A program made the position numbers and the translations under genes. The notes beneath the pieces were generated by a model. The model did no database searches and was not told the origin of the DNA. It was given only the letters and a program-made list of their open reading frames with translations. Below are positions 1-64,000 of a stretch of 64,000 nt of DNA, piece after piece (the stretch's first letter is position 1; each line of letters starts with the position of its first letter). This DNA is from Streptomyces canus (lineage in GTDB: Bacteria > Actinomycetota > Actinomycetes > Streptomycetales > Streptomycetaceae): the NCBI RefSeq assembly GCF_030816965.1, contig NZ_JAUSYQ010000002.1, positions 4,995,501 through 5,059,500 of the forward strand, read 5' to 3'.

Positions 1-245
1 CTCGTGTCCCGCACCCGCATCCCCCACTGCTCGCGCGGCCGGCGCCCCGGCGGCTTGCCCCAGCCGGCCAGGTGCAGGGCCCAGGTGACGAGGGCGCCCA
101 CCGCGGTGATCGCGAGACCACCGGCTATCCACACACCGGACACCGTGCACACCCCCGCCCCCAGCACGGCAGTCCCGGCGGTAGCGATGCCGCATCCGGT
201 CCAGCCCGCGACCGTGTGCCCCTCGTCATACTGATGTGCACCCAC
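1..245 (-). CDS. HGxxPAAW-like small membrane protein (3' end cut by window)
   Basis: The minus strand is open from a GTG at 245 to the window edge. A good ribosome binding site (GAGGGGG) lies four bases upstream. The product begins GAHQYDEGHTVAGWTG, which resembles the HGxxPAAW N-terminal signature of short actinobacterial membrane proteins, although PAA is replaced by VAG. Two hydrophobic segments follow (about residues 15-35 and 40-62), then a basic tail (GKPPGRRPREQW). The function of the family is unknown. The gene is divergent from the MarR gene, with a 111-bp shared upstream region. The C-terminus lies outside the window. Assignment to the family is from recall of its pattern. Confidence 0.7.
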   Translation of the reverse strand, partial: MGAHQYDEGHTVAGWTGCGIATAGTAVLGAGVCTVSGVWIAGGLAITAVGALVTWALHLAGWGKPPGRRPREQWGMRVRDT

Positions 246-356
246 AGATCCCCCTCGACCGATCCCTCACTTCCTAAGAAATTTAGCGCAGAAACCTCTC
301 ACGCGCTAAGGGAAATCCAGAACGCCCAGCGAACGCCTCAGAGAATCAGGAACCCG

Positions 357-845
357 ATGTCCGCCGAGCCCCGCCCCACCGCCACTCCGGCCCAGACACG
401 GGAGGCGATGGACCTCTTCATCGCCACCGCTCACCTCGGCCAGCAGGAGATGGCCCAACGGCTGGGTCTGAACGTGACCGACCTGCTGTCCTTCGCCTGC
501 GTCCTGAAGGCCGGCGAGAACCTCCTCACCGCGGGCGACCTCGCCGAGCACGCCCATGTCACGACCGGCGCGGTCACCGGCATCCTCAACCGCCTCGAAC
601 GCGGCGGCTACGTCACCCGCGTCCCCGACCCCACCGACCGCCGCCGCGTCCGGGTCGCCGCACTGCCCGACGCCGTGGCCAAGGTCGTCGCCCTCTACCA
701 GCCGTACTACGACCGCCTCGACGCCGTCTTCGCGGGCTACTCCGCCGACGAGATCGCCGTACTCCACGACTGGTTCAGCCGTTCGACGAACCTCGCGCTC
801 GCCTATATCGAGGAGTTGCGGGCGAAGGACGCGGACGGCGAGTAG
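357..845 (+). CDS. MarR family transcriptional regulator
   Basis: This 162-residue protein has the usual MarR length and layout: an N-terminal helix (TREAMDLFIATAHLGQQEM), a winged helix-turn-helix near residues 45-110 (LTAGDLAEHAHVTTGAVTG, then RLERGGYVTR), and the wing motif DPTDRRRVRV. It probably binds a palindrome as a dimer and responds to a small ligand. The frame stays open upstream, but the ATG at 357 fits family length and the upstream region has no coding character. It diverges from the HGxxPAAW-like gene, so control of itself or that neighbour is a reasonable guess. The ligand cannot be inferred. Confidence 0.85.
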   Translation: MSAEPRPTATPAQTREAMDLFIATAHLGQQEMAQRLGLNVTDLLSFACVLKAGENLLTAGDLAEHAHVTTGAVTGILNRLERGGYVTRVPDPTDRRRVRVAALPDAVAKVVALYQPYYDRLDAVFAGYSADEIAVLHDWFSRSTNLALAYIEELRAKDADGE

Positions 846-865
846 CGGGACCGCCCCACCCCGGG

Positions 866-897
866 GGTGGAGCTAGCCCCACCTCCCATTCGGGAGG
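866..897. promoter_or_regulatory. Near-palindrome plus hairpin upstream of the GtrA-like gene
   Basis: GGTGGAGCTAGCCCCACC (866-883) is an inverted repeat with one mismatched pair around GCTAGC. It partly overlaps a short hairpin with arms CCTCCC (882-887) and GGGAGG (892-897). It lies between the MarR stop and the GtrA-like start, so it could be a regulator site or a promoter element for the downstream gene. No protein can be assigned. Confidence 0.4.
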
Positions 898-1000
898 GCA
901 CTCCATCGTTCCGGCGAGCCCGCGACGGCATCGTTGATCTCAGCCGATCCACCCCGGATCAGGCGGATCGAGAAGCCCGCGCCGAGCCGGAGGAAACACC

Positions 1001-1537
1001 ATGGAGCCGCAGACGGCCGACAGGACCCAGTCCCCGTCCTCGCCCTCCCTGTCCTCCCCGGCCGGCCCCGGCCCCCTCGCCTCCTTCGTCCGCTTCGTCG
1101 TCTGCGGCGGCGGGATCGGCGTCCTCTCCAGCTTCGCCGTACCGCTGGCGGCGATGACGATGCCGTGGGCGGTCGCGAACGCGGTGATCACCGTGGTCTC
1201 CACGCTCCTGTGTACCGAGCTCCACGCCCTGTTCACCTTCGGCACCGGCCGCCGCCCGGGCTGGCGCCGGCACCTCCAGTCCTCCGGCTCCGCGGCGGCC
1301 GCGTACGCCGTCACCTGCGCCGCGATGTTCCTCCTCCACGTCATCCAGTCGGCGCCCGGCATGCTCACGGAACAGGCCGTCTACCTCACCGCGTCCGGTC
1401 TGGCCGGCATCGGCCGCTTCCTGGTCCTGCGCCTGTTCGTCTTCGCGAGCGGCCGCAAGACCCCGCGTCCCCCGCGCCCCGTGCTCCCCCTGCCCCGCCC
1501 CGTCCTCACCCAGGCCGCCGTCGGCGCCACCTGCTGA
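1001..1537 (+). CDS. GtrA family membrane protein
   Basis: The product has 178 residues. After a Pro/Ser-rich cytoplasmic N-terminus (about 1-28) come four predicted membrane segments: FVRFVVCGGGIGVLSSFAV, AVANAVITVVSTLLC, a third near residues 100-120, and a fourth near 130-150. The pattern FVRFVVCGGGIG ... ELHALFTFG matches the GtrA fold, whose members help move lipid-linked sugars or glycosylate cell-surface polymers. The ATG at 1001 is preceded by GGAGGAAACACC, a strong ribosome binding site. No glycosyltransferase gene is adjacent, so the substrate is unknown. Confidence 0.8.
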   Translation: MEPQTADRTQSPSSPSLSSPAGPGPLASFVRFVVCGGGIGVLSSFAVPLAAMTMPWAVANAVITVVSTLLCTELHALFTFGTGRRPGWRRHLQSSGSAAAAYAVTCAAMFLLHVIQSAPGMLTEQAVYLTASGLAGIGRFLVLRLFVFASGRKTPRPPRPVLPLPRPVLTQAAVGATC

Positions 1538-1599
1538 CGTACGGTCAACACGGTTCGCCCGCCCCGAAGGGGGCTGCCGTGCGCGGGTACTGGCGCAAC

Positions 1600-1800
1600 G
1601 CCCGGCCCCTTCTACGGCGCCGCCACCGACTCGACGATGCCGGGCCGCTGGACGCCCTGCGCCAGATCTCCTACGACGACGATCCGGGCGGCGGTCTCGA
1701 GGGAGTTCGTGAGCCACCTCGACGACGGGCCGGCGGGGTACCTGCCTGGGTCCGTCTTCAAGCTCGACCCGCGGCGGCCGCCCCGTCGGCGGGAGTCGCT
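1600..1800 (+). pseudogene. Probable remnant of an unidentified gene (frameshifted)
   Basis: No intact gene covers this stretch, but two plus-strand frames carry protein-like sequence with high GC at third positions. One frame reads LDALRQISYDDDPG (about 1650-1692). The next reads SREFVSHLDDGPAGYLPGS and then VFKLDP (about 1697-1775). Joining them needs one frame change near 1690. There is no credible start or stop pair. It ends just before the convergent NUDIX gene. I do not recognise the family. Confidence 0.3.
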
Positions 1801-1817
1801 GCCGACGCTCTCGGCGT

Positions 1818-2303
1818 TCAGGCCGCCAGGTGACGCCGTAGGGCCTCCGCCCCGTCGGACACGAACGTCCTCCACCCGGCCGCCTCCAGCAACTCCCCCT
1901 CGCTGAACCAGCCGTGCCACGCGATCTCCGCCGGATCGGGTACGAGCGCTCCGGTCACGACGACTTCGTGCACCCCGAGCCAGTAGGGGCTGATCTCGCC
2001 GCGGCACAGGAACTTGAAGAGGAAGCGAGGGGTCCCGAACACCCCCAGCTCCTCGGCGAGTTCGCGGGCCGCCGCCTCCTCGTACGACTCCCCGACCTCC
2101 GACGCCCCGCCCACCAGCCAGTTGTACTGCCCCGGGAAGCGGGAATCGTTCTCCGGCCGCCGATGCACCAGAAACCGTCCGTCCGGATCACGGCAGACCG
2201 TGGTAGCGATCCGGTGCAGCCACCCCTTCTCGATGGCCTCCGCCCGGTCCACCACCCCGATGACCCGGTCGTCCTCGTCCACGCGCTCCACTAGTTCGCC
2301 CAT
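1818..2303 (-). CDS. NUDIX hydrolase
   Basis: The product has 161 residues. The NUDIX box is complete: G-x5-E-x7-REL-x-EELG around GGASEVGESYEEAAARELAE (about residues 75-100). The flanking sequence (WLHRIATTVCRDPDGRFLVHRR, FPGQYNWLVGG) resembles the isopentenyl-diphosphate isomerase-like and YfcD-like branch, so the substrate could be a nucleoside diphosphate derivative or another diphosphate. The ATG at 2303 (MGELVERVDEDDRVIG) was chosen because the fold begins there, although the frame is open further upstream. The gene stands alone, convergent with the remnant on its 3' side. Confidence 0.85.
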   Translation of the reverse strand: MGELVERVDEDDRVIGVVDRAEAIEKGWLHRIATTVCRDPDGRFLVHRRPENDSRFPGQYNWLVGGASEVGESYEEAAARELAEELGVFGTPRFLFKFLCRGEISPYWLGVHEVVVTGALVPDPAEIAWHGWFSEGELLEAAGWRTFVSDGAEALRRHLAA

Positions 2304-2508
2304 GGCGGTCACGATGGCAGAGGGGTACGACAACGCTGTGTTGGGGGCTGCCAACACCCTTGGGGGTAAAGCTTCCCCCACCTTGGACTGGGCGGTGGGC
2401 TCCATGTCGCCGTACCGGAATCGGCGGCATCGTAGAAGCCATCGGATCCCGGACGGCCGGGCCCGGCCCCCGAGTTCACGTGCTACGCCCTCTACGGAAG
2501 GAACTCCC

Positions 2509-2694
2509 ATGACCCCGCTGCTGTCCTCCCCGTCGATCGAGATCTCCCCCGAGAGCGAACTGACCCCACTCCTCACCGCCTGGGACCTGGCCCACCCCGC
2601 CGCGGCCGACCCCGACTGGCGCCACCTGCTCGACGAGCTCGCCCACCCCCGCACCATCCAGGCCTTCCACGGCCTGGCCACGACCGCCGCATGA
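2509..2694 (+). CDS. Small conserved hypothetical protein, 61 residues
   Basis: This short gene has a clear ribosome binding site (GGAAGG, then six bases, then ATG), consistent third-position GC and a strong terminator 30 bp past its stop. The product is acidic and helix-rich (SIEISPESELTPLLTAWDLA, DWRHLLDELAHPRTIQAF), with no signal peptide, membrane segment or metal motif. I recognise no function. It is divergent from the NUDIX gene and transcribed as a single unit. Confidence 0.75.
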   Translation: MTPLLSSPSIEISPESELTPLLTAWDLAHPAAADPDWRHLLDELAHPRTIQAFHGLATTAA

Positions 2695-2724
2695 CCTCGC
2701 TGCCACGCCATCCCCCTGCCGCAA

Positions 2725-2754
2725 GAGGCCCCGGAGATCCCACTCCGGGGCCTC
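2725..2754 (+). terminator. Intrinsic terminator of the 61-residue protein gene
   Basis: A perfect 12-bp stem (GAGGCCCCGGAG / CTCCGGGGCCTC) with a 6-nt loop begins 30 bp after the stop codon. There is no long T tract, which is usual for Streptomyces. It would also stop read-through from the minus-strand pseudogene. Confidence 0.8.
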
Positions 2755-2857
2755 TCGTACGTCCGGGGTGCGCGGCGGGGGCGGGGAACTCCGGCCGGAG
2801 AGCTCGACTGACGAGGGCGTTACCGGCAGCGCGGTTGCTGTAGCTGTACAGAACCGG

Positions 2858-3330
2858 TCAGAGCTCCAGTGTCGCCAGGCCCTGCCTGAAGACCGCACGC
2901 GCGCCCGGGTCGCGTCTCCGTGAGCCTGCCTGGCGGCGTGGTACTCATCTGAAGTCACCGTGCATCCGGACGCGAGAGTTTCCCGGACCCGACGCAAGGA
3001 GTGGTACGAAGCGGCTTCCGACACGTCGGTGGACGCCGTCACACAAGCCGTTCCCGCGCCTCGTCGCACCCCGACGCCTGGAACGCCTGGAACGCCTGCC
3101 GGATCTTGGCTGCCCTCGCCTGTGAGCCCGGGTAGTCCTCGTCAGCGGCCAACCGCGTGGCCTCGTGCGCTCGACGAAGGGTCACCAGACAATCCGCGTA
3201 CATGGTCCGGCGGTCATGCAGCCTGTTGTCCCTGACCCTCCGCCGCCACCGCAAGTGCTCACCGGCCGGCGTCGCCCCCACCCCGAGCACCGCTCCCAGG
3301 GTCGTCCGACCGGGCGCCGGGGGTGTACAT
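2858..3330 (-). pseudogene. Frameshifted gene for a membrane-anchored hypothetical protein
   Basis: Read on the minus strand, this stretch spells one continuous protein only if two frame changes are allowed. The pieces are TTLGAVLGVGATPAGEHLRW, then RRRVRDNRLHDRRTMYADCL ... SGCDEARERLV; a shift near 3045-3060 leads to TASTDVSEAASYHSLRRVRE ... DEYHAARQAHGDATRA; a second shift near 2895 leads to AVFRQGLATLEL and a TGA at 2858-2860. The order (short hydrophobic anchor, W-R-R, helical domain) is common in Streptomyces proteins of unknown role. No clean start codon is visible. The two lesions suggest a decaying gene, though base-calling errors could also cause them. Confidence 0.6.
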
Positions 3331-3367
3331 GGCAGCAGCAGGACGGGGGCCGACCGTACGCCACGAC

Positions 3368-3401
3368 AAAGCCCCCTCCGGGATGATCCCGAGGGGGCTT
3401 T
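3368..3401 (-). terminator. Terminator of tRNA-Arg(ACG)
   Basis: Arms AAAGCCCCCTC (3368-3378) and GAGGGGGCTTT (3391-3401) form an 11-bp stem ending in T residues when read on the minus strand, directly downstream of the tRNA. Confidence 0.8.
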
Positions 3402-3410
3402 GAACTGCTG

Positions 3411-3483
3411 TGCACTCGGCAGGATTCGAACCTGCAACCTTCTGATCCGTAGTCAGATGCTCTATCCGTTAAGCTACGAGTGC
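3411..3483 (-). tRNA. tRNA-Arg (anticodon ACG)
   Basis: The minus strand folds as a 73-nt cloverleaf. The acceptor stem is GCACTCG / CGAGTGC with discriminator A. The anticodon stem TCTGA / TCAGA encloses the loop CTACGGA (anticodon ACG), and the T arm contains GGTTCGAATCC. CCA is not encoded. It reads CGU (and CGC/CGA if the adenosine is deaminated to inosine). Confidence 0.95.
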
Positions 3484-3629
3484 TTGTTCTGTTTTCTCGC
3501 CGTTCCTTGCCCTTCCGGGCCGCTCGCGGCGACAGGAAGAACATTACATGACTGCCGCTCGCATGTGAAATCCGTTTGCCGTAGCCCTTGTGACCTGCCA
3601 AAACACCCCTCAGAGCAGGGGGACAACGA

Positions 3630-3660
3630 CGAAGCCCCGGTCGCTCGGACCGGGGCTTCG
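3630..3660 (-). terminator. Terminator of tRNA-Ser(GCT)
   Basis: A perfect 13-bp stem (CGAAGCCCCGGTC / GACCGGGGCTTCG) with a 5-nt loop lies 11 bp past the 3' end of the tRNA. Confidence 0.8.
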
Positions 3661-3671
3661 GTGATCTTGCG

Positions 3672-3762
3672 CGGAGGCGGAGGGATTTGAACCCTCGATG
3701 GGATTTAAGTCCCAAACCGCATTAGCAGTGCGGCGCCATAGACCGGACTAGGCGACGCCTCC
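3672..3762 (-). tRNA. tRNA-Ser (anticodon GCT)
   Basis: This is a 91-nt class II tRNA on the minus strand. The acceptor stem begins GGAGGCG and pairs with CGCCTCC, with discriminator G. The anticodon stem CCGCA / TGCGG encloses CTGCTAA (anticodon GCT), a long variable arm (GGGACTTAAATCCC) follows, and the T arm holds GGTTCAAATCC. CCA is not encoded. It decodes AGC and AGU. Confidence 0.95.
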
Positions 3763-3915
3763 AGCACAGCCGCCCGCGCGAGCGCGAGTGGTGCGTGCAG
3801 ATGATGACACAGTCGAAGGTCGTGCCACCAATCGGTTCCCACGGTACTAGGCGGGCGGGGCACAGGGCAAAGTGCATTCGCGCAACGTACGGCGCCGTCC
3901 GGCGTTAGTCAGGGC

Positions 3916-4431
3916 ATGTCATACGTCACCCGGCTCGGCCGGCTCGCACGCTTGAGCCCCCTCCCCCTGTTCCTCGCCGCTCTGGCCCCCACCCCCGCGT
4001 CGGCATACACCGACGGCGGCGACCATCTCACCGTCACCGTCCGGGACGCGGGAAGCGGCGCCGACGGGACCTTCGAGGTCGGCTGTCACCCCACGCACGG
4101 CACCCACCCCGACCTGCCCGGCGCCTGCGCCGTCCTGGAGCGCAACACACGGTGGGGCAAGGACACCTTCGCCCCCGTCCCCGAGGGCAGCTTCTGCACC
4201 ATGCTCTACGGCGGTCCCGCCACCGCCCACGTCACGGGGACCTGGGCCGGGCGCCCCGTGGACACCTGGTTCGACCGGAGCGACGGGTGCGACATCGCGC
4301 GATGGGACCGGTTCGTGCCGCTCCTCCCCAGCATGGACACCCAGCCACCGGCAGGCGGTCACACGTTCTACTTCACTTCGTCGTGCGACCTCCCTCTCAT
4401 CCAGCACCCCCCGCACAACGGCTGCGCTTAG
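3916..4431 (+). CDS. Secreted subtilisin-inhibitor-like (SSI family) protein
   Basis: The 171-residue precursor has a Sec signal peptide ending TPASA-YTDGG (cleavage near residue 30). The mature part matches the SSI fold: LTVTVRDAGSGADG at the start, a disulfide pair in FEVGC ... PGACAVLER, and the reactive-site region FCTMLYGG. There the residue after C-T is Met, where SSI has its P1 Met after C-P. The matching Cys is in DGCDIARWD. Such proteins inhibit subtilisin-type and related serine proteases outside the cell. An unusual C-terminal extension (about 25 residues) carries two more Cys. The ribosome binding site (CAGGGC) is weak. Confidence 0.85.
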   Translation: MSYVTRLGRLARLSPLPLFLAALAPTPASAYTDGGDHLTVTVRDAGSGADGTFEVGCHPTHGTHPDLPGACAVLERNTRWGKDTFAPVPEGSFCTMLYGGPATAHVTGTWAGRPVDTWFDRSDGCDIARWDRFVPLLPSMDTQPPAGGHTFYFTSSCDLPLIQHPPHNGCA

Positions 4432-4515
4432 ACTCCCTCGCGTGACACGTCGCGGGCCCCTTGGCAAGATGGCCCGAACGGTCGGCAAAGTGCGGTAACA
4501 GGGAGGAAGCGTCTC

Positions 4516-7500
4516 GTGAGCAGCAGGCCATCCCGAGGCGCTGCTCGCCTCGCAGCCATACTCGACGCGCTTCCCGACGCGTTGGTGCTGGTCAACGCCA
4601 ATGGGACCGTCGTCAACGCGAACACCATCGCGCTGGAGGCGTTCGAGGCGCCGGGCACCGCCCTGGTCGGCCGCGGGCTGCTCGATCTGCTGCCGCACTT
4701 CGACTCACGGCTCATCCCGGGCTCCATGCGGCGGCCCGACCACATGGACCCGCGCGGGCGCACCAAGCCGACCCGGATGGTCGCCCGGCGGACCGACGGC
4801 ACCGAGTTCCCCGTCGAGGTCACCAGCGCCAATCTGGAGAACGGCCAGCAGGCCTACGACGGTTACGGCTACAGCGGCGACGAGCTGCTCATGCTCGTCG
4901 TACGCGACCTCACCGGGACCGTGGACACCGAGGCCGAGCTGGCACGGTCGCAGCGGCAGACCGAGATGATCCTGCGGGCCGCCTCGGAGGGTGTCGTAGG
5001 GACCGACACCGACGGGCGGATCGTGCTCGTCAACCCGGCCGCCGCCCAGATACTGGGTTACCGGGCCAGTGACCTCGGTGGCCGCGAGCTCCACGACCTC
5101 ATCCTGCACTCCCGCGCCGACGGCACCCCCTTCCCGTACGAGGAGTCCCCCCTCGCCGACACCCTGCGCTCCGGGCGCAAGCACCGGGTGCGCGGACAGG
5201 TGCTGTGGTCGAAGAAGGACGAGAAGGTCCCGGTGGACCTGACGACTGCGCCGGTGCGCGACGGCGACCAGCTCGTCGGCGCCGTGCTCACCTTCACCGA
5301 CCGGCGGCCCTACGACTCGCTCGCCGACGAGAAGACCGCCGCCGAGAAGGCCCACGCGGCGGAGCTGGAACGGATCGAGGAGGAGCACGCCTCCGAACTC
5401 ACCGCGCTGCGCCAGAAGCACATCACCGAACTGGAAGAGCTCCAGGAGCAGCACGACGAGGAAATCGCCTCCGGTGAGGAGCGGTACGCCGCGCTCGGGG
5501 AGCGCGAGAAGGACCGCTACGAGGCGCTCGCCGGGCGCCACGACCAGCTCCTCACCCTGCTCGGCCGCTCCCTGCGGGGCCCCCTCGACGAACTGCGCCG
5601 CGAACTGTCCGCGCTCGCCGCCGACGACGCAGGCCAGCTGTGGCCCGAGGCCAACCAGGTCCTGCACCACCTCTCGGCCGGCTACTCCCGCATCACCAAC
5701 CTCATCGACAACGTCCTCGGCTACCAGCGACTCGACGCCGGCACCGACGACATCGTCCGTACGAACGTCATGCTCGACGCGGTCGTCGCCGCGGGTGTGG
5801 ACGGCGCGGTCGAACTCATCGGGCCGGGGCGCGTCCAGTTCGCCGTGCACGCGCCGCCCATCGAGGCCGAGGTCGACGCCCAGCGCCTCGCGACCGCGCT
5901 CGCGCATCTCATCGCGGACGTGGCCGGGGTCGACGCGACCGGGAACTCTCCCGTGTCCGCGGGCGGTTACATGGACAACACGGTCGTGGTGGCGGCAGCG
6001 CAGCGCGGCGAGGGCGTACGGATCGAGGTGCGCGGGCCGTACGCCGGGGGAGACCCGGTGCACGAGCCGATCGTGCGCGGGATCGTGCGCGCCCACGGCG
6101 GTGTGTTGCAGACGCACGAGGTGCCGGGCATGAGCGGCAGCGCGTACGTCCTCGAAGTGCCCATCGGCGGTGGGGCGGGGGCCGTCGCGGCTCCCGGTCC
6201 GGCCGCGCTGGAGGCCGCCCCCCTGGAAACCGCCCCCGTGGAGGCCGCCCCTGCCGATGGCGGCGGGCGGCGGCGGGCCCGGCGCTCCTCCACCGACTCC
6301 TTCCTGGACGCCGACCTCCCGGCCGAGACCGACGAATCCGTGGCGCCCACCGGGCGGCGCAGGCGGCGGGCGGCGGCCGAGCGGGAACAGCCGGTGTCCG
6401 TACCCGCACAGGCCTCCGGCGACGACGGGGAAGGCTCCGGAGGTACGGGTCGACGCCGTGCCCGGCCCGCCGAAGCCGGTGTGTCCGAGGGTGCCGTGGT
6501 GATGGCCGCCGAGCATGGCGCCGGGTCCGCCGCCGCGGGTACCGGTCTCGGCGGGACCGTGCCACCGCAGGGCGTGCCCGTGCCGGCCGGGCGTCGGGCC
6601 CTGAACGACGGTGGCGAACAGCACGCGCTGCCGGCGGCGTTGCCCGCGGGCGGCTCCGCCGAAGCGGGCCAGGCGCAGGGGGAGCTCCCGGTCGCCGGGC
6701 AGGGTTCGTCCGGCACGGGCGCACCGCAGCAGGACGGGCGCCGACGGCGCGCCCTCGCCGCCGCGTCGGAGCGCGCGGCCGCACAGGAGGCGGCCCCCCG
6801 TGCGGTGTTCGCGCTCCCGCCCGCCGAGGCGGACCGACCGTCCGGCGACGCGGCCGCGGTGGGACTGACGCCGGTGCAGGCACAGGCACAGGCACAGGCA
6901 CAGACGACAGGGCCGGCGTCGGCGCAGATTCCGGGCCAGGCTCAGGTCCCGCGGCAAGCTCACGTCCAAAGCCAGGGTCAGGTGCCGAACCAGGTCGCAG
7001 ACCCGGCTCAGGTCCCGGGCCAGGGCTTGGGGCAGCTCCCGGGCCAGATGCCGGTACCCGGACAAATTCGGGCGCCTGGTCAAGCACAGGCCCCGAGCCA
7101 AGGTCAGGTGCCGAACCAGGCCGCAGACCCGGCTCAGGTCGCCGACCCGGCTCAGGTCCCGGGCCAGGGCTTGGGGCAGCTCCCGGGCCAGATGCCGGTA
7201 CCCGGCCAGATCCAGGCACCGGGGCAGGCACAGATCCCCGGCCAAGGTCAGGCCCCGGGCTCGGCACAACTCCCGGGTGAAGTACAGGTACCCGGCCAGA
7301 TCCAGGTACCCGGCCAGACCCAGGCACCGGGGCAGGCACAGGTCCCGGGTCAGGCGCAGCCCCTCGGCCAGGCCCCGTCCCCGGTTCCGACGGCAGCTCC
7401 CGCCCCCGCCCCCGCCCCCGTTCCGGCCAGCGGCCTCGCCCCAGTCCCCGGTCACGCCGTCCCCGCCGACGGTCACGGTGACGACGGTCGGCACGACGCC

Positions 7501-9258
7501 GTGCCGCATGACCAGGCCGACGACCACACCCCGCCGCAGCCGCACCCGACCAACGCGCCGACGGGCCGCCGCCGCCGGGCCGTGGCCCAGCCCGCCGAAG
7601 CGCCCGGACAGGGTGTCCAAGCAGCCGAACCCGGCGCGGTGCCGTCGGCCCAGTTCCCGGGTGTCCCCGTGCAGAACGCGACCGGACAGGTCGGCCTGGT
7701 CCCGCAGACCGCACCCGCCCCGGCCTCGCCCCTTCAGGCGTCCCCGGCCCAGGCCGGCCTCGCACCGGGCATGCCCGTACAGGGCACCGCCCCGGCCCAG
7801 CCCGGCCTCGCCCCCGGCCGGCCCCTCCCCGCCGAGACGCCCCAGCCGCAGGCACCGGCACCGGCACCGGCACCGGCACCCGACCAGTCGCAGGCCACGC
7901 CCGCTCCCCAGCCGTGGCCCACCAGCCACGACGCCTCCGGAGCCGGCACACCCGTACCGGCGAACGGCGCCGCCACCGCCGTACCCCCGAACCAGCCGGC
8001 ACCCCAGCCCGCGCAGGCCCCCGAAGCCGGTCAGTCCACTCCGCCGCCCGGCACGCCTCTGCAGGCCCGGGTCGCGCAGCCGCTGCCCGCCGAAGCCGCG
8101 GCCGCACCCGTCGACCCGAACTCCACCCAGGGCCGGGCGATCAGCGTGCGCACCCTCGGTCAGGGGGTGCCGTTCACCCGGCAGGCGGCCCAGGTGCAGC
8201 AGCCGGGGACGGCCACGCCTCCGCCGCAGCAGCCCGGTGGTTCGGGGCGGCGGCGCAAACTCGGCACCCGACCCGACCCCGCTGCCCCCGCGGCCCCGGA
8301 GCCGGGAGCACGTCCGCATCCGGCGGCCGAGCAGGCCGTAGCGGCACCGGCGCAGACACCGCAGCCGTCGCTGGCCGGACAGTCGCGGCTCGCGCACGCC
8401 ACCGAGGCGGCCGGACGGTCGTACGCCATAGGGGCGCCCGACGAGAACGCCGCCGAGGGGCCCGAGCCGCTGGACGGTCCCGGCGGGGCCGTCGAGATCC
8501 CGCACACCCCCCGGCCGCAGCCGATGGACGACGAACTGCCCCCGGAGCCGCTGGACAACCCGCGGCGGCTGCTGGTGTGGCCGGCGCCGGACGTGACGAC
8601 CCAGCAGGCGCTCAGCGACCGTGGGTACCGGCCGGTCGTCGTGCAGTCCCGCGAGGAGGTCGACGCGCAGATCGCGGCCTTCCCCGCCGCCCTGTTCGTG
8701 GACCCGCTGACCGGGCCCATCACGCGGACCGCGCTCCAGTCGCTGCGGCAGGCGGCGGTGGCATCCGAGGTGCCGATCATGGTGACCGCCGGGCTCGGGC
8801 AGGCCTCGCGGGAGGCGGCGTACGGCGCCGATCCCGCCGTACTGCTGAAGGCGCTGGCGCCGCGGGACAGCGAGCAGCACCCGCCGCGCGTGCTGCTGAT
8901 CGAGGAGCACGCGGAGATCGCGCTGGCGCTGACCGCGACGCTGGAGCGGCGGGGGATGCAGGTGGCGCGGGCCGCGAGTGACACGGATGCCGTGACGCTC
9001 GCGGGGCAGCTCAGGCCGAACCTCGTGGTGATGGACCTCATGCAGGTGCACCGGCGGCGGTCCGGGATCGTGGACTGGCTGCGGGCGAACGGGCAGCTGA
9101 ATCGCACTCCGTTGGTCGTGTACACCGCGGCCGTGGACCAGGCCGATCTGCCTCGGCTGGCCTCCGGTGAGACGGTCCTGTTCCTCGCCGAGCGGTCGAC
9201 CAGCGCCGAGGTGCAGTCACGGATCGTGGACCTGCTGGCGCGTATCGGTACCAACTAG
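4516..9258 (+). CDS. Giant PAS/pseudo-histidine-kinase/receiver protein with Pro-Gln-rich linker
   Basis: The product has 1580 residues. PAS domains lie near 10-140 (ILDALPDALVLVNANGTVVN) and 150-265 (ILRAASEGVVGTDTDGRIV), followed by a coiled coil (about 270-340). The next part resembles a HisKA/HATPase module (about 340-545), but the H-box reads LLGRSLRGPLDEL, without the phospho-accepting His, and the ATPase part lacks a clear N-box. About 800 residues rich in Pro, Gln, Ala and Gly follow (545-1345). The C-terminus has two receiver-like domains (about 1351-1450 and 1456-1578); the second keeps the acceptor Asp (LVVMDLMQ, about residue 1507), but the usual Lys is not evident. GTG at 4516 has GGGAGGAAGC upstream. 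Probably a cytoplasmic signalling scaffold; output unknown. Confidence 0.75.
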   Translation: MSSRPSRGAARLAAILDALPDALVLVNANGTVVNANTIALEAFEAPGTALVGRGLLDLLPHFDSRLIPGSMRRPDHMDPRGRTKPTRMVARRTDGTEFPVEVTSANLENGQQAYDGYGYSGDELLMLVVRDLTGTVDTEAELARSQRQTEMILRAASEGVVGTDTDGRIVLVNPAAAQILGYRASDLGGRELHDLILHSRADGTPFPYEESPLADTLRSGRKHRVRGQVLWSKKDEKVPVDLTTAPVRDGDQLVGAVLTFTDRRPYDSLADEKTAAEKAHAAELERIEEEHASELTALRQKHITELEELQEQHDEEIASGEERYAALGEREKDRYEALAGRHDQLLTLLGRSLRGPLDELRRELSALAADDAGQLWPEANQVLHHLSAGYSRITNLIDNVLGYQRLDAGTDDIVRTNVMLDAVVAAGVDGAVELIGPGRVQFAVHAPPIEAEVDAQRLATALAHLIADVAGVDATGNSPVSAGGYMDNTVVVAAAQRGEGVRIEVRGPYAGGDPVHEPIVRGIVRAHGGVLQTHEVPGMSGSAYVLEVPIGGGAGAVAAPGPAALEAAPLETAPVEAAPADGGGRRRARRSSTDSFLDADLPAETDESVAPTGRRRRRAAAEREQPVSVPAQASGDDGEGSGGTGRRRARPAEAGVSEGAVVMAAEHGAGSAAAGTGLGGTVPPQGVPVPAGRRALNDGGEQHALPAALPAGGSAEAGQAQGELPVAGQGSSGTGAPQQDGRRRRALAAASERAAAQEAAPRAVFALPPAEADRPSGDAAAVGLTPVQAQAQAQAQTTGPASAQIPGQAQVPRQAHVQSQGQVPNQVADPAQVPGQGLGQLPGQMPVPGQIRAPGQAQAPSQGQVPNQAADPAQVADPAQVPGQGLGQLPGQMPVPGQIQAPGQAQIPGQGQAPGSAQLPGEVQVPGQIQVPGQTQAPGQAQVPGQAQPLGQAPSPVPTAAPAPAPAPVPASGLAPVPGHAVPADGHGDDGRHDAVPHDQADDHTPPQPHPTNAPTGRRRRAVAQPAEAPGQGVQAAEPGAVPSAQFPGVPVQNATGQVGLVPQTAPAPASPLQASPAQAGLAPGMPVQGTAPAQPGLAPGRPLPAETPQPQAPAPAPAPAPDQSQATPAPQPWPTSHDASGAGTPVPANGAATAVPPNQPAPQPAQAPEAGQSTPPPGTPLQARVAQPLPAEAAAAPVDPNSTQGRAISVRTLGQGVPFTRQAAQVQQPGTATPPPQQPGGSGRRRKLGTRPDPAAPAAPEPGARPHPAAEQAVAAPAQTPQPSLAGQSRLAHATEAAGRSYAIGAPDENAAEGPEPLDGPGGAVEIPHTPRPQPMDDELPPEPLDNPRRLLVWPAPDVTTQQALSDRGYRPVVVQSREEVDAQIAAFPAALFVDPLTGPITRTALQSLRQAAVASEVPIMVTAGLGQASREAAYGADPAVLLKALAPRDSEQHPPRVLLIEEHAEIALALTATLERRGMQVARAASDTDAVTLAGQLRPNLVVMDLMQVHRRRSGIVDWLRANGQLNRTPLVVYTAAVDQADLPRLASGETVLFLAERSTSAEVQSRIVDLLARIGTN
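6979..7205 (+). repeat. Imperfect direct repeat in the linker-coding region
   Basis: A block at 6979-7061 (starting CAGGTGCCGAACCAGG, ending CCGGTACCCGG) recurs at 7105-7205. The second copy is longer because of an internal 18-bp duplication of GACCCGGCTCAGGTC. Shorter CAGGTCCCGGGCCAG-type units continue to about 7370. All length changes seen are multiples of three, so the frame is kept. This points to expansion by slippage or unequal recombination. Confidence 0.85.
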
Positions 9259-9490
9259 GACGGGTCGTCGGGCCGGTCGCGGTGACCGGGCGGCAGGTGA
9301 CCGCGGTGCGGGTACGGCCGGGGTCCGTCGCGCTCCGGCCGCCATCGGACGGGACGGTCGCGTGGCCGTCGGCCACCGCGGGCGGCGGTTGCGCCTGCTC
9401 GGCGCGGGGCTTCGCGATCTCGGCCGTCGTGGGGAGTTCCGCCGCGACCGACCCCGCGTGGATCCCGTCCCGTCCCGCTCCGCGCGTCCC

Positions 9491-9620
9491 AGCCGACCGG
9501 CCGCCGTCTCAGCCGACCGGCCGCCGTCTCAGCCGACCGGCCGCCGTCCCAGCCGACCGGCCGCCGTCCCAGCCGACCGGCCGCCGTCTCAGCCGACCGG
9601 CCGCCGTCCCGGCCGACCGG
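9491..9620. repeat. 20-bp tandem repeat, 6.5 copies
   Basis: Six complete units of AGCCGACCGGCCGCCGTCTC, varying only T/C at position 18, plus a half unit, run in exact 20-bp register from 9491 to 9620. The rest of the 464-bp gap (9259-9722) between the giant signalling gene and the TetR gene shows no convincing gene. Twenty is not a multiple of three and all frames are arginine/proline-rich, so it is probably non-coding. Each unit contains the self-complementary CCGACCGG / CGGCCG cores. Confidence 0.85.
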
Positions 9621-9722
9621 CCCCGGCCGCCCTCGCGGTATGGCACGTGGGACCCGCGTACGGCCTGAGGACATGGCCGGGCGGTCGTTGCGGTGCCGCG
9701 AGCACACCCACCGCACGACTGC

Positions 9723-10304
9723 CTACTTCGTGATCAGTCTCCGCGCCGCCTCCCGCACCGAGGCCCGCAGCCGCTCACGGTCGCTCTCCTCGGCGCCCAC
9801 GACGATCCGCCTCATCTGGGGGACGACCACGGCCCAGTTGGCGAGGGCGATGAGCAGGAACAGCAGGTCGCGGGCCGGGATCGCGTCGCTGACGACGCCC
9901 CGGTCCTGGGCGCCCTGGAGGGCGTCGATCTTGTGCCGGTAGTGCTCCTGGCGCTCGGTCTCGTCGGGCAGCTCGGTGGTGCCGTACTCCATTCCCTCCC
10001 AGAAGAGCAGACGCAGCACCTCGGGGTGGGCGGCGTGGTAGTCCATCACGCGGTCGATCCAGCCCTCGATGTCGTCCGGGTCGACGGGGGCGGCGACGGC
10101 CAGGTCGAGCATGACCTTCTTCAGGACCTTGGTGAACAGCTCCGCCTTGTTGCCGAAGTAGGCGTAGATCAGCTGCTTGTTGGCCTTGGCCTCGGTCGCG
10201 ATGCGGTCGATGCGGGCGCCCGCGACGCCGTAGCGGGCGAACTCGGCGACCGCCGCCTCGAAGATCCTGGCCCGGGTGGCCTCGGGGTCCCTTGCTGCTG
10301 CCAT
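9723..10304 (-). CDS. TetR family transcriptional regulator
   Basis: The product has 193 residues. The N-terminal helix-turn-helix is clear (ATRARIFEAAVAEFARYGVA, GARIDRIATEAKANKQLIYA, YFGNKAELF; residues about 8-58), followed by an all-helical ligand domain. The ATG at 10304 (MAAARDPEATRAR) is preferred over an upstream TTG because the family starts there. It is divergent from an MFS exporter gene with two operator-like repeats between them, so the likely role is ligand-relieved repression of the exporter and of itself. The C-terminal part (LLFLLIALANWAVVVPQMRR) fits the TetR_C_33-like group; the inducer is unknown. Confidence 0.88.
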   Translation of the reverse strand: MAAARDPEATRARIFEAAVAEFARYGVAGARIDRIATEAKANKQLIYAYFGNKAELFTKVLKKVMLDLAVAAPVDPDDIEGWIDRVMDYHAAHPEVLRLLFWEGMEYGTTELPDETERQEHYRHKIDALQGAQDRGVVSDAIPARDLLFLLIALANWAVVVPQMRRIVVGAEESDRERLRASVREAARRLITK

Positions 10305-10329
10305 GGGCCCAGGGTAGAGGGGGCGGGGC

Positions 10330-10350
10330 AACTAACCAACTATTTGGTTG
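10330..10350. promoter_or_regulatory. TetR operator candidate 1
   Basis: AACTAACCAACTATTTGGTT contains the dyad AACCAA-N3-TTTGGTT just upstream of the tetR start. The same AACCAA/AACTAAC words occur in the second site 40 bp away, which supports recognition by one regulator. Confidence 0.6.
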
Positions 10351-10387
10351 ACAGGGAATCGGCGGGCAACCCAGACTGTTGGACTGG

Positions 10388-10410
10388 TCCAACCAACCAG
10401 TTAGTTGTTA
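10388..10410. promoter_or_regulatory. TetR operator candidate 2
   Basis: AACCAACCAGTTAGTT is an imperfect dyad (AACCAAC-CA-GTTAGTT) about 30 bp upstream of the MFS start. It shares the AACCAAC half with site 1. The pair fits the usual arrangement of a divergent TetR/exporter promoter. Confidence 0.6.
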
Positions 10411-10437
10411 GACCTGGCTCGAAGGAGTCCCCCGGTC

Positions 10438-11631
10438 ATGCCGACAGCAACCGTCACCCAAGGACGGCCCACGCAGGCCCCCGCCCGGCGCGCGGGCTCG
10501 CTCCTCCTCGTCCTCATCGCCGTCTGCACCGCCGTCACGGCCGCCAACATCTACCTCGCGGCCCCGCTGCTTCCCCTCATCGCCCGCGACTACGGCTCGA
10601 CACCCTCCGCGGTGGCCTGGGTCGCCTCGGTCGCGCAGTTCGGCTACGCGTTCGGGCTGCTCGTCTTCGCCCCGCTCGGCGACAGGGTGAACCGACGGCG
10701 CCTGGTCGCCGCCCTCTCGCTCGTCACCACCGCGGCCCTCACCGCCGCCGCGCTCGCCACCGGCACCACCGCTCTCGCGGCCGCCGTCCTCATCGCCTCC
10801 GCGGCGACCGTCGTCCCCCAGCTGCTGGTCCCGCTGGTCGCCCAGCGCGCCCCCGCGGACCGCCGGGCCCGCCATGTCGCGGCCGTCATCGCGGGCCTGT
10901 TCACCGGCATTGTCGCGGCCCGGGTGCTCGGCGGCCTGATCGGTCAGGCCTACGGCTGGCGGGTGGTCTTCGTGGGCGCGGCCGCCCTGACGGCCGTCCT
11001 CGGCCTCGCGACGGCCTACGCCCTGCCGGCCGAACGCGTCCACCGCTCCGGCCCGCTCTTCTCGGGCCTCACCGCCCTGCCGTCCGTCGTCCGCCGCTCG
11101 CCCGACCTGTGGCGCGCGTGCGTACGACAGGCGGGGATGTACGGCGCCTGGAGCGCGCTGTGGACCTCCCTGGCCCTCCTGCTGACCGGCCCGTCCTACG
11201 GCCTGTCGACCGCGACCGCCGGGCTCTTCGGCCTCTTCGGGCTGGCGGCCGCCGTCGTGGCGCCCCTGGCGGGAGGGTTCGTGGACCGCTTCGGCGCCAC
11301 CAAGGTCGTACGGTCGGCGTATCTGCTCGCCGCCGTGTCCGTGCCGCTGTTCTGGCTCGGCGGGCACGTCATGTGGGCCCTGTTCGTCGCGGCGATCGCC
11401 GTCCACGCGGCCCTGGTCGCCTCCCACGTCGCCAACCAGACCGTCGCCCTGACGACGACCTCGACCCCTGCCACCGCCAACACGGCGTATGTCGTGGCGG
11501 GTTTCGCCGGCGGCGCGACGGCGTCCGCGCTCGCCGGGTCGGCCTTCGGATGGTGGGGCTGGGGCGGGGTGTGCGCCGTGGCGGGAGTGTGGCTGGGGTT
11601 GGGGTGGCTCGCCACTTCCGTACGGCGGTGA
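10438..11631 (+). CDS. MFS transporter
   Basis: The product has 397 residues and about twelve hydrophobic segments. MFS signatures appear early: NIYLAAPLLPLIARDYGSTP near the start of TM1-TM2 and the loop FAPLGDRVNRRRLV (motif A, G-D-R-x-x-R-R). The sequence resembles drug/arabinose-type exporters that move small compounds by proton antiport. The ATG at 10438 has GAAGGAG nine bases upstream. It is divergently paired with the TetR gene and the operator-like repeats, so induced efflux of the TetR ligand is the simplest model. The substrate cannot be named. Confidence 0.85.
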   Translation: MPTATVTQGRPTQAPARRAGSLLLVLIAVCTAVTAANIYLAAPLLPLIARDYGSTPSAVAWVASVAQFGYAFGLLVFAPLGDRVNRRRLVAALSLVTTAALTAAALATGTTALAAAVLIASAATVVPQLLVPLVAQRAPADRRARHVAAVIAGLFTGIVAARVLGGLIGQAYGWRVVFVGAAALTAVLGLATAYALPAERVHRSGPLFSGLTALPSVVRRSPDLWRACVRQAGMYGAWSALWTSLALLLTGPSYGLSTATAGLFGLFGLAAAVVAPLAGGFVDRFGATKVVRSAYLLAAVSVPLFWLGGHVMWALFVAAIAVHAALVASHVANQTVALTTTSTPATANTAYVVAGFAGGATASALAGSAFGWWGWGGVCAVAGVWLGLGWLATSVRR

Positions 11632-11823
11632 CGGTCGTTGCGAACGGCTGTGGGTGACGGCTGTAGAGCAACGGTCTTCCAAGTCGTCCGGTACGGGGGC
11701 GCCCTCGGTGTGAGGGACGCCTCCGTCGTCGTACACGCGCGTGCCGGCCGGGTGACGGCTGTTGTACGGGGAGCAGGGCCCTGGTCCGGCTGCGGGGTCC
11801 TGGATCCCGTACCCCTCGCTCCC

Positions 11824-13482
<1,659 letters not shown>

Positions 13483-13540
13483 GGCGTCCTCCCGTGGCGA
13501 CATTGCCTACGCGGTAGTAAGGGCTGCGCCGATTCTGCGC

Positions 13541-13558
13541 ACATACCGCGCGGTATGT
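13541..13558. promoter_or_regulatory. Perfect palindromic operator upstream of the acyl-CoA ligase gene
   Basis: ACATACCGCGCGGTATGT is an exact 18-bp palindrome about 60 bp upstream of the ligase start. A related half (CTACGCGGTAG, 13508-13518) lies closer to the gene. The TACCG/CGGTA halves are typical of TetR-type operators controlling lipid genes. No regulator gene is adjacent. Confidence 0.65.
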
Positions 13559-13634
13559 CACTAGAGCCGGGCGATCGATCACGTCACGATGCCCTCACAA
13601 CGGCCGGCCGTCACCAACGGTTCCCCGGCGTTCC

Positions 13635-14192
13635 CTAGCGGGCGAGCACCAGCTCGGGGTCCTCGCGGAGCTTGCCCAGCGCCCTGGACACCGCCGACTT
13701 CACGGTCCCGACCGAGACCCCGAGCACCTCGGCCGTCTGCACCTCGCTGAGGTCCTCGTAATACCTGAGGACGACCATCGCCCGCTGCCGCGCGGGCAGC
13801 TTCATGATCGCCCGCCACATCGCGTCGTGCAGCGCCTGCTGCTCGGCGGGGTCGTCGTCGCCGGGCACGGGGTCGGGCTCGGGGATCTCGTCGGTCGCGA
13901 ACTCGTCGACCTTGCGCTTGCGCCACTGCGAGGTGCGCGTGTTCAGCAGGGCGCGGCGGACATAGCCGTCGAGGGCACGGTGGTCCTCGATGCGCTCCCA
14001 GGCGACGTAGGTCTTGGTCAGGGCGGTCTGCAGCAGGTCCTCCGCGTCGCTCGGGTTCGCGGTCAGCGACCGGGCGGTACGCAGCAGCACCGGCTGGCGT
14101 GCCTTCACGTACGAGGCGAACGAGGGGTACGCGAGGGTCTGCGTCGCCGGTACGGCGGCCTTCGAAGCGCTGGTGCAGACGGGTGTGGTCAT
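13635..14192 (-). CDS. SigE-family (ECF) RNA polymerase sigma factor
   Basis: The product has 185 residues. Region 2 lies near 22-90 (PSFASYVKARQPVLLRTARS, DAEDLLQTALTKTYVAWERI) and region 4 near 125-180 (MKLPARQRAMVVLRYYEDLS, then the helix-turn-helix VQTAEVLGVSVGTVKSAVSR). The arrangement and the ALTKTYVAW motif match the actinobacterial SigE-family ECF group. It redirects RNA polymerase to a small set of promoters. No anti-sigma gene is adjacent, so the control mode and regulon are unknown. It begins with ATG at 14192, after GTGGAGCC. Confidence 0.88.
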   Translation of the reverse strand: MTTPVCTSASKAAVPATQTLAYPSFASYVKARQPVLLRTARSLTANPSDAEDLLQTALTKTYVAWERIEDHRALDGYVRRALLNTRTSQWRKRKVDEFATDEIPEPDPVPGDDDPAEQQALHDAMWRAIMKLPARQRAMVVLRYYEDLSEVQTAEVLGVSVGTVKSAVSRALGKLREDPELVLAR

Positions 14193-14338
14193 GGCTCCAC
14201 GCTAGATTCGCGACCACCCCCCGCTCATCGGCCACAGGTCCCGAAGAAGACTCCCCCTCAGGTTGTAGAGGTGGTGCCTGCTGCACCTCCTGAAGGTGGA
14301 CGAGGGAGGCGCATCTACTGCGGGATTACCCCTGGGGG

Positions 14339-15505
14339 CTACGCGTCCACGGCGAGCACCAGCCCGGACGTGGGTACCCCTGTCCCGGCCGTCACCAGCA
14401 CGCGCTCCGCCTCCGGCACCTGGTTCACGGCCGTCCCCCGCAGTTGGCGTACGGCTTCCGCGATCCCGTTCATGCCGTGGAGGTAGGCCTCGCCCAGTTG
14501 GCCGCCATGGGTGTTGAGGGGGAGCTCGGCCCGGCGAACGAAGTCCGCGGCCTCGCCCCGGGCGCAGAAGCCGAACTCCTCCAGCTGCATCAGGACGAAC
14601 GGGGTGAAATGGTCGTACAGGATCGCCACGTCGATGTCCCGGGGACTCAGGCCGGAGGTGCGCCACAGCTGGCGGGCGACGACGTTCATCTCGGGGAGGC
14701 CGGTGAGGTCGTCGCGGTAGAAGCTGGTCATCTGTTCCTGGGCGCGGCCCGCGCCCTGGGCGGCGGCCGCGATGACGGCGGGCCGGTGGGGGAGGGCACG
14801 CGCGCGTGTGAGCGAGGTGACGACGATCGCCTGGCCGCCGTCGGTCTCCTGACAGCAGTCCAGGAGCCTGAGCGGCTCGACGATCCAGCGGGAGGCCGCG
14901 TGGTCGGCGAGGGTGATGGGGCGGCCGTGGAACCAGGCGGCCGGGTTGGTGGCCGCGTACGCGCGGTCGGTCACCGCCACATGGCCGAAGGCCTCCGGGC
15001 CGAGGCCGTAGGTGTGCAGATAGCGCTGGGCCGCCATCGCCACCCAGGAGGCCGGAGTGAGCAGGCCGAAGGGGAGTGACCAGCCGAGGGCGACTCCCTC
15101 GGCGGAGGGTTCGCGGTGCTGGACGCCGGAGCCGAAGCGGCGGCCGGAGCGTTCGTTGAAGGCGCGGTAGCAGACCACGACCTCGGCCACGCCCGCGGCG
15201 ATCGCGAGCGCCGCCTGCTGCACGGTCGCACAGGCCGCGCCACCGCCGTAGTGGACGCGGGAGAAGAAGGACAGCTCGCCGATCCCGCAGGCCTGGGCCA
15301 CGGTGATCTCCGGGCTGGTGTCCATGGTGAACGTGACCATGCCGTCCACGTCGGCCGCCGTGAGCCCCGCGTCGTCGAGCGCCGCGCGGACCGCCTCGGC
15401 GGCCAGGCGCAGTTCGCTGCGACCGGAGTCCTTGGAGAACTCGGTGGCCCCGATGCCGACGATCGCGGCCCGGCCTCCGAGCGCGTCACGCGCGCGTGCG
15501 CTCAT
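14339..15505 (-). CDS. Thiolase-fold lipid-transfer protein, Ltp2-like (probable retro-aldolase)
   Basis: The product has 388 residues with the thiolase-like fold of SCP2/lipid-transfer proteins: AAIVGIGATEFSKDSGRSEL at the start, HYGGGAACATVQQAALAIAA near the usual nucleophile region, and NTHGGQLGEAYLHGMNGIAE near the C-terminus. In mycobacteria Ltp2 works as an aldolase that removes the last side-chain carbons of cholesterol-derived CoA thioesters, held by the DUF35 part of ChsH2. The ATG overlaps the stop of the upstream MaoC-like gene (ATGA), and gene order matches mycobacterial chsH2-chsH1-ltp2. The substrate here is inferred only. Confidence 0.8.
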   Translation of the reverse strand: MSARARDALGGRAAIVGIGATEFSKDSGRSELRLAAEAVRAALDDAGLTAADVDGMVTFTMDTSPEITVAQACGIGELSFFSRVHYGGGAACATVQQAALAIAAGVAEVVVCYRAFNERSGRRFGSGVQHREPSAEGVALGWSLPFGLLTPASWVAMAAQRYLHTYGLGPEAFGHVAVTDRAYAATNPAAWFHGRPITLADHAASRWIVEPLRLLDCCQETDGGQAIVVTSLTRARALPHRPAVIAAAAQGAGRAQEQMTSFYRDDLTGLPEMNVVARQLWRTSGLSPRDIDVAILYDHFTPFVLMQLEEFGFCARGEAADFVRRAELPLNTHGGQLGEAYLHGMNGIAEAVRQLRGTAVNQVPEAERVLVTAGTGVPTSGLVLAVDA

Positions 15506-15891
15506 TCGGCGTCCCTCATCGAGAACGTGACCGTCCCGGTCACATGGTTGCCGATGCCGTTGGTCCCCACGATCCGGACGGTCGCGGTGGTGTCCTCGAG
15601 AGCTTCTATGGTTCCGGTCAACACCATCGTGTCCCCCGGATAGTTGGGCGCCCCCAGCCTGATGGCCACCTTCCTGAGCACGGTCCGTGGTCCGAAGTGG
15701 TCGGTGATGTAGCGCCCCACCAGGCCGTTCGTCGTCAGGATGTTCATGAAGATGTCCGGGGAGCCCTTCTGCCGGGCCAGTTCCGGGTCGTGGTGCACGT
15801 CCTGGTAGTCCCGGGAGGCGATCGCGCCCGCGACGATCAGCGTGCGGGTGATCGGGATCTCGAGGGGTGGCAGCTCGTCGCCCTTTCTCAT
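15502..15891 (-). CDS. MaoC-like hotdog dehydratase, ChsH1-like
   Basis: The product has 129 residues with a single hotdog domain and the hydratase-2-like sequence ASRDYQDVHHDPELARQKGS (Asp and His in the usual positions), followed by GSPDIFMNILTTNGLVGRYI. In mycobacteria ChsH1 pairs with ChsH2 to hydrate an enoyl-CoA. The start is the second of two ATGs created by a 20-bp tandem duplication: the first ATG (15911) opens a 7-codon ORF whose TGA overlaps this ATG. The 3' end overlaps the ltp2-like start by ATGA, so the three genes are probably translated together. Confidence 0.8.
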   Translation of the reverse strand: MRKGDELPPLEIPITRTLIVAGAIASRDYQDVHHDPELARQKGSPDIFMNILTTNGLVGRYITDHFGPRTVLRKVAIRLGAPNYPGDTMVLTGTIEALEDTTATVRIVGTNGIGNHVTGTVTFSMRDAE

Positions 15892-15913
15892 ACCTCGTCG
15901 CCCTTTCTCATAC
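15874..15913. repeat. 20-bp tandem duplication across the chsH2-like/chsH1-like junction
   Basis: CTCGTCGCCCTTTCTCATAC occurs twice head to tail (15874-15893 and 15894-15913) without a mismatch. It duplicates the ATGA overlap and the first codons of the downstream gene. The perfect identity suggests a recent event. Confidence 0.95.
15888..15911 (-). CDS. Seven-residue upstream ORF (MRKGDEV) made by the duplication
   Basis: ATG at 15911 overlaps the TGA of the ChsH2-like gene. It runs ATG AGA AAG GGC GAC GAG GTA TGA, and its TGA overlaps the ATG of the ChsH1-like gene. The peptide copies the first six residues of ChsH1-like. It may act only as a re-initiation relay; translation is inferred. 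Confidence 0.5.
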   Translation of the reverse strand: MRKGDEV

Positions 15914-16867
15914 GGCGGCCTCCTCGGCGGTGGCGCGGAAGACGGGAAGGGTGAGGTCACCGTCGTACGCCTGGAAAACGAGCCGCACCGGCATCCCGAT
16001 CCGCACCTTGTCGTACGGCGTCCCGACCACGTTGCTGATCATCCGCACGCCCTCCGCGAGTTCGACGAGCGCGACGGCGTAGGGAGGGTCGAAGGCCGGG
16101 AAGGGCGGGTGGTGCATGACGACGTACGAGTGGACGGTCCCCTCACCGCTCGCCTCGACCGTGTCCCAGTCGGGGCCGCCGCAGCGGGCGCAGCCCGGGA
16201 GCCAGGGGAAGCGGAGGGTCGCGCAGGAGGTGCAGCGCTGGATGAGGAGTCGGTGCTGTTCGACGCCTTCCCAGAAGCCCGCGTTGTCACGGTTGACGAC
16301 GGGGCGGGGGCGTTGGGGCCGGGGAGGGGTCGTCTTCCGTTGTGCGGGCGCGTACTTGAGGATGCGGAAGCGGTGGGTGCCGACGAGGGTCTCGCCCACG
16401 CGGACGTCGGTGCGGGTCGTGACGAAGTGGCCGGTGCCGAGCCGGGTGGTCTTGCGGTCCGAGACCGACTCGATGACGGTGTCGAACGTGATCCGGTCGC
16501 CGGGGCGCAGGGGTTGGAGATACTCCTGCTCGCAGTCGGTGGCGACGACCGAGGTGCAGCCCGACTCGTCGAGGAGCGCGAGGAGCTCGTCGTACGCCGA
16601 TGACCTGCCCGTGTGCCCGGTCAGGCCGCCCATCGTCCAGGCCTGGAGCATGGTGGGCGGGGCGACGGCGCCTGGCCCGGTGTAGGCCGGGTTGGTATCG
16701 CCCAGGGCTTCGCACCAGTGCCGGATCATGGGGAGGTTGACGGCGTCCTTGCCGGCCCCGGCGACGGCGGCGGGGTGCCCTTCGTAGGTCTTAAGGCGCG
16801 TCAGCAGGTTGTCTGCCGGGGGGTGCGGCTGGGGCCGGGGCGTCTGGTGGTCCGGATCGTCGCCCAT
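15908..16867 (-). CDS. MaoC-like/DUF35 fusion, ChsH2-like
   Basis: The product has 319 residues. The N-terminal half (about 20-170) is a MaoC-like hotdog dehydratase domain (IRHWCEALGDTNPAYTGPG). The C-terminal half is a DUF35 domain: a zinc ribbon C-x2-C-x10-C-x2-C (CTSCATLRFPWLPGCARC, about residues 208-225), then an OB fold (GEGTVHSYVVMHHPPFPAF). In mycobacteria the two halves of ChsH2 bind ChsH1 and Ltp2 respectively. The start has GGAGGTTGCC upstream and the stop overlaps the next ATG. It heads a three-gene operon behind a CTGAC-N5-GTCAG repeat. No steroid-ring genes are visible nearby. Confidence 0.85.
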   Translation of the reverse strand: MGDDPDHQTPRPQPHPPADNLLTRLKTYEGHPAAVAGAGKDAVNLPMIRHWCEALGDTNPAYTGPGAVAPPTMLQAWTMGGLTGHTGRSSAYDELLALLDESGCTSVVATDCEQEYLQPLRPGDRITFDTVIESVSDRKTTRLGTGHFVTTRTDVRVGETLVGTHRFRILKYAPAQRKTTPPRPQRPRPVVNRDNAGFWEGVEQHRLLIQRCTSCATLRFPWLPGCARCGGPDWDTVEASGEGTVHSYVVMHHPPFPAFDPPYAVALVELAEGVRMISNVVGTPYDKVRIGMPVRLVFQAYDGDLTLPVFRATAEEAAV

Positions 16868-16896
16868 GACGGCAACCTCCTTGTCCGCAAGATTTC

Positions 16897-16911
16897 CTGA
16901 CTGTCCGTCAG
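16897..16911. promoter_or_regulatory. Inverted repeat CTGAC-N5-GTCAG upstream of the chsH2-like operon
   Basis: CTGACTGTCCGTCAG is a 5-bp perfect dyad with 5-bp spacing, about 30 bp before the first gene of the operon. The geometry fits a TetR-type operator. No regulator gene is adjacent. Confidence 0.5.
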
Positions 16912-17037
16912 ATCCAGTGCGGTGTCAAGGCCGTCGCCGCGCACGCGAACACGCCTGCGCGGCGGCGCCGAAGCACCGCCGCGCGGACGTGTCCCACCCC
17001 GTGAAGCCCACCCCCTGAAGCCCCCCGTCGAGGCCCG

Positions 17038-17304
17038 TCAGCCCTCGCACATGACCACCACAGCGGGGTGAAGTTGACGGATGCGTTGCTGTTTCCCTGG
17101 TTGACGGCCGTGAACGCGGAGCCGTTGACCTGCGCCGTGCTGCTCTGGGCCGAGGCGCCGGAGCCGACGGCGTTCTGCTGCGTGGTCGACGAGTTGCCGT
17201 TGTCGTCGTGCCCGACCCCGCTGCCCACGATGCTCGCGACACCCGCATTGGAGCGGGAGGGCGGAGAAGGCGGCGATGACGCGGGCGGTACGGATGCTTG
17301 CCAT
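17038..17304 (-). pseudogene. Broken small secreted-protein gene
   Basis: From ATG at 17304 the start of a signal peptide is read (MASIRTARVIAAFSALP), but the frame then turns into Arg-rich nonsense (QCGCREHRG). The neighbouring frame carries the expected mature sequence (SNAGVASIVGSGVGHDDNGN, then STTQQNAVGSGA, STAQVNGSAFTAVNQGNSNA, SVNFTPLW). The hydrophobic core and cleavage site appear deleted with a frame change near 17250. The mature part is Gly/Asn/Ser-rich, like small surface proteins, but I do not recognise the family. Confidence 0.65.
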
Positions 17305-17531
17305 GGTCTTTCACCCAGAACCCGGCCTGTTGCCGGTAGTACGTCAAGTGAGGCCCTCCCCAGCGCAGTTGGCCGACCACCCCGGTGCTGTGCACGACGT
17401 CGCGAGATCAGAGTTGCCCACCGAATCCCCGGCGAACCAGGGCGGAAGCAGTTATTCCAAGGGAAGCGTTCCGGCACTTTTCCAGCCAATCCCTCACCCC
17501 CGGCGCGTCACCCCCGCCACCCCTTCCCTTT

Positions 17532-17549
17532 TTCGAACGTACGTACGAA
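17532..17549. promoter_or_regulatory. Near-palindrome TTCGAACGTACGTACGAA before the prim-pol gene
   Basis: This 18-bp element has a perfect ACGTACGT core and differs from full symmetry by one base pair. It lies 10 bp before the prim-pol start, where a repressor would block expression. It may also simply be the promoter's downstream edge. No binding protein can be named. Confidence 0.45.
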
Positions 17550-17558
17550 CATGGAGCC

Positions 17559-18431
17559 ATGGCCACCACAGACCGGCAGGCCACGACGCTGGCCCTCGCA
17601 CACGCCCTGTCAGCCGCCGAGCGCGGGCTGGCCGTCATCCCCCTGTCCCGCACCAAGCTCCCGGCCCTGCGCTCCCCCCACCGCGACGACGGCTCCTTCG
17701 CCGCGCCCTGCCACGGTGAGTGCGGCGCGTTCGGCCACGGGGTCTACGACGCCTCGACCGACCCCGTCCGCATCCGCGAACTCTTCGCGGCGGCCCCCTG
17801 GGCGACCGGCTACGGCATCGCGTGCGGTCTCCCGCCCCACCATCTGATCGGCCTGGACCTGGACACCAAGTCGGGCACGGACTCCTCGGCGGCCCTGCGC
17901 GAACTGGCGCTGCGCCACCTCTTCACGATCCCCGACACGGTCGTCGTCCTGACCCCGAGCGGCGGCCGCCACCTCTGGCTGACCGGCCCGCCCGACGCCG
18001 CAGTCCCCAACTCGGCCGGCCGCCTCGCCCCCGGCATCGACATCCGGGGTGCCGGCGGCTACCTCGTCGGCCCCGGCTCCCGCACCGACCACGGCGTCTA
18101 CGGCACGGCCCCCGGCACCGCCCACCTCGCCCCCGCGGCCTGCCCACCGGCCCTGCTCCGCCTGCTCCTGCCACTACCGCGCCCCACCCACCCCGCGACC
18201 CACCCCTCGGCCGGCGACCAGGGCCAGGGTCTGGTCCAGTTCGTCCTCGCCGCCCACGAGGGCCAGCGCAACACCCGCCTCTTCTGGGCCGCCTGCCGTG
18301 CCTACGAGAACGGCATCGGCCCCGCGCTGGTCGCGCCCCTGGTGGACGCGGCCCTCAACACGGGCCTCACGGAACGCGAAGCACGGGCGACGATCGCGTC
18401 GGCGGCGCGGATGACGGGACATCGGCCATAG
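17559..18431 (+). CDS. Bifunctional DNA primase/polymerase (prim-pol) domain protein
   Basis: The product has 290 residues. The prim-pol domain covers about residues 10-190: HALSAAERGLAVIPLSRTKL at the start, then GIACGLPPHHLIGLDLDTKS with the acidic D-x-D metal motif, SGGRHLWL (the G-x-H strand), and GIDIRGAGGYLVGPGSRTD. These are the catalytic signatures of AEP-type primases as found on plasmids and phages and in stand-alone Streptomyces proteins. The C-terminal helical part (ENGIGPALVAPLVDAALNTG) resembles the usual helical tail. There is no helicase domain. It is followed 39 bp later by a hypothetical gene. Its cellular role is unknown. Confidence 0.85.
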   Translation: MATTDRQATTLALAHALSAAERGLAVIPLSRTKLPALRSPHRDDGSFAAPCHGECGAFGHGVYDASTDPVRIRELFAAAPWATGYGIACGLPPHHLIGLDLDTKSGTDSSAALRELALRHLFTIPDTVVVLTPSGGRHLWLTGPPDAAVPNSAGRLAPGIDIRGAGGYLVGPGSRTDHGVYGTAPGTAHLAPAACPPALLRLLLPLPRPTHPATHPSAGDQGQGLVQFVLAAHEGQRNTRLFWAACRAYENGIGPALVAPLVDAALNTGLTEREARATIASAARMTGHRP

Positions 18432-18470
18432 AACGGAACAGCATCACCAGCACCATGGGAGCGCCACAGA

Positions 18471-18911
18471 GTGCCGATCATGACCCTGTCCCGGCTCGTC
18501 CTGACCTCCGGCCGCAGGGTCGACCTCGGGGAGCTGCGCCTGACGTCGACGTACGGCGGGATGCTGGACGGCTACCCCTGCAGACCGGTCAACGAGCTGA
18601 GGATCAAAGGCCTGCTGAGGTCGGCCGAACACGACTACCCGACCGCCCCCGTGCACCTGGTACCGCCCCCGCACGAGTACCCGGACCACTACCCGGGCGC
18701 CTTCGGCCCGGTCGAGATGCTGCCGCCGGTGGCCTGCGTCGGCGTCTTCCGCTCCACGGCCCTGACACCCTCCCGCGATCCCATCCTGTACGGCTCCCAC
18801 CTCACGATCATCTGGTTCCAGCCCCACGCACGCGTGCCGTCGGGGTGCGACGCGCAGGAGGAGCTGCGGGAGATCGCCTGGGAGGAACTGGCGCGGGACT
18901 ACGAGCTTTAG
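18471..18911 (+). CDS. Conserved hypothetical protein, 146 residues
   Basis: The start is probably GTG at 18471 (GGGAGCG eight bases upstream), with ATG at 18480 as the alternative. The protein has no signal peptide or membrane segment. Its sequence has a mixed alpha/beta look (LVLTSGRRVDLGELRLTSTY, YGGMLDGYPCRPVNELRI, HLTIIWFQPHARVPSG) and ends WEELARDYEL. I recall similar proteins scattered through Streptomyces but no known function. It follows the prim-pol gene closely and is convergent with tRNA-Ser. Confidence 0.75.
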   Translation: MPIMTLSRLVLTSGRRVDLGELRLTSTYGGMLDGYPCRPVNELRIKGLLRSAEHDYPTAPVHLVPPPHEYPDHYPGAFGPVEMLPPVACVGVFRSTALTPSRDPILYGSHLTIIWFQPHARVPSGCDAQEELREIAWEELARDYEL

Positions 18912-18956
18912 ACCTGGGCTCTGTTCGAGCACCCGCCCGACCCACCGCAAGAGGAA

Positions 18957-18985
18957 AAGGGTGCCCCTCACCGAGGGACACCCTT
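18957..18985. terminator. Bidirectional terminator between the hypothetical gene and tRNA-Ser(TGA)
   Basis: Arms around AAGGGTG (18957-18963) and CACCCTT (18979-18985), extended by CCCTC / GAGGG with one mismatch, form a hairpin placed to stop both convergent transcripts. Confidence 0.7.
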
Positions 18986-19010
18986 CCTGACCAGCACTTA
19001 CGAACTACCG

Positions 19011-19097
19011 CGGTGGGTGTGGGATTTGAACCCACGGTGACATCGCTGCCACGACGGTTTTCAAGACCGTTCCCTTAGGCCGCTCGGGCAACCCACC
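19011..19097 (-). tRNA. tRNA-Ser (anticodon TGA)
   Basis: This is an 87-nt class II tRNA on the minus strand. The acceptor stem is GGTGGGT / ACCCACC with discriminator G. The anticodon stem ACGGT / ACCGT encloses CTTGAAA (anticodon TGA), a long variable arm follows (GGCAGCGATGTC region), and the T arm contains GGTTCAAATCC. CCA is not encoded. It decodes UCA and probably UCG. Confidence 0.95.
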
Positions 19098-19159
19098 CCG
19101 CGCCACCGGTGACCGTGGCGCGGGGACCAGAGTAACGGGTCAGGACGGGCGTGTGCCGG

Positions 19160-20656
19160 TCAGCTGTCCCCGGTGCGGGCGCCCAGGGTGAGATCCACCG
19201 TGTGGGTCTGGCCGCCGCGCTCGTAGGTGATCTTGACCTTGTCGCCGGGCTTGTGGGTCCAGATCTCGCCGATCAGGGTGGGGCCGGAGTCGATCACGTG
19301 GTCGTCCAGCTTGGTGATGACGTCGCCGGGCTTGAGGCCGGCCTTCGCGGCGGGGCCGCCCGCCTCGACCGAGTCGGAGCCGCCGGCGCCCTCGGTGGTG
19401 ATCTTCGCGCCGCCCGTGGAGTCCTCCAGGGAGACCGACGCGCCGATCTTGGCGTAGACCGGCTTGCCGGTCTGGATCAGCTGCTGGGCGACGTACTTGG
19501 CCTGGTTGATCGGGATGGCGAAGCCGAGACCGATCGAGCCGGACTGGCTGGTGCCGCCGAGGCCGCCGCCGCTGGTGGACTGGATCGCGGAGTTGATGCC
19601 GATCACGTTGCCCTGCGCGTCGAGGAGGGGGCCTCCCGAGTTGCCCGGGTTGATGGACGCGTCCGTCTGCAACGCGCTCATGTAGGAGGCGTTGCTGCCG
19701 CTGCCGTCACTCGACGCCACCGGGCGGTCCTTCGCACTGATGATGCCCGTGGTGACCGTGTTCGACAGGCCGAAGGGGGCGCCGATCGCGATCGTGGAGT
19801 CGCCGACCGCCACCTGGTCGGAGTTGCCCAGGGTGAGCGGCTTGAGGTCACTCGGCGCGTTCTTGAGCTTGATGACGGCCACGTCGTAGCCCTGCGCGTG
19901 GCCGACCACCTCGGCGTCGTACTTCTTGCCGTTCGGGAAGGTGGCGGTCAGTTTGCCGCCGTCGACCGCGTCGGCCACCACGTGGTTGTTGGTGACGATG
20001 TGGCCCTGGGTGTCGAAGACGAATCCGGTGCCGGTGCCGCCCTCGCCGCTGGTGGACTCGGCCTCGATGGTGACCGTGCTGGGCAGGGCCTTCTGCGCCA
20101 CGCCCGCGACGGTGCCGGCGTCACGCTTGACGCTGCCGCCGCTGTCGGAGGCGGAGAGGGTCGTCGAGGAGCCGTTGTCGTTGTCCTTGGCCAGGGTGTA
20201 GCCGAGACCACCGCCCACGCCGCCGGCGACGAGCGCCGCCACCAGGACCGCGGCGACGAGACCACCACGGCCGTTCTTCGGCTTCGGCGCGGGCTGTTGG
20301 TAATCCGAACCCCAGGCTCCGCCCGCCCCGCCCGTGCCGCCGTCGGCGTACAAGGGGCTGCCCGGGGCCTGTGGCGGCGGCCAGGCGCCCTCGGGGCCCT
20401 GACCGTGCTGCTGCGGCGCGCCGCTCGCGCCATGCCGAGCACCACCCTCCGCCGAGGCGTACGCCGGAGCCGGTCCCGCATGCACGAGTTCCGGCCCCTG
20501 CGCGCTGCCGGAGGCGTGCGGCGGCACCGGTGGGATCGGGGTGGTGGGGGCGCCCGCCTCGGAGGCCTGGGGCGTCGAAGCCACGGGAGCATCCACCGGC
20601 ACGGGGGGTGCAGACGGGGCCGGGGGTACCGCGGTGCCCTCGTTCTCGGTGCTCAC
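19160..20656 (-). CDS. HtrA/DegP-like membrane-anchored serine protease
   Basis: The product has 498 residues. A Pro/Ala/Gly-rich cytoplasmic region (about 1-165) leads to one membrane helix (LVAAVLVAALVAGGVGGGLG). The trypsin-like domain keeps its triad: His in GHIVTNNHVVADA, Asp in GYDVAVIKLKN, and Ser in INPGNSGGPLLDAQG. A C-terminal PDZ domain follows (AGLKPGDVITKLDDHVI). Such proteases degrade or refold damaged envelope proteins. GTG at 20656 has GGAGAGAAG six bases upstream. It is transcribed alone, divergent from the GDPD gene. Confidence 0.92.
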   Translation of the reverse strand: MSTENEGTAVPPAPSAPPVPVDAPVASTPQASEAGAPTTPIPPVPPHASGSAQGPELVHAGPAPAYASAEGGARHGASGAPQQHGQGPEGAWPPPQAPGSPLYADGGTGGAGGAWGSDYQQPAPKPKNGRGGLVAAVLVAALVAGGVGGGLGYTLAKDNDNGSSTTLSASDSGGSVKRDAGTVAGVAQKALPSTVTIEAESTSGEGGTGTGFVFDTQGHIVTNNHVVADAVDGGKLTATFPNGKKYDAEVVGHAQGYDVAVIKLKNAPSDLKPLTLGNSDQVAVGDSTIAIGAPFGLSNTVTTGIISAKDRPVASSDGSGSNASYMSALQTDASINPGNSGGPLLDAQGNVIGINSAIQSTSGGGLGGTSQSGSIGLGFAIPINQAKYVAQQLIQTGKPVYAKIGASVSLEDSTGGAKITTEGAGGSDSVEAGGPAAKAGLKPGDVITKLDDHVIDSGPTLIGEIWTHKPGDKVKITYERGGQTHTVDLTLGARTGDS

Positions 20657-20913
20657 AGCTTCTCTCCTCGGTCACGGCTGTCGGTTGTCGGTCGCACTCG
20701 GTCACGCTCGGCCACTGCCGCTCGGTGTCCGGCGTGCGTCAGCTGTGCATGTCCTTTTGTATGCCGTCAGCTTTTCCCACGGGCCGTCAGGGCACCATAA
20801 GCGGTGCCTGTGGGTTCGTGGCTGCTCTTTATATAGGCCATGTAAGACAAATGACACGCAATCCATATGCCTCCGTTCGCACGCGTACCCCCTAGCGGTG
20901 GCACCATGACGCA

Positions 20914-21741
20914 GTGACCCACGCACGGCAGCAGCTGATTCAAGTCGTCGCCCACCGCGGAGCCTCGGAAGACGCTCCCGAGCACACTCTCGCCGCGTAC
21001 CGAAAGGCGATCGAGGACGGCGCGGACGCCCTCGAATGCGATGTACGCCTCACGGCCGACGGTCATCTCGTGTGCGTCCACGACCGACGGGTCAACCGTA
21101 CGTCCAACGGCCGCGGCGCGGTCTCGGCCCTTGAGCTCTCCGACCTCGCCGCCCTGGACTTCGGCTCCCGCAGGACCCGGGAGTTCTGGCGCACCCGCGA
21201 CGAGGAGCCGGACTGGGTGTTCCGGCCCGAGGACCGGGAGGACACCTCCGTCCTCACCCTGGAGCGGCTGCTCGAACTCGTCGCCGACGCGGGTCGCCGG
21301 GTGGAGATGGCCATCGAGACCAAGCACCCGACGCGCTGGGCCGGCCAGGTCGAGGAGCGGCTGCTGGTGCTCCTGAAGCGGTTCGGCCTGGACGCCCCCG
21401 CCTCGGCCGCCGAGTCGCCGATCAGGGTCATGAGCTTCTCGGCCCGGTCGCTGCACCGCGTGCGTACCGCCTCGCCGACCCTTCCGACGGTCTATCTGCT
21501 GCAGTTCGTCTCGCCCCGGCTGCGGGACGGCCGGCTGCCCGCGGGGGTGGGGATCGCGGGTCCCTCGATCCGCATCGTGCGCAACCACCCCGGCTACATC
21601 GAGCGCCTGAAGCGGGCGGGTCACCAGGTGCACGTGTGGACCGTGAACGAGCCCGGGGACGTGGACCTCTGCGTCGAGCTGGGCGTCGACGCCATCATCA
21701 CCAATCGCCCGCGCGCGGTGCTCGACCGACTGGGTCGCTGA
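20914..21741 (+). CDS. Glycerophosphodiester phosphodiesterase
   Basis: The product has 275 residues. The GDPD signature is at the N-terminus: VVAHRGASEDAPEHTLAAYR (catalytic His-Arg), then GADALECDVRLTADGHLVCV with the Glu-x-Asp metal ligands and the second His in VHDRRVNRTSNGRG. Near the C-terminus, VHVWTVNEPGDVDLCVELGV and DAIITNRP are the usual last barrel strands. It hydrolyses glycerophosphodiesters to glycerol-3-phosphate and an alcohol. No signal peptide is seen, so it is probably cytoplasmic. GTG at 20914 overlaps a tiny out-of-frame ATG ACG CAG TGA, and the ribosome binding site is weak. Confidence 0.9.
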   Translation: MTHARQQLIQVVAHRGASEDAPEHTLAAYRKAIEDGADALECDVRLTADGHLVCVHDRRVNRTSNGRGAVSALELSDLAALDFGSRRTREFWRTRDEEPDWVFRPEDREDTSVLTLERLLELVADAGRRVEMAIETKHPTRWAGQVEERLLVLLKRFGLDAPASAAESPIRVMSFSARSLHRVRTASPTLPTVYLLQFVSPRLRDGRLPAGVGIAGPSIRIVRNHPGYIERLKRAGHQVHVWTVNEPGDVDLCVELGVDAIITNRPRAVLDRLGR

Positions 21742-21886
21742 CGTCCCCTCCGTCACAGGGTGTGCCCCGGCGCGTTCGGTGCGTGTTCGATCGTTACGAA
21801 TGCGTCGGCGGAACGTGATTGGCCGGTTTCCGGTACAGGCCCATGGGGCATCCACACCGTGGCGTGGGGCGAAGGAGGTCTCGGGG

Positions 21887-22435
21887 GTGGCGTTGGTGGT
21901 GGCACAGGAGGTGCCCACGTCGTCGAGCATGGCCGTACCCCATGGCCCTGCGGGCGTGGGCGAAGCGAGACACCGTATGCGCGTGCAGCTGCGCAGGGGT
22001 GGCGTGACGGAATCGGTCATCGACGACGCCGTACTGATTCTTTCCGAACTCTTGAGCAACGCGTGCAAACACGGCCGACCGCTGGGCGACGCCCTGGCCG
22101 GGGACGGTGACGTCCGCGCCGCCTGGCGGGTGGACACGGGTGGCAGGCTCACGGTCGAGGTGACGGACGGCGGCGGGCCCACCCGCCCGGCTCCGGCCAC
22201 GCCCTCGGTCACCGCGCACGGCGGCCGCGGGCTGAACATCATCACCGCGCTGGCCGACGACTGGGGCGTCAGGGACGACGCCCGGGGCGAGGTCACGGTC
22301 TGGGTGATCGTCCATTCGGACGTTCACGATCCGGATGCCGGGTGCCGCCGGGACGACTTCGCCACGCGTGTCGTGGCCCCGTCGGTCGCGATACCCGACC
22401 TGGACTTCTCGGACGCCTTCGACGATCTCGACTGA
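21887..22435 (+). CDS. ATP-binding protein, anti-sigma-factor-like HATPase
   Basis: The product has 182 residues with a single HATPase_c domain. The N-box is ILSELLSNACKHGRPL; the G1 box is VEVTDGGGPTRP and the G2 box HGGRGLNIITALADDWGV. This is the RsbW/SpoIIAB-like type that is numerous in Streptomyces; such proteins can bind sigma factors or anti-sigma antagonists. The GTG at 21887 is preferred because AGGAGG lies at proper spacing, although the frame is open further upstream. A short acidic tail (IPDLDFSDAFDDLD) follows the domain. No partner gene is adjacent. Confidence 0.85.
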   Translation: MALVVAQEVPTSSSMAVPHGPAGVGEARHRMRVQLRRGGVTESVIDDAVLILSELLSNACKHGRPLGDALAGDGDVRAAWRVDTGGRLTVEVTDGGGPTRPAPATPSVTAHGGRGLNIITALADDWGVRDDARGEVTVWVIVHSDVHDPDAGCRRDDFATRVVAPSVAIPDLDFSDAFDDLD

Positions 22436-22558
22436 GGCGACCCGGACCGAGCGTCCGCGACAGACACCCGGTGGTTGTCCACAGGCTCCCGTCGGCCAAG
22501 TCGCAAGCGGCTAGGCTCGCGCCCGTACGAGACGAGCCGTAACCGGGAGACAGCCACG

Positions 22559-23524
22559 ATGGCCAAGAAGCGACCCCAGACGAAGGCCAAGCGCCCGCAG
22601 CTCACGGATGGGGAGGTCCCGGTCGTCGGCGCCCGCGAACCCTGCCCGTGCGGAAGCGGCCGCCGCTACAAGGCCTGCCACGGCCGGGCCGCCGCACAGG
22701 CCGCGACCGAGCTGGTGCACCGCCCGTTCGAGGGCCTCGCGGGCGAGGGCGACTGGGTGGCCCTGCGCGAGCTGGTCCCCGCCGCCACGGTCGAGCTGAC
22801 CCTCAAGAGCGGCCTCCCCGAAGGTGTCCCGTCGGTCACGCTGGCCACGGTCCTGCCGATGGCCTGGCCCGCCCTGCGCCGCGACGACGGCTCGGTGCTG
22901 CTCGGCCTGCAGAACGACACCGCGTCGGGCGACATCAGCCGCGACCTCGCCGATACCCTCCAGCGCGCGCTCACCGCGGCTCCGGGTACCCCCGTGGAAG
23001 GCCGGCGCGCTCCCGCCGACGGTCCGCGGCTGCAGGATCTGCTCGATCCCGAAGGCGCGTTCGAGCCAGTTGTGCACGAGGGCTTCGAGTTCTGGGTGCC
23101 GGACGCGGAGAACGCCACACCCGAGGTGACCGCCTCGCTGGAGCGGGCCAATGCCGCGGCCATCCCGACCGTCCGGCTGACCGGTGTCGACGCCGCCTAC
23201 TGGTGCGAGACGCCGGACAAGAACCACCTGCGCTGGGTCATGCCGCACCCCGAGGAGCAACTTCTGGACGCGCTCGCGCGCCTGCACGCGGCCGGGAGGT
23301 CGAGCCTCGGCGAGGGCACCCGGCTCGTCGGTTCCTTCCGTGCCCACGGCCTCACCGTGCCGGTCTGGGACCTGCCGAGCGGGGTCACCGCGGAGGACGT
23401 CGAGAAGCCGGCCGCCGAGTTCGCCGAGCGGCTCGCAGGCGCTCTGGCCACGGACGCACCGCTGACCGCCGACGAGCGCCGCGCCCGTGGCGGCCTCACC
23501 AACCGCCAGGTCACGCTGAGTTGA
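22559..23524 (+). CDS. SEC-C motif protein (DUF5926-like)
   Basis: The product has 321 residues. A Lys/Arg-rich start (MAKKRPQTKAKRPQLT) is followed by the SEC-C zinc motif REPCPCGSGRRYKACHGR (C-x-C-x8-C-H), as at the C-terminus of SecA. The long remainder (about 50-321) has no known motif, but its conserved look (GVDAAYWCETPDKNHLRWVM) fits the actinobacterial DUF5926 group. Function is unknown; SEC-C zinc motifs often mediate protein or nucleic-acid contacts. ATG at 22559 has GGGAGA upstream. A perfect palindrome just past the stop probably ends the transcript. Confidence 0.85.
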   Translation: MAKKRPQTKAKRPQLTDGEVPVVGAREPCPCGSGRRYKACHGRAAAQAATELVHRPFEGLAGEGDWVALRELVPAATVELTLKSGLPEGVPSVTLATVLPMAWPALRRDDGSVLLGLQNDTASGDISRDLADTLQRALTAAPGTPVEGRRAPADGPRLQDLLDPEGAFEPVVHEGFEFWVPDAENATPEVTASLERANAAAIPTVRLTGVDAAYWCETPDKNHLRWVMPHPEEQLLDALARLHAAGRSSLGEGTRLVGSFRAHGLTVPVWDLPSGVTAEDVEKPAAEFAERLAGALATDAPLTADERRARGGLTNRQVTLS

Positions 23525-23530
23525 CAGAGC

Positions 23531-23562
23531 CGGTGCGGCTGACCGGCCGGTCAGCCGCACCG
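23531..23562 (+). terminator. Perfect palindrome after the SEC-C gene
   Basis: A 32-bp exact inverted repeat (arm CGGTGCGGCTGACCGG) starts seven bases after the stop codon. It has no loop bases and no T tract, so it is a GC-rich Streptomyces-type terminator candidate. Confidence 0.65.
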
Positions 23563-23589
23563 CATCTTCACGAAACGACCGGCTCCGTT

Positions 23590-23735
23590 CACAACTCCCC
23601 CCAGGAGAAGGCGAATCGGTGTCCGAATAAGCCAGTAAGCGGCACGGTCGAATTTGCGAACGGCCGATCTCTTGTTACGGTTCCCATAGCCCGGTTGCTG
23701 GTGCATCCCCCGTCGCCAGCAACCGGGTCTTTCTG
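23590..23735 (+). ncRNA. Candidate small RNA with C-rich loops (6C-like) and terminator
   Basis: This gap has no gene but holds a run of six C (23597-23602) flanked by CTCC / GGAG, and then a strong terminator-like hairpin: CCCGGTTGCTGG (23690-23701) and CCAGCAACCGGG (23716-23727), with CCCCC in its loop and TCTTTCTGT after it. Two hairpins with C-rich loops are the hallmark of the actinobacterial 6C RNA. The match is by general description only, and the 5' end is a guess. It would be transcribed rightward, ending 35 bp before the convergent secreted-protein gene. Confidence 0.45.
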
Positions 23736-23768
23736 TGTCCGGGCAGCTTTACGGAACGCCGTCGCGTG

Positions 23769-24419
23769 TCAACTGCCCGCAGATTCCCCGGAGTTGCTCC
23801 CGGCTCGCAGCAGCAGTGGTCCGCTGCCCCGCCTGGCGGCGAACTCCGCGACCGCCGTGTAGTCGGCCGGCGTCCCCTGGATGCGGTCCCGGGGTGTCTC
23901 ACAGCTGTCCGGCTCGTCCCCGGCTCCGACCGGGCAGTGCATCTGCACGGTGCGTCCGCCGGGCCCCATGAAGCTGAGCACGGCGTCCAGCACCGCGCCG
24001 GTCGCATTGCGGTAGTAGGTGCGCGCCCAGATCTCCTCGCCCTGCGTGAGCACACAGGTCTGCGCCTCGATGCCGTCGGGGGAGATCAGTTCGGGACCAC
24101 AGCGCGCGGCGGTGGCCAGACCCAGGCCGAGCAGCAGCGGGGAGCGGCCGGCGTCGGCGAGCGGCGCCTTGTGGTCGTCGGCGGCGGAAGGCCGTACAGC
24201 GGAACGCCGTACCGCGGAAGGCTCCACGGAGGGACGTACGGCGGAAGACGCTGCGGAAGGACGCACGAGATCACGTACGACCCTTCGGCCTCCGTCGCCC
24301 ACCTGTCCCGCGGAGGCCACGGCCAGCGGCAGCGCGACCGCGCACGCCACGACTCCCGACAGGGCAAGCAGACGAACCCATCGGGGGTCTGGGGGTCGTC
24401 CCCCGGAATGACGCAGCAT
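23769..24419 (-). CDS. Secreted hypothetical protein
   Basis: The product has 216 residues. The N-terminus has a basic stretch and a hydrophobic core (VRLLALSGVVACAVALPLAV) ending ASAG, a likely Sec signal or anchor. A Ser/Arg/Pro-rich segment follows (about 45-80, PSAASSAVRPSVEPSAVRRS), then a Cys-containing domain (ARCGPELISPDGIEAQTCVL, MHCPVGAGDEPDSCETPRD) with four Cys that may form two disulfides. The family is unknown to me. ATG at 24419 was chosen from the signal peptide; no clear ribosome binding site is seen. It lies 56 bp after the prim-pol-like gene on the same strand. Confidence 0.7.
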   Translation of the reverse strand: MLRHSGGRPPDPRWVRLLALSGVVACAVALPLAVASAGQVGDGGRRVVRDLVRPSAASSAVRPSVEPSAVRRSAVRPSAADDHKAPLADAGRSPLLLGLGLATAARCGPELISPDGIEAQTCVLTQGEEIWARTYYRNATGAVLDAVLSFMGPGGRTVQMHCPVGAGDEPDSCETPRDRIQGTPADYTAVAEFAARRGSGPLLLRAGSNSGESAGS

Positions 24420-24475
24420 GAAGCGGACGATAACGACCCGGCGCGGGCGCCCGGTCCCGCCCGCGCCCGACACCC

Positions 24476-25141
24476 CTACAACTCGGGCGCGCTCACACCC
24501 GTACGGGTGAGGGCCTCGACCACGGCGTCCACCACGGCCTCGACGTCGGGGACCCACGGAGAGGCCGAGCCGGGGAGCGGCGCCCGCTCCCAGGTGATGT
24601 CGCCGTGACCGGTCTCGGACGGGGGCAGGGCGATGTAGCCGCCCTCGCCGTGGAAGCGGAGGGAGCCGGGGACGTGGTCCTGGGCGTACAGCAGTTCGCC
24701 CAGCTGCTCCAAGGAGTACGGCTTGACGAGGATCGCCCAGCGCGTCGGCGCGGCGATCACCGGGCCGAGGCGCATGCCCTGGGCGTCGAGCGCGGCCAGG
24801 GCGCGTGCGGCCGGGAGGGCCGGCAGGCTGACCGCGCAGGGGGCCTTGCCGCCGGTGGCCAGGATGATCGGCGCGGCCGGGCGGTTGGTCCACCACCAGT
24901 GCACCATGCGGTCGTCGGTGGTGGCCGCGAGCAGGCCCGGGTCGAAGGGGTGGGCGCCGGGCACCGTGCACTCCGGGTCGGGGCATCCGCAGCGGGCCCG
25001 GCCCTCCGGGTCCGGTGCCACGCCCGGGAGTACGGGCCACTGCCATTCCTTCGCGAAGGTCAGGGCCGCGCCGAGCAATTCAGGCCTTCCGTCGCTGCGC
25101 TGGGACAGGAGCCTGCGTCGCCTTCCGAGGATCTCGCGCAT
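24476..25141 (-). CDS. Prim-pol N-terminal-like protein
   Basis: The product has 221 residues. It resembles the N-terminal half of prim-pol proteins: ALTFAKEWQWPVLPGVAPDP, then a Cys-rich segment (RCGCPDPECTVPGAHPFDPG) and WWTNRPAAPIILATGGKAPC. The second half (MRLGPVIAAPTRWAILVKPY) replaces the expected acidic D-x-D metal motif with Pro/Ala-rich sequence, so catalysis is doubtful. GGAAAGGAACGAG precedes the ATG. It is divergent from the PP2C-like gene, with a roughly 450-bp upstream region that contains A/T-rich promoter-like stretches but no gene. Probably a domesticated relative with an unknown role. Confidence 0.75.
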   Translation of the reverse strand: MREILGRRRRLLSQRSDGRPELLGAALTFAKEWQWPVLPGVAPDPEGRARCGCPDPECTVPGAHPFDPGLLAATTDDRMVHWWWTNRPAAPIILATGGKAPCAVSLPALPAARALAALDAQGMRLGPVIAAPTRWAILVKPYSLEQLGELLYAQDHVPGSLRFHGEGGYIALPPSETGHGDITWERAPLPGSASPWVPDVEAVVDAVVEALTRTGVSAPEL

Positions 25142-25593
25142 GAGCGCTCGTTCCTTTCCGTTGCACCGCTGGCAACACCGTGGACCACATCACACCATGT
25201 GTCGATCACTTCACTGTGCGTACCTGTTGGCGCATCACACCCTTGTCCGAGACAAGGGGAACCCCATACTGCGTCTATCAAAAGCCTGGGCGTGGCGGGG
25301 GGTGGCGAAGTCTGGCGTTTTGCCGTCCCGCGTATTTCTCTCCGCCTCCGCCACGGGAGGATGGGGCTCGGTCGTCGGTGGCTAAGACGCCCGGGTCGGT
25401 CACCAGGTTCCGGGTGGCTGCCCACCACCCCTGGTCCTTACCGAGTACGTACCCATCACGACCGCTGTGACGCTCTGTGGAGCAAGGCCAGTCGACCTCA
25501 ATACACCGTAACCCGAGGCAGTTTTTAGCCAACTTTTCCCTTCGACCCAGTCTCCACCGGTTACCCACGGACACCAGGAATCCCGGCAGGACA

Positions 25594-27105
25594 ATGCTGG
25601 ACATCCCCTTACGAGTGCGTGTAGATGTGGAGACACTGCTAGCGGCGCAGAATGACATGGGGGTTTGCGATGCTTTTGAGCAATACGCACCAGTCCGAAA
25701 GCCGGACGCCATGAACGCCCCTCACCCTCCGAAAGTGGCTGGAATCGATTCAACGGTTCCCGCACCCGCACACACTGTCGCGCCCGCGCCAGCCGCCCCG
25801 GCCATCCCTTCGGTCTCCCCGCCGAACGCACCCGGCGCCCTGCTCCAGGACCGGCTCGCCGGTTGGGTCTCCGACCTCACGACCCTCCACGAACTCACCG
25901 AACGCCTCGTCCGCACGGATGCCCTGTCCGACGCTCTCCAGGAACTCCTGCGCGCCGGAGCCGCCCTCGTGGGAGCCCGGCGCGGACTGGTCGTCCTCGA
26001 ACCGGGCGACGGCCTCGGCCCCGACACCACGATCGGTCTCGGACTCGCCCGCGCCGACCTCGGGCACATCGAGACCGTCCCGCGCAGCTCCATGTCGTAC
26101 GGAAGGATCCTCGACGGACTGCCGGGCGGCGACGGCGAGATCGCCCAGCCCGACCTGCTCGCCGAGGACGGCCTCGACCCGCGCCACCGCGAGGTGGCCG
26201 CACGCCTCGGTTACGCGGCCAGCTACGCGCTTCCCCTGTCCACCGCCGGCGCCGGCCGCCTCGGTGCCGCCGTGTGGCTCTACGACGAGCCCGCCGAACC
26301 GTCCGAACGCCGGCGCCACCTCGTCGGTCTGTACACCCGCCATGCCACCGAGCACCTGGCCCGGCTCCTCGAAGTCGAGCGCACGCGCGCGCGCATGGCG
26401 ACGCTGGCGGAGGAACTGCTGCCGTCCCGGCTCCCCCGCGTCGCCGGTGTACGGCTCGCCGCCCGCCACCGCACCGGTCCGCGCGGCGGCGGCGACTGGT
26501 ACGACGCCCTGCCGCTGCCGGACGCGGCGCTGGGCCTCGCGGTCGGTTCGGTGACCGGCAGCGGCGCGAGCGCGATCGCCGCGATGGGACGCCTCAGAGC
26601 CTCCCTGCGGGCGTACGCGGTCATGGAGGGCGAGGACCCGGTCGCGGTCCTGTCCGACCTGGAGCTGCTGCTCAGGCTCACCGAGCCGGCCCGCTCCGCC
26701 ACCGCCCTGTTCGCCTACTGCGAGCCCGCGCTGCGCAAGATCACGCTGGCCGGTGCCGGGCACTGCCCGCCGCTGCTGATCGGCGAGCGGCGCGCCGACT
26801 TCGTGGAGACCACCGTGTCCGCGCCGCTCGGCATGCTCGCCTGCTGGGAGGCGCCCAGCGTGGAGCTGTGCGCCGAGCCGGGAGAGACGGTTCTGCTGTA
26901 CACCGACGGGCTGCTGCACCGCACCGGCGACGCCACCGACCGGTCCTTCGCGCGCCTGCACGCGGCCGCGGCAGGGGTCCCGAAGGCGCTGCGCGGCGAC
27001 CCCGGCGCCGTCGCCGACCACGTGCTGCGGGCCGTGCTGCCGGACGGGCTGGACGAGGCGGACTCCGAGGAGGACGTCGTCCTACTCGCGGCTCACTTCG
27101 AGTAG
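25594..27105 (+). CDS. GAF/PP2C (SpoIIE-like) phosphatase-related protein
   Basis: The product has 503 residues. A Pro/Ala-rich N-terminus leads to a GAF domain (about 105-285: LHELTERLVRTDALSDALQE ... YAASYALPLSTAGAGRLGAA) and a PP2C-like domain (about 300-500). The first metal motif GGGDWYD is present, as are LLYTDGLLH and the terminal EEDVVLLAAHFE. The second motif reads VGSVTGSGAS instead of the usual G-D-V-x-G-H-G, so a metal-binding Asp and a His are missing. Activity may be weak or lost. The ATG at 25594 (MLDIPLRVRV) keeps a conserved-looking N-terminus; a Met at residue 39 is an alternative. Confidence 0.82.
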   Translation: MLDIPLRVRVDVETLLAAQNDMGVCDAFEQYAPVRKPDAMNAPHPPKVAGIDSTVPAPAHTVAPAPAAPAIPSVSPPNAPGALLQDRLAGWVSDLTTLHELTERLVRTDALSDALQELLRAGAALVGARRGLVVLEPGDGLGPDTTIGLGLARADLGHIETVPRSSMSYGRILDGLPGGDGEIAQPDLLAEDGLDPRHREVAARLGYAASYALPLSTAGAGRLGAAVWLYDEPAEPSERRRHLVGLYTRHATEHLARLLEVERTRARMATLAEELLPSRLPRVAGVRLAARHRTGPRGGGDWYDALPLPDAALGLAVGSVTGSGASAIAAMGRLRASLRAYAVMEGEDPVAVLSDLELLLRLTEPARSATALFAYCEPALRKITLAGAGHCPPLLIGERRADFVETTVSAPLGMLACWEAPSVELCAEPGETVLLYTDGLLHRTGDATDRSFARLHAAAAGVPKALRGDPGAVADHVLRAVLPDGLDEADSEEDVVLLAAHFE

Positions 27106-27193
27106 CAGGTGGTAACAGGTCCTTCGGCCCTGGGCCCCCTTCCGTACGACCGTACGATGGAGGGGGTCCAGTGCCGTATCTAGGAGGATGACC

Positions 27194-28654
27194 GTGGCCG
27201 ACGAGCTCACCCCGGAGACCCCGGAAGAGTCGGAAGAGCCGATCAAGAAGCGTAAGAACGGCCTGTACCCGGGCGTCTCCGACGAGCTGGCCGAGAGCAT
27301 GAAGTCCGGCTGGGCCGACACCGAGCTGCACGACCTGGAGCCGATCGCGCAGGCCGCCGAGACCGCGGCCCGCCGTGCGGCGCTGTCCGCGCGGTTCCCC
27401 GGCGAGCGGCTGGTGATTCCGTCCGGCAACCTGAAGACGCGCTCGAACGACACGGAGTATCCGTTCCGGGCATCCGTCGAGTACGCCTATCTCACCGGCA
27501 ACCAGACCGAGGACGGCGTGCTCGTCCTGGAACCGGCCGCCTCCGGCGGTCACACCGCCACGCTCTACCTCCTGCCGCGTTCCGACCGCGAGAACGGTGA
27601 GTTCTGGCTCTCCGGACAGGGCGAGCTGTGGGTCGGGCGGCGGCACTCCCTCACCGAGTCCGAGAAGCTGTACGGCATCCCCGTCTCCGATGTGCGCGAG
27701 CTGGCGGACGCGCTGCGCGAGGCGACCGGCCCGGTGCGGGTCGTCCGCGGGTACGACGCCGGCATCGAGGCCGCGCTGACCGACAAGGTCACCGCCGAGC
27801 GGGACGAGGAGCTGCGGGTCTTCCTGTCCGAGGCGCGGCTCGTCAAGGACGCGTTCGAGATCGGCGAGCTGCAGAAGGCGGTCGACTCGACGGTCCGCGG
27901 CTTCGAGGACGTGGTGAAGGTCCTCGACAAGGCCGAGGCCACCTCCGAGCGGTACATCGAGGGCACGTTCTTCCTCCGCGCGCGTGTCGAGGGCAACGAC
28001 GTCGGCTACGGCACGATCGCCGCGGCCGGGCCGCACGCGTGCACGCTGCACTGGGTGCGCAACGACGGGGCCGTGCGGTCGGGTGAGCTGCTGCTGCTCG
28101 ACGCCGGTGTCGAGACGCACACGTACTACACCGCCGACGTGACGCGGACGCTGCCGATCAACGGCCGCTTCAGTCAGATCCAGAAGAAGATCTACGACGC
28201 CGTGTACGACGCTCAGGAGGCCGGTATCGCGGCCGTGAAGCCGGGCTCCAAGTACCGGGACTTCCATGACGCGTCCCAGCGGGTACTGGCCGCCCGGCTC
28301 GTGGAGTGGGGGCTGGTCGAGGGGCCTGTGGAACGGGTGCTGGAGCTGGGGCTCCAGCGGCGGTGGACGCTGCACGGGACCGGGCACATGCTGGGCATGG
28401 ACGTCCACGACTGCGCCGCCGCGCGGGTGGAGTCGTATGTCGACGGGGTTCTCGAGGCGGGCATGGTGCTGACCGTCGAGCCCGGCCTCTACTTCCAGGC
28501 CGATGATCTGACCGTGCCCGAGGAGTACCGGGGTATCGGGGTGCGGATCGAGGACGACATCCTGGTGACGGAGGAAGGGAACCGGAATCTGTCGTCGGGG
28601 CTGCCTCGGCAGTCCGACGAGGTCGAGGCGTGGATGGCCCGGCTCAAGGGTTGA
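27194..28654 (+). CDS. pepP: Aminopeptidase P family Xaa-Pro aminopeptidase
   Basis: The product has 486 residues. The N-terminal control domain (about 60-220) precedes a C-terminal pita-bread M24 metallopeptidase. Metal ligands are visible: Asp in LLLDAGVETHTYYTADVTRT (both Asp), His in LHGTGHMLGMDVHD, Glu in LTVEPGLYF, and Glu in VRIEDDILVTEEG. It removes N-terminal residues that precede proline, in the cytoplasm. GTG at 27194 is preferred to the ATG at 27188 because AGGAGG directly abuts that ATG, whereas it sits six bases before the GTG. It is transcribed alone, 88 bp after the PP2C-like gene. Confidence 0.92.
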   Translation: MADELTPETPEESEEPIKKRKNGLYPGVSDELAESMKSGWADTELHDLEPIAQAAETAARRAALSARFPGERLVIPSGNLKTRSNDTEYPFRASVEYAYLTGNQTEDGVLVLEPAASGGHTATLYLLPRSDRENGEFWLSGQGELWVGRRHSLTESEKLYGIPVSDVRELADALREATGPVRVVRGYDAGIEAALTDKVTAERDEELRVFLSEARLVKDAFEIGELQKAVDSTVRGFEDVVKVLDKAEATSERYIEGTFFLRARVEGNDVGYGTIAAAGPHACTLHWVRNDGAVRSGELLLLDAGVETHTYYTADVTRTLPINGRFSQIQKKIYDAVYDAQEAGIAAVKPGSKYRDFHDASQRVLAARLVEWGLVEGPVERVLELGLQRRWTLHGTGHMLGMDVHDCAAARVESYVDGVLEAGMVLTVEPGLYFQADDLTVPEEYRGIGVRIEDDILVTEEGNRNLSSGLPRQSDEVEAWMARLKG

Positions 28655-28699
28655 GTCTCGACTGCGGGTGGATCGTGGCCGGTCGCTCCCCTGGGTGGG

Positions 28700-28890
28700 T
28701 TCGTGGTGGGGGTACCGCTCGGGCCGCTCGCGGACCGGCGTGGAGCGCGCGGCGCGGCCGTGCTGCTGGCGCCGGCCACGGGGCTGGCGGTGGCGTCCTT
28801 CCTGGGGCACGCCGGGGTGGCTGTTGCTCGGCGGGGGGACGCTGGTGGCGTCGTACGCGATGGGACCGGCGACCAGGAGAGCCGCCGGCC
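28700..28890 (+). pseudogene. Decayed fragment of a membrane protein
   Basis: One plus-strand frame reads VPLGPLADRRGARGAAVLLA and PATGLAVASFLGHA. After a shift near 28815 a second frame continues GWLLLGGGTLVASYAMGPAT. Together they look like one or two hydrophobic segments with an MFS-like loop (PLADRRGARGAA). There is no proper start, stop or ribosome binding site. It is probably the remnant of a transporter gene. Confidence 0.35.
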
Positions 28891-28929
28891 CTGCATCGGA
28901 GCCGAGTATGGGGCGGGCTGTGCTCGTGA

Positions 28930-29290
28930 AGTGACGGGCGGCCGCACTCGTGAGGTGACGGGGGTCGAGGTGGGCCGCGCTCGGTGCTGACGGATGCCGA
29001 GTGGGCCTCGATCGGGCACCGACGGGCATCGGGTGGGCGGTACTCGGGCGGTGACCGACGTCGAGTGGGCCGCACCGGGCACCGACAGGTGTCACGTGGC
29101 GCACGCTCAGGCACCCACGGACATCGGATGGCGCACGCGGGAAGTGACCGACGTCGGACAGACCGCACCGGGCACCGCCCACCACCGGACAGCCCACACC
29201 CCGCACCGCCCACCACCGGACAGCCCACACCCCGCACCGCCCACCACCGGACAGCCCCCACCCGGCACCGGCAGGCGCGCCCGAACGCGC
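28930..29290. repeat. Degenerate repeats ending in a 31-bp tandem repeat
   Basis: Between aminopeptidase P and the CitG-like gene lies DNA without a gene. It contains loosely repeated words (GTGACGGG, GACGGATGCCGAGTGGGCC, ACCGACGTCGAGTGGGCC, GCACCGGGCACCGAC), then an exact 31-bp repeat at 29174 and 29205 with a partial third copy at 29236 (unit begins ACCGCCCACCACCGGACAGC). It looks like slippage-expanded intergenic DNA. Confidence 0.8.
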
Positions 29291-29324
29291 CCCGTGGACT
29301 GGACGGGACAGGTGTCCGGTGGCG

Positions 29325-30158
29325 TCAGGCAGGCCGTGGGGCGGTCGGCGCCGGGAGTGTGTCCACGAACAGGGCACCCGCGAGCAGCCCCGCGCTGCCG
29401 CGGGGGCTCCACGCGCGCGCGTGGAGGTCGGTGTCGAGGGCGAGCAGGGCCTCGCGGCCCGCGTCCGTCGTCGTACCGCCCGCCTCCAGGACGGCGCGGG
29501 CGCCCGCCTGGACATGGCGGAGGCCCGACGGGCCTGCTGTGTAGAGGAGTTCGGTGTCCTGGAGGGTGGACATCACGGTGAGCAGGGCGTCCAGGCGGGC
29601 CTGGGCCTCGTCGGCGCCCGCCTTGCGGGAGGCGGCCAGCGCGTCCAACGCCCGCCGTACGTGCGGGAATCCGGCCCGCGCCTCGCCCCGGGCGCCTGCC
29701 GCGCCGTACTTCGCGGACACCGAGGAGCCCCGGGAGGGCCGCCGCGGGGCCCGTCTGTCGCTGTGCGCGGCGATCTTCTTGGCAGCCGTGGCCACGTCCT
29801 TGGACCGCGCCCCCGGGTCGAGGGCGGCCGCGGCGACCAGCAGACCGAGGGTCCACAGGGCACCGCGGTGGCCGCCCCCGGCCAGGCCCACCGAGTGCTC
29901 GGTGCAGCGGCCGATCGCGCCCAGCTCCGCACGCAGCTGGGGACTGGGCGCGCCGATGCGACGGGCGGCGGCGGCCATCGCCGCGAGGCCGGGCGCGAGC
30001 GCCTTGGCCGACCAGCGCAGGGAACTGTGGTCCGGGCTCGTGGCGCGAACGCCGAGGTCACGCGGGTCGGGCAGGCCCGGCTTGGGAGCCAGGGCCAGCT
30101 GACCGGTCAGCGCGTCCACGGCGGCCAGTGCCAGCGCCTCGTCCTCGCGGCTGCTCAT
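29325..30158 (-). CDS. CitG/MdcB-like triphosphoribosyl-dephospho-CoA synthase family protein
   Basis: The product has 277 residues. CitG-family motifs are visible: LALAPKPGLPDPRDLGVRA near the N-terminus (compare K-P-G-L-V-D), DHSSLRWSAKALAPGLAAMA, and LAGGGHRGALWTLGLLVAAA (compare G-V-N-T-H-R-G). Family members make the ATP-derived prosthetic group of citrate lyase or malonate decarboxylase. Neither enzyme is encoded nearby, and the conserved GVNTHKG-type motif is altered, so the reaction is uncertain. It starts nine bases after the stop of the Tat-exported dioxygenase-like gene, which suggests co-transcription. Confidence 0.78.
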   Translation of the reverse strand: MSSREDEALALAAVDALTGQLALAPKPGLPDPRDLGVRATSPDHSSLRWSAKALAPGLAAMAAAARRIGAPSPQLRAELGAIGRCTEHSVGLAGGGHRGALWTLGLLVAAAALDPGARSKDVATAAKKIAAHSDRRAPRRPSRGSSVSAKYGAAGARGEARAGFPHVRRALDALAASRKAGADEAQARLDALLTVMSTLQDTELLYTAGPSGLRHVQAGARAVLEAGGTTTDAGREALLALDTDLHARAWSPRGSAGLLAGALFVDTLPAPTAPRPA

Positions 30159-30167
30159 GGCCGTACC

Positions 30168-31106
30168 TTATGGGGACGCGGAGGCCGAGGGACTGGCACT
30201 TTCGGACGGAGCGCCGCTCGGCGGTTCGCCCGACGGGGCCCCGCTCGGCGGCGTGCCGCCACCGCCGCTGCCCGCGCCCGTGTTCTCGGCGTCCGGGTCG
30301 ATGGCGAGGGACAGGGAGCCCTTGTAGCCCTGAGACGGGTCGGCCTTGTGCACGGCCTTGAGGGTGAGCAGTCCGCTCGCGGCGCCGCCGCCGTCGTAGA
30401 CCATGTCGTCGTCGAGGGTCGTGTAGCTGCCGGAGTGCCGGGAGTAGGGCTCCAGAGCGAAGATCTCCCCGGCGATCGTGTCGTCGAAGAACAGCTGGCC
30501 GGTGTAATTGACCGTGCCGCCCTCGTAGGTGCCGTCCTCCTTCTCACCGCCGGTGTGCACCTTCACATGGATGTGGCAGGTGCGCGGGATGTACCAGCCC
30601 GGGAAGATCGTCTCGAACTTCACAACCCCGTTGGCGTTCGCGATCTGGTAGCCGCGCAGGTAGGTGTTGTCGTTCGCGGTCGAGCCGTCCTCGCTCTCCG
30701 CGGGGGCGGAGCCGCCGGGGTTGGCGGTGGTGTAGCCGGAGTAGTAGCCCCAGGCGTCGCAGTGCCAGATCTCCACGGCCGCTCCCTTGACCGGGGTGCA
30801 GCCGTCGGTGGCGTCCACGACGGTCAGTCGCAGGGTGAGCGGGACACCGCTCTTGCCCTCGGTGATGTCCTTTCTGACCAGGGCGCCGTCGAGGTAGTAC
30901 GGGCCTTCGGTGACGCTCGACATGAGCGTCATGCACGCGCCGGTGCTCGTCGCCGAGGCGGTGGCCGTCGCCTCGGTGGTGTCGGTGGTGTCGGCGAAGG
31001 CCGACTGGTACCCGGTGACGGCGAGCCCGCCCGCCGCGACCGTTCCGCCGGTCACCGCGATGGCGCGGCGCCGGGTGATGCCGGAGTTCCTGTGGTTTCC
31101 CGTCAT
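30168..31106 (-). CDS. Tat-exported intradiol dioxygenase-like protein
   Basis: The product has 312 residues. A twin-arginine signal (GITRRRAIAVTGGTVAAGG ... SAFADT) is followed by a catechol-dioxygenase-like fold: EGPYYLDGALVRKDITEGKS with Tyr, KGAAVEIWHCDAWGYYSGY, FPGWYIPRTCHIHVKVH with the Tyr and two His ligands for non-haem Fe(III), and FDDTIAGEIFALEPYSRHSG. Secreted relatives open aromatic rings or bind iron at the cell surface. The C-terminus is a Pro/Ser/Gly-rich tail (GGGGTPPSGAPSGEPPSG). It sits between the HATPase and CitG-like genes on one strand. Confidence 0.85.
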   Translation of the reverse strand: MTGNHRNSGITRRRAIAVTGGTVAAGGLAVTGYQSAFADTTDTTEATATASATSTGACMTLMSSVTEGPYYLDGALVRKDITEGKSGVPLTLRLTVVDATDGCTPVKGAAVEIWHCDAWGYYSGYTTANPGGSAPAESEDGSTANDNTYLRGYQIANANGVVKFETIFPGWYIPRTCHIHVKVHTGGEKEDGTYEGGTVNYTGQLFFDDTIAGEIFALEPYSRHSGSYTTLDDDMVYDGGGAASGLLTLKAVHKADPSQGYKGSLSLAIDPDAENTGAGSGGGGTPPSGAPSGEPPSGAPSESASPSASASP

Positions 31107-31193
31107 GGCCGGGACCGTAGGAATCCTGTCCGTCAGGACCTTGAGGGGACGCTGTGCGCAACCTGAGGATGCTGAAAAGCTGAAGTCTCCGGT

Positions 31194-31637
31194 TCACACC
31201 GCCATCAGCGGTGCGTCTTTCCTCCACTTGAGGATCTTGTCGAAGCTCACCACGGCGCCACGGCCCGGTTTGTTGCCGATCTGGACGTGGTCGGCGAGTT
31301 CGCGGATGAGACAGAGGCCGCGGCCGCTCTCCGCCTCCATGGGCGTGGGGCGGGGCGGCCGCACGGGCGGGAAGCCGGGGCCGGAGTCGGTGACTTCGAT
31401 ACGGCACTTCTCGCCGTCGAGGTAGGCGGTGACCCGGTACGCCGCCGAGGAGTCCGGCAGCCCGCTCTCCCCGCCGTGCTCCACTGCGTTGGCGCAGGCC
31501 TCGCTGAGGGCGAGGGAGAGATCGTAGGAGACGTCCGGGTCGACGCCCGCGGTCTCCATGGTGCCGAGCAGCAGGCGCCGGGCGAGCGGAACGCTCGCAG
31601 CCTCGCGCCGCAGATGGAGTGACCACCAGATGCTCAT
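31194..31637 (-). CDS. ATP-binding protein, RsbW/anti-sigma-like HATPase
   Basis: The product has 147 residues, a single HATPase_c domain: N-box ALSEACANAVEHGGESG, G1 box EVTDSGPGFPPV, and G2 box ESGRGLCLIRELADHVQIG. The short N-terminus (MSIWWSLHLRREAASVPLAR) is the first beta strand and helix. It is the serine-kinase anti-sigma type, likely to bind a sigma factor or phosphorylate an antagonist. The dioxygenase-like gene follows after 87 bp on the same strand. No cognate sigma or anti-anti-sigma gene is adjacent. Confidence 0.88.
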   Translation of the reverse strand: MSIWWSLHLRREAASVPLARRLLLGTMETAGVDPDVSYDLSLALSEACANAVEHGGESGLPDSSAAYRVTAYLDGEKCRIEVTDSGPGFPPVRPPRPTPMEAESGRGLCLIRELADHVQIGNKPGRGAVVSFDKILKWRKDAPLMAV

Positions 31638-31867
31638 GCTCCAGCCTCCTGGCCGCGGCTCGACATACCGTTACGTATTGCCGCGCACGCCCCGGAGTAA
31701 GCACATCGTTGACGTGATGCCGCCCATACGGGGGATGCGCCGGTGGCAATGACCGGTGTATGTGGGGCAGCCCGGGTCAGAAGTGACCTTCCGGTCGTAC
31801 ACCCCCTACGTCATCTTGTGGACCTGCCGTATGGCGCTCATAAGCCCAGTGCGATGATGAGCCCGCC

Positions 31868-32689
31868 ATGACTGCCCCCCACGCGCGTTCCGGAGGGGAT
31901 CTCCGGGTTCTGCGGGCCGCGGTGTTCGCCGCGGTCTGCGTCGTGCTGGCCGCGGCCGGCCACTCGATCGCCTCCTGCGCCACGGTGCCGCTGTGGACGC
32001 TCGGTGCGGCGTTCGTCGGGGCCGTGCTCGTCGTGGCACCTCTTGCCGGGCGCGAGCGCTCACTGGCGGGGATCGCGACGCTGTTGGCGGTCGGACAGAC
32101 CGTGCTGCATGTGCTCTTCGGGCTCGGGCAGCACGGCACGACGGCGATGTCGTCGTCCATGTCGTCGATGTCGTCCGCTCAGTCGGCGTCCGACGCCACG
32201 CTGGTCCAGCAGGCCGCACGGCTGCTGTGCGGGACCACCGCCGCGGCGATCAGCCCGGCGCAGGCGCAGAAGATCCTCATCGACGCGCGGCTCCAGCCCG
32301 GGACGGGCACCACGGCGGTGCACCATTCCGCGGACGTCATGACCGGCTCCTCCGTCTGGCCGTCCCTGCCGATGGTCCTCGGGCACGTCCTCGCGGCCGT
32401 CGCCGCCGGGTGGCTGCTGCGGCACGGGGATCTGGCGCTGCTGCGGCTCGCCGAACTGTCCACATGCTCGGCGCATTCGGTCGCGGAAGGGGCGCTCGTA
32501 CGGTCTCTGCGGGGGGCCCTCGCGCTGGTGCGCGCCCTGCGTGCGGGGCTGCCGGGGGCGCCCGAGGCCGGACCACGCGCCCCGCTGGCGGCGTCGCTCG
32601 TGCCGCCCCGACCGCGTACCGCGGCACTCCAGCACACGGTGATCAGGCGCGGTCCCCCGGCCGCCGCCGGACTCGTTCTCGCCGCCTGA
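31868..32689 (+). CDS. Integral membrane protein preceding the copper cluster
   Basis: The product has 273 residues with about four or five hydrophobic segments (LRAAVFAAVCVVLAAAGHSI, VPLWTLGAAFVGAVLVVAPL, LAGIATLLAVGQTVLHVLFG, LPMVLGHVLAAVAAGWLLRH). A periplasmic-like loop is rich in Met and Ser (TTAMSSSMSSMSSAQSAS), and His residues flank membrane segments (AVHHSADVM), which could bind copper. It lies 153 bp upstream of ycnI on the same strand. No enzyme motif is seen; a link to copper handling is inferred from position and Met/His content. Confidence 0.75.
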   Translation: MTAPHARSGGDLRVLRAAVFAAVCVVLAAAGHSIASCATVPLWTLGAAFVGAVLVVAPLAGRERSLAGIATLLAVGQTVLHVLFGLGQHGTTAMSSSMSSMSSAQSASDATLVQQAARLLCGTTAAAISPAQAQKILIDARLQPGTGTTAVHHSADVMTGSSVWPSLPMVLGHVLAAVAAGWLLRHGDLALLRLAELSTCSAHSVAEGALVRSLRGALALVRALRAGLPGAPEAGPRAPLAASLVPPRPRTAALQHTVIRRGPPAAAGLVLAA

Positions 32690-32842
32690 CGCGACGCGAC
32701 CACCACTCCACAACTGAGGGACGTTCCTGAGGTGAGGGACGTTCCTGAGGGACGTGTGAAAGGGGCCGCCGTCGTGCGGCACGCGCGTGTACACACGCGT
32801 ATCCCTCTTCACCGGAATCCCTTTCGAAGCGGAGTGCTGTTC

Positions 32843-33580
32843 ATGAAGGCTTCTCGTCTCGCCGCCACCGGTGCCGTCGCCGCCACCGCCGTCATCGTCC
32901 TGTCCTCGCCCGCGTTCGCGCACGTCAGCGTGCAGGCCGAGGGCACCGCCGCCAAGGGCGGTTACGCGGTCGTGGACTTCAAGGTCCCCAACGAGCGCGA
33001 CAACGCCTCCACCACCAAGCTCGAGGTCAACTTCCCGACCGACCACCCGCTGGCCTCGGTCATGCCGGAGCCGATGGCCGGCTGGAAGATCGAGGTCACC
33101 AAGTCCAAGCTCGACAAGCCGCTCGAACTGCACGGCGAGCAGATCACCGAGGCCGTCTCCAAGGTCACCTGGACCGCCGCCACCAAGGACAGCGGCATCC
33201 CGACCGGCTACTTCGAGAAGTTCCCCGTCTCGATCGGCGCCCTGCCCGAGGACGCCGACGAACTGGTCTTCAAGGCGATCCAGACGTACTCCAACAAGGA
33301 GGTCGTGCGCTGGATCGAGGTCCAGGAGGACGGCGCGGAGGAACCCGAGACGCCGGCTCCCGTCCTCACCCTGTCCGCGGCCTCCGAGGACGGACACCAC
33401 GGCTCGACGGCCGCCGAGGACGCGGACGCCAAGACCGAGAACGCCGCCGCGACCACCGAGGCCGACACCGGTGACAGCAGTGACACCACCGCCCGCGTCC
33501 TCGGCGTGGTGGGCATCGTCGTCGGCGCCCTGGGCGTGGCCTACGGGGTGCTCGCCGGCCGTCGGCGCAGCGACGCCTGA
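32843..33580 (+). CDS. YcnI-like (DUF1775) copper-binding protein
   Basis: The product has 245 residues. A Sec signal ends SSPAFA-HVSVQA, leaving an N-terminal His. In YcnI-like proteins this His, with a Trp (here probably in MAGWKIEV) and a Glu, binds copper as a mono-histidine brace. The DUF1775 domain spans about 27-165 (YAVVDFKVPNERDNASTTKL, TGYFEKFPVSIGALPE). A Glu/Ala-rich stalk and a C-terminal membrane helix (VLGVVGIVVGALGVAYGVLA, then RRRSDA) tether it to the cell surface. It starts the copper cluster. ATG at 32843 follows GGAG. Confidence 0.88.
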   Translation: MKASRLAATGAVAATAVIVLSSPAFAHVSVQAEGTAAKGGYAVVDFKVPNERDNASTTKLEVNFPTDHPLASVMPEPMAGWKIEVTKSKLDKPLELHGEQITEAVSKVTWTAATKDSGIPTGYFEKFPVSIGALPEDADELVFKAIQTYSNKEVVRWIEVQEDGAEEPETPAPVLTLSAASEDGHHGSTAAEDADAKTENAAATTEADTGDSSDTTARVLGVVGIVVGALGVAYGVLAGRRRSDA

Positions 33581-33596
33581 CCCTGTTTCGCGGGAC

Positions 33597-33626
33597 GCGC
33601 GCCGGGGTCGTACGGCCCCGGCGCGC
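33597..33626 (+). terminator. Strong hairpin between ycnI and sco
   Basis: An exact 11-bp stem (GCGCGCCGGGG / CCCCGGCGCGC) with an 8-nt loop sits between the ycnI stop (33580) and the sco start (33657). It may terminate or attenuate read-through, or protect the upstream mRNA end. Confidence 0.6.
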
Positions 33627-33656
33627 ATCGAAATCCTTACCTCTGGGACATTTGAT

Positions 33657-34313
33657 ATGCGCAAGAAGACGTTCGCCGCGGCCGCGCTGATCGCCGCCGC
33701 CACCCTGACCCTCTCCGCCTGCGGCAGCGGTGACGACAGCGACTCGCCCGTCTCCGTGGTCTCGGAGGAGGCCGGCTCCGACAAGGCCGCCACTGTCCTC
33801 GACCAGCCGTTCGAGAAGCCGGACCTGGTTCTCACCGACACCAAGGGCGAGAAGTACGACCTCCGCAAGGAGACCGCCGGCAAGCCGACGCTGATCTACT
33901 TCGGCTACACCCACTGCCCCGACATCTGCCCGCTCACGATGAACAACATCGCCGTCGCGAAGAAGCAGCTGCCCAAGTCCGAGCAGGACAAGCTGACCGT
34001 CGTGTTCGTCACCACCGACCCGGCCCGCGACACCCCGGCCGAGCTCGGCAAGTGGCTCAAGGGCATCGACACCAGGTTCGTGGGCCTGACCGGAGACTTC
34101 GCCACCATCCAGGCGAGCGCCCGCACCCTCGGCATCTCCATCGAGCCGTCCCACAAGGACAAGAAGACCGGCAAGACCGTCTCGGTGCACGGCACCCAGG
34201 TCGTCGCCTTCTCCCCGAAGACCGACGAGGGGTACGTCCTGTACGGCGAGGACGCCTCCGTCGACGACTACACCAAGGACCTGCCCAGGCTCATCAAGGG
34301 GCAGAACCCGTGA
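33657..34313 (+). CDS. Sco (SCO1/SenC) copper chaperone lipoprotein
   Basis: The product has 218 residues. A lipobox (TLTLSAC-GSG) gives a lipid-anchored mature protein. The thioredoxin-like fold carries the copper site: THCPDICPLTM (C-x3-C) and the distant His in SVHGTQVVAF. DPARDTPAELGKWL is also typical. Sco proteins deliver Cu to cytochrome oxidase Cu(A) or, in Streptomyces, to extracellular cuproenzymes. The stop overlaps the GTG of the next gene (GTGA), so translation is coupled. Confidence 0.93.
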   Translation: MRKKTFAAAALIAAATLTLSACGSGDDSDSPVSVVSEEAGSDKAATVLDQPFEKPDLVLTDTKGEKYDLRKETAGKPTLIYFGYTHCPDICPLTMNNIAVAKKQLPKSEQDKLTVVFVTTDPARDTPAELGKWLKGIDTRFVGLTGDFATIQASARTLGISIEPSHKDKKTGKTVSVHGTQVVAFSPKTDEGYVLYGEDASVDDYTKDLPRLIKGQNP

Positions 34314-34762
34314 AGCGTTCCCCCACCGGGCTCGCCGTACTGACAGGAGCGGTCCTGCTGCTGGCCGGCTGTTCGGATTCCGACGGCTCCTCCGGAGACC
34401 TCACCGTCTCCGGCGCCTACATCCCGCAGCCCGTCTCCGCCGACATGGCCGCCGGGTTCATGACGATCTCCAACTCCGGCTCGTCGAAGGCCGAGCTGAC
34501 CTCGGTCACCAGCGACGACGGCGAAGTCACCATGCACGAGACGACCGGCGGCGCGATGGAGGAGGTCTCCCGCCTCTCCGTCCCCGCCCACGGTCAACTC
34601 GTGTTCAAAAGCGGCGCCAACCATCTGATGTTCGACAAGCTGAAGCAGGCTCCGAAGCAGGGGCAGACGGTCACCGTCGAACTGCACTTCGCCCAGTCCG
34701 ACCCCGTCGTCGTGAAGATGCCGGTGAAGTCGGCGACGTACGTCCCGAAGACCGGACACTGA
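34310..34762 (+). CDS. PCu(A)C-type copper chaperone lipoprotein
   Basis: The product has 150 residues. A lipobox (LLLAGC-SDSD) follows a short signal peptide. The PCu(A)C copper motif H-M-x(n)-H-x-M is visible: VTMHETTGGAMEEV and, after the usual spacing, GANHLMFDKL. It captures extracytoplasmic Cu(I) and passes it on, probably to Sco encoded just upstream with a GTGA overlap. In S. lividans the equivalent protein (ECuC) belongs to the pathway that activates the radical oxidase GlxA and supports morphological development. Confidence 0.9.
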   Translation: MKRSPTGLAVLTGAVLLLAGCSDSDGSSGDLTVSGAYIPQPVSADMAAGFMTISNSGSSKAELTSVTSDDGEVTMHETTGGAMEEVSRLSVPAHGQLVFKSGANHLMFDKLKQAPKQGQTVTVELHFAQSDPVVVKMPVKSATYVPKTGH

Positions 34763-34775
34763 GGGAGGGATCACC

Positions 34776-36752
34776 TTGACGCAGACCATCGCCCCCCGCG
34801 TCCGGACCCTGGTACTGCTGCTCCTGGCCGCGTGCGGCCTGCTGCTGACCACGGCCGGGCCTGCCTCCGCGCACGCCGCGCTCACCGGCAGCGACCCCCA
34901 GCAGGGGGTGGTGGTCGACAAGGCGCCCGACCAGGTCTCGCTGACCTTCTCCGAGAAGGTCGCCCTGTCGAACGACTCGCTGCGGGTCCTCGACCCCAAG
35001 GGCAAGACCGTCCAGCAGGGCAAGCCGTTCGAGGTCGGCGGCACGACGTACGGCGTCAAGGTCCACAGCGGCCTGCCGGACGGCACGTACACCGTCACCT
35101 ACCAGGTCGTCTCCGCCGACAGTCATCCCGTCGCCGGCGCCTACACCTTCTCCGTCGGCGCCCCCTCCACCACCTCCGTCTCCGTCTCCGGGGACACGGT
35201 GGGCGGCGGGGCCGTCGGCTGGCTGTACGGCTTCGGGCGGTACATGTCGTACGCCGGTTTCATCGTGCTGGTCGGCGGCGCCGCGTTCGTGCTCGGCTGC
35301 TGGCAGCGCGGCGCCGGAGTGAAGCCCATGCAGCGGCTCGTCGTCGGCGGCTGGCTCACGCTCACCTCGGCCACCCTGCTGCTGCTCCTGCTGCGCGGCT
35401 CCTACACGGGCTCCGGGAAGGTGGGGGACATCTTCGACCTGGATCTGCTCGGAAACGTGCTCCAGACCAAGGCGGGCGCGGCCCTCGTGTCCCGGCTGCT
35501 GCTGCTCGCGGCGGCGGCGCTGTTCATCTCCGTGCTCTTCGGGGCCTATGACAAGCGCGAGGACGAGGAGAAGCGGGACCTCACCTTCGGGCTCGCGGTC
35601 GGCGGGACCGTCGTCGCGGCCGGACTCGCGGCGAGCTGGGCGATGGCCGAGCACGCCTCGGTCGGGCTCCAGGCAGGCATCGCGATGCCCGTCGACGTCG
35701 TCCACCTGCTGGCCGTCGCCACCTGGCTCGGCGGGCTGACCGCACTGCTCGTCGCGCTGTACCGCTCCGACGCGCCGATCGAGTCGGCCGCCGTACGACG
35801 GTTCTCCCAGGTCGCCTTCGGCAGCGTGGTCGCGCTGGTGGCGACCGGCGTCTACCAGTCATGGCGGCAGCTCGGCTCCTGGTCGGCGTTCACCGGGACC
35901 CGGTACGGGCAGCTGCTGCTGGTCAAGATCGGGCTGGTGGCGCTGCTGGTCGGCATCGCGTTCCTCTCGCGACGGTGGACCGCGCAGCTCGCGGACACGG
36001 TGGCGCAGCGGGGGAAACGGGTGCAGCAGAAGGAGCGGGTCGCTGCCAATGCCTCCGGGTCGGGGTCCGCGTCCGGGTCCGGGTCCGGCAAGGCCAAGGG
36101 CGCCAAGGGAGGCGGTTCCAAGGACCCCGGTCCCTCCAAGGGCGCCGCCGGCTCCAAGCGGGCCGCTCAACTCGCCCGGCAGCAGGCCGCTATGGACACC
36201 GCGCGGCAGAAGCGGACGCGGGACGCCGATCCGAACCGGTTCGGGCTGCGCCGCTCGGTGCTCGCCGAGGCCGGTGTCGCGGTCGTGCTGCTGGCGGTCA
36301 CGACCGTGCTGACGCAGACCGAGCCCGGCCGTACGGAGGAGGGCGCCAAGGCGGCCAAGGCGGCTTCCTCTTCTTCGTCGTCCTCCTCGTCGGACGCGTC
36401 GGACTCCTCGGGGGCGCTGACGCTGGACATGTCGTTCGACACCGGCGGCACGGACGGCAAGGGCGTCGTGACCGTCGACTTCGACCCCGCGCGCGTGGGC
36501 GGCAACGAGATGCACGTCTACGTCCAGCGGCCCAACGGCCGCGCCTTCGACATCCCCGAGGTGAAGGTCGCCCTCACCCTGGAGGCCAAGAAGATCGGGC
36601 CGCTGGCCATCACCCCGGACCACATCGCCACGGGCCACTGGTCGGCGAGCAACGTGCAGATCCCCATGGCGGGTGACTGGAAGGTCGCCGTGACCGTACG
36701 GACCTCCGACATCGACCAGACGACCGTCTCCAAGAACGCGCAGATCGGCTGA
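34776..36752 (+). CDS. CopC-CopD fusion copper protein
   Basis: The product has 658 residues. A signal peptide ends GPASAHAA, exposing the CopC His; the CopC domain runs to about 125 (DPQQGVVVDKAPDQVSLTFS, VSADSHPVAGAYTFSVGA). CopD follows with about eight membrane segments (140-415), including MPVDVVHLLAVATWLGGLTA. A Lys/Gly/Ser-rich loop (about 425-490) and another helix (SVLAEAGVAVVLLAVTTVLT) lead to a C-terminal YtkA/FixH-like extracytoplasmic domain. It probably binds copper outside and moves it across the membrane. The start is a rare TTG at 34776, supported by GAGGGAGGG upstream. Confidence 0.9.
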   Translation: MTQTIAPRVRTLVLLLLAACGLLLTTAGPASAHAALTGSDPQQGVVVDKAPDQVSLTFSEKVALSNDSLRVLDPKGKTVQQGKPFEVGGTTYGVKVHSGLPDGTYTVTYQVVSADSHPVAGAYTFSVGAPSTTSVSVSGDTVGGGAVGWLYGFGRYMSYAGFIVLVGGAAFVLGCWQRGAGVKPMQRLVVGGWLTLTSATLLLLLLRGSYTGSGKVGDIFDLDLLGNVLQTKAGAALVSRLLLLAAAALFISVLFGAYDKREDEEKRDLTFGLAVGGTVVAAGLAASWAMAEHASVGLQAGIAMPVDVVHLLAVATWLGGLTALLVALYRSDAPIESAAVRRFSQVAFGSVVALVATGVYQSWRQLGSWSAFTGTRYGQLLLVKIGLVALLVGIAFLSRRWTAQLADTVAQRGKRVQQKERVAANASGSGSASGSGSGKAKGAKGGGSKDPGPSKGAAGSKRAAQLARQQAAMDTARQKRTRDADPNRFGLRRSVLAEAGVAVVLLAVTTVLTQTEPGRTEEGAKAAKAASSSSSSSSSDASDSSGALTLDMSFDTGGTDGKGVVTVDFDPARVGGNEMHVYVQRPNGRAFDIPEVKVALTLEAKKIGPLAITPDHIATGHWSASNVQIPMAGDWKVAVTVRTSDIDQTTVSKNAQIG

Positions 36753-36760
36753 ACCGCACC

Positions 36761-38062
36761 ATGGCTGAACAGTCCATTCCCGTCGCCGGCACCGAAGAGG
36801 GCGGCTCCGTCGAGGGGAGCGCCTCCGCCGAGGGGGGCGTCCCGGCCGGCAGCGGCATCTCGCGGCGCGCCCTGCTCGGCACCGCCGGTGCCACCGGGCT
36901 CGTCCTGGGCGCGGCCGGCGGAGCCGTGGGGTACGCCTCCGCGCCCGCCGCGGCGACCCCGCTGACCTCCGTGGGCAGCGACGAGGTGATGTTTCACGGG
37001 AAACATCAGCCCGGCATCGCCGAAGGCCTCCAGGCCCGCGGCCATCTCGTCGCCTTCGACCTGGCGGCTGGCGCGGGCCGCAAGGAGGCCGCCGCGCTGC
37101 TGCGCCGCTGGTCACAGACGGCTCGGCAGCTGATGGCGGGCGAGGCTTCCGGGTCCCACGACACGGATGTCGCCCGGGACGCCGGGCCCTCCTCGCTGAC
37201 TCTGACCTTCGGCTTCGGGCACAGCTTCTTCACCCGCACCGGTCTGGAGAAGCAGCGGCCGGTCGCCCTCGACCCACTGCCCGACTTCTCCTCCGACCAG
37301 CTCGACAGGACCCGCAGCAACGGCGATCTCTGGGTGCAGATCGGCGCCAACGACGCACTGGTCGCCTTCCACGCCCTGCGCGCGATCCAGAAGGACACGG
37401 GCAGCGCGGCGAAGGTCCGCTGGCAGATGAACGGCTTCAACCGCACGCCGGGGGCCACGGCCCACCCCATGACGGCCCGCAACCTCATGGGCCAGCTGGA
37501 CGGCACGCGCAATCCGAAACCGGGCGAGCCCGACTTCGACCAGCGCGTCTTCGTCCCGGAATCCGGCACCCCCGCGTGGATGGCGAACGGCTCCTACGCC
37601 GTCGTACGACGGATCCGGATGCTGTTGGACGACTGGGAGAAGCTGTCCCTGACGGCCCAGGAGGCGGTCGTCGGGCGCCGGAAGGCGAACGGCGCGGCGC
37701 TGTCCGGGGGCACCGAGACGACGGCGATGGATCTGGAGAAGACGGACGCGAAGGGGAATCTGGCGGTGCCGATCAATGCGCACGCCCGGATCACCCGGCC
37801 CGACCAGAACGGGGGTGCTGCCATCCTGCGCCGCCCGTTCTCGTACCACGACGGCATCGACGCGGACGGGGTGCCGGACGCCGGGCTCCTGTTCGTCTGC
37901 TGGCAGGCCGACCCCTTGCGCGGCTTCGTCCCGCTCCAGCGCAAGCTCGACCGCGGCGACGCACTCTCCCAGTACATCCGGCACGAGTCGAGCGGTCTGT
38001 TCGCGGTGCCGGGCGGGGCGGCGGAGGGGGAGTACGTGGGCCAGGGGCTGCTGGAGGGGTGA
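36761..38062 (+). CDS. dtpA: Dye-decolorizing peroxidase, Tat-exported (DtpA-like)
   Basis: The product has 433 residues. A twin-arginine signal (GISRRALLGTAGATGLVLG) is followed by an A-type DyP fold: FHGKHQPGI near the N-terminus, the G-x-x-D-G motif in MGQLDGTRNPKPG, the likely haem-ligating His in NAHARITRPD, and the distal Arg in ILRRPFSYHDG. It uses peroxide to oxidise dyes or iron. In S. lividans the homologous DtpA is needed for GlxA maturation. It starts nine bases after copCD, completing the copper cluster. A one-mismatch parS-like sequence lies inside the gene. Confidence 0.93.
   Translation: MAEQSIPVAGTEEGGSVEGSASAEGGVPAGSGISRRALLGTAGATGLVLGAAGGAVGYASAPAAATPLTSVGSDEVMFHGKHQPGIAEGLQARGHLVAFDLAAGAGRKEAAALLRRWSQTARQLMAGEASGSHDTDVARDAGPSSLTLTFGFGHSFFTRTGLEKQRPVALDPLPDFSSDQLDRTRSNGDLWVQIGANDALVAFHALRAIQKDTGSAAKVRWQMNGFNRTPGATAHPMTARNLMGQLDGTRNPKPGEPDFDQRVFVPESGTPAWMANGSYAVVRRIRMLLDDWEKLSLTAQEAVVGRRKANGAALSGGTETTAMDLEKTDAKGNLAVPINAHARITRPDQNGGAAILRRPFSYHDGIDADGVPDAGLLFVCWQADPLRGFVPLQRKLDRGDALSQYIRHESSGLFAVPGGAAEGEYVGQGLLEG
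36991..37004. promoter_or_regulatory. Degenerate parS-like sequence inside dtpA
   Basis: GTTTCACGGGAAAC differs from the 14-bp parS consensus by one central base. It encodes the conserved FHGK of DyP peroxidases, so the match may be a by-product of the protein sequence. Confidence 0.4.
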
Positions 38063-38186
38063 GGGTTCGGGCCGTGCGGGTCACGCGAACGTCCGGGGGT
38101 GGCCCTTGGTCACGCCGTTTCACTCAGCGGAGGGGCAGTCGTGAGACTCCCGCGCCCTGTTCCACAAGGGCCATTAGGGTGAGGTC

Positions 38187-39119
38187 ATGCCAGCGAGCTA
38201 TGCCTATCTCGGCCCTGAGGGCACCTTCACCGAAGTCGCGCTGCGAACGCTTCCCGAGGCGGCGACCCGGGAGCTGATCCCCTACGTGTCGGTGCAGTCC
38301 GCGCTGGACGCGGTGCGCGCGGGTGAGGCCGAGGCCGCGTTCGTGCCGATCGAGAACTCCGTCGAGGGCGGCATCACCACCACCCTCGACGAACTGGTCG
38401 CGGGCGCCCCGCTGATGATCTACCGCGAGGTGCTGCTGTCGATCACCTTCGCGCTGCTGGCCAGGCCGGGCACGGAGCTGACCGACATCAAGACGGTCTC
38501 GGCGCACCCGGCCGCCCAGCCGCAGGTGCGCAACTGGCTGAAGACGCATCTTCCGGATGCCCACTGGGAGTCGGCCGCCTCCAACGCGGACGCGGCCCGG
38601 CTGGTCCAAGAGGGCCAGTACGACGCGGCCTTCGCCGGCGAGTTCGCGGCCGCCCGGTACGGCCTTCAGGCGCTGGAGACCGGGATCCACGACGCCGAGA
38701 ACGCGCAGACGCGGTTCGTGCTGGTCGGCCGCCCGGCCCGGCCCGCGGCACCGACCGGCGCCGACAAGACCTCCGTCGTGTTGTGGCAGCGCGACGACCA
38801 CCCCGGCGGGCTGCGTGACCTGCTGGGCGAGTTCGCCACCCGCGGTATCAACCTGATGCTGCTGCAGTCCCGGCCCACGGGTGCGGGTATCGGCAACTAC
38901 TGCTTCTGCATCGACGCCGAGGGCCACATCACCGACCGCCGGGTGGCGGAGGCGCTGATGGGGCTGAAGCGGATCTGCCGAGAAGTGCGGTTCCTCGGTT
39001 CGTACCCGCGTGCGGACAAGGAACCGGTGGACCTGCGGGCGCCGCTGACCGGCACCTCGGACGAGGAGTTCATGGCGGCCTCGGACTGGGTGGCCCGGTG
39101 CCAGGACGGGCGCTTCTGA
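38187..39119 (+). CDS. pheA: Prephenate dehydratase
   Basis: The product has 310 residues. The catalytic PDT domain (about 1-185) opens YAYLGPEGTFTEVALRTLPE, has VPIENSVEGGITTTLDEL and ends with the Thr-Arg-Phe motif in AENAQTRFVLVG. A C-terminal ACT domain (about 200-275: GGLRDLLGEFATRGINLMLL, QSRPTG) binds phenylalanine for feedback inhibition. It converts prephenate to phenylpyruvate, the committed step to phenylalanine. There is no chorismate-mutase domain, as usual for actinobacteria. The ATG at 38187 follows a GTGAGGTC stretch. Confidence 0.95.
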   Translation: MPASYAYLGPEGTFTEVALRTLPEAATRELIPYVSVQSALDAVRAGEAEAAFVPIENSVEGGITTTLDELVAGAPLMIYREVLLSITFALLARPGTELTDIKTVSAHPAAQPQVRNWLKTHLPDAHWESAASNADAARLVQEGQYDAAFAGEFAAARYGLQALETGIHDAENAQTRFVLVGRPARPAAPTGADKTSVVLWQRDDHPGGLRDLLGEFATRGINLMLLQSRPTGAGIGNYCFCIDAEGHITDRRVAEALMGLKRICREVRFLGSYPRADKEPVDLRAPLTGTSDEEFMAASDWVARCQDGRF

Positions 39120-39142
39120 CCTGTCTTACCTGCAGATTTTAG

Positions 39143-39482
39143 TTATCCACAGAAGTTATCCACAAGCCTGCGTCTCGACCTGGGGACAAGTCGACACTGA
39201 AGCGTGGCCCTGTCGACAAATCGTCCTACGGACCCCTCCGGCGTTCACAGGCGCGCACATCACCCTTCGTCCGTTCTTTTCCCTTGGGTAACCCTTTGGA
39301 GTGACCGCTTTCCACTCGAAAGTAGGGGTAGATGTGGGTTTACGTGGGGAATCCTCGGCGTGATCCCCAAGTTTCGGAGTGATCAATTCCGAAATCCACA
39401 GATCCTCCGCACAGCCTGTGGATAACTTTCCGAGGGGTGGGGACTCCTGTGGACAACCGTGCGCCAAGTCCCGTTCTCCACA
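39143..39482. other. Cluster of DnaA boxes between pheA and serS
   Basis: The 531-bp gap has no gene. It contains TTATCCACA at 39143-39151, 39156-39164 and (reverse) 39417-39425, and TTGTCCACA (reverse) at 39448-39456. Near-matches are TTGTCCCCA (reverse, 39181-39189), TTGTCGACA (reverse, 39211-39219) and TTCTCCACA (39474-39482). The first two perfect boxes are 13 bp apart, on the same face of about one helical turn. This is well above chance in GC-rich DNA. It is probably a DnaA-binding locus outside oriC, of the kind reported near oriC in S. coelicolor. Confidence 0.8.
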
Positions 39483-39650
39483 AGGGAGTCCAGTCAACCC
39501 GACTCCTCGCGCATGCTTCGTCCCGGGGACACCCGGTGCTTTTCATTGACACACACCGCAATTCACCCATAACGGAACGTAAGCGGCGATTCGCTACTGC
39601 TGGGAATAGTGAGTCGTGGGCCGTATCCCCGCACCGGTAGCCTTGACCGC

Positions 39651-40928
39651 GTGATTGACCTTCGCCTGCTCCGTGAGGACCCCGACCGAGTGCGCGCCTC
39701 GCAGCGCGCCCGTGGAGAGGACGTCGCCCTCGTCGACGCCCTCCTGTCTGCCGACGAGCGGCGCAGGTCGTCCGGCGTCCGCTTCGACGAGCTGCGTTCC
39801 GAGCAGAAGTCGCTCGGCAAGCTCATCCCCAAGGCCACTCCGGAGGAGCGCGCCGAGCTCCTGAAGAAGGCGGAGCAGCTCAAGGCGGACGTCAAGGAAG
39901 CCGAGGCCGCGCAGAACGACGCCGACGAGGAGACCAAGCGCCTCGCGTCGCAGCTCGGCAACCTCGTCCACCCCGACGTCCCCGTGGGCGGCGAGGAGGA
40001 CTTCGTCGTCCTGGAGACGCACGGCACCATCCGCGACTTCGGCGCCGAGGGCTTCGAGCCCAAGGACCACCTGGAGCTCGGCGAGGCGCTGGGCGCCATC
40101 GACGTCGAGCGCGGCGCCAAGGTGTCCGGCTCCCGCTTCTACTACCTGACGGGCGTCGGCGCCCTGCTGGAGCTCGCCCTCGTCAACGCGGCGATCGCGC
40201 AGGCCACCGAGGCGGGCTTCACCCCGATGCTCACCCCCGCGCTGGTCCGCCCGCGCGCCATGGAGGGCACCGGCTTCCTCGGCCAGGCCGCGGAGAACGT
40301 CTACCACCTGGAGAAGGACGACTACTACCTGGTCGGCACCTCCGAGGTCCCGCTCGCCGCGTACCACATGGACGAGATCCTCGACGCCGACAAGCTCCCG
40401 CTGCGCTACGCCGGTTTCTCGCCGTGCTTCCGCCGCGAGGCCGGCACCTACGGCAAGGACACCCGGGGCATCTTCCGCGTGCACCAGTTCGACAAGGTCG
40501 AGATGTTCTCGTACGTCGCTCCCGAGGACGCGGAGAACGAGCACAGGCGGCTCCTGGACTGGGAGAAGCAGTGGCTGACCGGCCTGGAGCTGCCGTTCCA
40601 GGTCATCGACGTGGCCTCGGGCGACCTCGGCGCCTCGGCGTCCCGCAAGTACGACTGCGAGGCGTGGATCCCGACCCAGGGCAAGTACCGCGAGCTGACC
40701 TCGGCCTCCAACTGCGACGGCTTCCAGGCGCGCCGCCTGTCCGTCCGTATGCGTGACGGCAAGAAGGTCCAGCCGCTGGCGACGCTCAACGGCACGCTGT
40801 GCGCCGTACCGCGCACCATCGTGGCGATCCTGGAGAACCACCAGCTGGCCGACGGCTCGGTGCGGGTGCCCGAGGTGCTGCGTCCGTACCTGGGCGGCCG
40901 GGAGCTGCTGGAACCGGTCGCCAAGTGA
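39651..40928 (+). CDS. serS: Seryl-tRNA synthetase
   Basis: The product has 425 residues. The N-terminal tRNA-binding coiled coil (about 1-110) begins [20 protein letters not shown]. The class II core follows: motif 1 near [20 protein letters not shown], motif 2 ([20 protein letters not shown], then [12 protein letters not shown]), and motif 3 ([20 protein letters not shown]). It charges tRNA-Ser with serine. The GTG at 39651 is chosen because the family begins VIDLRLLR; no good ribosome binding site is seen. The stop overlaps the next gene's GTG (GTGA). Confidence 0.95.
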
Positions 40929-41728
40929 GCAGTGACTTTCCGTACCGGCTGATCGCGACCGACCTCGACGGAACACTCCTGCGCTCCGACGAGTCGGTCT
41001 CGCAGCGCACCCGTGACGCGCTCGCCGCGGCCACCGCGGCGGGCGCCGTCCACATCGTCGTGACGGGACGCGGCGCCCGCTGGACCAGGCACGTCCTCGA
41101 CGACCTCGGCTACGACGGCCTCGCGGTCTGCGCCCAGGGCGCGCAGGTGTACCACGCCGGCGAGCACCGTCTGCTGACGTCGGTGACGTTGGACCGGCAG
41201 CTGGCCGGCGTGGCCCTCGCGAAGATCGAGGCGGAGGTCGGCCCGCTGTACCTGGCGGCGAGCCGCGACGGCCTCGACGGCGACGTGATGGTCGGGCCGG
41301 GGTACGCGGTGACGGGCGCCCTGCCGTCGACGCCGTTCACGGACGCATCGGATCTGTGGGCCGCTCCGCTGAACAAGATCTACATCCAGCATCCGGAGCT
41401 GTCGGACGACGAGTTGGCGCAGGCCGCCGTTCGGGCCGCGGGCGGTTTCGTCTCGGTCGCGATGGCGGGCCAGGGCATCGTCGAACTGCTGCCGCTGGGC
41501 CTGTCGAAGGCCACGGGCCTGTCGTTGGCCGCTCGCCGCCTGGGGGTGAAGGCCGCGGACACGATCGCCTTCGGTGACATGCCCAACGACCTCCCGATGT
41601 TCGCCTGGGCGTCGTACGGCGTGGCGATGGCGGACGCGCACGAGGAGCTGAAGGCGGTCGCCGACGAGGTGACGTCCTCCAACGAGGAGGACGGCATCGC
41701 GGTGGTGCTGGAGCGGTTGCTCGGCTGA
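40925..41728 (+). CDS. HAD-superfamily hydrolase (Cof-type)
   Basis: The product has 267 residues. The N-terminal [20 protein letters not shown] carries the D-x-D-G-T nucleophile motif, [10 protein letters not shown] is motif II, and [20 protein letters not shown] is motif IV (G-D-x-x-N-D). A large C2-type cap lies between (about 80-190). Cof-type enzymes dephosphorylate sugar or nucleotide phosphates. It is translationally coupled to serS by GTGA. A related HAD protein occurs at 53.1-54.0 kb. The 300 bp after it contains no gene before the tRNA-like element. Confidence 0.9.
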
Positions 41729-42025
41729 CGGCTACGCGCTGTCCGGCCGGCCCGGGAGCTCGTCGACGGGCCGGCAGCGCGTGCACCGGCCCCACGGCCG
41801 CTTCGCCGTCGGCCGAGCTGGTCGACGATCACGCCGCAACCGGCCCGCCCACCGCCGCGCTCCTCGGCCATGTCCGTGACGGCGGCCGCCTGCACCGACT
41901 GGGTCCCGGGCCGCACGGAGTTCCGCTCCCCACTCGATGGCCGCGGCAGCACCGAGCGGAAACCGCCGGCCCTTCTTGACGTACCCCGGCCAAGAAGCCC
42001 GGCCAGGTCCCAGTGACAACGTCTC

Positions 42026-42132
<107 letters not shown>

Positions 42133-42400
42133 GGGTGGGCGGCCTCACGCGAGAGCGACATCGCGTGCTCGAAGCGGCCGCCCCGGGCAGTTCCTGCGGG
42201 TGGACTCGACGGTGGCGTAACTACACCGGAGTCCTCCGCGTGCTGCCCTGGCGGGAGCTGGACGTACTGTCGTGCATGGACATCGCCCGGCTCCTCCCCA
42301 GAACGTGGCGCCGGACCGTCGTCCGGCGGTGTGGACATCAACCACTCTGCCGGTACGACGAGTTGGGCGCCACCGATTAAATGCGGCCGTGTGTTCGAGC

Positions 42401-42598
42401 CTACCGGCGCCGCCAGCGCCGACGGCGCTTGCTGAAGAACCACCCAGCGGGCGGCTCGTCGGAGCGCCAGGGCTGCGGTTCGGGCTCCTCGTCACGCCAG
42501 CGCGCCGCCAGCATCCGGGCGCGGGCAGACGGCTCGGTCGTGCCTGCGGACCGTATGAAGTCCTCGTCCAGGACCAGCTCGTCCCAGTCGTCTGCCAT
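42401..42598 (-). CDS. Small hypothetical protein, 65 residues
   Basis: ATG at 42598 has AAGGGAA upstream at good spacing. The product has an acidic N-terminus (MADDWDELVLDEDFIRSAGT), a central helix (EPSARARMLAARWRDEE) and a strongly basic tail (FFSKRRRRWRRR). The bipolar charge suggests a nucleic-acid- or membrane-associated role, but I recognise no family. It is transcribed on the same strand as the ABC genes upstream of it, about 107 bp after the permease stop. Confidence 0.75.
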   Translation of the reverse strand: MADDWDELVLDEDFIRSAGTTEPSARARMLAARWRDEEPEPQPWRSDEPPAGWFFSKRRRRWRRR

Positions 42599-42704
42599 GC
42601 CCGTTCCCTTCGACTCCCAGCCGAACGTTCCCCTTTGTCCAGTCTGCCCGGACAAGGATGAAGTCCCTGTCAGTAAGCGGGACATCAGTGACACGTCGGG
42701 GCGC

Positions 42705-43424
42705 CTACTCCTCGCCCGCCAGCGTCAGCGACCGCAGCTTCTGTCCCGCGTACCAGGTGGCGAGGACGGTCACCACGACCAGCAGCACCGTGGCCGTCGG
42801 CAGGCCGACGTCCGAGGTGACCAGGTCCCCGCCCGCGACCTTGTGGGCGACGGCCAGCGACCACTGCTGGACGCTCAGGGTCCTCGCCCCGGCGACCAGG
42901 GAACCGAACAGGGCCTCCCAGACCAACGCGTAGACGAGCCCGAAGACCACCGCGTGCCGGGACACCGTGCCGAGCAGCAGGAAGAGCGCCGCGTAGGCGA
43001 TCGAGGAGACCAGCGCGGCCACCGTGTAGGCGACGGCGATCTGCTGGCCGTTGCCGTTGAGGATGAACCCCGCGATCAGCGTCGGCAGGGCGGAGAACAC
43101 CATCGTCACGGCGATCGCCACGATCAGCTTGGTGAAGATGATCGTCGGCCGCTTGACCGGCTTGGACAGCAGGTACACCACCGAGCCGTCGTCGATCTCC
43201 GGGCCGATCGCGCCGGTTCCCGCGATGACCCCGATGATCGGCACCATGGTGGCGAGCGCGAGCCCGCCCAGCAGGTCGGATGCGGTCTGGTCGTCGGCGC
43301 CGACGAGGGCGCGCACGATCACGGAGATCACGATCAGCAGCAGGGGCAGGGCGCCCAGGATGAGGGCCCGGCGGCGGCCGAGCAGGGCCCGATAGGTGAG
43401 TCGGGCGACTGTGGGGTCGTACAT
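42705..43424 (-). CDS. ABC transporter permease (second of two)
   Basis: The product has 239 residues and six predicted membrane segments (LILGALPLLLIVISVIVRAL, LLGGLALATMVPIIGVIAGT, then IIFTKLIVAIAVTMVFSALP and others). It matches the ABC-2 permease type that pairs with CcmA-like ATPases. The start MYDPTVARLTYRALLGRRRA follows GGAGG. It begins 10 bp after the stop of the adjacent ATPase gene on the same strand, the last of four coupled genes. Substrate unknown. Confidence 0.85.
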   Translation of the reverse strand: MYDPTVARLTYRALLGRRRALILGALPLLLIVISVIVRALVGADDQTASDLLGGLALATMVPIIGVIAGTGAIGPEIDDGSVVYLLSKPVKRPTIIFTKLIVAIAVTMVFSALPTLIAGFILNGNGQQIAVAYTVAALVSSIAYAALFLLLGTVSRHAVVFGLVYALVWEALFGSLVAGARTLSVQQWSLAVAHKVAGGDLVTSDVGLPTATVLLVVVTVLATWYAGQKLRSLTLAGEE

Positions 43425-43434
43425 CTTCGGCCTC

Positions 43435-44346
43435 CTACGCCGCGACAAGATACGAGAAGACGGACTCGAGGGACTCGTCGGACGGCGAGACCGTGAGCAG
43501 CCGGATGCCGTGGTCGCGCGCGACCTTGGGCAACAACGCGGTGAAACGGCCGAAGTCGACCGCCTGGACGCGCAACGCGCCCTCCGCCAGGTCGACTTCG
43601 ATGCCGGACGTCGACGGGTCGGCGATCAGCGCGGCCGCGAGGGCGCGGTCGTCGCTGGAACGCACCAGGTAGCGGTGGGGACGGTCCGTCATCAGCCGGC
43701 GGATCCTGCGGAAGTCACCGCTGGCCGCGTGCCGGCCCGCGACGATGACCTCGATGTGCCAGGCGAGCTGCTCGACCTCTTCGAGGATGTGCGAGGAGAA
43801 CAGCACGGTACGGCCCTCGTCGCCCATGCGCCGCAGCAGGTCCATGAGCTGCATGCGCTGGCGCGGGTCCATGCCGTTGAACGGTTCGTCGAGCAGGAGC
43901 AGCGAGGGGTCGTGGACCAGGGCGGACGCCATCTTCACGCGCTGGCGCATGCCCTTGGAGTACGTCGAGATCTTGCGGTCCTGCGCGTACTCCATCTCGA
44001 CCGTGGCCAGCGCCTTCTGGGCGGCCTTGGCACCCAGACCGTGCAACTCGGCGTTGGCGACGACGAATTCACGGCCGGTGAGGAAGTCGTACATCGCCTC
44101 GCGCTCGGGGACGATGCCGATGTGCTGGTAGATCGCCTCGTTGCGCCACACCTGCTGTCCGTCGAGGGTGACGGTGCCGGTGGAGGGGGCGAGGAAGCCG
44201 CCCATCATGTTGATGAGGGTGGACTTCCCGGCGCCGTTGGGGCCGAGGAGGCCGGTGACGCCGGGGCCGATCGTCATGGTGATGTCGTTGACGGCGACCA
44301 CGTTGCCGAACCAGCGGGAGACATGGTCGATCTGGAGCGTGGTCAC
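43435..44346 (-). CDS. ABC transporter ATP-binding protein
   Basis: The product has 303 residues. Walker A is GLLGPNGAGKSTLINMMGG, the signature is TYSKGMRQRVKMASAL (S-x-G-M-x-Q-R) and Walker B is LLLLDEPFNGMD, with the switch His in LFSSHILEEVE. A C-terminal domain (about 220-303) resembles that of drug and polysaccharide exporters. The GTG overlaps the stop of the upstream permease gene (GTGA). It energises export through the neighbouring permease; the substrate cannot be inferred. Confidence 0.9.
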   Translation of the reverse strand: MTTLQIDHVSRWFGNVVAVNDITMTIGPGVTGLLGPNGAGKSTLINMMGGFLAPSTGTVTLDGQQVWRNEAIYQHIGIVPEREAMYDFLTGREFVVANAELHGLGAKAAQKALATVEMEYAQDRKISTYSKGMRQRVKMASALVHDPSLLLLDEPFNGMDPRQRMQLMDLLRRMGDEGRTVLFSSHILEEVEQLAWHIEVIVAGRHAASGDFRRIRRLMTDRPHRYLVRSSDDRALAAALIADPSTSGIEVDLAEGALRVQAVDFGRFTALLPKVARDHGIRLLTVSPSDESLESVFSYLVAA

Positions 44347-45251
44347 AGTCCCACCTTCTTGTAGCGGCGCATCAGGAGGCCGTAACTGCCGGCGATCAGG
44401 CCGAGGACGGCCAGGACGTAGACCACGCCCTCGCCGCTCGACGGGCCGACCGCTCCCGGGAACGCCGAGCTCGCGCCGAGAAACGCGGACTGCAGTCCGT
44501 CGATGAGCGTGACCGGCGAGAACAGGCCGATCCACGGAACGGCACTGGAGCTGCCCTGGGCGTCCGCGATCGCCTGGACGGTGGAGACCGCGCCGTAGGA
44601 GATGGTCAGCACGGCGATCACCGCCGCGATGCCGAAGCCGCGGCGCGGGGTGACCGACGCGATGACCAGGCCGATACCGGCGAAGAGCAGCGAGAGCAGC
44701 GCCACGGAGACGAGTCCCTGCCCGAACCCCTTCGTCTGGTCGGCGAAGTCCAGCTTGGCCAGCAGCGCGCCCACATAGAGCACGATCAGCGGGGCGGCGG
44801 TCAGGATGAACATCGCCGAGGCCAGCGCCGCGTACTTCGCGCGCACGTAGTCCGCGGTCTCGATGGGCCGCGAGAAGTAGAGCGGCACGGTCTTGAAGCG
44901 CAGGTCGCGCGAGACGGACTGAGGGGCCTGCGAGGCGACGTACAGGCTGATGACGGCCTGCATGATGATCGCGTAGCGCGTGTAGTCGACGGGCAGGTCG
45001 TTCGCCTTCGTGGCAACGGCGACGGCCACCATGATGGCCGCGGGCACGCACATCACGACGAACAGCAGCATCGGCAGCACCTTGGACTTCACCGAGCGGC
45101 CGAGGCCGTAGGCGCCGCGCAGGGACTGCGAGTAGAGCGAGCGGGTGGCGTAGGAGCGGCCGAGGCGAGGGCCGTCGTAGGTGCGGTAGCCGATGTTGTG
45201 GATGCGGGTCTGGTCGCCCGAGGGGGCGGTGACCGGGTTCTCAACTGCCAT
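44343..45251 (-). CDS. ABC transporter permease (first of two)
   Basis: The product has 302 residues. A cytoplasmic N-terminus (IHNIGYRTYDGPRLGRSYAT) is followed by six membrane segments (SKVLPMLLFVVMCVPAAIMV, YAIIMQAVISLYVASQAPQS, MFILTAAPLIVLYVGALLAK and others). It is ABC-2-like. The ATG overlaps the 3' end of the upstream ATPase gene by 11 bp, and its stop overlaps the next gene's GTG. Each permease therefore sits next to an ATPase, ATPase-permease-ATPase-permease. Confidence 0.88.
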   Translation of the reverse strand: MAVENPVTAPSGDQTRIHNIGYRTYDGPRLGRSYATRSLYSQSLRGAYGLGRSVKSKVLPMLLFVVMCVPAAIMVAVAVATKANDLPVDYTRYAIIMQAVISLYVASQAPQSVSRDLRFKTVPLYFSRPIETADYVRAKYAALASAMFILTAAPLIVLYVGALLAKLDFADQTKGFGQGLVSVALLSLLFAGIGLVIASVTPRRGFGIAAVIAVLTISYGAVSTVQAIADAQGSSSAVPWIGLFSPVTLIDGLQSAFLGASSAFPGAVGPSSGEGVVYVLAVLGLIAGSYGLLMRRYKKVGL

Positions 45252-46212
45252 GGCCGACGGCCTCCTTCCGCTGCTCGTCCTCGTTCGTGAAGACTTCCGA
45301 GATGTGGTGCCTGCGCTGCTCCATGCGCACCAGGCCGAGACCGAGGTCGGCGACGACGTCCCGGACGAGGTCGTAGGTCTCCTCGCCCTGTGCGGTCAGC
45401 AGCAGGATGTGGCCGGCGCCCGGCAGACCGCTCTGGGAGTCGAGCGCCTCCACCCCGCGCGCGTGGAGCGCCTCGCGCACCGCGCGGGTGCCGTCCGGGT
45501 GCTCGTCGCTGTCGGTGACCTCGACCGCGAGGGTCGTCGTGGTCTGGGTGAAGTCGGTGGTGGAGCTGGAGCGCAAAAGCTTGCCGCCGTCGATGACGAC
45601 GACGTGGTCGCAGGTGCGCTCGAGTTCGCCCAGGAGGTGCGAGGTCACCAGGACCGAGATGCCGAAGTCGGTGTAGATACGTCGGATCAGGCCCAGCATG
45701 TCGTCGCGGCCGACCGGGTCGAGGCCGTTGGTCGGCTCGTCGAGGAAGACCAGCTGCGGGTCGTGCACCAGGGCCTGCGCGAGCTTCACGCGCTGCTTCA
45801 TGCCGGTGGAGTAGCCGCCGATGGGGCGGTAGCGCTCCTCGTACAGGCCGACATGGCGCAGGGTGTCCGCGGTGCGCTCGCGCGCGGCGGTGGGCGGCAG
45901 ACCGGACATGCGGGCCATGTGCACGACGAACTCGGTGGCCGAGACGTCCGGCGGCAGGCAGTCGTGTTCCGGCATGTAGCCGACACGCTCGCGGATGGCG
46001 GCGCCCTTGGTCGCGACGTCGAGCCCGAGCACTTCGGCACGGCCTTCGGAGGCGGGGGACAGACCCAGCAGGATCTTGATCATGGTGGACTTGCCGGCTC
46101 CGTTGGCTCCGACGAGTCCGGTCACACCGGGTCCGACGTCCAAGGAGAGCCGGTCAAGAGCGGTCACCCGGGGGAACCGCTTGCTCAGGCTTTCGGTCGC
46201 GATCACAGTCAC
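45241..46212 (-). CDS. ABC transporter ATP-binding protein (first of two)
   Basis: The product has 323 residues. Walker A is GLVGANGAGKSTMIKILLGL, the signature is YSTGMKQRVKLAQALVHD, Walker B is LVFLDEPTNGLDPVG and the switch His is in VTSHLLGELE. The C-terminal part (about 215-323) resembles exporter ATPases. GTG at 46212 (VTVIATESLSKRFPRV) was chosen because it gives the conserved start; an upstream GTG at 46239 is possible, and no ribosome binding site is seen for either, so leaderless translation is plausible. It is the first gene of the four-gene operon. Confidence 0.88.
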   Translation of the reverse strand: MTVIATESLSKRFPRVTALDRLSLDVGPGVTGLVGANGAGKSTMIKILLGLSPASEGRAEVLGLDVATKGAAIRERVGYMPEHDCLPPDVSATEFVVHMARMSGLPPTAARERTADTLRHVGLYEERYRPIGGYSTGMKQRVKLAQALVHDPQLVFLDEPTNGLDPVGRDDMLGLIRRIYTDFGISVLVTSHLLGELERTCDHVVVIDGGKLLRSSSTTDFTQTTTTLAVEVTDSDEHPDGTRAVREALHARGVEALDSQSGLPGAGHILLLTAQGEETYDLVRDVVADLGLGLVRMEQRRHHISEVFTNEDEQRKEAVGHGS

Positions 46213-46331
46213 GTCGTCGACAGTAGTGACGCGGACCACTCAGGTCGTCACCCCGCAGAGCTGCATCGGCATCAGACTCCAGACGTACGGGCACCTAGGG
46301 GTCACCCTGAAGTAGAACAACGCGGCCTCCG

Positions 46332-46358
46332 TTTTCCACATCGGAGGGCTTTTCCACA
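46332..46358. other. Two DnaA-box-like sequences (TTTTCCACA)
   Basis: TTTTCCACA occurs at 46332-46340 and 46350-46358, each one base from TTATCCACA and spaced 18 bp apart. They lie in the gap between the divergent ABC operon and the M24 gene. Affinity for DnaA would be lower than for perfect boxes. Confidence 0.4.
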
Positions 46359-46454
46359 GCCCGACCCCGCCCTATTGACGCAGCCTCTAACAACTGTCAC
46401 ATTCGCCAGTGTCACGTTACGGGCACGTACCGCAGTCGATGGGGACGAGGCGGC

Positions 46455-47297
46455 ATGACGACGTCGGTGAACAGCGGACTCTCCACCCGCTTGCGGGGAT
46501 TCCGGCAGGTCCAGCGGCTCGCGTACGAGTGCGCGGAGGCGGTCGCGGCCCGTCTGGAGCCCGGCGTGAGCGAACGGCAGGCCGCCCGGATGCAGCGCGA
46601 GTGGCTGCGCGAGCGGGGCGTACGGGACTGGTTCCACCTGCCGTTCGCCTGGTTCGGGGACCGTACGGCGTTCACGGGCTTCCGCATTCCGCTGCAGTTC
46701 TTCCCCACCGACCGCCGCCTGGCGCCCGGCATGCCGTTCATCCTGGACATGGCCCCGGTGTACGAGGGCTTCACCGCCGACATCGGCTACTCCGGCTCGC
46801 TGGGGATCAACCCCGTCCAGGACAGGCTGATGGCCGACCTCGAGGCGCACCGCGAGCTGATCCTGCGCGAGGTCCGTGAGCGGCGGTCGCTGCGCGAGAT
46901 CTACGAGGACGTGGATCGCCTCATGGTCCGCCAGGGATACGCCAACCGGCACCGCGCGTACCCGTTCGGCCTGATCGCCCACAAGGTCGACCAGGTCAAG
47001 CAGCGCCGCTGGTCACCGCACGTCTTCGGGTTCGGCACCCAGTCCCTGAAGGGCCTGGCCGCCGACGCGCTGCATGGCCACCGCGAGAGCTGGTCGCCCC
47101 TGTGGTCGCCGTACCGCTTCTCCGACCACCCGCCGCGGCCGGGCCTGTGGGCGGTAGAACCCCACCTCGGATTCCGGGGCACGGGCGCGAAGTTCGAGGA
47201 GATCCTGGTCGTCACCGACTCCAAGGACCCCGAGCAGAGCGCCTTCTGGCTGGACGACGATCTGCCGCACGTGCGGCGCTGGGCGGAGGCGCAGTGA
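46455..47297 (+). CDS. M24-family metallopeptidase-like protein
   Basis: The product has 280 residues. It resembles aminopeptidase P/creatinase catalytic domains: Asp ligands in FILDMAPVYEGFTADIGYSG, a His in HRAYPFGLIAHKV, Glu in WAVEPHLGFRG, and Glu in FEEILVVTD. Unlike full aminopeptidase P it has no N-terminal control domain. It is the first of four genes joined by GTGA overlaps. Whether it is a true peptidase or a creatinase-like hydrolase is unclear. Confidence 0.82.
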   Translation: MTTSVNSGLSTRLRGFRQVQRLAYECAEAVAARLEPGVSERQAARMQREWLRERGVRDWFHLPFAWFGDRTAFTGFRIPLQFFPTDRRLAPGMPFILDMAPVYEGFTADIGYSGSLGINPVQDRLMADLEAHRELILREVRERRSLREIYEDVDRLMVRQGYANRHRAYPFGLIAHKVDQVKQRRWSPHVFGFGTQSLKGLAADALHGHRESWSPLWSPYRFSDHPPRPGLWAVEPHLGFRGTGAKFEEILVVTDSKDPEQSAFWLDDDLPHVRRWAEAQ

Positions 47298-49051
47298 GCT
47301 TGCTGAAGGGTGCGCGGGAACGCCGGGTGCGAACCGGTGGCGTCGAACTGTGCGTGGCCGAACTGGGCGACCCGGGTCGGCCGACCGTGGTCCTGGTGCA
47401 CGGCTACCCGGACAGCAAGGAGGTCTGGGCCGAGGTCGCGAACCGTCTCGCCGACCGCTTCCACGTCGTCCTCTACGACGTCCGGGGCCACGGCCGGTCG
47501 ACGGCACCGAAGCCGCTGCGCGGCGGGTTCACCTTGGAGAAGCTGACGGACGACTTCCTGGCCGTCGTGGACGCCGTCAGCCCGGACCGGCCCGTGCACC
47601 TGGTCGGACACGACTGGGGCTCGGTGCAGTCCTGGGAGTTCGTCACCGTCCCGCGTACCGAGGGGCGCATCGCGTCCTTCACCTCGATGTCCGGACCGTC
47701 CCTCGACCACCTCGGCCACTGGATCGCGGGACGCCTCAAGCGCCCCACCCCGCGCCGGGTCGGCCAGCTGCTCGGGCAGAGCGCCAAATCCTGGTACATC
47801 TACCTGCTGCACACCCCCGGCCTGCCCGAACTGGCCTGGCGCGGGCCGCTCGGCAAGATCTGGCCCCGCCTCCTGGAGCGCGTCGAGAAGGTCCCCTCCG
47901 ACGGCTACCCGACCTCCTCGCTGCCCACCGACGCGGCCCGTGGCGCGTGGCTGTACCGGGACAACGTCCGGGCCCGGCTGCGCCGCCCGCGCACCGACGC
48001 GTACGCGCACGTGCCCGTGCAGCTCATCACGCCCCTGGGGGACGCGTTCCTCTCGGAGAAGCTCTGCGAGGGCCTGGAGCAGTGGGCACCACAGCTGACC
48101 CGGCGCACCCTCCCCGCCAAGCACTGGATCCCGCGCTCCCGCCCGGACCAGCTGTCCGCGTGGATCACGGAGTTCGTGACGTCCGTCGAAGGCGGCCGGA
48201 CCGCTGTGCGGGCGACCGGGAAGTACGCCGACCGGTTCGGCGGACAGCTCGTGCTGGTCACCGGCGCGGGCAGCGGCATCGGCCGCGCCACGGCGTTCGC
48301 CTTCGCGGAGGCCGGCGCGCGCGTGGTCGCCGTCGACCGGGACACCGAGGCCGCCGCCCGCACCGCGGAACTGTCCAGGCTGGTCGGCGCCCCCGAGGCC
48401 TGGGCGGAGACCGTCGACGTCTCCGACGAACAGGCCATGGAGAAACTCGCCGACAAGGTCGCCGCCGAGTACGGCGTGGTGGACGTCCTGGTCAACAACG
48501 CCGGAATCGGCCTGGGCGGCTCCTTCTTCGACACCACCACCGAGGACTGGAAGAAGGTCCTCGACGTCAACCTGTGGGGCGTCATCCACGGCTGCCGACT
48601 CTTCGGCAAGCAGATGGCGGAGCGCGGACAGGGCGGCCACATCGTCAACACCGCCTCGGCGGCCGCCTACCAGCCCTCCAAGGCGCTGGCCGCCTACGGC
48701 ACCTCCAAGGCGGCCGTCCTCATGCTCAGCGAGAGCCTGCGTGCCGAACTCGCGGGCCGGGGCATCGGCGTGAGCGCGATCTGCCCCGGCTTCGTCAACA
48801 CCAACATCACCTCCACCGCGCGCTTCGCGGGCGTCGACGCCGACGAGGAGAAACGCCGCCAGAAACGCACGGCCCGCCTTTACGGACTGCGGAACTACCC
48901 GCCCGAGAAGGTCGCCGACGCGATCCTGCGAGCTGTCGTCCGCAACCAGGCCGTCGTACCGGTCACGCCCGAGGCCCGCGGCGCGCGCGCCATGGCCCGA
49001 TGGGCGCCGAAGGCACTCCGGGCGATCGCACGGCTGGAACCGCCGCTGTGA
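47294..49051 (+). CDS. EphD-like alpha/beta hydrolase-SDR fusion
   Basis: The product has 585 residues. The N-terminal alpha/beta hydrolase (about 15-295) has HGYPDSKEVW (oxyanion region) and the nucleophile elbow LVGHDWGSVQSW, with Asp, as in epoxide hydrolases. The C-terminal SDR domain (about 315-575) has TGAGSGIGRATAFAF for NADPH, NNAGIGLGG, and the catalytic Ser-Tyr-Lys in TASAAAYQPSKALAAYGTSK. The same fusion order occurs in mycobacterial EphD, which acts on lipid epoxides. Both overlaps (GTGA) couple it to its neighbours. Confidence 0.88.
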   Translation: MSLLKGARERRVRTGGVELCVAELGDPGRPTVVLVHGYPDSKEVWAEVANRLADRFHVVLYDVRGHGRSTAPKPLRGGFTLEKLTDDFLAVVDAVSPDRPVHLVGHDWGSVQSWEFVTVPRTEGRIASFTSMSGPSLDHLGHWIAGRLKRPTPRRVGQLLGQSAKSWYIYLLHTPGLPELAWRGPLGKIWPRLLERVEKVPSDGYPTSSLPTDAARGAWLYRDNVRARLRRPRTDAYAHVPVQLITPLGDAFLSEKLCEGLEQWAPQLTRRTLPAKHWIPRSRPDQLSAWITEFVTSVEGGRTAVRATGKYADRFGGQLVLVTGAGSGIGRATAFAFAEAGARVVAVDRDTEAAARTAELSRLVGAPEAWAETVDVSDEQAMEKLADKVAAEYGVVDVLVNNAGIGLGGSFFDTTTEDWKKVLDVNLWGVIHGCRLFGKQMAERGQGGHIVNTASAAAYQPSKALAAYGTSKAAVLMLSESLRAELAGRGIGVSAICPGFVNTNITSTARFAGVDADEEKRRQKRTARLYGLRNYPPEKVADAILRAVVRNQAVVPVTPEARGARAMARWAPKALRAIARLEPPL

Positions 49052-49917
49052 GCCACGAGATCGCCCCGCGCCGGGTGTCCTTCGACTGGTCCCGCACGCC
49101 CCTGCACTGGGTCCCCGGCGAGCCCACCGCGACCCATGTCATCAACGTGCTGCACTTGCTGCTGCCGACGGGGGAGCGCTGGTTCGTGAAAGTCCTCAAG
49201 GAAGGCCTGCCGCTGGTCAGTGACCCCGAACTCCGCGCCGACGTCAAGGGGTTCATGGGCCAGGAAGCCACGCACAGCGTCCAGCACGCGCACGTACTGG
49301 ACCACCTGGCCGCGCAGCGGCTCGACACCGCCGACTTCACCAAGTACGTCGACTTCCTCTTCGAGCGGCTGCTCGGCGAGCGCCCGCCCCTCAACGTGCC
49401 CATTCCCGCGCGCGAGTGGCTGCGCTTCCGGCTGTCGATCGTCGCCGCCATCGAGCAGTTCACGGCCGTGCTCGGCGACTGGGTCTTGGCCGCCGACGGA
49501 CTCGACCGGGCCGGCGCCGACGAGATCATGCTCGACCTGCTGCGCTGGCACGGCGCCGAAGAAGTCGAACACCGCGCGGTCGCCTTCGACATGTACCAGC
49601 ACTGCGGGGGTACCGGAACTCCCCGATACGCCCGCCGGATCGCGGGCATGGTGGTCACCGCGCCGGTGATGCTCCACCTGTGGCTGTGGGGGACGGCCTA
49701 CCTGATCCGTCACGACCCACAGCTCGCGGGCCGCTTGCGCTACTCCCTCAAGGAGCACGAGAGGGCCGTACGAAAAGGACTGCTGCCCGCCTGGCGGGAG
49801 CTCGGCGCGGCCATACCGCGGTACTTCCGGCGGTCCTACCACCCGTCGCAGGAGGGGTCGTTGAGCCGTGCGGTGGACTACCTGAAGCGGTCACCGGCGG
49901 CGAGGGCCGCAGCGTGA
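49048..49917 (+). CDS. Metal-dependent hydrolase family protein (PF10118-like)
   Basis: The product has 289 residues. Two E-x2-H-type elements, FMGQEATHSVQHAHVLD (about residue 70) and LRWHGAEEVEHRAVAFDMYQ (about residue 172), suggest a di-metal, ferritin-like helical site. A hydrophobic segment (AGMVVTAPVMLHLWLWGTAY) may anchor it to the membrane. The protein matches the PF10118 group called predicted metal-dependent hydrolases. GTGA overlaps on both sides place it in one operon with the EphD-like and MerR genes. Confidence 0.82.
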   Translation: MSHEIAPRRVSFDWSRTPLHWVPGEPTATHVINVLHLLLPTGERWFVKVLKEGLPLVSDPELRADVKGFMGQEATHSVQHAHVLDHLAAQRLDTADFTKYVDFLFERLLGERPPLNVPIPAREWLRFRLSIVAAIEQFTAVLGDWVLAADGLDRAGADEIMLDLLRWHGAEEVEHRAVAFDMYQHCGGTGTPRYARRIAGMVVTAPVMLHLWLWGTAYLIRHDPQLAGRLRYSLKEHERAVRKGLLPAWRELGAAIPRYFRRSYHPSQEGSLSRAVDYLKRSPAARAAA

Positions 49918-50852
49918 GCGACGCCCACGCCCACCGGATCGAGGACCTCGCGCGCCTCAGCGGCGCCACCGTCCGCACCATCCGCGCCTACCAGGACCGC
50001 GGACTGCTCCCCCGCCCCGAGCGCCGCGGCCGGGCCAACATCTACACCGACACCCACCTCGTCCGGCTGCGCCAGATCGCCGATCTCCTCGACCGCGGCT
50101 ACGGCCTGACCTCCATCAAGGAGCTCCTGGAGGCCTACGACTCCGGCCGTGGCCTCGGCGGCATCCTCGGTCTTGTCGCCGAGGTCGACGGTCCGTGGAC
50201 CGACGAGGAGGCCGTCCGGATCTCCCGCGCCGAGCTGGACGCCCGCTTCGGCGGCACCCCCGACGAGGCCGCGGTCGCCGAGGCGGTGGAGCTCGGCGTA
50301 CTGGAGCCGGTACCCGGCGACGACGGATCCTTCCTCGTGCCAAGCCCCCAAGAGCTCGCCGTGGCCGCCGAGTTGTACGCGGCCGGGGTTCCGCTCGCCG
50401 CGATCTCCGGGCACTTGCGGGAGTTGAGGGGCCAGGTTGAGCACATCGCCGCCCGTTTCCTGGAGTTCACCACCGAGCACGTCTTCGCGCGCTACTTGGA
50501 AGGACAGCACCAGCCGACCGACACGGACGCCGCAGAAGCAGCCTCACTCGTCCGTCGGCTGCGGCCGCTCGCGCAGCAGACCGTCGACGCCGAACTCGCT
50601 CGTGCGATGCGAACGTTGGCGGTTCGGCACCTGCGGCAGCACCTCGGTTCCGGGGAGGGGTCGGGTGGGCGTCAGGCGTCACGTTCCGTGTCCGTACCCG
50701 AGGAGACGATGCGGGCGGTGGAAGGGCTGGTTGGGGTGGAGTGCGCAGCGGAGTTCTTTGTGCTGGCGGCTGAACGGGAGGTGCGGGCAAGGGCGTTGGA
50801 TGCGCTCACGTCAAATGGGCGGCCCCCAATCGATCTTGACGAAGAGGTCTGA
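49914..50852 (+). CDS. MerR family transcriptional regulator
   Basis: The product has 312 residues. The N-terminal MerR DNA-binding domain (about 5-75) reads IEDLARLSGATVRTIRAYQD, RGLLPRPERRGRANIYTDTH and LVRLRQIADLLDRGYGLTSI. The C-terminal domain (about 90-312) is long and helical, with no metal-binding Cys, so it probably senses an organic ligand. It is the fourth gene of the coupled operon and may autoregulate it. DnaA-box-like sequences follow the stop. Confidence 0.87.
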   Translation: MSDAHAHRIEDLARLSGATVRTIRAYQDRGLLPRPERRGRANIYTDTHLVRLRQIADLLDRGYGLTSIKELLEAYDSGRGLGGILGLVAEVDGPWTDEEAVRISRAELDARFGGTPDEAAVAEAVELGVLEPVPGDDGSFLVPSPQELAVAAELYAAGVPLAAISGHLRELRGQVEHIAARFLEFTTEHVFARYLEGQHQPTDTDAAEAASLVRRLRPLAQQTVDAELARAMRTLAVRHLRQHLGSGEGSGGRQASRSVSVPEETMRAVEGLVGVECAAEFFVLAAEREVRARALDALTSNGRPPIDLDEEV

Positions 50853-50864
50853 CATGACAGGGAG

Positions 50865-50918
50865 TTGTCCACAGAAACGCCAAGTAGCCTGTGGATAACT
50901 ACAGTTGGTTGTGGATCA
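50865..50918. other. Second group of DnaA boxes
   Basis: TTGTCCACA at 50865-50873, TTATCCACA (reverse) at 50890-50898 and the one-mismatch TGATCCACA (reverse) at 50910-50918 lie within 54 bp of the 121-bp gap between the MerR and kptA genes. Confidence 0.7.
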
Positions 50919-50973
50919 AACATCCGGGTCAAAATCATTCGCGTGATTCACGTCTCTCCCGCACCCTGGCGGG

Positions 50974-51546
50974 GTGAACGAGAACAAGCCACGCGAGAGC
51001 AACGAGAGACGCACCGTGAAGGTCTCGAAGTACCTCTCCAAGCATCTGCGCCACCAGCCCGAGCGCATCGGACTCACGCTCGACGAGGCCGGCTGGGTCG
51101 AGATCGACGCGCTGATCGCCGCGGCCACCGAGCACGGCTTCCGCTTCACCCGGGACGAGCTGGACCACGTGGTCGCCGCCAACGACAAACAGCGCTTCGC
51201 GATCGACGGCACGCGCATCCGCGCCAGCCAGGGCCACACCATCGACGTCGACCTCGGCCTGCCACCGGCGACCCCGCCGCCGTACCTCTACCACGGCACG
51301 GTGGCGCGCCACCTGGGTACGATCCGCGCCGAGGGACTGCGCCCCATGAACCGGCACGACGTACACCTCTCGCCCGACCGCGAGACCGCGACCCGGGTCG
51401 GCGCCCGCCGCGGTCGCCCCGTCGTGCTCTCCGTGGACGCGCAAGCCATGCACCGCGACGGCCATGTCTTCCACGTCAGCGCGAACGGCGTGTGGCTGAC
51501 CCAGTCCGTGCCCCCGCGCTACCTACGGTTTCCCGCGCAGCACTGA
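50974..51546 (+). CDS. kptA: NAD-dependent RNA 2'-phosphotransferase
   Basis: The product has 190 residues, the usual KptA/Tpt1 length. The RNA-binding N-terminal lobe has VSKYLSKHLRHQPERIGLTL with the catalytic Arg region. The NAD lobe has LYHGTVARHLGTIRAEGL, NRHDVHLSPDRETATRVG and VLSVDAQAMHRDGHVF. The enzyme removes a 2'-phosphate from RNA ends using NAD, forming ADP-ribose 1''-2''-cyclic phosphate. Bacteria lack the tRNA-splicing pathway that needs it, so its natural RNA substrate is unclear. GTG at 50974 is assigned. Confidence 0.92.
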   Translation: MNENKPRESNERRTVKVSKYLSKHLRHQPERIGLTLDEAGWVEIDALIAAATEHGFRFTRDELDHVVAANDKQRFAIDGTRIRASQGHTIDVDLGLPPATPPPYLYHGTVARHLGTIRAEGLRPMNRHDVHLSPDRETATRVGARRGRPVVLSVDAQAMHRDGHVFHVSANGVWLTQSVPPRYLRFPAQH

Positions 51547-51571
51547 GCCTCGACGGGAGATGATCGACACC

Positions 51572-52027
51572 ATGGACCACGGCATGGACCACCTCCCCAC
51601 CACCGAGGCCGCCGTCACGGCGCTCCGCGCCCTCGCCGCCGCGTACGGGCTCGCGATCGAGGTGACCCACGACATGGGCGCCGATCAGACCTCCCGCCGC
51701 AGCGCCGCGGGCGTCGGCGTCACCACCGACCCGGACGGCACCCTGCCCCACGAGGCCCACGTCGAGCTTGGCGGCCGACCTCAGGTGGATGTGCGGCTGT
51801 TCCCGGACGACGACGCCCTGATCACCGTCGACGGAGTCGAGTGCCCCGACATCGCCCGCGACGACGTCCCCGCCTTCCTCCGCGCCCTCTACGAAGGCCA
51901 CGCCTGGGTGAAGAGGCGCCCCTTCCCGCCCAGCCACTTCCTGATGGTGCCGCTGCCGGGCGACCGCGTGCACAAGGAGTTCATCCCGGTCGGACTCAGT
52001 CCCTGGCTCAGCGGCCGCACGCAGTGA
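51572..52027 (+). CDS. Conserved hypothetical protein, 151 residues
   Basis: GGGAGATGATC matches nearly the full anti-Shine-Dalgarno complement and ends six bases before the ATG at 51572. The ATG at 51560 is therefore less likely. The protein is soluble and mixed alpha/beta: AVTALRALAAAYGLAIEVTH, HVELGGRPQVDVRLFPDDDA, RRPFPPSHFLMVPLPGDRVH. No motif is recognised. It follows kptA by 25 bp and may be co-transcribed. A parS site starts 12 bp after its stop. Confidence 0.75.
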   Translation: MDHGMDHLPTTEAAVTALRALAAAYGLAIEVTHDMGADQTSRRSAAGVGVTTDPDGTLPHEAHVELGGRPQVDVRLFPDDDALITVDGVECPDIARDDVPAFLRALYEGHAWVKRRPFPPSHFLMVPLPGDRVHKEFIPVGLSPWLSGRTQ

Positions 52028-52039
52028 CCGTGAGTCACT

Positions 52040-52053
52040 GTTTCACGTGAAAC
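52040..52053. promoter_or_regulatory. parS site (perfect)
   Basis: GTTTCACGTGAAAC is an exact 14-bp match to the ParB-binding parS consensus of Streptomyces and many other bacteria. It lies between the hypothetical gene and the luciferase-like gene. Confidence 0.92.
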
Positions 52054-52079
52054 ACAGCCCGGCGCATACGCTCGGACAC

Positions 52080-52982
52080 ATGAGTCTGCGCCTGAGCACC
52101 GTGATCCTCCCCTACCGCCGCTGGACCGAGGGGAGCCGCGAGGCATGGCAACGCGCGGACCAGCTCGGCTTCCACACCGGATACACCTACGACCACCTGT
52201 CCTGGCGCACCTTCCGCGACGGCCCCTGGTTCGGCGCCCTGCCCACGCTGACCGGCGCCGCGGGCGTCACCGACCGGCTGCGCCTGGGCACCCTGGTGAC
52301 CTCGCCGAACTTCCGGCACCCGGTGAACCTCGCCAAGGAACTGATCACCCTCGACGACCTCTCCGGCGGCCGCGTCACCCTCGGTATCGGCGCGGGTGGC
52401 ACCGGCTTCGACGCCACCGCGCTCGGCCAGGATCCGTGGAGCCCACGCGAGCGTGCCGACCGGCTCGCCGAGTTCATCCCGCTGCTCGACCGTTTGCTCT
52501 GCGAGGACTCTGTGTCCTACAAGGGCGACTTCTACTCGGCTCACGAGGCCCGCAACATCCCCGGCTGTGTCCAGCGGCCCAGGCTGCCCTTCGCCGTGGC
52601 CGCCACCGGGCCCCGCGGCCTGCGGCTCGCCGCCCGCCACGGGCAGGCCTGGGTGACCACCGGAGACCCGAAGCTGTACGAGAACGGCACGCCCGAGCAG
52701 TCCCTCCAGGCCCTCCGCGGCCAGGTCGAGAAGCTCACCGACGCCTGCGCGTCGCTCGGCCGGGACGTGCACTCGATCGACAAGATCCTGCTCACCGGCT
52801 TCACCCCGGATCGCGGGCGCCCGCTGGAGTCCCTCGACGCCTTCGTCGACTTCGCGGGCCGCCACCGGGAGCTCGGCTTCACGGAGCTCGTGATCCACTG
52901 GCCGATCCCCGACTCGGACTTCGCCGCCGACGAGAAGGTCTTCGAGCAGATCGCCATGGAGGCACCGGCACAGCTGGGCTGA
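52080..52982 (+). CDS. LLM-class flavin-dependent oxidoreductase
   Basis: The product has 300 residues and a luciferase-like barrel: [20 protein letters not shown] and [11 protein letters not shown] near the start, [20 protein letters not shown], then [20 protein letters not shown] (typical of F420- or FMN-dependent members) and [20 protein letters not shown]. It is an oxidoreductase; cofactor (probably F420) and substrate are inferred from fold only. ATG at 52080 is preceded by a parS site, and the upstream frame is open, so the start is moderately sure. Confidence 0.88.
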
Positions 52983-53084
52983 GGCGGCAGCACCGGGGCG
53001 GGTGGGGTCCGCTCCTGCGTCATCTATGTCTCACCTGTGCGGACACCCGCCCGGTCGTGCATGCATATGCGGGAGAATGAGCGG

Positions 53085-53951
53085 GTGACCTCAGCTACTC
53101 GACAGCCCGAGACCCCGGCCGCCGACATACCTCCGCGCCTGATTGCCACCGACCTTGACGGCACTCTGCTGCGCGACGACAAGTCGGTGTCCCCACGCAC
53201 GGTCGCGGCTCTCGCCGCCGCCGAGGAGGCGGGCATCGAGGTCTTCTTCGTCACCGGCCGCCCGGCCCGCTGGATGGACGTCGTCAGCGACCACGTCCAC
53301 GGCCACGGCCTCGCCATCTGCGGCAACGGCGCCGCAGTGGTCGACCTGCACGGTGGCCCCGGCGCCCACCGGTTCGTGAAGGTGCGCGAGCTGGCCCGGG
53401 AGAACGCGTTGGACGCCGTAGGGCTGCTGAGGGAGGCGGCGCCCGGCACGGTGTACGCGGTGGAGCAGACGTACGGCTTCTACCAGGAGCCGGACTATCC
53501 CAAGCTGCACATGGAGATCCCCGACAACCTCGCCCCGGCCGAGGAACTGCTGGCCGAGGACGGTCCCGGTGCCGCCGAACCGGTGCTGAAGATCCTCGCC
53601 TACCACCCCTCGATCGACCCGGACGCCTTCCTCACCCTCTCGCGCCTCGCCATCGGGGACCGCGCCAACGTCACCCGGTCCAGCCCCAGCGCCCTGCTGG
53701 AGATCAGCGGACCCGGCGTCTCCAAGGCCAGCACGCTCGCCCTGTGCTGCGCCGAGCGCGGAATCTCGCACGAGGAGGTCGTCGCGTTCGGGGACATGCC
53801 CAACGACGTCGAGATGCTCACCTGGGCCGGGCAGTCGTACGCGATGGGCAACGCCCACCCGGACGTGATCGCCGCGGCCTCGGGCCGGACCGTCGCCAAC
53901 AACGACGACGGAGTGGCCGTCGTGATCGAGCGGATGCTGGAACGGCTGTAG
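53085..53951 (+). CDS. HAD-superfamily hydrolase (Cof-type), second copy
   Basis: The product has 288 residues. [20 protein letters not shown] is motif I, FFVTGRPARWMDVVSDHVHG motif II, and [20 protein letters not shown] motif IV. It is a paralogue of the HAD protein at 40.9-41.7 kb and shares TDLDGTLLR and FGDMPND; the cap differs and contains YGFYQEPDYPKLHMEI. GTG at 53085 follows GGGAGAATGAGCGG; an ATG 27 bases upstream is possible. It is convergent with cydDC, with a 107-bp gap. Confidence 0.9.
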   Translation: MTSATRQPETPAADIPPRLIATDLDGTLLRDDKSVSPRTVAALAAAEEAGIEVFFVTGRPARWMDVVSDHVHGHGLAICGNGAAVVDLHGGPGAHRFVKVRELARENALDAVGLLREAAPGTVYAVEQTYGFYQEPDYPKLHMEIPDNLAPAEELLAEDGPGAAEPVLKILAYHPSIDPDAFLTLSRLAIGDRANVTRSSPSALLEISGPGVSKASTLALCCAERGISHEEVVAFGDMPNDVEMLTWAGQSYAMGNAHPDVIAAASGRTVANNDDGVAVVIERMLERL

Positions 53952-54058
53952 GGGGCTGCCGCTCAGCCGACCAGAGGCCCCGCCGGCCAGAGCCGGCGAG
54001 ATGGGCGTGCTGCGTGTAATGGCGGTCCGTGTGCTCGATCACGATCTCGATGTCGGCC

Positions 54059-57000
54059 TCAGCGCGCCGCCACCAACAGCTCCGACTCCGCCTCCCGCTC
54101 GGCCATTCCCCGCAACGGCCCCTCCACGCCCGCCAGCTCCGCGTAGGAACCCCGCTGCACGACCCGTCCCTCATCAAGTACGACCACCTCGTCCACCGAC
54201 TCGAGTCCTGCCAGCCGGTGTGTGATGAGGAGGGTCGTGCGGCCTTCGGTGGCGGCCAGCAGATCGGCGGTGAGCGCGTCAGCGGTGGGCAGGTCGAGGT
54301 GCTCGGCGGGCTCGTCCAGGACGAGGACCGGGAAGTCGGCGAGCAGTGCCCGGGCCAGCGCGAGCCGCTGCCGCTGACCGCCGGACAGCCACGCCCCGTG
54401 CTCGCCGACCAGGGTGTCGAACCCGTCGGGCAGGCTCTCGGCCCAGTCGAGCAGACGGGCCCGCTTCAGCGCGTCCCGCAGGTCGTCCTCGGTCGCGTCC
54501 TTCTTGGCGAGGAGCAGGTTCTCGCGCACCGAGCTGTCGAAGAGATGTGCGTCCTGCGCGCACAGCCCCACCAGCCGCCGTACGTCGTCGCTGCGCAGCC
54601 TGTAGGCGTCCACGCCGCCCAGGGTGTAGGCGCCGGCGTCCGCGTCCAGGAAACGCAGCAGCACCTGCGCGAGCGTCGTCTTGCCGGAGCCGGATGCGCC
54701 GACAACGGCGATCCTCCGGCCCTCCACCAGGCTCAGGTCGAGGCCCGTGAGCGCGTCCCGGTCCTGGCCCTCGTGCCGAGTGGTCAGCCCCTTGAGGACG
54801 ACCGGGAACGGTGAGGCGGGCGCCTGCCGAGCAGCTTCCGGTTCCCGTACGGGCTCGGGCGCGTCCAGCACCTCGTAGACGCGCTCCGCGCTCCTGCGCA
54901 CCCGCTGCCGGTACTGCACGGCGAGCGGCAGCCCGAGTACGGCCTCGAAGGCTGCCAGCGGAGTGAGCACGACCACGGCCATGGCGACCCCGCCGAGCCG
55001 CCCGGAGGCGACCGCCTGGGCGCCGACGAGGGCGGTGGCGGTGACGGTCAGGCCGCAGATCAGGGCGGTGAGTCCGTCACCGAGTGCGGTGGCGGTGGCG
55101 GCGCGTGAGGCAATCCGGGTGAGAACGCCGTCCGCCCGCCGTGCCTCGGCGGTACGGGCGGGCAGGGCACCGGCGACGGTCAACTCCGCGGTCCCGGTGA
55201 GAAGATCGGTCACCCGCGTCGCCAGCTCCCCGCGAGCGGGGGCGAGCCTGCGTTCGGCGCGGCGAGCCACGGCCCCGGTGATGAGCGGAACACCGACACC
55301 GGCAGCCAGCAGGCCCACGGCGAGCGCGGCACCTGCCTCGGGCAGCAACCAGGCAGTGAAGCCCACGGAGGCCGTAGACACCACGAGGGCGGCACCGGCG
55401 GGCAACAGCCAGCGCAGCCAGTAGTCCTGGAGGGCGTCCACGTCGGAGACGAGCCGTGAGAGCAGATCTCCCCGGCGCGCCGTGCGCAGACCGGCCGGCG
55501 CCAGTCGTTCCAGGCGCCGGTACACGGCGACCCGGGTATCGGCGAGCATCCGCAGCACGGCGTCGTGCGACACCAGGCGCTCCGCGTACCGGAACACGGC
55601 CCGGCCGATCCCGAAGGCCCTGGTCGCCGTCACGGCCACCATCAGATACAGCACGGGCGGCTGCTGCGAGGCCCGCGAGATCAGCCACCCGGAGGTGGCC
55701 ATCAGACCCACGGCGCTGCCGAGCGCGAGGCTCCCGAGCAGCAGCGCGAGCGCGAGTCGGCCTCGTCGGGGACCGGACATGGCGCGGACGCGAGAGAGAA
55801 CGCTGCGCGCCTGTGTCGGCGGCTCGGTCGTTCCGGGCTCGGCCGAAGCAGGGCTGCTGTCCTCGACCGTACGTGCCGCGGACACCCTGGCCATGGCCTC
55901 CACCGGAGCCGGTACAGCCGGCTCCGCCAGCCACACCACCCGGTCCGCCACCCCCAGCAGTGCCGGCCGGTGCACCACCAGCAGCACCGTCCGCCCCGCC
56001 GCGAGTCGCCGTACCGCCGCCACGACCTCCGCCTCGGTGGCTCCGTCGAGCGCCGCCGTCGGCTCGTCGAGGAGCAGCACCGGCCGATCCGCGAGGAACG
56101 CCCGGGCCAGCGCGAGCCGTTGCCGCTGCCCGGCGGACAGCCCCGCCCCGTCCTCGCCGAGCACGGTGTCGGCCCCCAGGGGCAGCGCGTCGATGAACTC
56201 CAGCGCCCCCGCGTCCCCCAACGCCCTTCGTACTGCGGCCTCGTCGGCGTCGGGCCGGGCCAGCCGTACGTTCTCGCCGATCGTCCCGGCGAACAACTGC
56301 GGCCGCTGCGGCACCCACGCGATGCGCGACCGCCACTCCGCCAGGTCGACCTCGGCGAGATCGGCTCCCCCGATCCGCACCCGTCCCTCGGTCGGTCGCA
56401 CGAATCCCAGCAGGACGTTCAGCAGCGTCGACTTGCCCGCGCCGCTGGGCCCGACCAACGCGACCGTCTCGCCGGGTGCGACCTGGAAGGACACGTCCGC
56501 GACGGCGTCATCCGAGCGCCCGGGGTACGTGACCGTGACCTGCTCGAAGGCCAGCGCGCCCGCGGGCACCGCAGCGGCACCCGACGTCGGCACCGGCGTC
56601 TCCAGCACCGAGAAGATCTCCTCGGCGGCGGCCAGCCCCTCCGCCGCCGCGTGATACTGCGCGCCGACCTGCCGCAGGGGCAGATACGCCTCGGGGGCCA
56701 GGATGAGGATGACCAAGCCGTCGTACAGGTTCATCTCCCCGTGGACGAGCCGCATCCCGATCGTCACGGCGACCAACGCCACCGAGAGCGTCGACAGCAG
56801 CTCAAGGGCGAAGGAGGAGATGAAGGCGATCCGCAGGGTCCGCATGGTCGCCTGCCGATACTCGCCGGTGATGCGCCGGATCGACTCGGCCTGCGCCTTG
56901 GCCCGGCCGAACACCTTCAGGGTCGGCAACCCCGCCACGACGTCCAGGAAGTGCCCCGACAGTCGAGACAGCAGCCGCCACTGACGGTCCATCCGGGACT

Positions 57001-57547
57001 GGGTGGCCCAGCCGATCAGCACCATGAAGACCGGGATGAGGGGCAGGGTCCCGACGATGATGGCCGCCGAGACCCAGTCCTCGGTCACGATCCGCGCCAG
57101 CACCGCCACCGGCACGACCACTGCGAGGCCCAACTGCGGGAGATAGCGCGAGAAGTAGTCGTCGAGGGCGTCGACTCCCCTGGTGGCGAGGGCGACCAGC
57201 GACCCGGTCCGCTGCCCGCTCAGCCACCCGGGCCCCAGCGTCGTAGCCCGTTCCAGCAGCCGCCCCCGCAGCTCCGACTTCACTGCGGCACTCGCGCGGT
57301 GCGCCGCGAGCTCGGTGAGCCAGGAGACAAGCCCGCGACCGACTGCCACGGCCGCCAGCAGCAGGAGGGGAATGCGGAGTTCCGTGACCGCCAGGCCATG
57401 CTGGAACGCGCCGACCACGACCTCGGCGACGAGCATCGCCTGGGCGATGACCAGCAGGGCACCGAGGCCGCCCAGTCCGACCACGGCCACCAGGAAGAGA
57501 CCGGTGGCCCGGGCGTATCGGAGCAGACGCGGGTCGATCGGTTTCAC
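54059..57547 (-). CDS. cydDC: Fused CydD-CydC heterodimeric-type ABC exporter
   Basis: The product has 1162 residues. The CydD half (about 1-540) has six membrane segments, Walker A (LVGPSGAGKSTLLNVLLGF), signature (LSAGQRQRLALARAFLADRP) and Walker B. The CydC half (about 590-1162) repeats the layout: VGASGSGKTTLAQVLLRFLD and LSGGQRQRLALARALLADFP. It exports a thiol reductant (glutathione or cysteine in other bacteria) needed for assembly of cytochrome bd. In many bacteria the halves are separate genes; fusion is common in Streptomyces. GTG at 57547 is used, but GTG at 57556 is equally possible, and a parS site overlaps either start. Confidence 0.93.
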   Translation of the reverse strand: MKPIDPRLLRYARATGLFLVAVVGLGGLGALLVIAQAMLVAEVVVGAFQHGLAVTELRIPLLLLAAVAVGRGLVSWLTELAAHRASAAVKSELRGRLLERATTLGPGWLSGQRTGSLVALATRGVDALDDYFSRYLPQLGLAVVVPVAVLARIVTEDWVSAAIIVGTLPLIPVFMVLIGWATQSRMDRQWRLLSRLSGHFLDVVAGLPTLKVFGRAKAQAESIRRITGEYRQATMRTLRIAFISSFALELLSTLSVALVAVTIGMRLVHGEMNLYDGLVILILAPEAYLPLRQVGAQYHAAAEGLAAAEEIFSVLETPVPTSGAAAVPAGALAFEQVTVTYPGRSDDAVADVSFQVAPGETVALVGPSGAGKSTLLNVLLGFVRPTEGRVRIGGADLAEVDLAEWRSRIAWVPQRPQLFAGTIGENVRLARPDADEAAVRRALGDAGALEFIDALPLGADTVLGEDGAGLSAGQRQRLALARAFLADRPVLLLDEPTAALDGATEAEVVAAVRRLAAGRTVLLVVHRPALLGVADRVVWLAEPAVPAPVEAMARVSAARTVEDSSPASAEPGTTEPPTQARSVLSRVRAMSGPRRGRLALALLLGSLALGSAVGLMATSGWLISRASQQPPVLYLMVAVTATRAFGIGRAVFRYAERLVSHDAVLRMLADTRVAVYRRLERLAPAGLRTARRGDLLSRLVSDVDALQDYWLRWLLPAGAALVVSTASVGFTAWLLPEAGAALAVGLLAAGVGVPLITGAVARRAERRLAPARGELATRVTDLLTGTAELTVAGALPARTAEARRADGVLTRIASRAATATALGDGLTALICGLTVTATALVGAQAVASGRLGGVAMAVVVLTPLAAFEAVLGLPLAVQYRQRVRRSAERVYEVLDAPEPVREPEAARQAPASPFPVVLKGLTTRHEGQDRDALTGLDLSLVEGRRIAVVGASGSGKTTLAQVLLRFLDADAGAYTLGGVDAYRLRSDDVRRLVGLCAQDAHLFDSSVRENLLLAKKDATEDDLRDALKRARLLDWAESLPDGFDTLVGEHGAWLSGGQRQRLALARALLADFPVLVLDEPAEHLDLPTADALTADLLAATEGRTTLLITHRLAGLESVDEVVVLDEGRVVQRGSYAELAGVEGPLRGMAEREAESELLVAAR

Positions 57548-57554
57548 GTGAAAC
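57541..57554. promoter_or_regulatory. parS site (perfect) overlapping the cydDC start
   Basis: GTTTCACGTGAAAC is an exact parS match. It covers the start codons of cydDC, so ParB binding could affect the start region. Confidence 0.92.
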
Positions 57555-57569
57555 ACACCCTCTTCTCAA

Positions 57570-57597
57570 GGGGCATGTTTCACGTGAAACATGCCCC
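57570..57597. promoter_or_regulatory. parS site inside a 28-bp perfect palindrome
   Basis: The parS core GTTTCACGTGAAAC (57577-57590) is flanked by GGGGCAT and ATGCCCC, giving an exact 28-bp palindrome in the 50-bp gap between cydB and cydDC. It is 22 bp from the neighbouring parS site. The palindrome can also form a strong hairpin in cydAB mRNA. Confidence 0.92.
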
Positions 57598-57606
57598 ATA
57601 TCGGGC

Positions 57607-58611
57607 TCAGTGCGCGGCTTCGGCGATGTGTTGCGTACCGATCCGCTTACGGAACACCCAGTAGGTCCAGCCCTGGTAGAGCATGACGAGCGGTGTGGCG
57701 ACCCCCGCGCACCAGGTCATGATCTTCAGCGTGTACGGGCTCGACGAGGCGTTGGTGACCGTCAGGCTCCAGTCCGCGTTGAGCGAGGAGGGCATGACGT
57801 TCGGGAAGAGCGTCAAGAAGAGCATCGCCACGGCGGCCACGATGGTGACGCCCGACAGGGCGAACGACCAGCCCTCACGCCCGGCCTGGTTGGCCACCAG
57901 GGCGGCGACCAGTGCGGCCACGGCGACCACCAGCGCGACCAGGCTCTTGGCGTCGCCGCTGTCGACCTGCGTCCAGAGCAGGAAGATCAGCGCCAGCGCG
58001 GCCGAGACGAGGCCCACCCGGGTCGCCAGCTTCCGCGCCCGCTCCCGGATCTCCCCGATGGTTTTCAGGGCCGTGAAGACCGTTCCGTGGAAGGTGAACA
58101 GCGTCAGCGTCACCAGACCGCCGAGCAGGGCATACGGATTGAGCAGGTCCCAGAGGGTGCCGACGTACTCGAAGTGCTGGTCGATCTTCACCCCGTGGAC
58201 GATGTTGCCGAAGGCCACGCCCCACAGAAACGCCGGGATGAGTGAGGTCCAGAAGATCGCGGTCTCCCAGTTGCGCTGCCAGTTCTCCTCGGGCCGCTTG
58301 GCCCGGTACTCGAAGGCGACACCCCGAACGATCAGGCAGACCAGGATGACCAGCAGCGGCAGATAGAAGCCGGAGAAGAGCGTGGCGTACCAGTCGGGGA
58401 AGGCGGCGAAGGTCGCGCCGCCCGCCGTCAGCAGCCACACCTCGTTGCCGTCCCAGACGGGACCGATGGTGTTGATCAGGACACGCTTCTCGGCCCGGTC
58501 GCGGGCGAGCAGCTTGGTCAGGACACCGACCCCGAAGTCGAAGCCCTCCAGGAAGAAGTAGCCGGTCCACAGGACGGCGATGAGCACAAACCAGACGTCG
58601 TGAAGTTCCAT
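57607..58611 (-). CDS. cydB: Cytochrome bd oxidase subunit II
   Basis: The product has 334 residues and eight or nine membrane segments. It has the CydB pattern: MELHDVWFVLIAVLWTGYFF, EGFDFGVGVL, PVWDGNEVWLLTAGGATFAA and YLPLLVILVCLIVRGVAFEY. It is the partner of CydA in the bd-type quinol oxidase, a high-affinity terminal oxidase for low oxygen. It begins 18 bp after the cydA stop, and is followed by the parS palindrome and cydDC. ATG at 58611. Confidence 0.94.
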   Translation of the reverse strand: MELHDVWFVLIAVLWTGYFFLEGFDFGVGVLTKLLARDRAEKRVLINTIGPVWDGNEVWLLTAGGATFAAFPDWYATLFSGFYLPLLVILVCLIVRGVAFEYRAKRPEENWQRNWETAIFWTSLIPAFLWGVAFGNIVHGVKIDQHFEYVGTLWDLLNPYALLGGLVTLTLFTFHGTVFTALKTIGEIRERARKLATRVGLVSAALALIFLLWTQVDSGDAKSLVALVVAVAALVAALVANQAGREGWSFALSGVTIVAAVAMLFLTLFPNVMPSSLNADWSLTVTNASSSPYTLKIMTWCAGVATPLVMLYQGWTYWVFRKRIGTQHIAEAAH

Positions 58612-58629
58612 GACTCGATCTCCCTCGGC

Positions 58630-60138
58630 CTAGTACGAGAAGGCCATCGGCTTGTCGGCGTCACGGGTGTCGCCGCCGATCTTCGTGGGCGGGTTGAGGT
58701 CGGCCTCGGTGAGTTCGGGCGGGCCGGCCTTGACGTACTTCACGAGCAGCTTGACCTCGACGACGGCGAGGATGGCGTAGAGAGCCGTGAAGACGAGCAT
58801 CGAGATGAGGACCTCGGCCTGGGAGACGCCGGGGGAGACCGCGTGCCGGGTCTGCAGGACGCCGTAGACGACCCACGGCTGGCGGCCCATCTCGGTGAAG
58901 ATCCAGCCCCAGGAGTTGGCGATCAGAGGGAAACCAAGGGTCCAGATCGCCACGAGCCAGTAGAGCCTGCCGAGCTTGGGGCTGAGGGCCTTGTTCTTGA
59001 AGAGGACCAGATGCGGAACCTCGTCCTCGCCGACGCGCAGGTGCTGCGGCAGCATGAATTTCTTGCGGGTCAGCCAGAGTCCGGCGAGGCCGATGGCGAA
59101 GGACGCCATCCCGAAGCCGATCATCCAGCGGAAGGCCCAGAAGGTGACGGGGATGTTGGGCCGGTAGTCGCCGGGCCCGTACTTCTGCTGCTCGGCCTTG
59201 TTGACGTCGTTGATGCCCGGGACGAACGAGGTGAAGTCGTCGTCGGCGAGGAAGGACAGCAGGCCAGGGATCTCGATGGCCACGGTGTTGTGGCCCTTCT
59301 CCACGTCGCCGTAGGCGAAGATCGAGAAGGGTGCGGAGTCCTGGCCGTCCCACAGGGCCTCGGCGGCCGCCATCTTCATCGGCTGCTGCTTGAACATGAC
59401 CTTGCCGAGGGTGTCACCGCTGATCGCGGTGAGCATGCCGGCGATGACCACGGTGACCAGGCCGAGACGCAGCGAAGTCTTCATCACCGCGATGTGCTTC
59501 TTGCGGAACAGGTGGAAGGCCGCGATCCCGACCATGAAGGCGCCACCGGTCAGGAAGGCGGCCGACATCGTGTGGAAGACCTGGGTGAGCGCGGTGTTCT
59601 GGGTCAGCACGGCCCAGAAGTCGGTGAGTTCGGCCCGGCCCTTTTCCTTGTTGATCCGGTAGCCGACGGGGTGCTGCATCCACGAGTTGGCCGCGAGGAT
59701 GAAGTACGCCGACAGGATCGTGCCGATCGAGACCATCCATATGCAGGCCAGGTGGATCTTCTTGGGCAGCTTGTCCCAGCCGAAGATCCACAGGCCGATG
59801 AAGGTGGACTCGAAGAAGAAGGCGATCAGGGCCTCGAAGGCGAGGGGGGCGCCGAAGACATCGCCGACGAAGCGCGAGTAGTCGGACCAGTTCATGCCGA
59901 ACTGGAACTCCTGCACGATGCCGGTGACCACACCCATCGCGATGTTGATCAGGAAGAGCTTGCCCCAGAACTTGGTGGCCCTGAGGTACTTCTCGTTCTC
60001 CGTGCGCACCCAGGCCGTCTGCAGGCCTGCCGTGAGGGCGGCCAGGGAGATCGTCAGGGGGACGAACAGGAAGTGGTAGACGGTGGTGATGCCGAACTGC
60101 CAGCGCGCCAGGGTCTCCGGCGCCAGAGCCAGGTCCAC
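58630..60138 (-). CDS. cydA: Cytochrome bd oxidase subunit I
   Basis: The product has 502 residues with about nine membrane segments. The N-terminus LARWQFGITTVYHFLFVPLT carries the b595 haem His, later segments include FEALIAFFFESTFIGLWIFG (conserved Glu) and the b558 ligands (AANSWMQHPVGY His; the Met ligand is probably in MKMAAAEALWDGQDSAPFSI). The Q-loop is short, the S subfamily. It reduces oxygen to water with menaquinol. GTG at 60138. A Rex operator upstream means it is likely derepressed at high NADH/NAD+. Confidence 0.94.
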   Translation of the reverse strand: MDLALAPETLARWQFGITTVYHFLFVPLTISLAALTAGLQTAWVRTENEKYLRATKFWGKLFLINIAMGVVTGIVQEFQFGMNWSDYSRFVGDVFGAPLAFEALIAFFFESTFIGLWIFGWDKLPKKIHLACIWMVSIGTILSAYFILAANSWMQHPVGYRINKEKGRAELTDFWAVLTQNTALTQVFHTMSAAFLTGGAFMVGIAAFHLFRKKHIAVMKTSLRLGLVTVVIAGMLTAISGDTLGKVMFKQQPMKMAAAEALWDGQDSAPFSIFAYGDVEKGHNTVAIEIPGLLSFLADDDFTSFVPGINDVNKAEQQKYGPGDYRPNIPVTFWAFRWMIGFGMASFAIGLAGLWLTRKKFMLPQHLRVGEDEVPHLVLFKNKALSPKLGRLYWLVAIWTLGFPLIANSWGWIFTEMGRQPWVVYGVLQTRHAVSPGVSQAEVLISMLVFTALYAILAVVEVKLLVKYVKAGPPELTEADLNPPTKIGGDTRDADKPMAFSY

Positions 60139-60192
60139 GTCGCCGCTCCTTACCTCACAGGCTTGTGGAACAAATGCTTGCGAAGCGACCGC

Positions 60193-60210
60193 TTGTGAAA
60201 GCGTTCACAT
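60193..60210. promoter_or_regulatory. Rex operator upstream of cydA
   Basis: TTGTGAAAGCGTTCACAT matches the Rex consensus TTGTGAA-N4-TTCACAA at all but the last base. In S. coelicolor Rex represses cydABCD and releases it when NADH is high. The site lies about 55 bp before the cydA start. Confidence 0.85.
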
Positions 60211-60250
60211 TCACAAGCCAGTATGCCGCACCTGCTTTCGATAGACGAAG

Positions 60251-60279
60251 GGGGGTCCCGGTTACCTCCGGAACCCCCT
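60251..60279 (-). terminator. Terminator of hisC
   Basis: Arms GGGGGTCCCGG and CCGGAACCCCC form an 11-bp hairpin with one mismatched pair and a 6-nt loop. It lies about 45 bp past the hisC stop and before the cyd promoter. Confidence 0.65.
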
Positions 60280-60323
60280 GTGCCGCCCTGCTCTGACCTG
60301 CGCAGACGTGCGGCCGGTGTGAG

Positions 60324-61403
60324 CTAGAGCTCCTTTTGGAACGCCTCCGCCACCTTCAGGAAGATGTCGTTCGCCTCGGTCTCCCCGACCGTCACCCGCA
60401 CGCCCTCGCCCGGGAACGGCCGTACGACCACGCCGTGCTGTTCACACGCCGCCGCGAAGTCGACCGTGCGCTCCCCCAGCCGCAGCCACACGAAGTTGGC
60501 CTGGGTCTCGGGCACCGTCCAGCCCTGTGCTCGCAGTCCCTCCACCGCGCGGTTGCGCTCGCAGACCAGCGAGCCGACCCGGCCCAGGAGTTCGTCCTCG
60601 GCCCGCAGCGAGGCGATCGCCGCCTCCTGTGCGACCTGGCTCACCCCGAAGGGCACCGCGGTCTTGCGCAGCGCCGCGGCCACCGGCTCGTGGGCGATCG
60701 CGAAGCCGACCCTGAGGCCCGCGAGGCCGTACGCCTTGGAGAAGGTGCGCAGCACACAGACGTTCGGCCTCGTGCGGTACAGCTCCACGCCGTCCGGCAC
60801 CTCGGGGTCACGGATGAACTCGCGATAGGCCTCGTCGAGCACTACGAGCACGTCACTCGGCACCCGGTCGAGGAACCGTTCCAGCTCGGCCCGCTTCACG
60901 ACCGTGCCCGTCGGGTTGTTCGGGTTGCAGACGAAGATCAGCCGCGTCCGCTCGGTGATCGCTTCGGCCATCGCGTCCAGGTCGTGCACGTCATCGGCCG
61001 TCAGCGGCACCTTCACCGAGGTGGCACCGCTGATCTGCGTGATGATCGGGTACGCCTCGAAGGACCGCCAGGCGTAGATCACCTCGTCGCCCGGTCCCGA
61101 GGTCGCCTGGATCAGCTGCTGGGCGACGCCGACGGAGCCGGTGCCGGTGGCCAGATGGGAGAGCGGGACGCCGAAGCGCTCGGACAGCTCGTTCATCAGA
61201 CTTGTGCAGGCCATGTCGGGGTAGCGGTTGAAGGAGGAGACGGCGGCCGTCACGGTCTCCAGCACCCCCGGCAGCGGCGGATACGGGTTCTCGTTGGAAG
61301 ACAGTTTGTAGGCCACCGGACCGTCGGCAGCGGCGGGCTTGCCCGGCTTGTACGTGGGGATACCCTCCAGCTCGGCGCGCAGCTTGGGGCTCGTCTCGCT
61401 CAC
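60324..61403 (-). CDS. hisC: Histidinol-phosphate/aromatic aminotransferase
   Basis: The product has 359 residues, a class I/II PLP aminotransferase of HisC type: [15 protein letters not shown] near the start, [37 protein letters not shown] (the PLP-pyridine Asp) and the PLP lysine in [19 protein letters not shown] at 61403 follows GGAGGACTGC. HisC paralogues of this kind in actinobacteria act as aromatic aminotransferases (Pat/HisC2). No other histidine gene is near, so an aromatic role is likely; the symbol is given by family only. Confidence 0.88.
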
Positions 61404-61536
61404 CGCAGTCCTCCTCATGACCACCGACTCATGGCATCCGACTCCGGCAGCCGGCATCCAATACTGCTCACCTTATGAGGATTGGGCGCCGCTGCGTACA
61501 GGTCGGAACGAACCTCATCTGCCCCACAGGCATCAG

Positions 61537-61749
61537 GTGCATCACCGTACGAAGGCAGACGAATCAGGGGGCGCGGTCACATATATCTATGCGCCGGTGG
61601 CTCGCGCCGTGGCGCGCGTCACCCGTGAAGGTGAGTTGAGACCTCTTCGAAACATCGGGGACTTGGCAGGCCCATGCGTGCCGACAAGTTACGTAATGCC
61701 ATTGGATCGTTTAACTGGCTCTGTTTCACAGGCAGTTGACGCCAGATGA
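61537..61749 (+). CDS. Possible small protein containing a TTA codon
   Basis: GTG at 61537 opens a 70-residue frame that reads plausibly as protein (GAVTYIYAPVARAVARVTRE, GELRPLRNIGDLAGPCVPTS, YVMPLDRLTGSVSQAVDAR). Third-position GC is below neighbouring genes, and a TTA leucine codon occurs in DRLTG, which would make translation depend on the bldA tRNA. The ribosome binding site is weak (CAGG). It occupies the gap between hisC and the LacI gene. It may be a foreign or non-coding remnant. Confidence 0.35.
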   Translation: MHHRTKADESGGAVTYIYAPVARAVARVTREGELRPLRNIGDLAGPCVPTSYVMPLDRLTGSVSQAVDAR

Positions 61750-61827
61750 CCTTGCAGAAACGTGCCTGTCAACGCGTGCATATGCGTCCGCCCTACCCCA
61801 CCGCATGAGCCCTACTATCGGCTCGCC

Positions 61828-62940
61828 ATGACAGCAGCAGGGAAGCACCAGGTGAGCCGCGCGGAAACCTCCCGTCGAGGCAGCCGGCCGGGCCGGGCGG
61901 GCATCAGAGACGTGGCCGCCGCCGCCGGAGTCTCCATCACGACCGTCTCCGACGCCCTGAACGGCAAGGGCAGGCTCCCGGATGCCACCCGCCGCCATGT
62001 CAGGGAGGTCGCAGACCGGCTGGGCTACCGGCCCTCGGCCGCGGCCAGAACCCTCCGTACCGGCAAGTCAGGACTCATCGGCCTGACTGTGACGACGTAC
62101 GGGGATGAACCTTTCACCTTCACCGAGTTCGCGTACTTCGCCGAGATGGCGCGGGCCGCCACCTCCGCCGCGCTCGCCCGCGGCTACGCCCTCGTCATCC
62201 TGCCCGCGACCTCTCGCCACGACGTGTGGTCGAACGTCGCCCTGGACGGCACCGTGGTCATCGACCCGTCCGACCATGACCCGGTCGTCAGCGAGCTGGT
62301 CCGGCAGGGTTTACCGGTGGTCTCCGACGGCCGCCCGGCCGGTGCCCTCCCGGTCACCGCCTGGGTCGACAACGACCACGAGGCCGCCGTCCTCGGCATC
62401 CTCGACCATCTGGCCGACGCCGGCGCCCGCCGCATCGGCCTGCTGACGGGGACGACGACGGACACGTACACCCATCTGTCGACCACCGCGTATCTGCGCT
62501 GGTGCGAGCGGGTCGGGCAGGACCCGGTGTACGAGGCCTATCCCGCGCACGATCCGTGCGCCGGCGCCGTCGCCGCCGACCGGCTGCTCGCCCGCCCGGA
62601 CCGGCCGGACGCCGTCTACGGCCTGTTCGACCCGAACGGCACCGACCTGCTGGCCGCCGCCCGTCGCTACGGGCTGCGCGTTCCCGACGACCTGCTGATC
62701 GTCTGCTGCAGCGAGTCCACTGTGTACGCCAGCACCGAGCCGCCCGTCACGACGCTCTCTCTCAAGCCGCGCCGCATCGGCACGGCCGTGGTCCAGCTCC
62801 TCATCGACGCCATCGAGGGGGTCGAATCGGACCAACCGGTCGAGCAGGTGATACCGACCGAGCTGATCGTGCGCACCTCCTCGCAGCGGCGTGCCCCGCG
62901 CACGACGGTCAGCTCGCCGCGGTCACCCGAGGAGAAGTAG
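61828..62940 (+). CDS. LacI family transcriptional regulator
   Basis: The product has 370 residues. The LacI helix-turn-helix is clear (GIRDVAAAAGVSITTVSDAL, NGKGRLPDATRRHV; residues about 27-62), then the hinge (YRPSAAARTLRTGKSGLIGL) and a periplasmic-binding-like domain (about 80-345). It probably represses sugar-related genes and responds to a sugar or phosphosugar. ATG at 61828 gives a 25-residue Ser/Arg-rich extension before the helix-turn-helix. No sugar transporter is visible beside it, so its target is probably elsewhere. Confidence 0.88.
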   Translation: MTAAGKHQVSRAETSRRGSRPGRAGIRDVAAAAGVSITTVSDALNGKGRLPDATRRHVREVADRLGYRPSAAARTLRTGKSGLIGLTVTTYGDEPFTFTEFAYFAEMARAATSAALARGYALVILPATSRHDVWSNVALDGTVVIDPSDHDPVVSELVRQGLPVVSDGRPAGALPVTAWVDNDHEAAVLGILDHLADAGARRIGLLTGTTTDTYTHLSTTAYLRWCERVGQDPVYEAYPAHDPCAGAVAADRLLARPDRPDAVYGLFDPNGTDLLAAARRYGLRVPDDLLIVCCSESTVYASTEPPVTTLSLKPRRIGTAVVQLLIDAIEGVESDQPVEQVIPTELIVRTSSQRRAPRTTVSSPRSPEEK

Positions 62941-63139
62941 CAGGAAGCGGCCGGGCGAGGGCCCAAGCCCGGCCAATCGGGGCGAATGCCGCGGCGAACA
63001 GGAGTCTTGCTCCGATTCACTACCCCTGGGTCATCACATGGCGCGATCCGCATTCCTATGATGGGCCCACGACACCGCGGGCCGCTGCGACCAGGCAGTC
63101 CGAAGCGGTGCAGATGCGGCGCGATGGTGGAGGGGTCTG

Positions 63140-64000
63140 ATGACTCAGGGGGCCGGTCAGGGACCCGAGGTGGAGCGCACGGCGGTGCTGCGCGACTTCC
63201 GGGTACCCGCGTACGTCAACGAGACCGGTCCGTACGGCCACAGCACGCACCCCGGCGACGTCGTCCCGGCCGACGAGGAGGCCTACCCGGAGGGGTACAC
63301 CCCCACCGAGCAGGACCTGCCCGTCATCCACCACGGTGACGAGCTCCAGGCGGCCGTCGACCCCGCGGCACGAACGGTGGACGGTCCCGGTCCGCTGTTC
63401 GTCGTCGGCGATGTCCACGGCTACCTCGACGAACTGACGTCCGCGCTCCAGGAGAAGGGCCTCGTCGACGCGGCCGGCAACTGGTGCGCGGGCACCGCCC
63501 GGCTGTGGTTCCTCGGCGACTTCACCGACCGTGGGCCCGACGGCATCGGCGTCATCGACCTCGTGATGCGGCTGTCCGCGGAGGCCGCCGCGGCCGGCGG
63601 CTACTGCAAGGCCCTCATGGGCAACCACGAACTGCTGCTCCTCGGCGCCAAGCGGTTCGGCGACACCCCCGTCAACTCCGGCGCGGGCACCGCCACCTTC
63701 CAGGCGGCCTGGCTGCTCAACGGCGGACAGAAGACCGACATGGACCGCCTCCAGGACCACCATCTGCAGTGGATGGCACGACTGGACGCCGTCGAGGAGG
63801 TCGACGGACATCTGCTCGTCCACTCCGACACCACCGCCTATCTCGACTACGGCGACTCGATCGAGGCGGTCAACGACACCGTCCGCGAGACCCTCACGCG
63901 CAACGACGCGGACGAGGTGTGGGATCTGTTCCGCAAGTTGACCAAGCGCTTCTCCTTCCGCGACGAGGGCGGCGCCGACCATGTGCGCTCGCTGCTCGAT
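63140..64000 (+). CDS. Metallophosphoesterase (3' end cut by window)
   Basis: The frame is open to the window edge (287 codons seen). The metallophosphoesterase motifs are FVVGDVHGYLDEL (G-D-x-H-G), WFLGDFTDRGPDGI (G-D-x-x-D-R-G), LMGNHELLLLGA (G-N-H-E) and LLVHSDTTAY. These bind two metal ions for phosphate ester hydrolysis; the layout resembles serine/threonine-type or diadenosine-tetraphosphate-type phosphatases. The ATG has GGAGGGG at good spacing. The N-terminus (about 1-85) has no recognised domain. Confidence 0.88.
   Translation, partial: MTQGAGQGPEVERTAVLRDFRVPAYVNETGPYGHSTHPGDVVPADEEAYPEGYTPTEQDLPVIHHGDELQAAVDPAARTVDGPGPLFVVGDVHGYLDELTSALQEKGLVDAAGNWCAGTARLWFLGDFTDRGPDGIGVIDLVMRLSAEAAAAGGYCKALMGNHELLLLGAKRFGDTPVNSGAGTATFQAAWLLNGGQKTDMDRLQDHHLQWMARLDAVEEVDGHLLVHSDTTAYLDYGDSIEAVNDTVRETLTRNDADEVWDLFRKLTKRFSFRDEGGADHVRSLLD

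Follow-up and report, generated by a model that had tools for sequence, protein, structure and literature searches.

A conserved DnaA-box cluster between pheA and serS in Streptomyces: a probable datA-like control site near oriC

Three clusters of DnaA boxes, H69, H24 and D78, were reportedly described in Streptomyces coelicolor by Smulczyk-Krawczyszyn et al. in 2006; the names are believed to be those of cosmids, and D78 is said in that paper to show a higher affinity for DnaA than oriC, with its deletion leading to more replication. Passages in three further texts ascribe to the S. coelicolor DnaA-box clusters a datA-like restraint of initiation, with the 2006 study as their reference (PMC5742627, PMC10950094, PMC4585315). 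The datA locus of Escherichia coli is a non-coding group of DnaA boxes away from oriC that keeps both its box spacing and its oriC distance; it has five boxes, with an IHF site between the second and the third, and acts by ATP hydrolysis (PMC4585315). The DnaA-box clusters of Bacillus subtilis are stated to repress untimely initiation (Okumura et al. 2012, as cited), which is also the role proposed below for the gap between pheA and serS of Streptomyces canus. Like datA, this gap is non-coding, lies outside oriC at a distance that is conserved, and has boxes above chance in density and constrained in their spacing; like D78, it is a Streptomyces cluster near oriC and one of few origin-proximal clusters. 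Its boxes, unlike those of datA, fall into two groups that keep helical register across a separation of about 260 bp. We know of no binding consensus for Streptomyces sIHF. The new parts are the geometry of the site and its spread across the family; its family-wide conservation, its helical phasing and its overlap with an ScbR2 site were found in the present analysis.

The window, that is, the whole stretch of DNA analysed, comprises 64,000 nucleotides (C2:4995501-5059500 of the genome). The pheA-serS gap within it is non-coding, 531 bp long, with a G+C content of 57%, and contains (i) four TTRTCCACA boxes, (ii) one TTCTCCACA, (iii) two one-mismatch boxes and (iv) five two-mismatch matches, scored against TTVTCCACA. 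A sequence-only reading of the window had listed three perfect TTATCCACA, one TTGTCCACA and near-matches in 340 bp between genes it took for pheA and serS; the re-scan returned exactly these coordinates, and Pfam gives prephenate dehydratase and seryl-tRNA synthetase for the flanking genes. The features, in window positions, are as follows.

38187–39119, + strand: pheA, prephenate dehydratase, left neighbour (open reading frame; Pfam PF00800 and PF01842)
39143–39151, + strand: DnaA box 1, TTATCCACA, left group; majority letters in 0.65–0.98 of 103 aligned gaps
39156–39164, + strand: DnaA box 2, TTATCCACA, left group, near invariant; mean conservation 0.996
39174–39196, no strand: conserved block CTCGACCTGGGGACAAGTCGACA; anchor M1 is 39180–39196
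39181–39189, − strand: one-mismatch box TTGTCCCCA, inside the CTCGACCTGGGGACAAGTCGACA block (motif scan)
39211–39222, − strand: conserved block with the one-mismatch box TTGTCGACA (39211), overlapping GTCGACAAATC (39212–39222) (scan and alignment)
39257–39284, + strand: segment most similar to the ScbR2 site published for S. coelicolor (17 of 28 letters), with the sub-stretch CACCCTTCGTCC kept
39372–39393, no strand: dyad TTTCGGAGTGATCAATTCCGAA, 22 bp, beside the right box group, moderately conserved and kept in many species (alignment)
39392–39427, no strand: core of the right group, namely the weak box AAATCCACA (39392, + strand), TCCGCACAG and then a perfect box; anchor B starts at 39412
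39417–39425, − strand: perfect box TTATCCACA of the right group, unchanged in 103 of 103 aligned gaps
39448–39456, − strand: DnaA box TTGTCCACA; mean conservation 0.85
39474–39482, + strand: DnaA box TTCTCCACA, poorly conserved; mean conservation 0.57
39545–39552, + strand: −35-like element ATTGACAC upstream of serS (alignment)
39638–39643, + strand: −10-like TAGCCT, 7 bases ahead of the serS GTG and highly conserved (alignment)
39651–40928, + strand: serS, seryl-tRNA synthetase, right neighbour (Pfam PF00587 and PF02403)

The left group comprises boxes 1 and 2 and the two near-boxes, and the right group the boxes at 39392, 39417 and 39448. Two other contents of the gap were considered and rejected: an RNA gene, no Rfam family reaching its gathering score in 38900–39800 and no tRNA being found in the gap, and a 113-aa reverse open reading frame (39156–39497), unlikely to be coding because indels of 10–11 bp among the relatives break its frame.

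The density of exact boxes in the gap is above chance. The 64-kb window holds seven TTRTCCACA against 0.22 expected, the largest count in 100 shuffles being two, and the four of the gap compare with at most one (mean 0.007) in 4000 dinucleotide shuffles. A scan of the whole genome (10.66 Mb, two contigs), as proposed by the sequence-only reading, counted 65 TTRTCCACA and 38 TTCTCCACA and identified the pheA-serS gap as the densest exact-box cluster: four TTRTCCACA per 340 bp occur there only, three in one place and two in three places, so that the outcome named as refuting a special site, a comparable density of boxes at numerous random places, was not encountered. One of the five genome places with at least two TTRTCCACA per 340 bp also lies in the window, at 50865–50918, where three DnaA-type boxes (TTGTCCACA, TTATCCACA and TGATCCACA) fall within 54 bp directly upstream of a gene for a Tpt1/KptA RNA 2'-phosphotransferase (PF01885).

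The cluster is located about 84 kb from oriC, the latter placed between dnaA (by Pfam) and dnaN (by eye) at about C2:5118.7-5119.6 kb; 83.5 kb separate the serS start from the dnaA end. Of the 65 TTRTCCACA of the genome, 16, including the four of the pheA-serS gap, are no more than 110 kb away from oriC, compared with 1.3 expected. This place is fixed: in Streptomyces assemblies of one or two contigs the serS-dnaA distance ranges from 77.8 to 137.6 kb (median 89.6), both genes being on the same strand in 25 of 25, and it ranges from 68.0 to 111.0 kb in five genomes from other genera, with opposite strands in two. Other clusters around oriC stand about 35 kb from it, by a dnaB-like gene, and about 22 kb from it, by a rhomboid gene.

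The first of these (L004:3497-3759, C2:5083496-5083758) comprises two exact TTVTCCACA and four one-mismatch boxes beside the start of the dnaB-like gene, taken by eye for that of the replicative helicase. Its region was searched in 61 Streptomyces genomes, 60 of which matched, and the 30 loci taken keep either two (22 loci) or three (8 loci) TTVTCCACA, a pattern that might reflect DnaA regulation of helicase supply; a stretch of 43 bases at C2:4845283-4845325 is 91% identical, on the other strand, to bases 64–106 of the dnaB-side query. The second (L002:8956-9165, C2:5140955-5141164) is the second densest TTRTCCACA cluster of the genome, with three in 210 bp, and directly follows the rhomboid-family gene (PF01694) on the other side of oriC; the gene after it is presumably crgA. 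Other repeated elements of the region include exact GTTTCACGTGAAAC sites, which we take to be parS-type sites, at window positions 52040, 57541 and 57577 and in the stretches L004, L005 and L007, around oriC, as well as a one-mismatch GTTTCACGTGAAAC site some 2 kb away from the DnaA-box cluster (36991), and two TTTTCCACA direct repeats 18 bp apart at 46332 and 46350.

Compared to the pheA-serS gap, the Streptomyces oriC is built from many, mostly inexact boxes. The 21 oriCs surveyed contain no more than two exact TTRTCCACA (none in 13), yet 10–18 boxes at up to one mismatch (15 in the S. canus dnaA-dnaN gap), whereas the pheA-serS gap has few but exact boxes, two to five in each of the 201 gaps. 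Both nevertheless consist of a two-part DnaA-box region, and across the 21 oriCs (14–19 with both anchors present) a single interior spacing varies by more than one base, and does so by exactly 10 bp (58 in 4, 68 in 14). Loops formed by DnaA appear in electron micrographs in about a third of DNA molecules, the S. coelicolor oriC being named among such origins in the passage concerned (PMC5043019). From the exactness of the boxes we infer that the gap would bind DnaA more tightly than oriC; this ranking carries a reservation, since one review gives the perfect box of Streptomyces as TT(G/C)TCCACA (PMC4285127), whereas most exact boxes of the gap are TTATCCACA, which conforms to the TT(G/A)TCCACA that another text calls the classic box (PMC4210621).

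The same comparison bears on the idea that the gap is a cryptic or former replication origin, for which its box cluster and its lower G+C content would speak. Base composition does not argue against it, as the most AT-rich 30 bp of the gap reach 70% (Streptomyces median 63%) versus 57% at oriC (median 57% over 21). This richest stretch, however, consists of boxes 1 and 2 themselves, and the gap lies 84 kb from the dnaA-dnaN origin instead of in the usual place beside these genes, which makes a cryptic origin very improbable.

Comparison of the region upstream of serS across Streptomyces, another check put forward with the sequence-only reading, shows exact boxes at every locus of the genus that was compared. 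Orthologous gaps were gathered by means of SerS from the best 80 of 545 named relatives and from all 121 genomes of an even draw of the genus, which includes the genome of the window, giving 201 Streptomyces loci and 193 distinct gaps; at two loci (L129 and L236) no pheA was found upstream, and up to 1300 bp upstream were counted instead. All 201 keep two to five exact TTRTCCACA (two in 32, three in 104, four in 63 and five in 2). In addition, the 16 other genera of the family (g2–g17) were all covered by 29 of 80 drawn genomes, and 26 of these 29 loci have two to four exact boxes, the three without belonging to genera g2 and g5. Exact TTRTCCACA was found in none of seven g2 and g5 genomes within 1.5 kb after pheA, the whole pheA-serS stretch having been read in six of them. 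Beyond the family, none of 14 loci (15 drawn genomes) from two other families of the order has an exact TTRTCCACA within 5 kb upstream of serS, pheA being found next to serS in only one of the 14, and none was found at 20 loci taken from 93 matching genomes outside the order; seven of these 20 loci have pheA upstream, and the other 13 were read for 700 bp only. Most Streptomycetaceae thus carry the cluster, which was apparently either gained after g2 and g5 had branched off or lost in these two genera; its presence in most sampled genera, together with the failure to find it in g2, g5 and the sister families, means that the origin of the site can be placed.

Within the gap, conservation is concentrated on the boxes. 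When 103 distinct gaps are aligned, mean conservation is 0.91 over the columns of seven boxes (39474 left out), compared with 0.70 for the rest of the core and 0.56 from the core to serS; it reaches 99.6% in box 2 (39156) and 100% in the right box (39417). Outside the consensus boxes, conservation extends to CTCGACCTGGGGACAAGTCGACA, GTCGACAAATC and TCCACAG (39395–39401), which covers most of the weak box. The boxes at 39143 and 39474 are less conserved and vary freely between species, as would be expected of chance boxes kept by shared ancestry and devoid of function; box 2 and the right box stay constant while their flanks do not, and the length changes between them are phased, which leaves this explanation with next to no probability. 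The site is real and conserved, and very likely a functional DnaA control site.

The spacing between the two groups was measured from M1 (39180) to B (39412), no match to one or the other being found at 15 of 230 loci (6 of the 201 Streptomyces loci). At 195 of the 201 Streptomyces loci this distance is 221, 228–232, 238–243, 249–253 or 260–264 bp, with four outlying distances of 155, 156, 275 and 285 bp. The lengths thus cluster at 221, 231, 241, 251 and 261 bp, with a Rayleigh R of 0.86 at a period of 10.6 bp, or of 0.64 at 10.7 bp if each distinct length is counted once. Independent contrasts were obtained by greedy pairing on a FastTree phylogeny of serS, branch support not being used, and contrasts below 4 bp were dropped (21 of 49 for M1-B, 28 of 83 for B-serS and 14 of 84 for pheA-M1). 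The 28 contrasts retained for M1-B give a mean cosine of 0.59, a value reached by none of 20,000 randomised sets in which each difference was shifted at random by up to 6 bp (P about 5e-5); with resampled control differences as the null, P is 2.5e-4. All phasing statistics refer to Streptomyces, the 29 loci of other genera being left out, four of which had a wrong anchor and a negative distance. The phasing was first noticed in loci L009–L118 and recorded before the remaining loci were measured; in the later-fetched loci (L119–L138 and L206–L276) it recurs with P 0.0003 over 17 contrasts, in a split test made afterwards and with the box positions of L119–L138 already visible before the phasing measurement. 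By eye, insertions of 10–11 and 21–22 bp occur at several different places in the spacer and are not one repeat.

Because the left-right spacer varies in steps of about 10.6 bp, a DnaA-bridged loop is suggested. Among the control intervals, no phasing was detected between pheA and M1 (70 contrasts, P 0.67; later loci P 0.28) or between serS and the next gene (17 contrasts, P 0.82), and the interval between the Dyp peroxidase gene and pheA is borderline (P 0.07 over 13 contrasts, which come from 36 of 80 loci, with 9.5 as the best period) and not clearly free of a general bias towards indels of 10–11 bp. The B-serS interval is itself phased, with a period of 11.1 bp (55 contrasts of 83, P about 5e-5; later loci P 0.0036), as is the interval from TTGAC to serS (window 39545–39651; 36 contrasts, period about 11.4, P 1e-4), which weakens the reading of the phasing as DnaA's alone and leaves room for a promoter role; the TTGAC-serS phasing hints at a face-of-helix-dependent activator or at twin promoters of serS.

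Such a role would make the boxes elements of transcriptional control, through which DnaA regulates serS and links replication to translation capacity, possibly alongside a brake on initiation, and the phasing would then stem from contact of bound DnaA with RNA polymerase at the serS promoter. Both proposals, the regulatory role and this account of the phasing, seem unlikely to us. Besides the phased intervals, they can draw on the conserved promoter-like sequence at the end of the gap, where TAGCCT before the serS GTG likely marks a leaderless promoter. The boxes, however, lie about 195–510 bp upstream of the serS start codon in the S. canus genome, and between B and TTGAC the phasing does not reach significance (P 0.08 over 15 contrasts, drawn from 127 loci). 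Moreover, the boxes do not stay beside serS in three genera: in L141 and L142 (g3), L143 (g4) and L156 (g15) pheA and serS are 1.5–2.1 kb apart, and the exact boxes are found 52–389 bp after pheA and more than 1.1 kb from serS. In L141, L143 and L156 a long reverse-strand reading frame in between, polysaccharide-deacetylase-like in L141 and L143 and PAP2/lipid-kinase-like in L156 (by eye), points toward pheA and leaves the boxes between convergent ends. Since a gene parts the boxes from serS in three genera, the cluster is not simply a serS promoter. Finally, ScbR2 bound in the S. coelicolor gap leaves serS expression nearly unchanged, with a ratio of 0.947 in the data given for serS, which say nothing direct on DnaA (PMC4595836).

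That observation leads to the S. coelicolor counterpart, the gap between SCO3962 (pheA; passage in PMC6585502) and SCO3961 (serS; passage in PMC4595836), which is homologous to the S. canus gap. In S. coelicolor, serS is among the ScbR2 targets identified by ChIP-seq and confirmed by gel shift, with a predicted 28-base site (PMC4595836). This 28-mer, from upstream of the S. coelicolor serS, differs from its counterpart in locus L135 at a single position (27 of 28 matching), inside the M1-B spacer, and occurs with up to five mismatches in 24 of the 201 gaps; as its best match in the S. canus gap is 17 of 28, the ScbR2 site may not be kept there. The conjecture that the gap is the equivalent of D78 has gained from these results: the homologous S. 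coelicolor gap is anchored by the match to L135, and the cluster is the densest exact one of its genome, lies 84 kb from oriC and has an orthologue at each of the Streptomyces loci fetched. Equivalence with the S. coelicolor D78 cluster is the most likely identity of the site.

Considering this evidence together, the pheA-serS gap is probably a control site on the chromosome that binds DnaA, corresponds to D78 and acts as a datA-like brake on initiation. The reading builds on (i) exact-consensus boxes, more exact than those of oriC, (ii) a fixed origin-proximal place, (iii) retention in almost all Streptomycetaceae sampled and (iv) a left-right spacing in helix register. DnaA very likely binds the left and right groups, judging from their sequence; DnaA-DnaA contacts would then join the groups, in the way reported for the two halves of the S. 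coelicolor oriC, and so form a loop that spans the 261 bp between box 2 and the right box, or about 25 helical turns. The complex would hold, and perhaps inactivate, DnaA soon after the site has been replicated and so restrain re-initiation at oriC; in S. coelicolor, binding of an ScbR2-type regulator in the loop might, speculatively, alter the complex with developmental stage.

Whether the site does more than hold DnaA, by promoting its ATP hydrolysis as E. coli datA does or by reactivating it in the manner of DARS, is a matter on which we are doubtful, while granting it some chance. The fixed order and spacing of the boxes resemble the strict spacing set out for datA and DARS in the sections on these sites (PMC4585315); sequence cannot tell hydrolysis from plain holding. 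The effect that deletion of D78 reportedly has, namely more initiation, fits datA and titration alike and goes against DARS.

For the brake on initiation, an additional element can be put forward tentatively, with less confidence than the brake itself: that the family-wide loop, with two strong box groups on the same DNA face about 25 turns apart, contains, at least in S. coelicolor and its near relatives, a docking site for ScbR2-type regulators, ScbR2 being a gamma-butyrolactone-receptor homologue, through which a signal would tune DnaA holding and couple replication to development. If so, the hold on DnaA could become looser or tighter in response to an antibiotic or quorum-type signal.

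How origin firing is limited in Streptomyces, with many chromosomes per hyphal compartment, is poorly understood. A conserved origin-near DnaA site with a measurable geometry offers a simple handle on this question, as changes of the spacer by half versus whole helical turns would separate a loop from titration, and the ScbR2 site inside the S. coelicolor cluster provides a testable link from signalling to replication.
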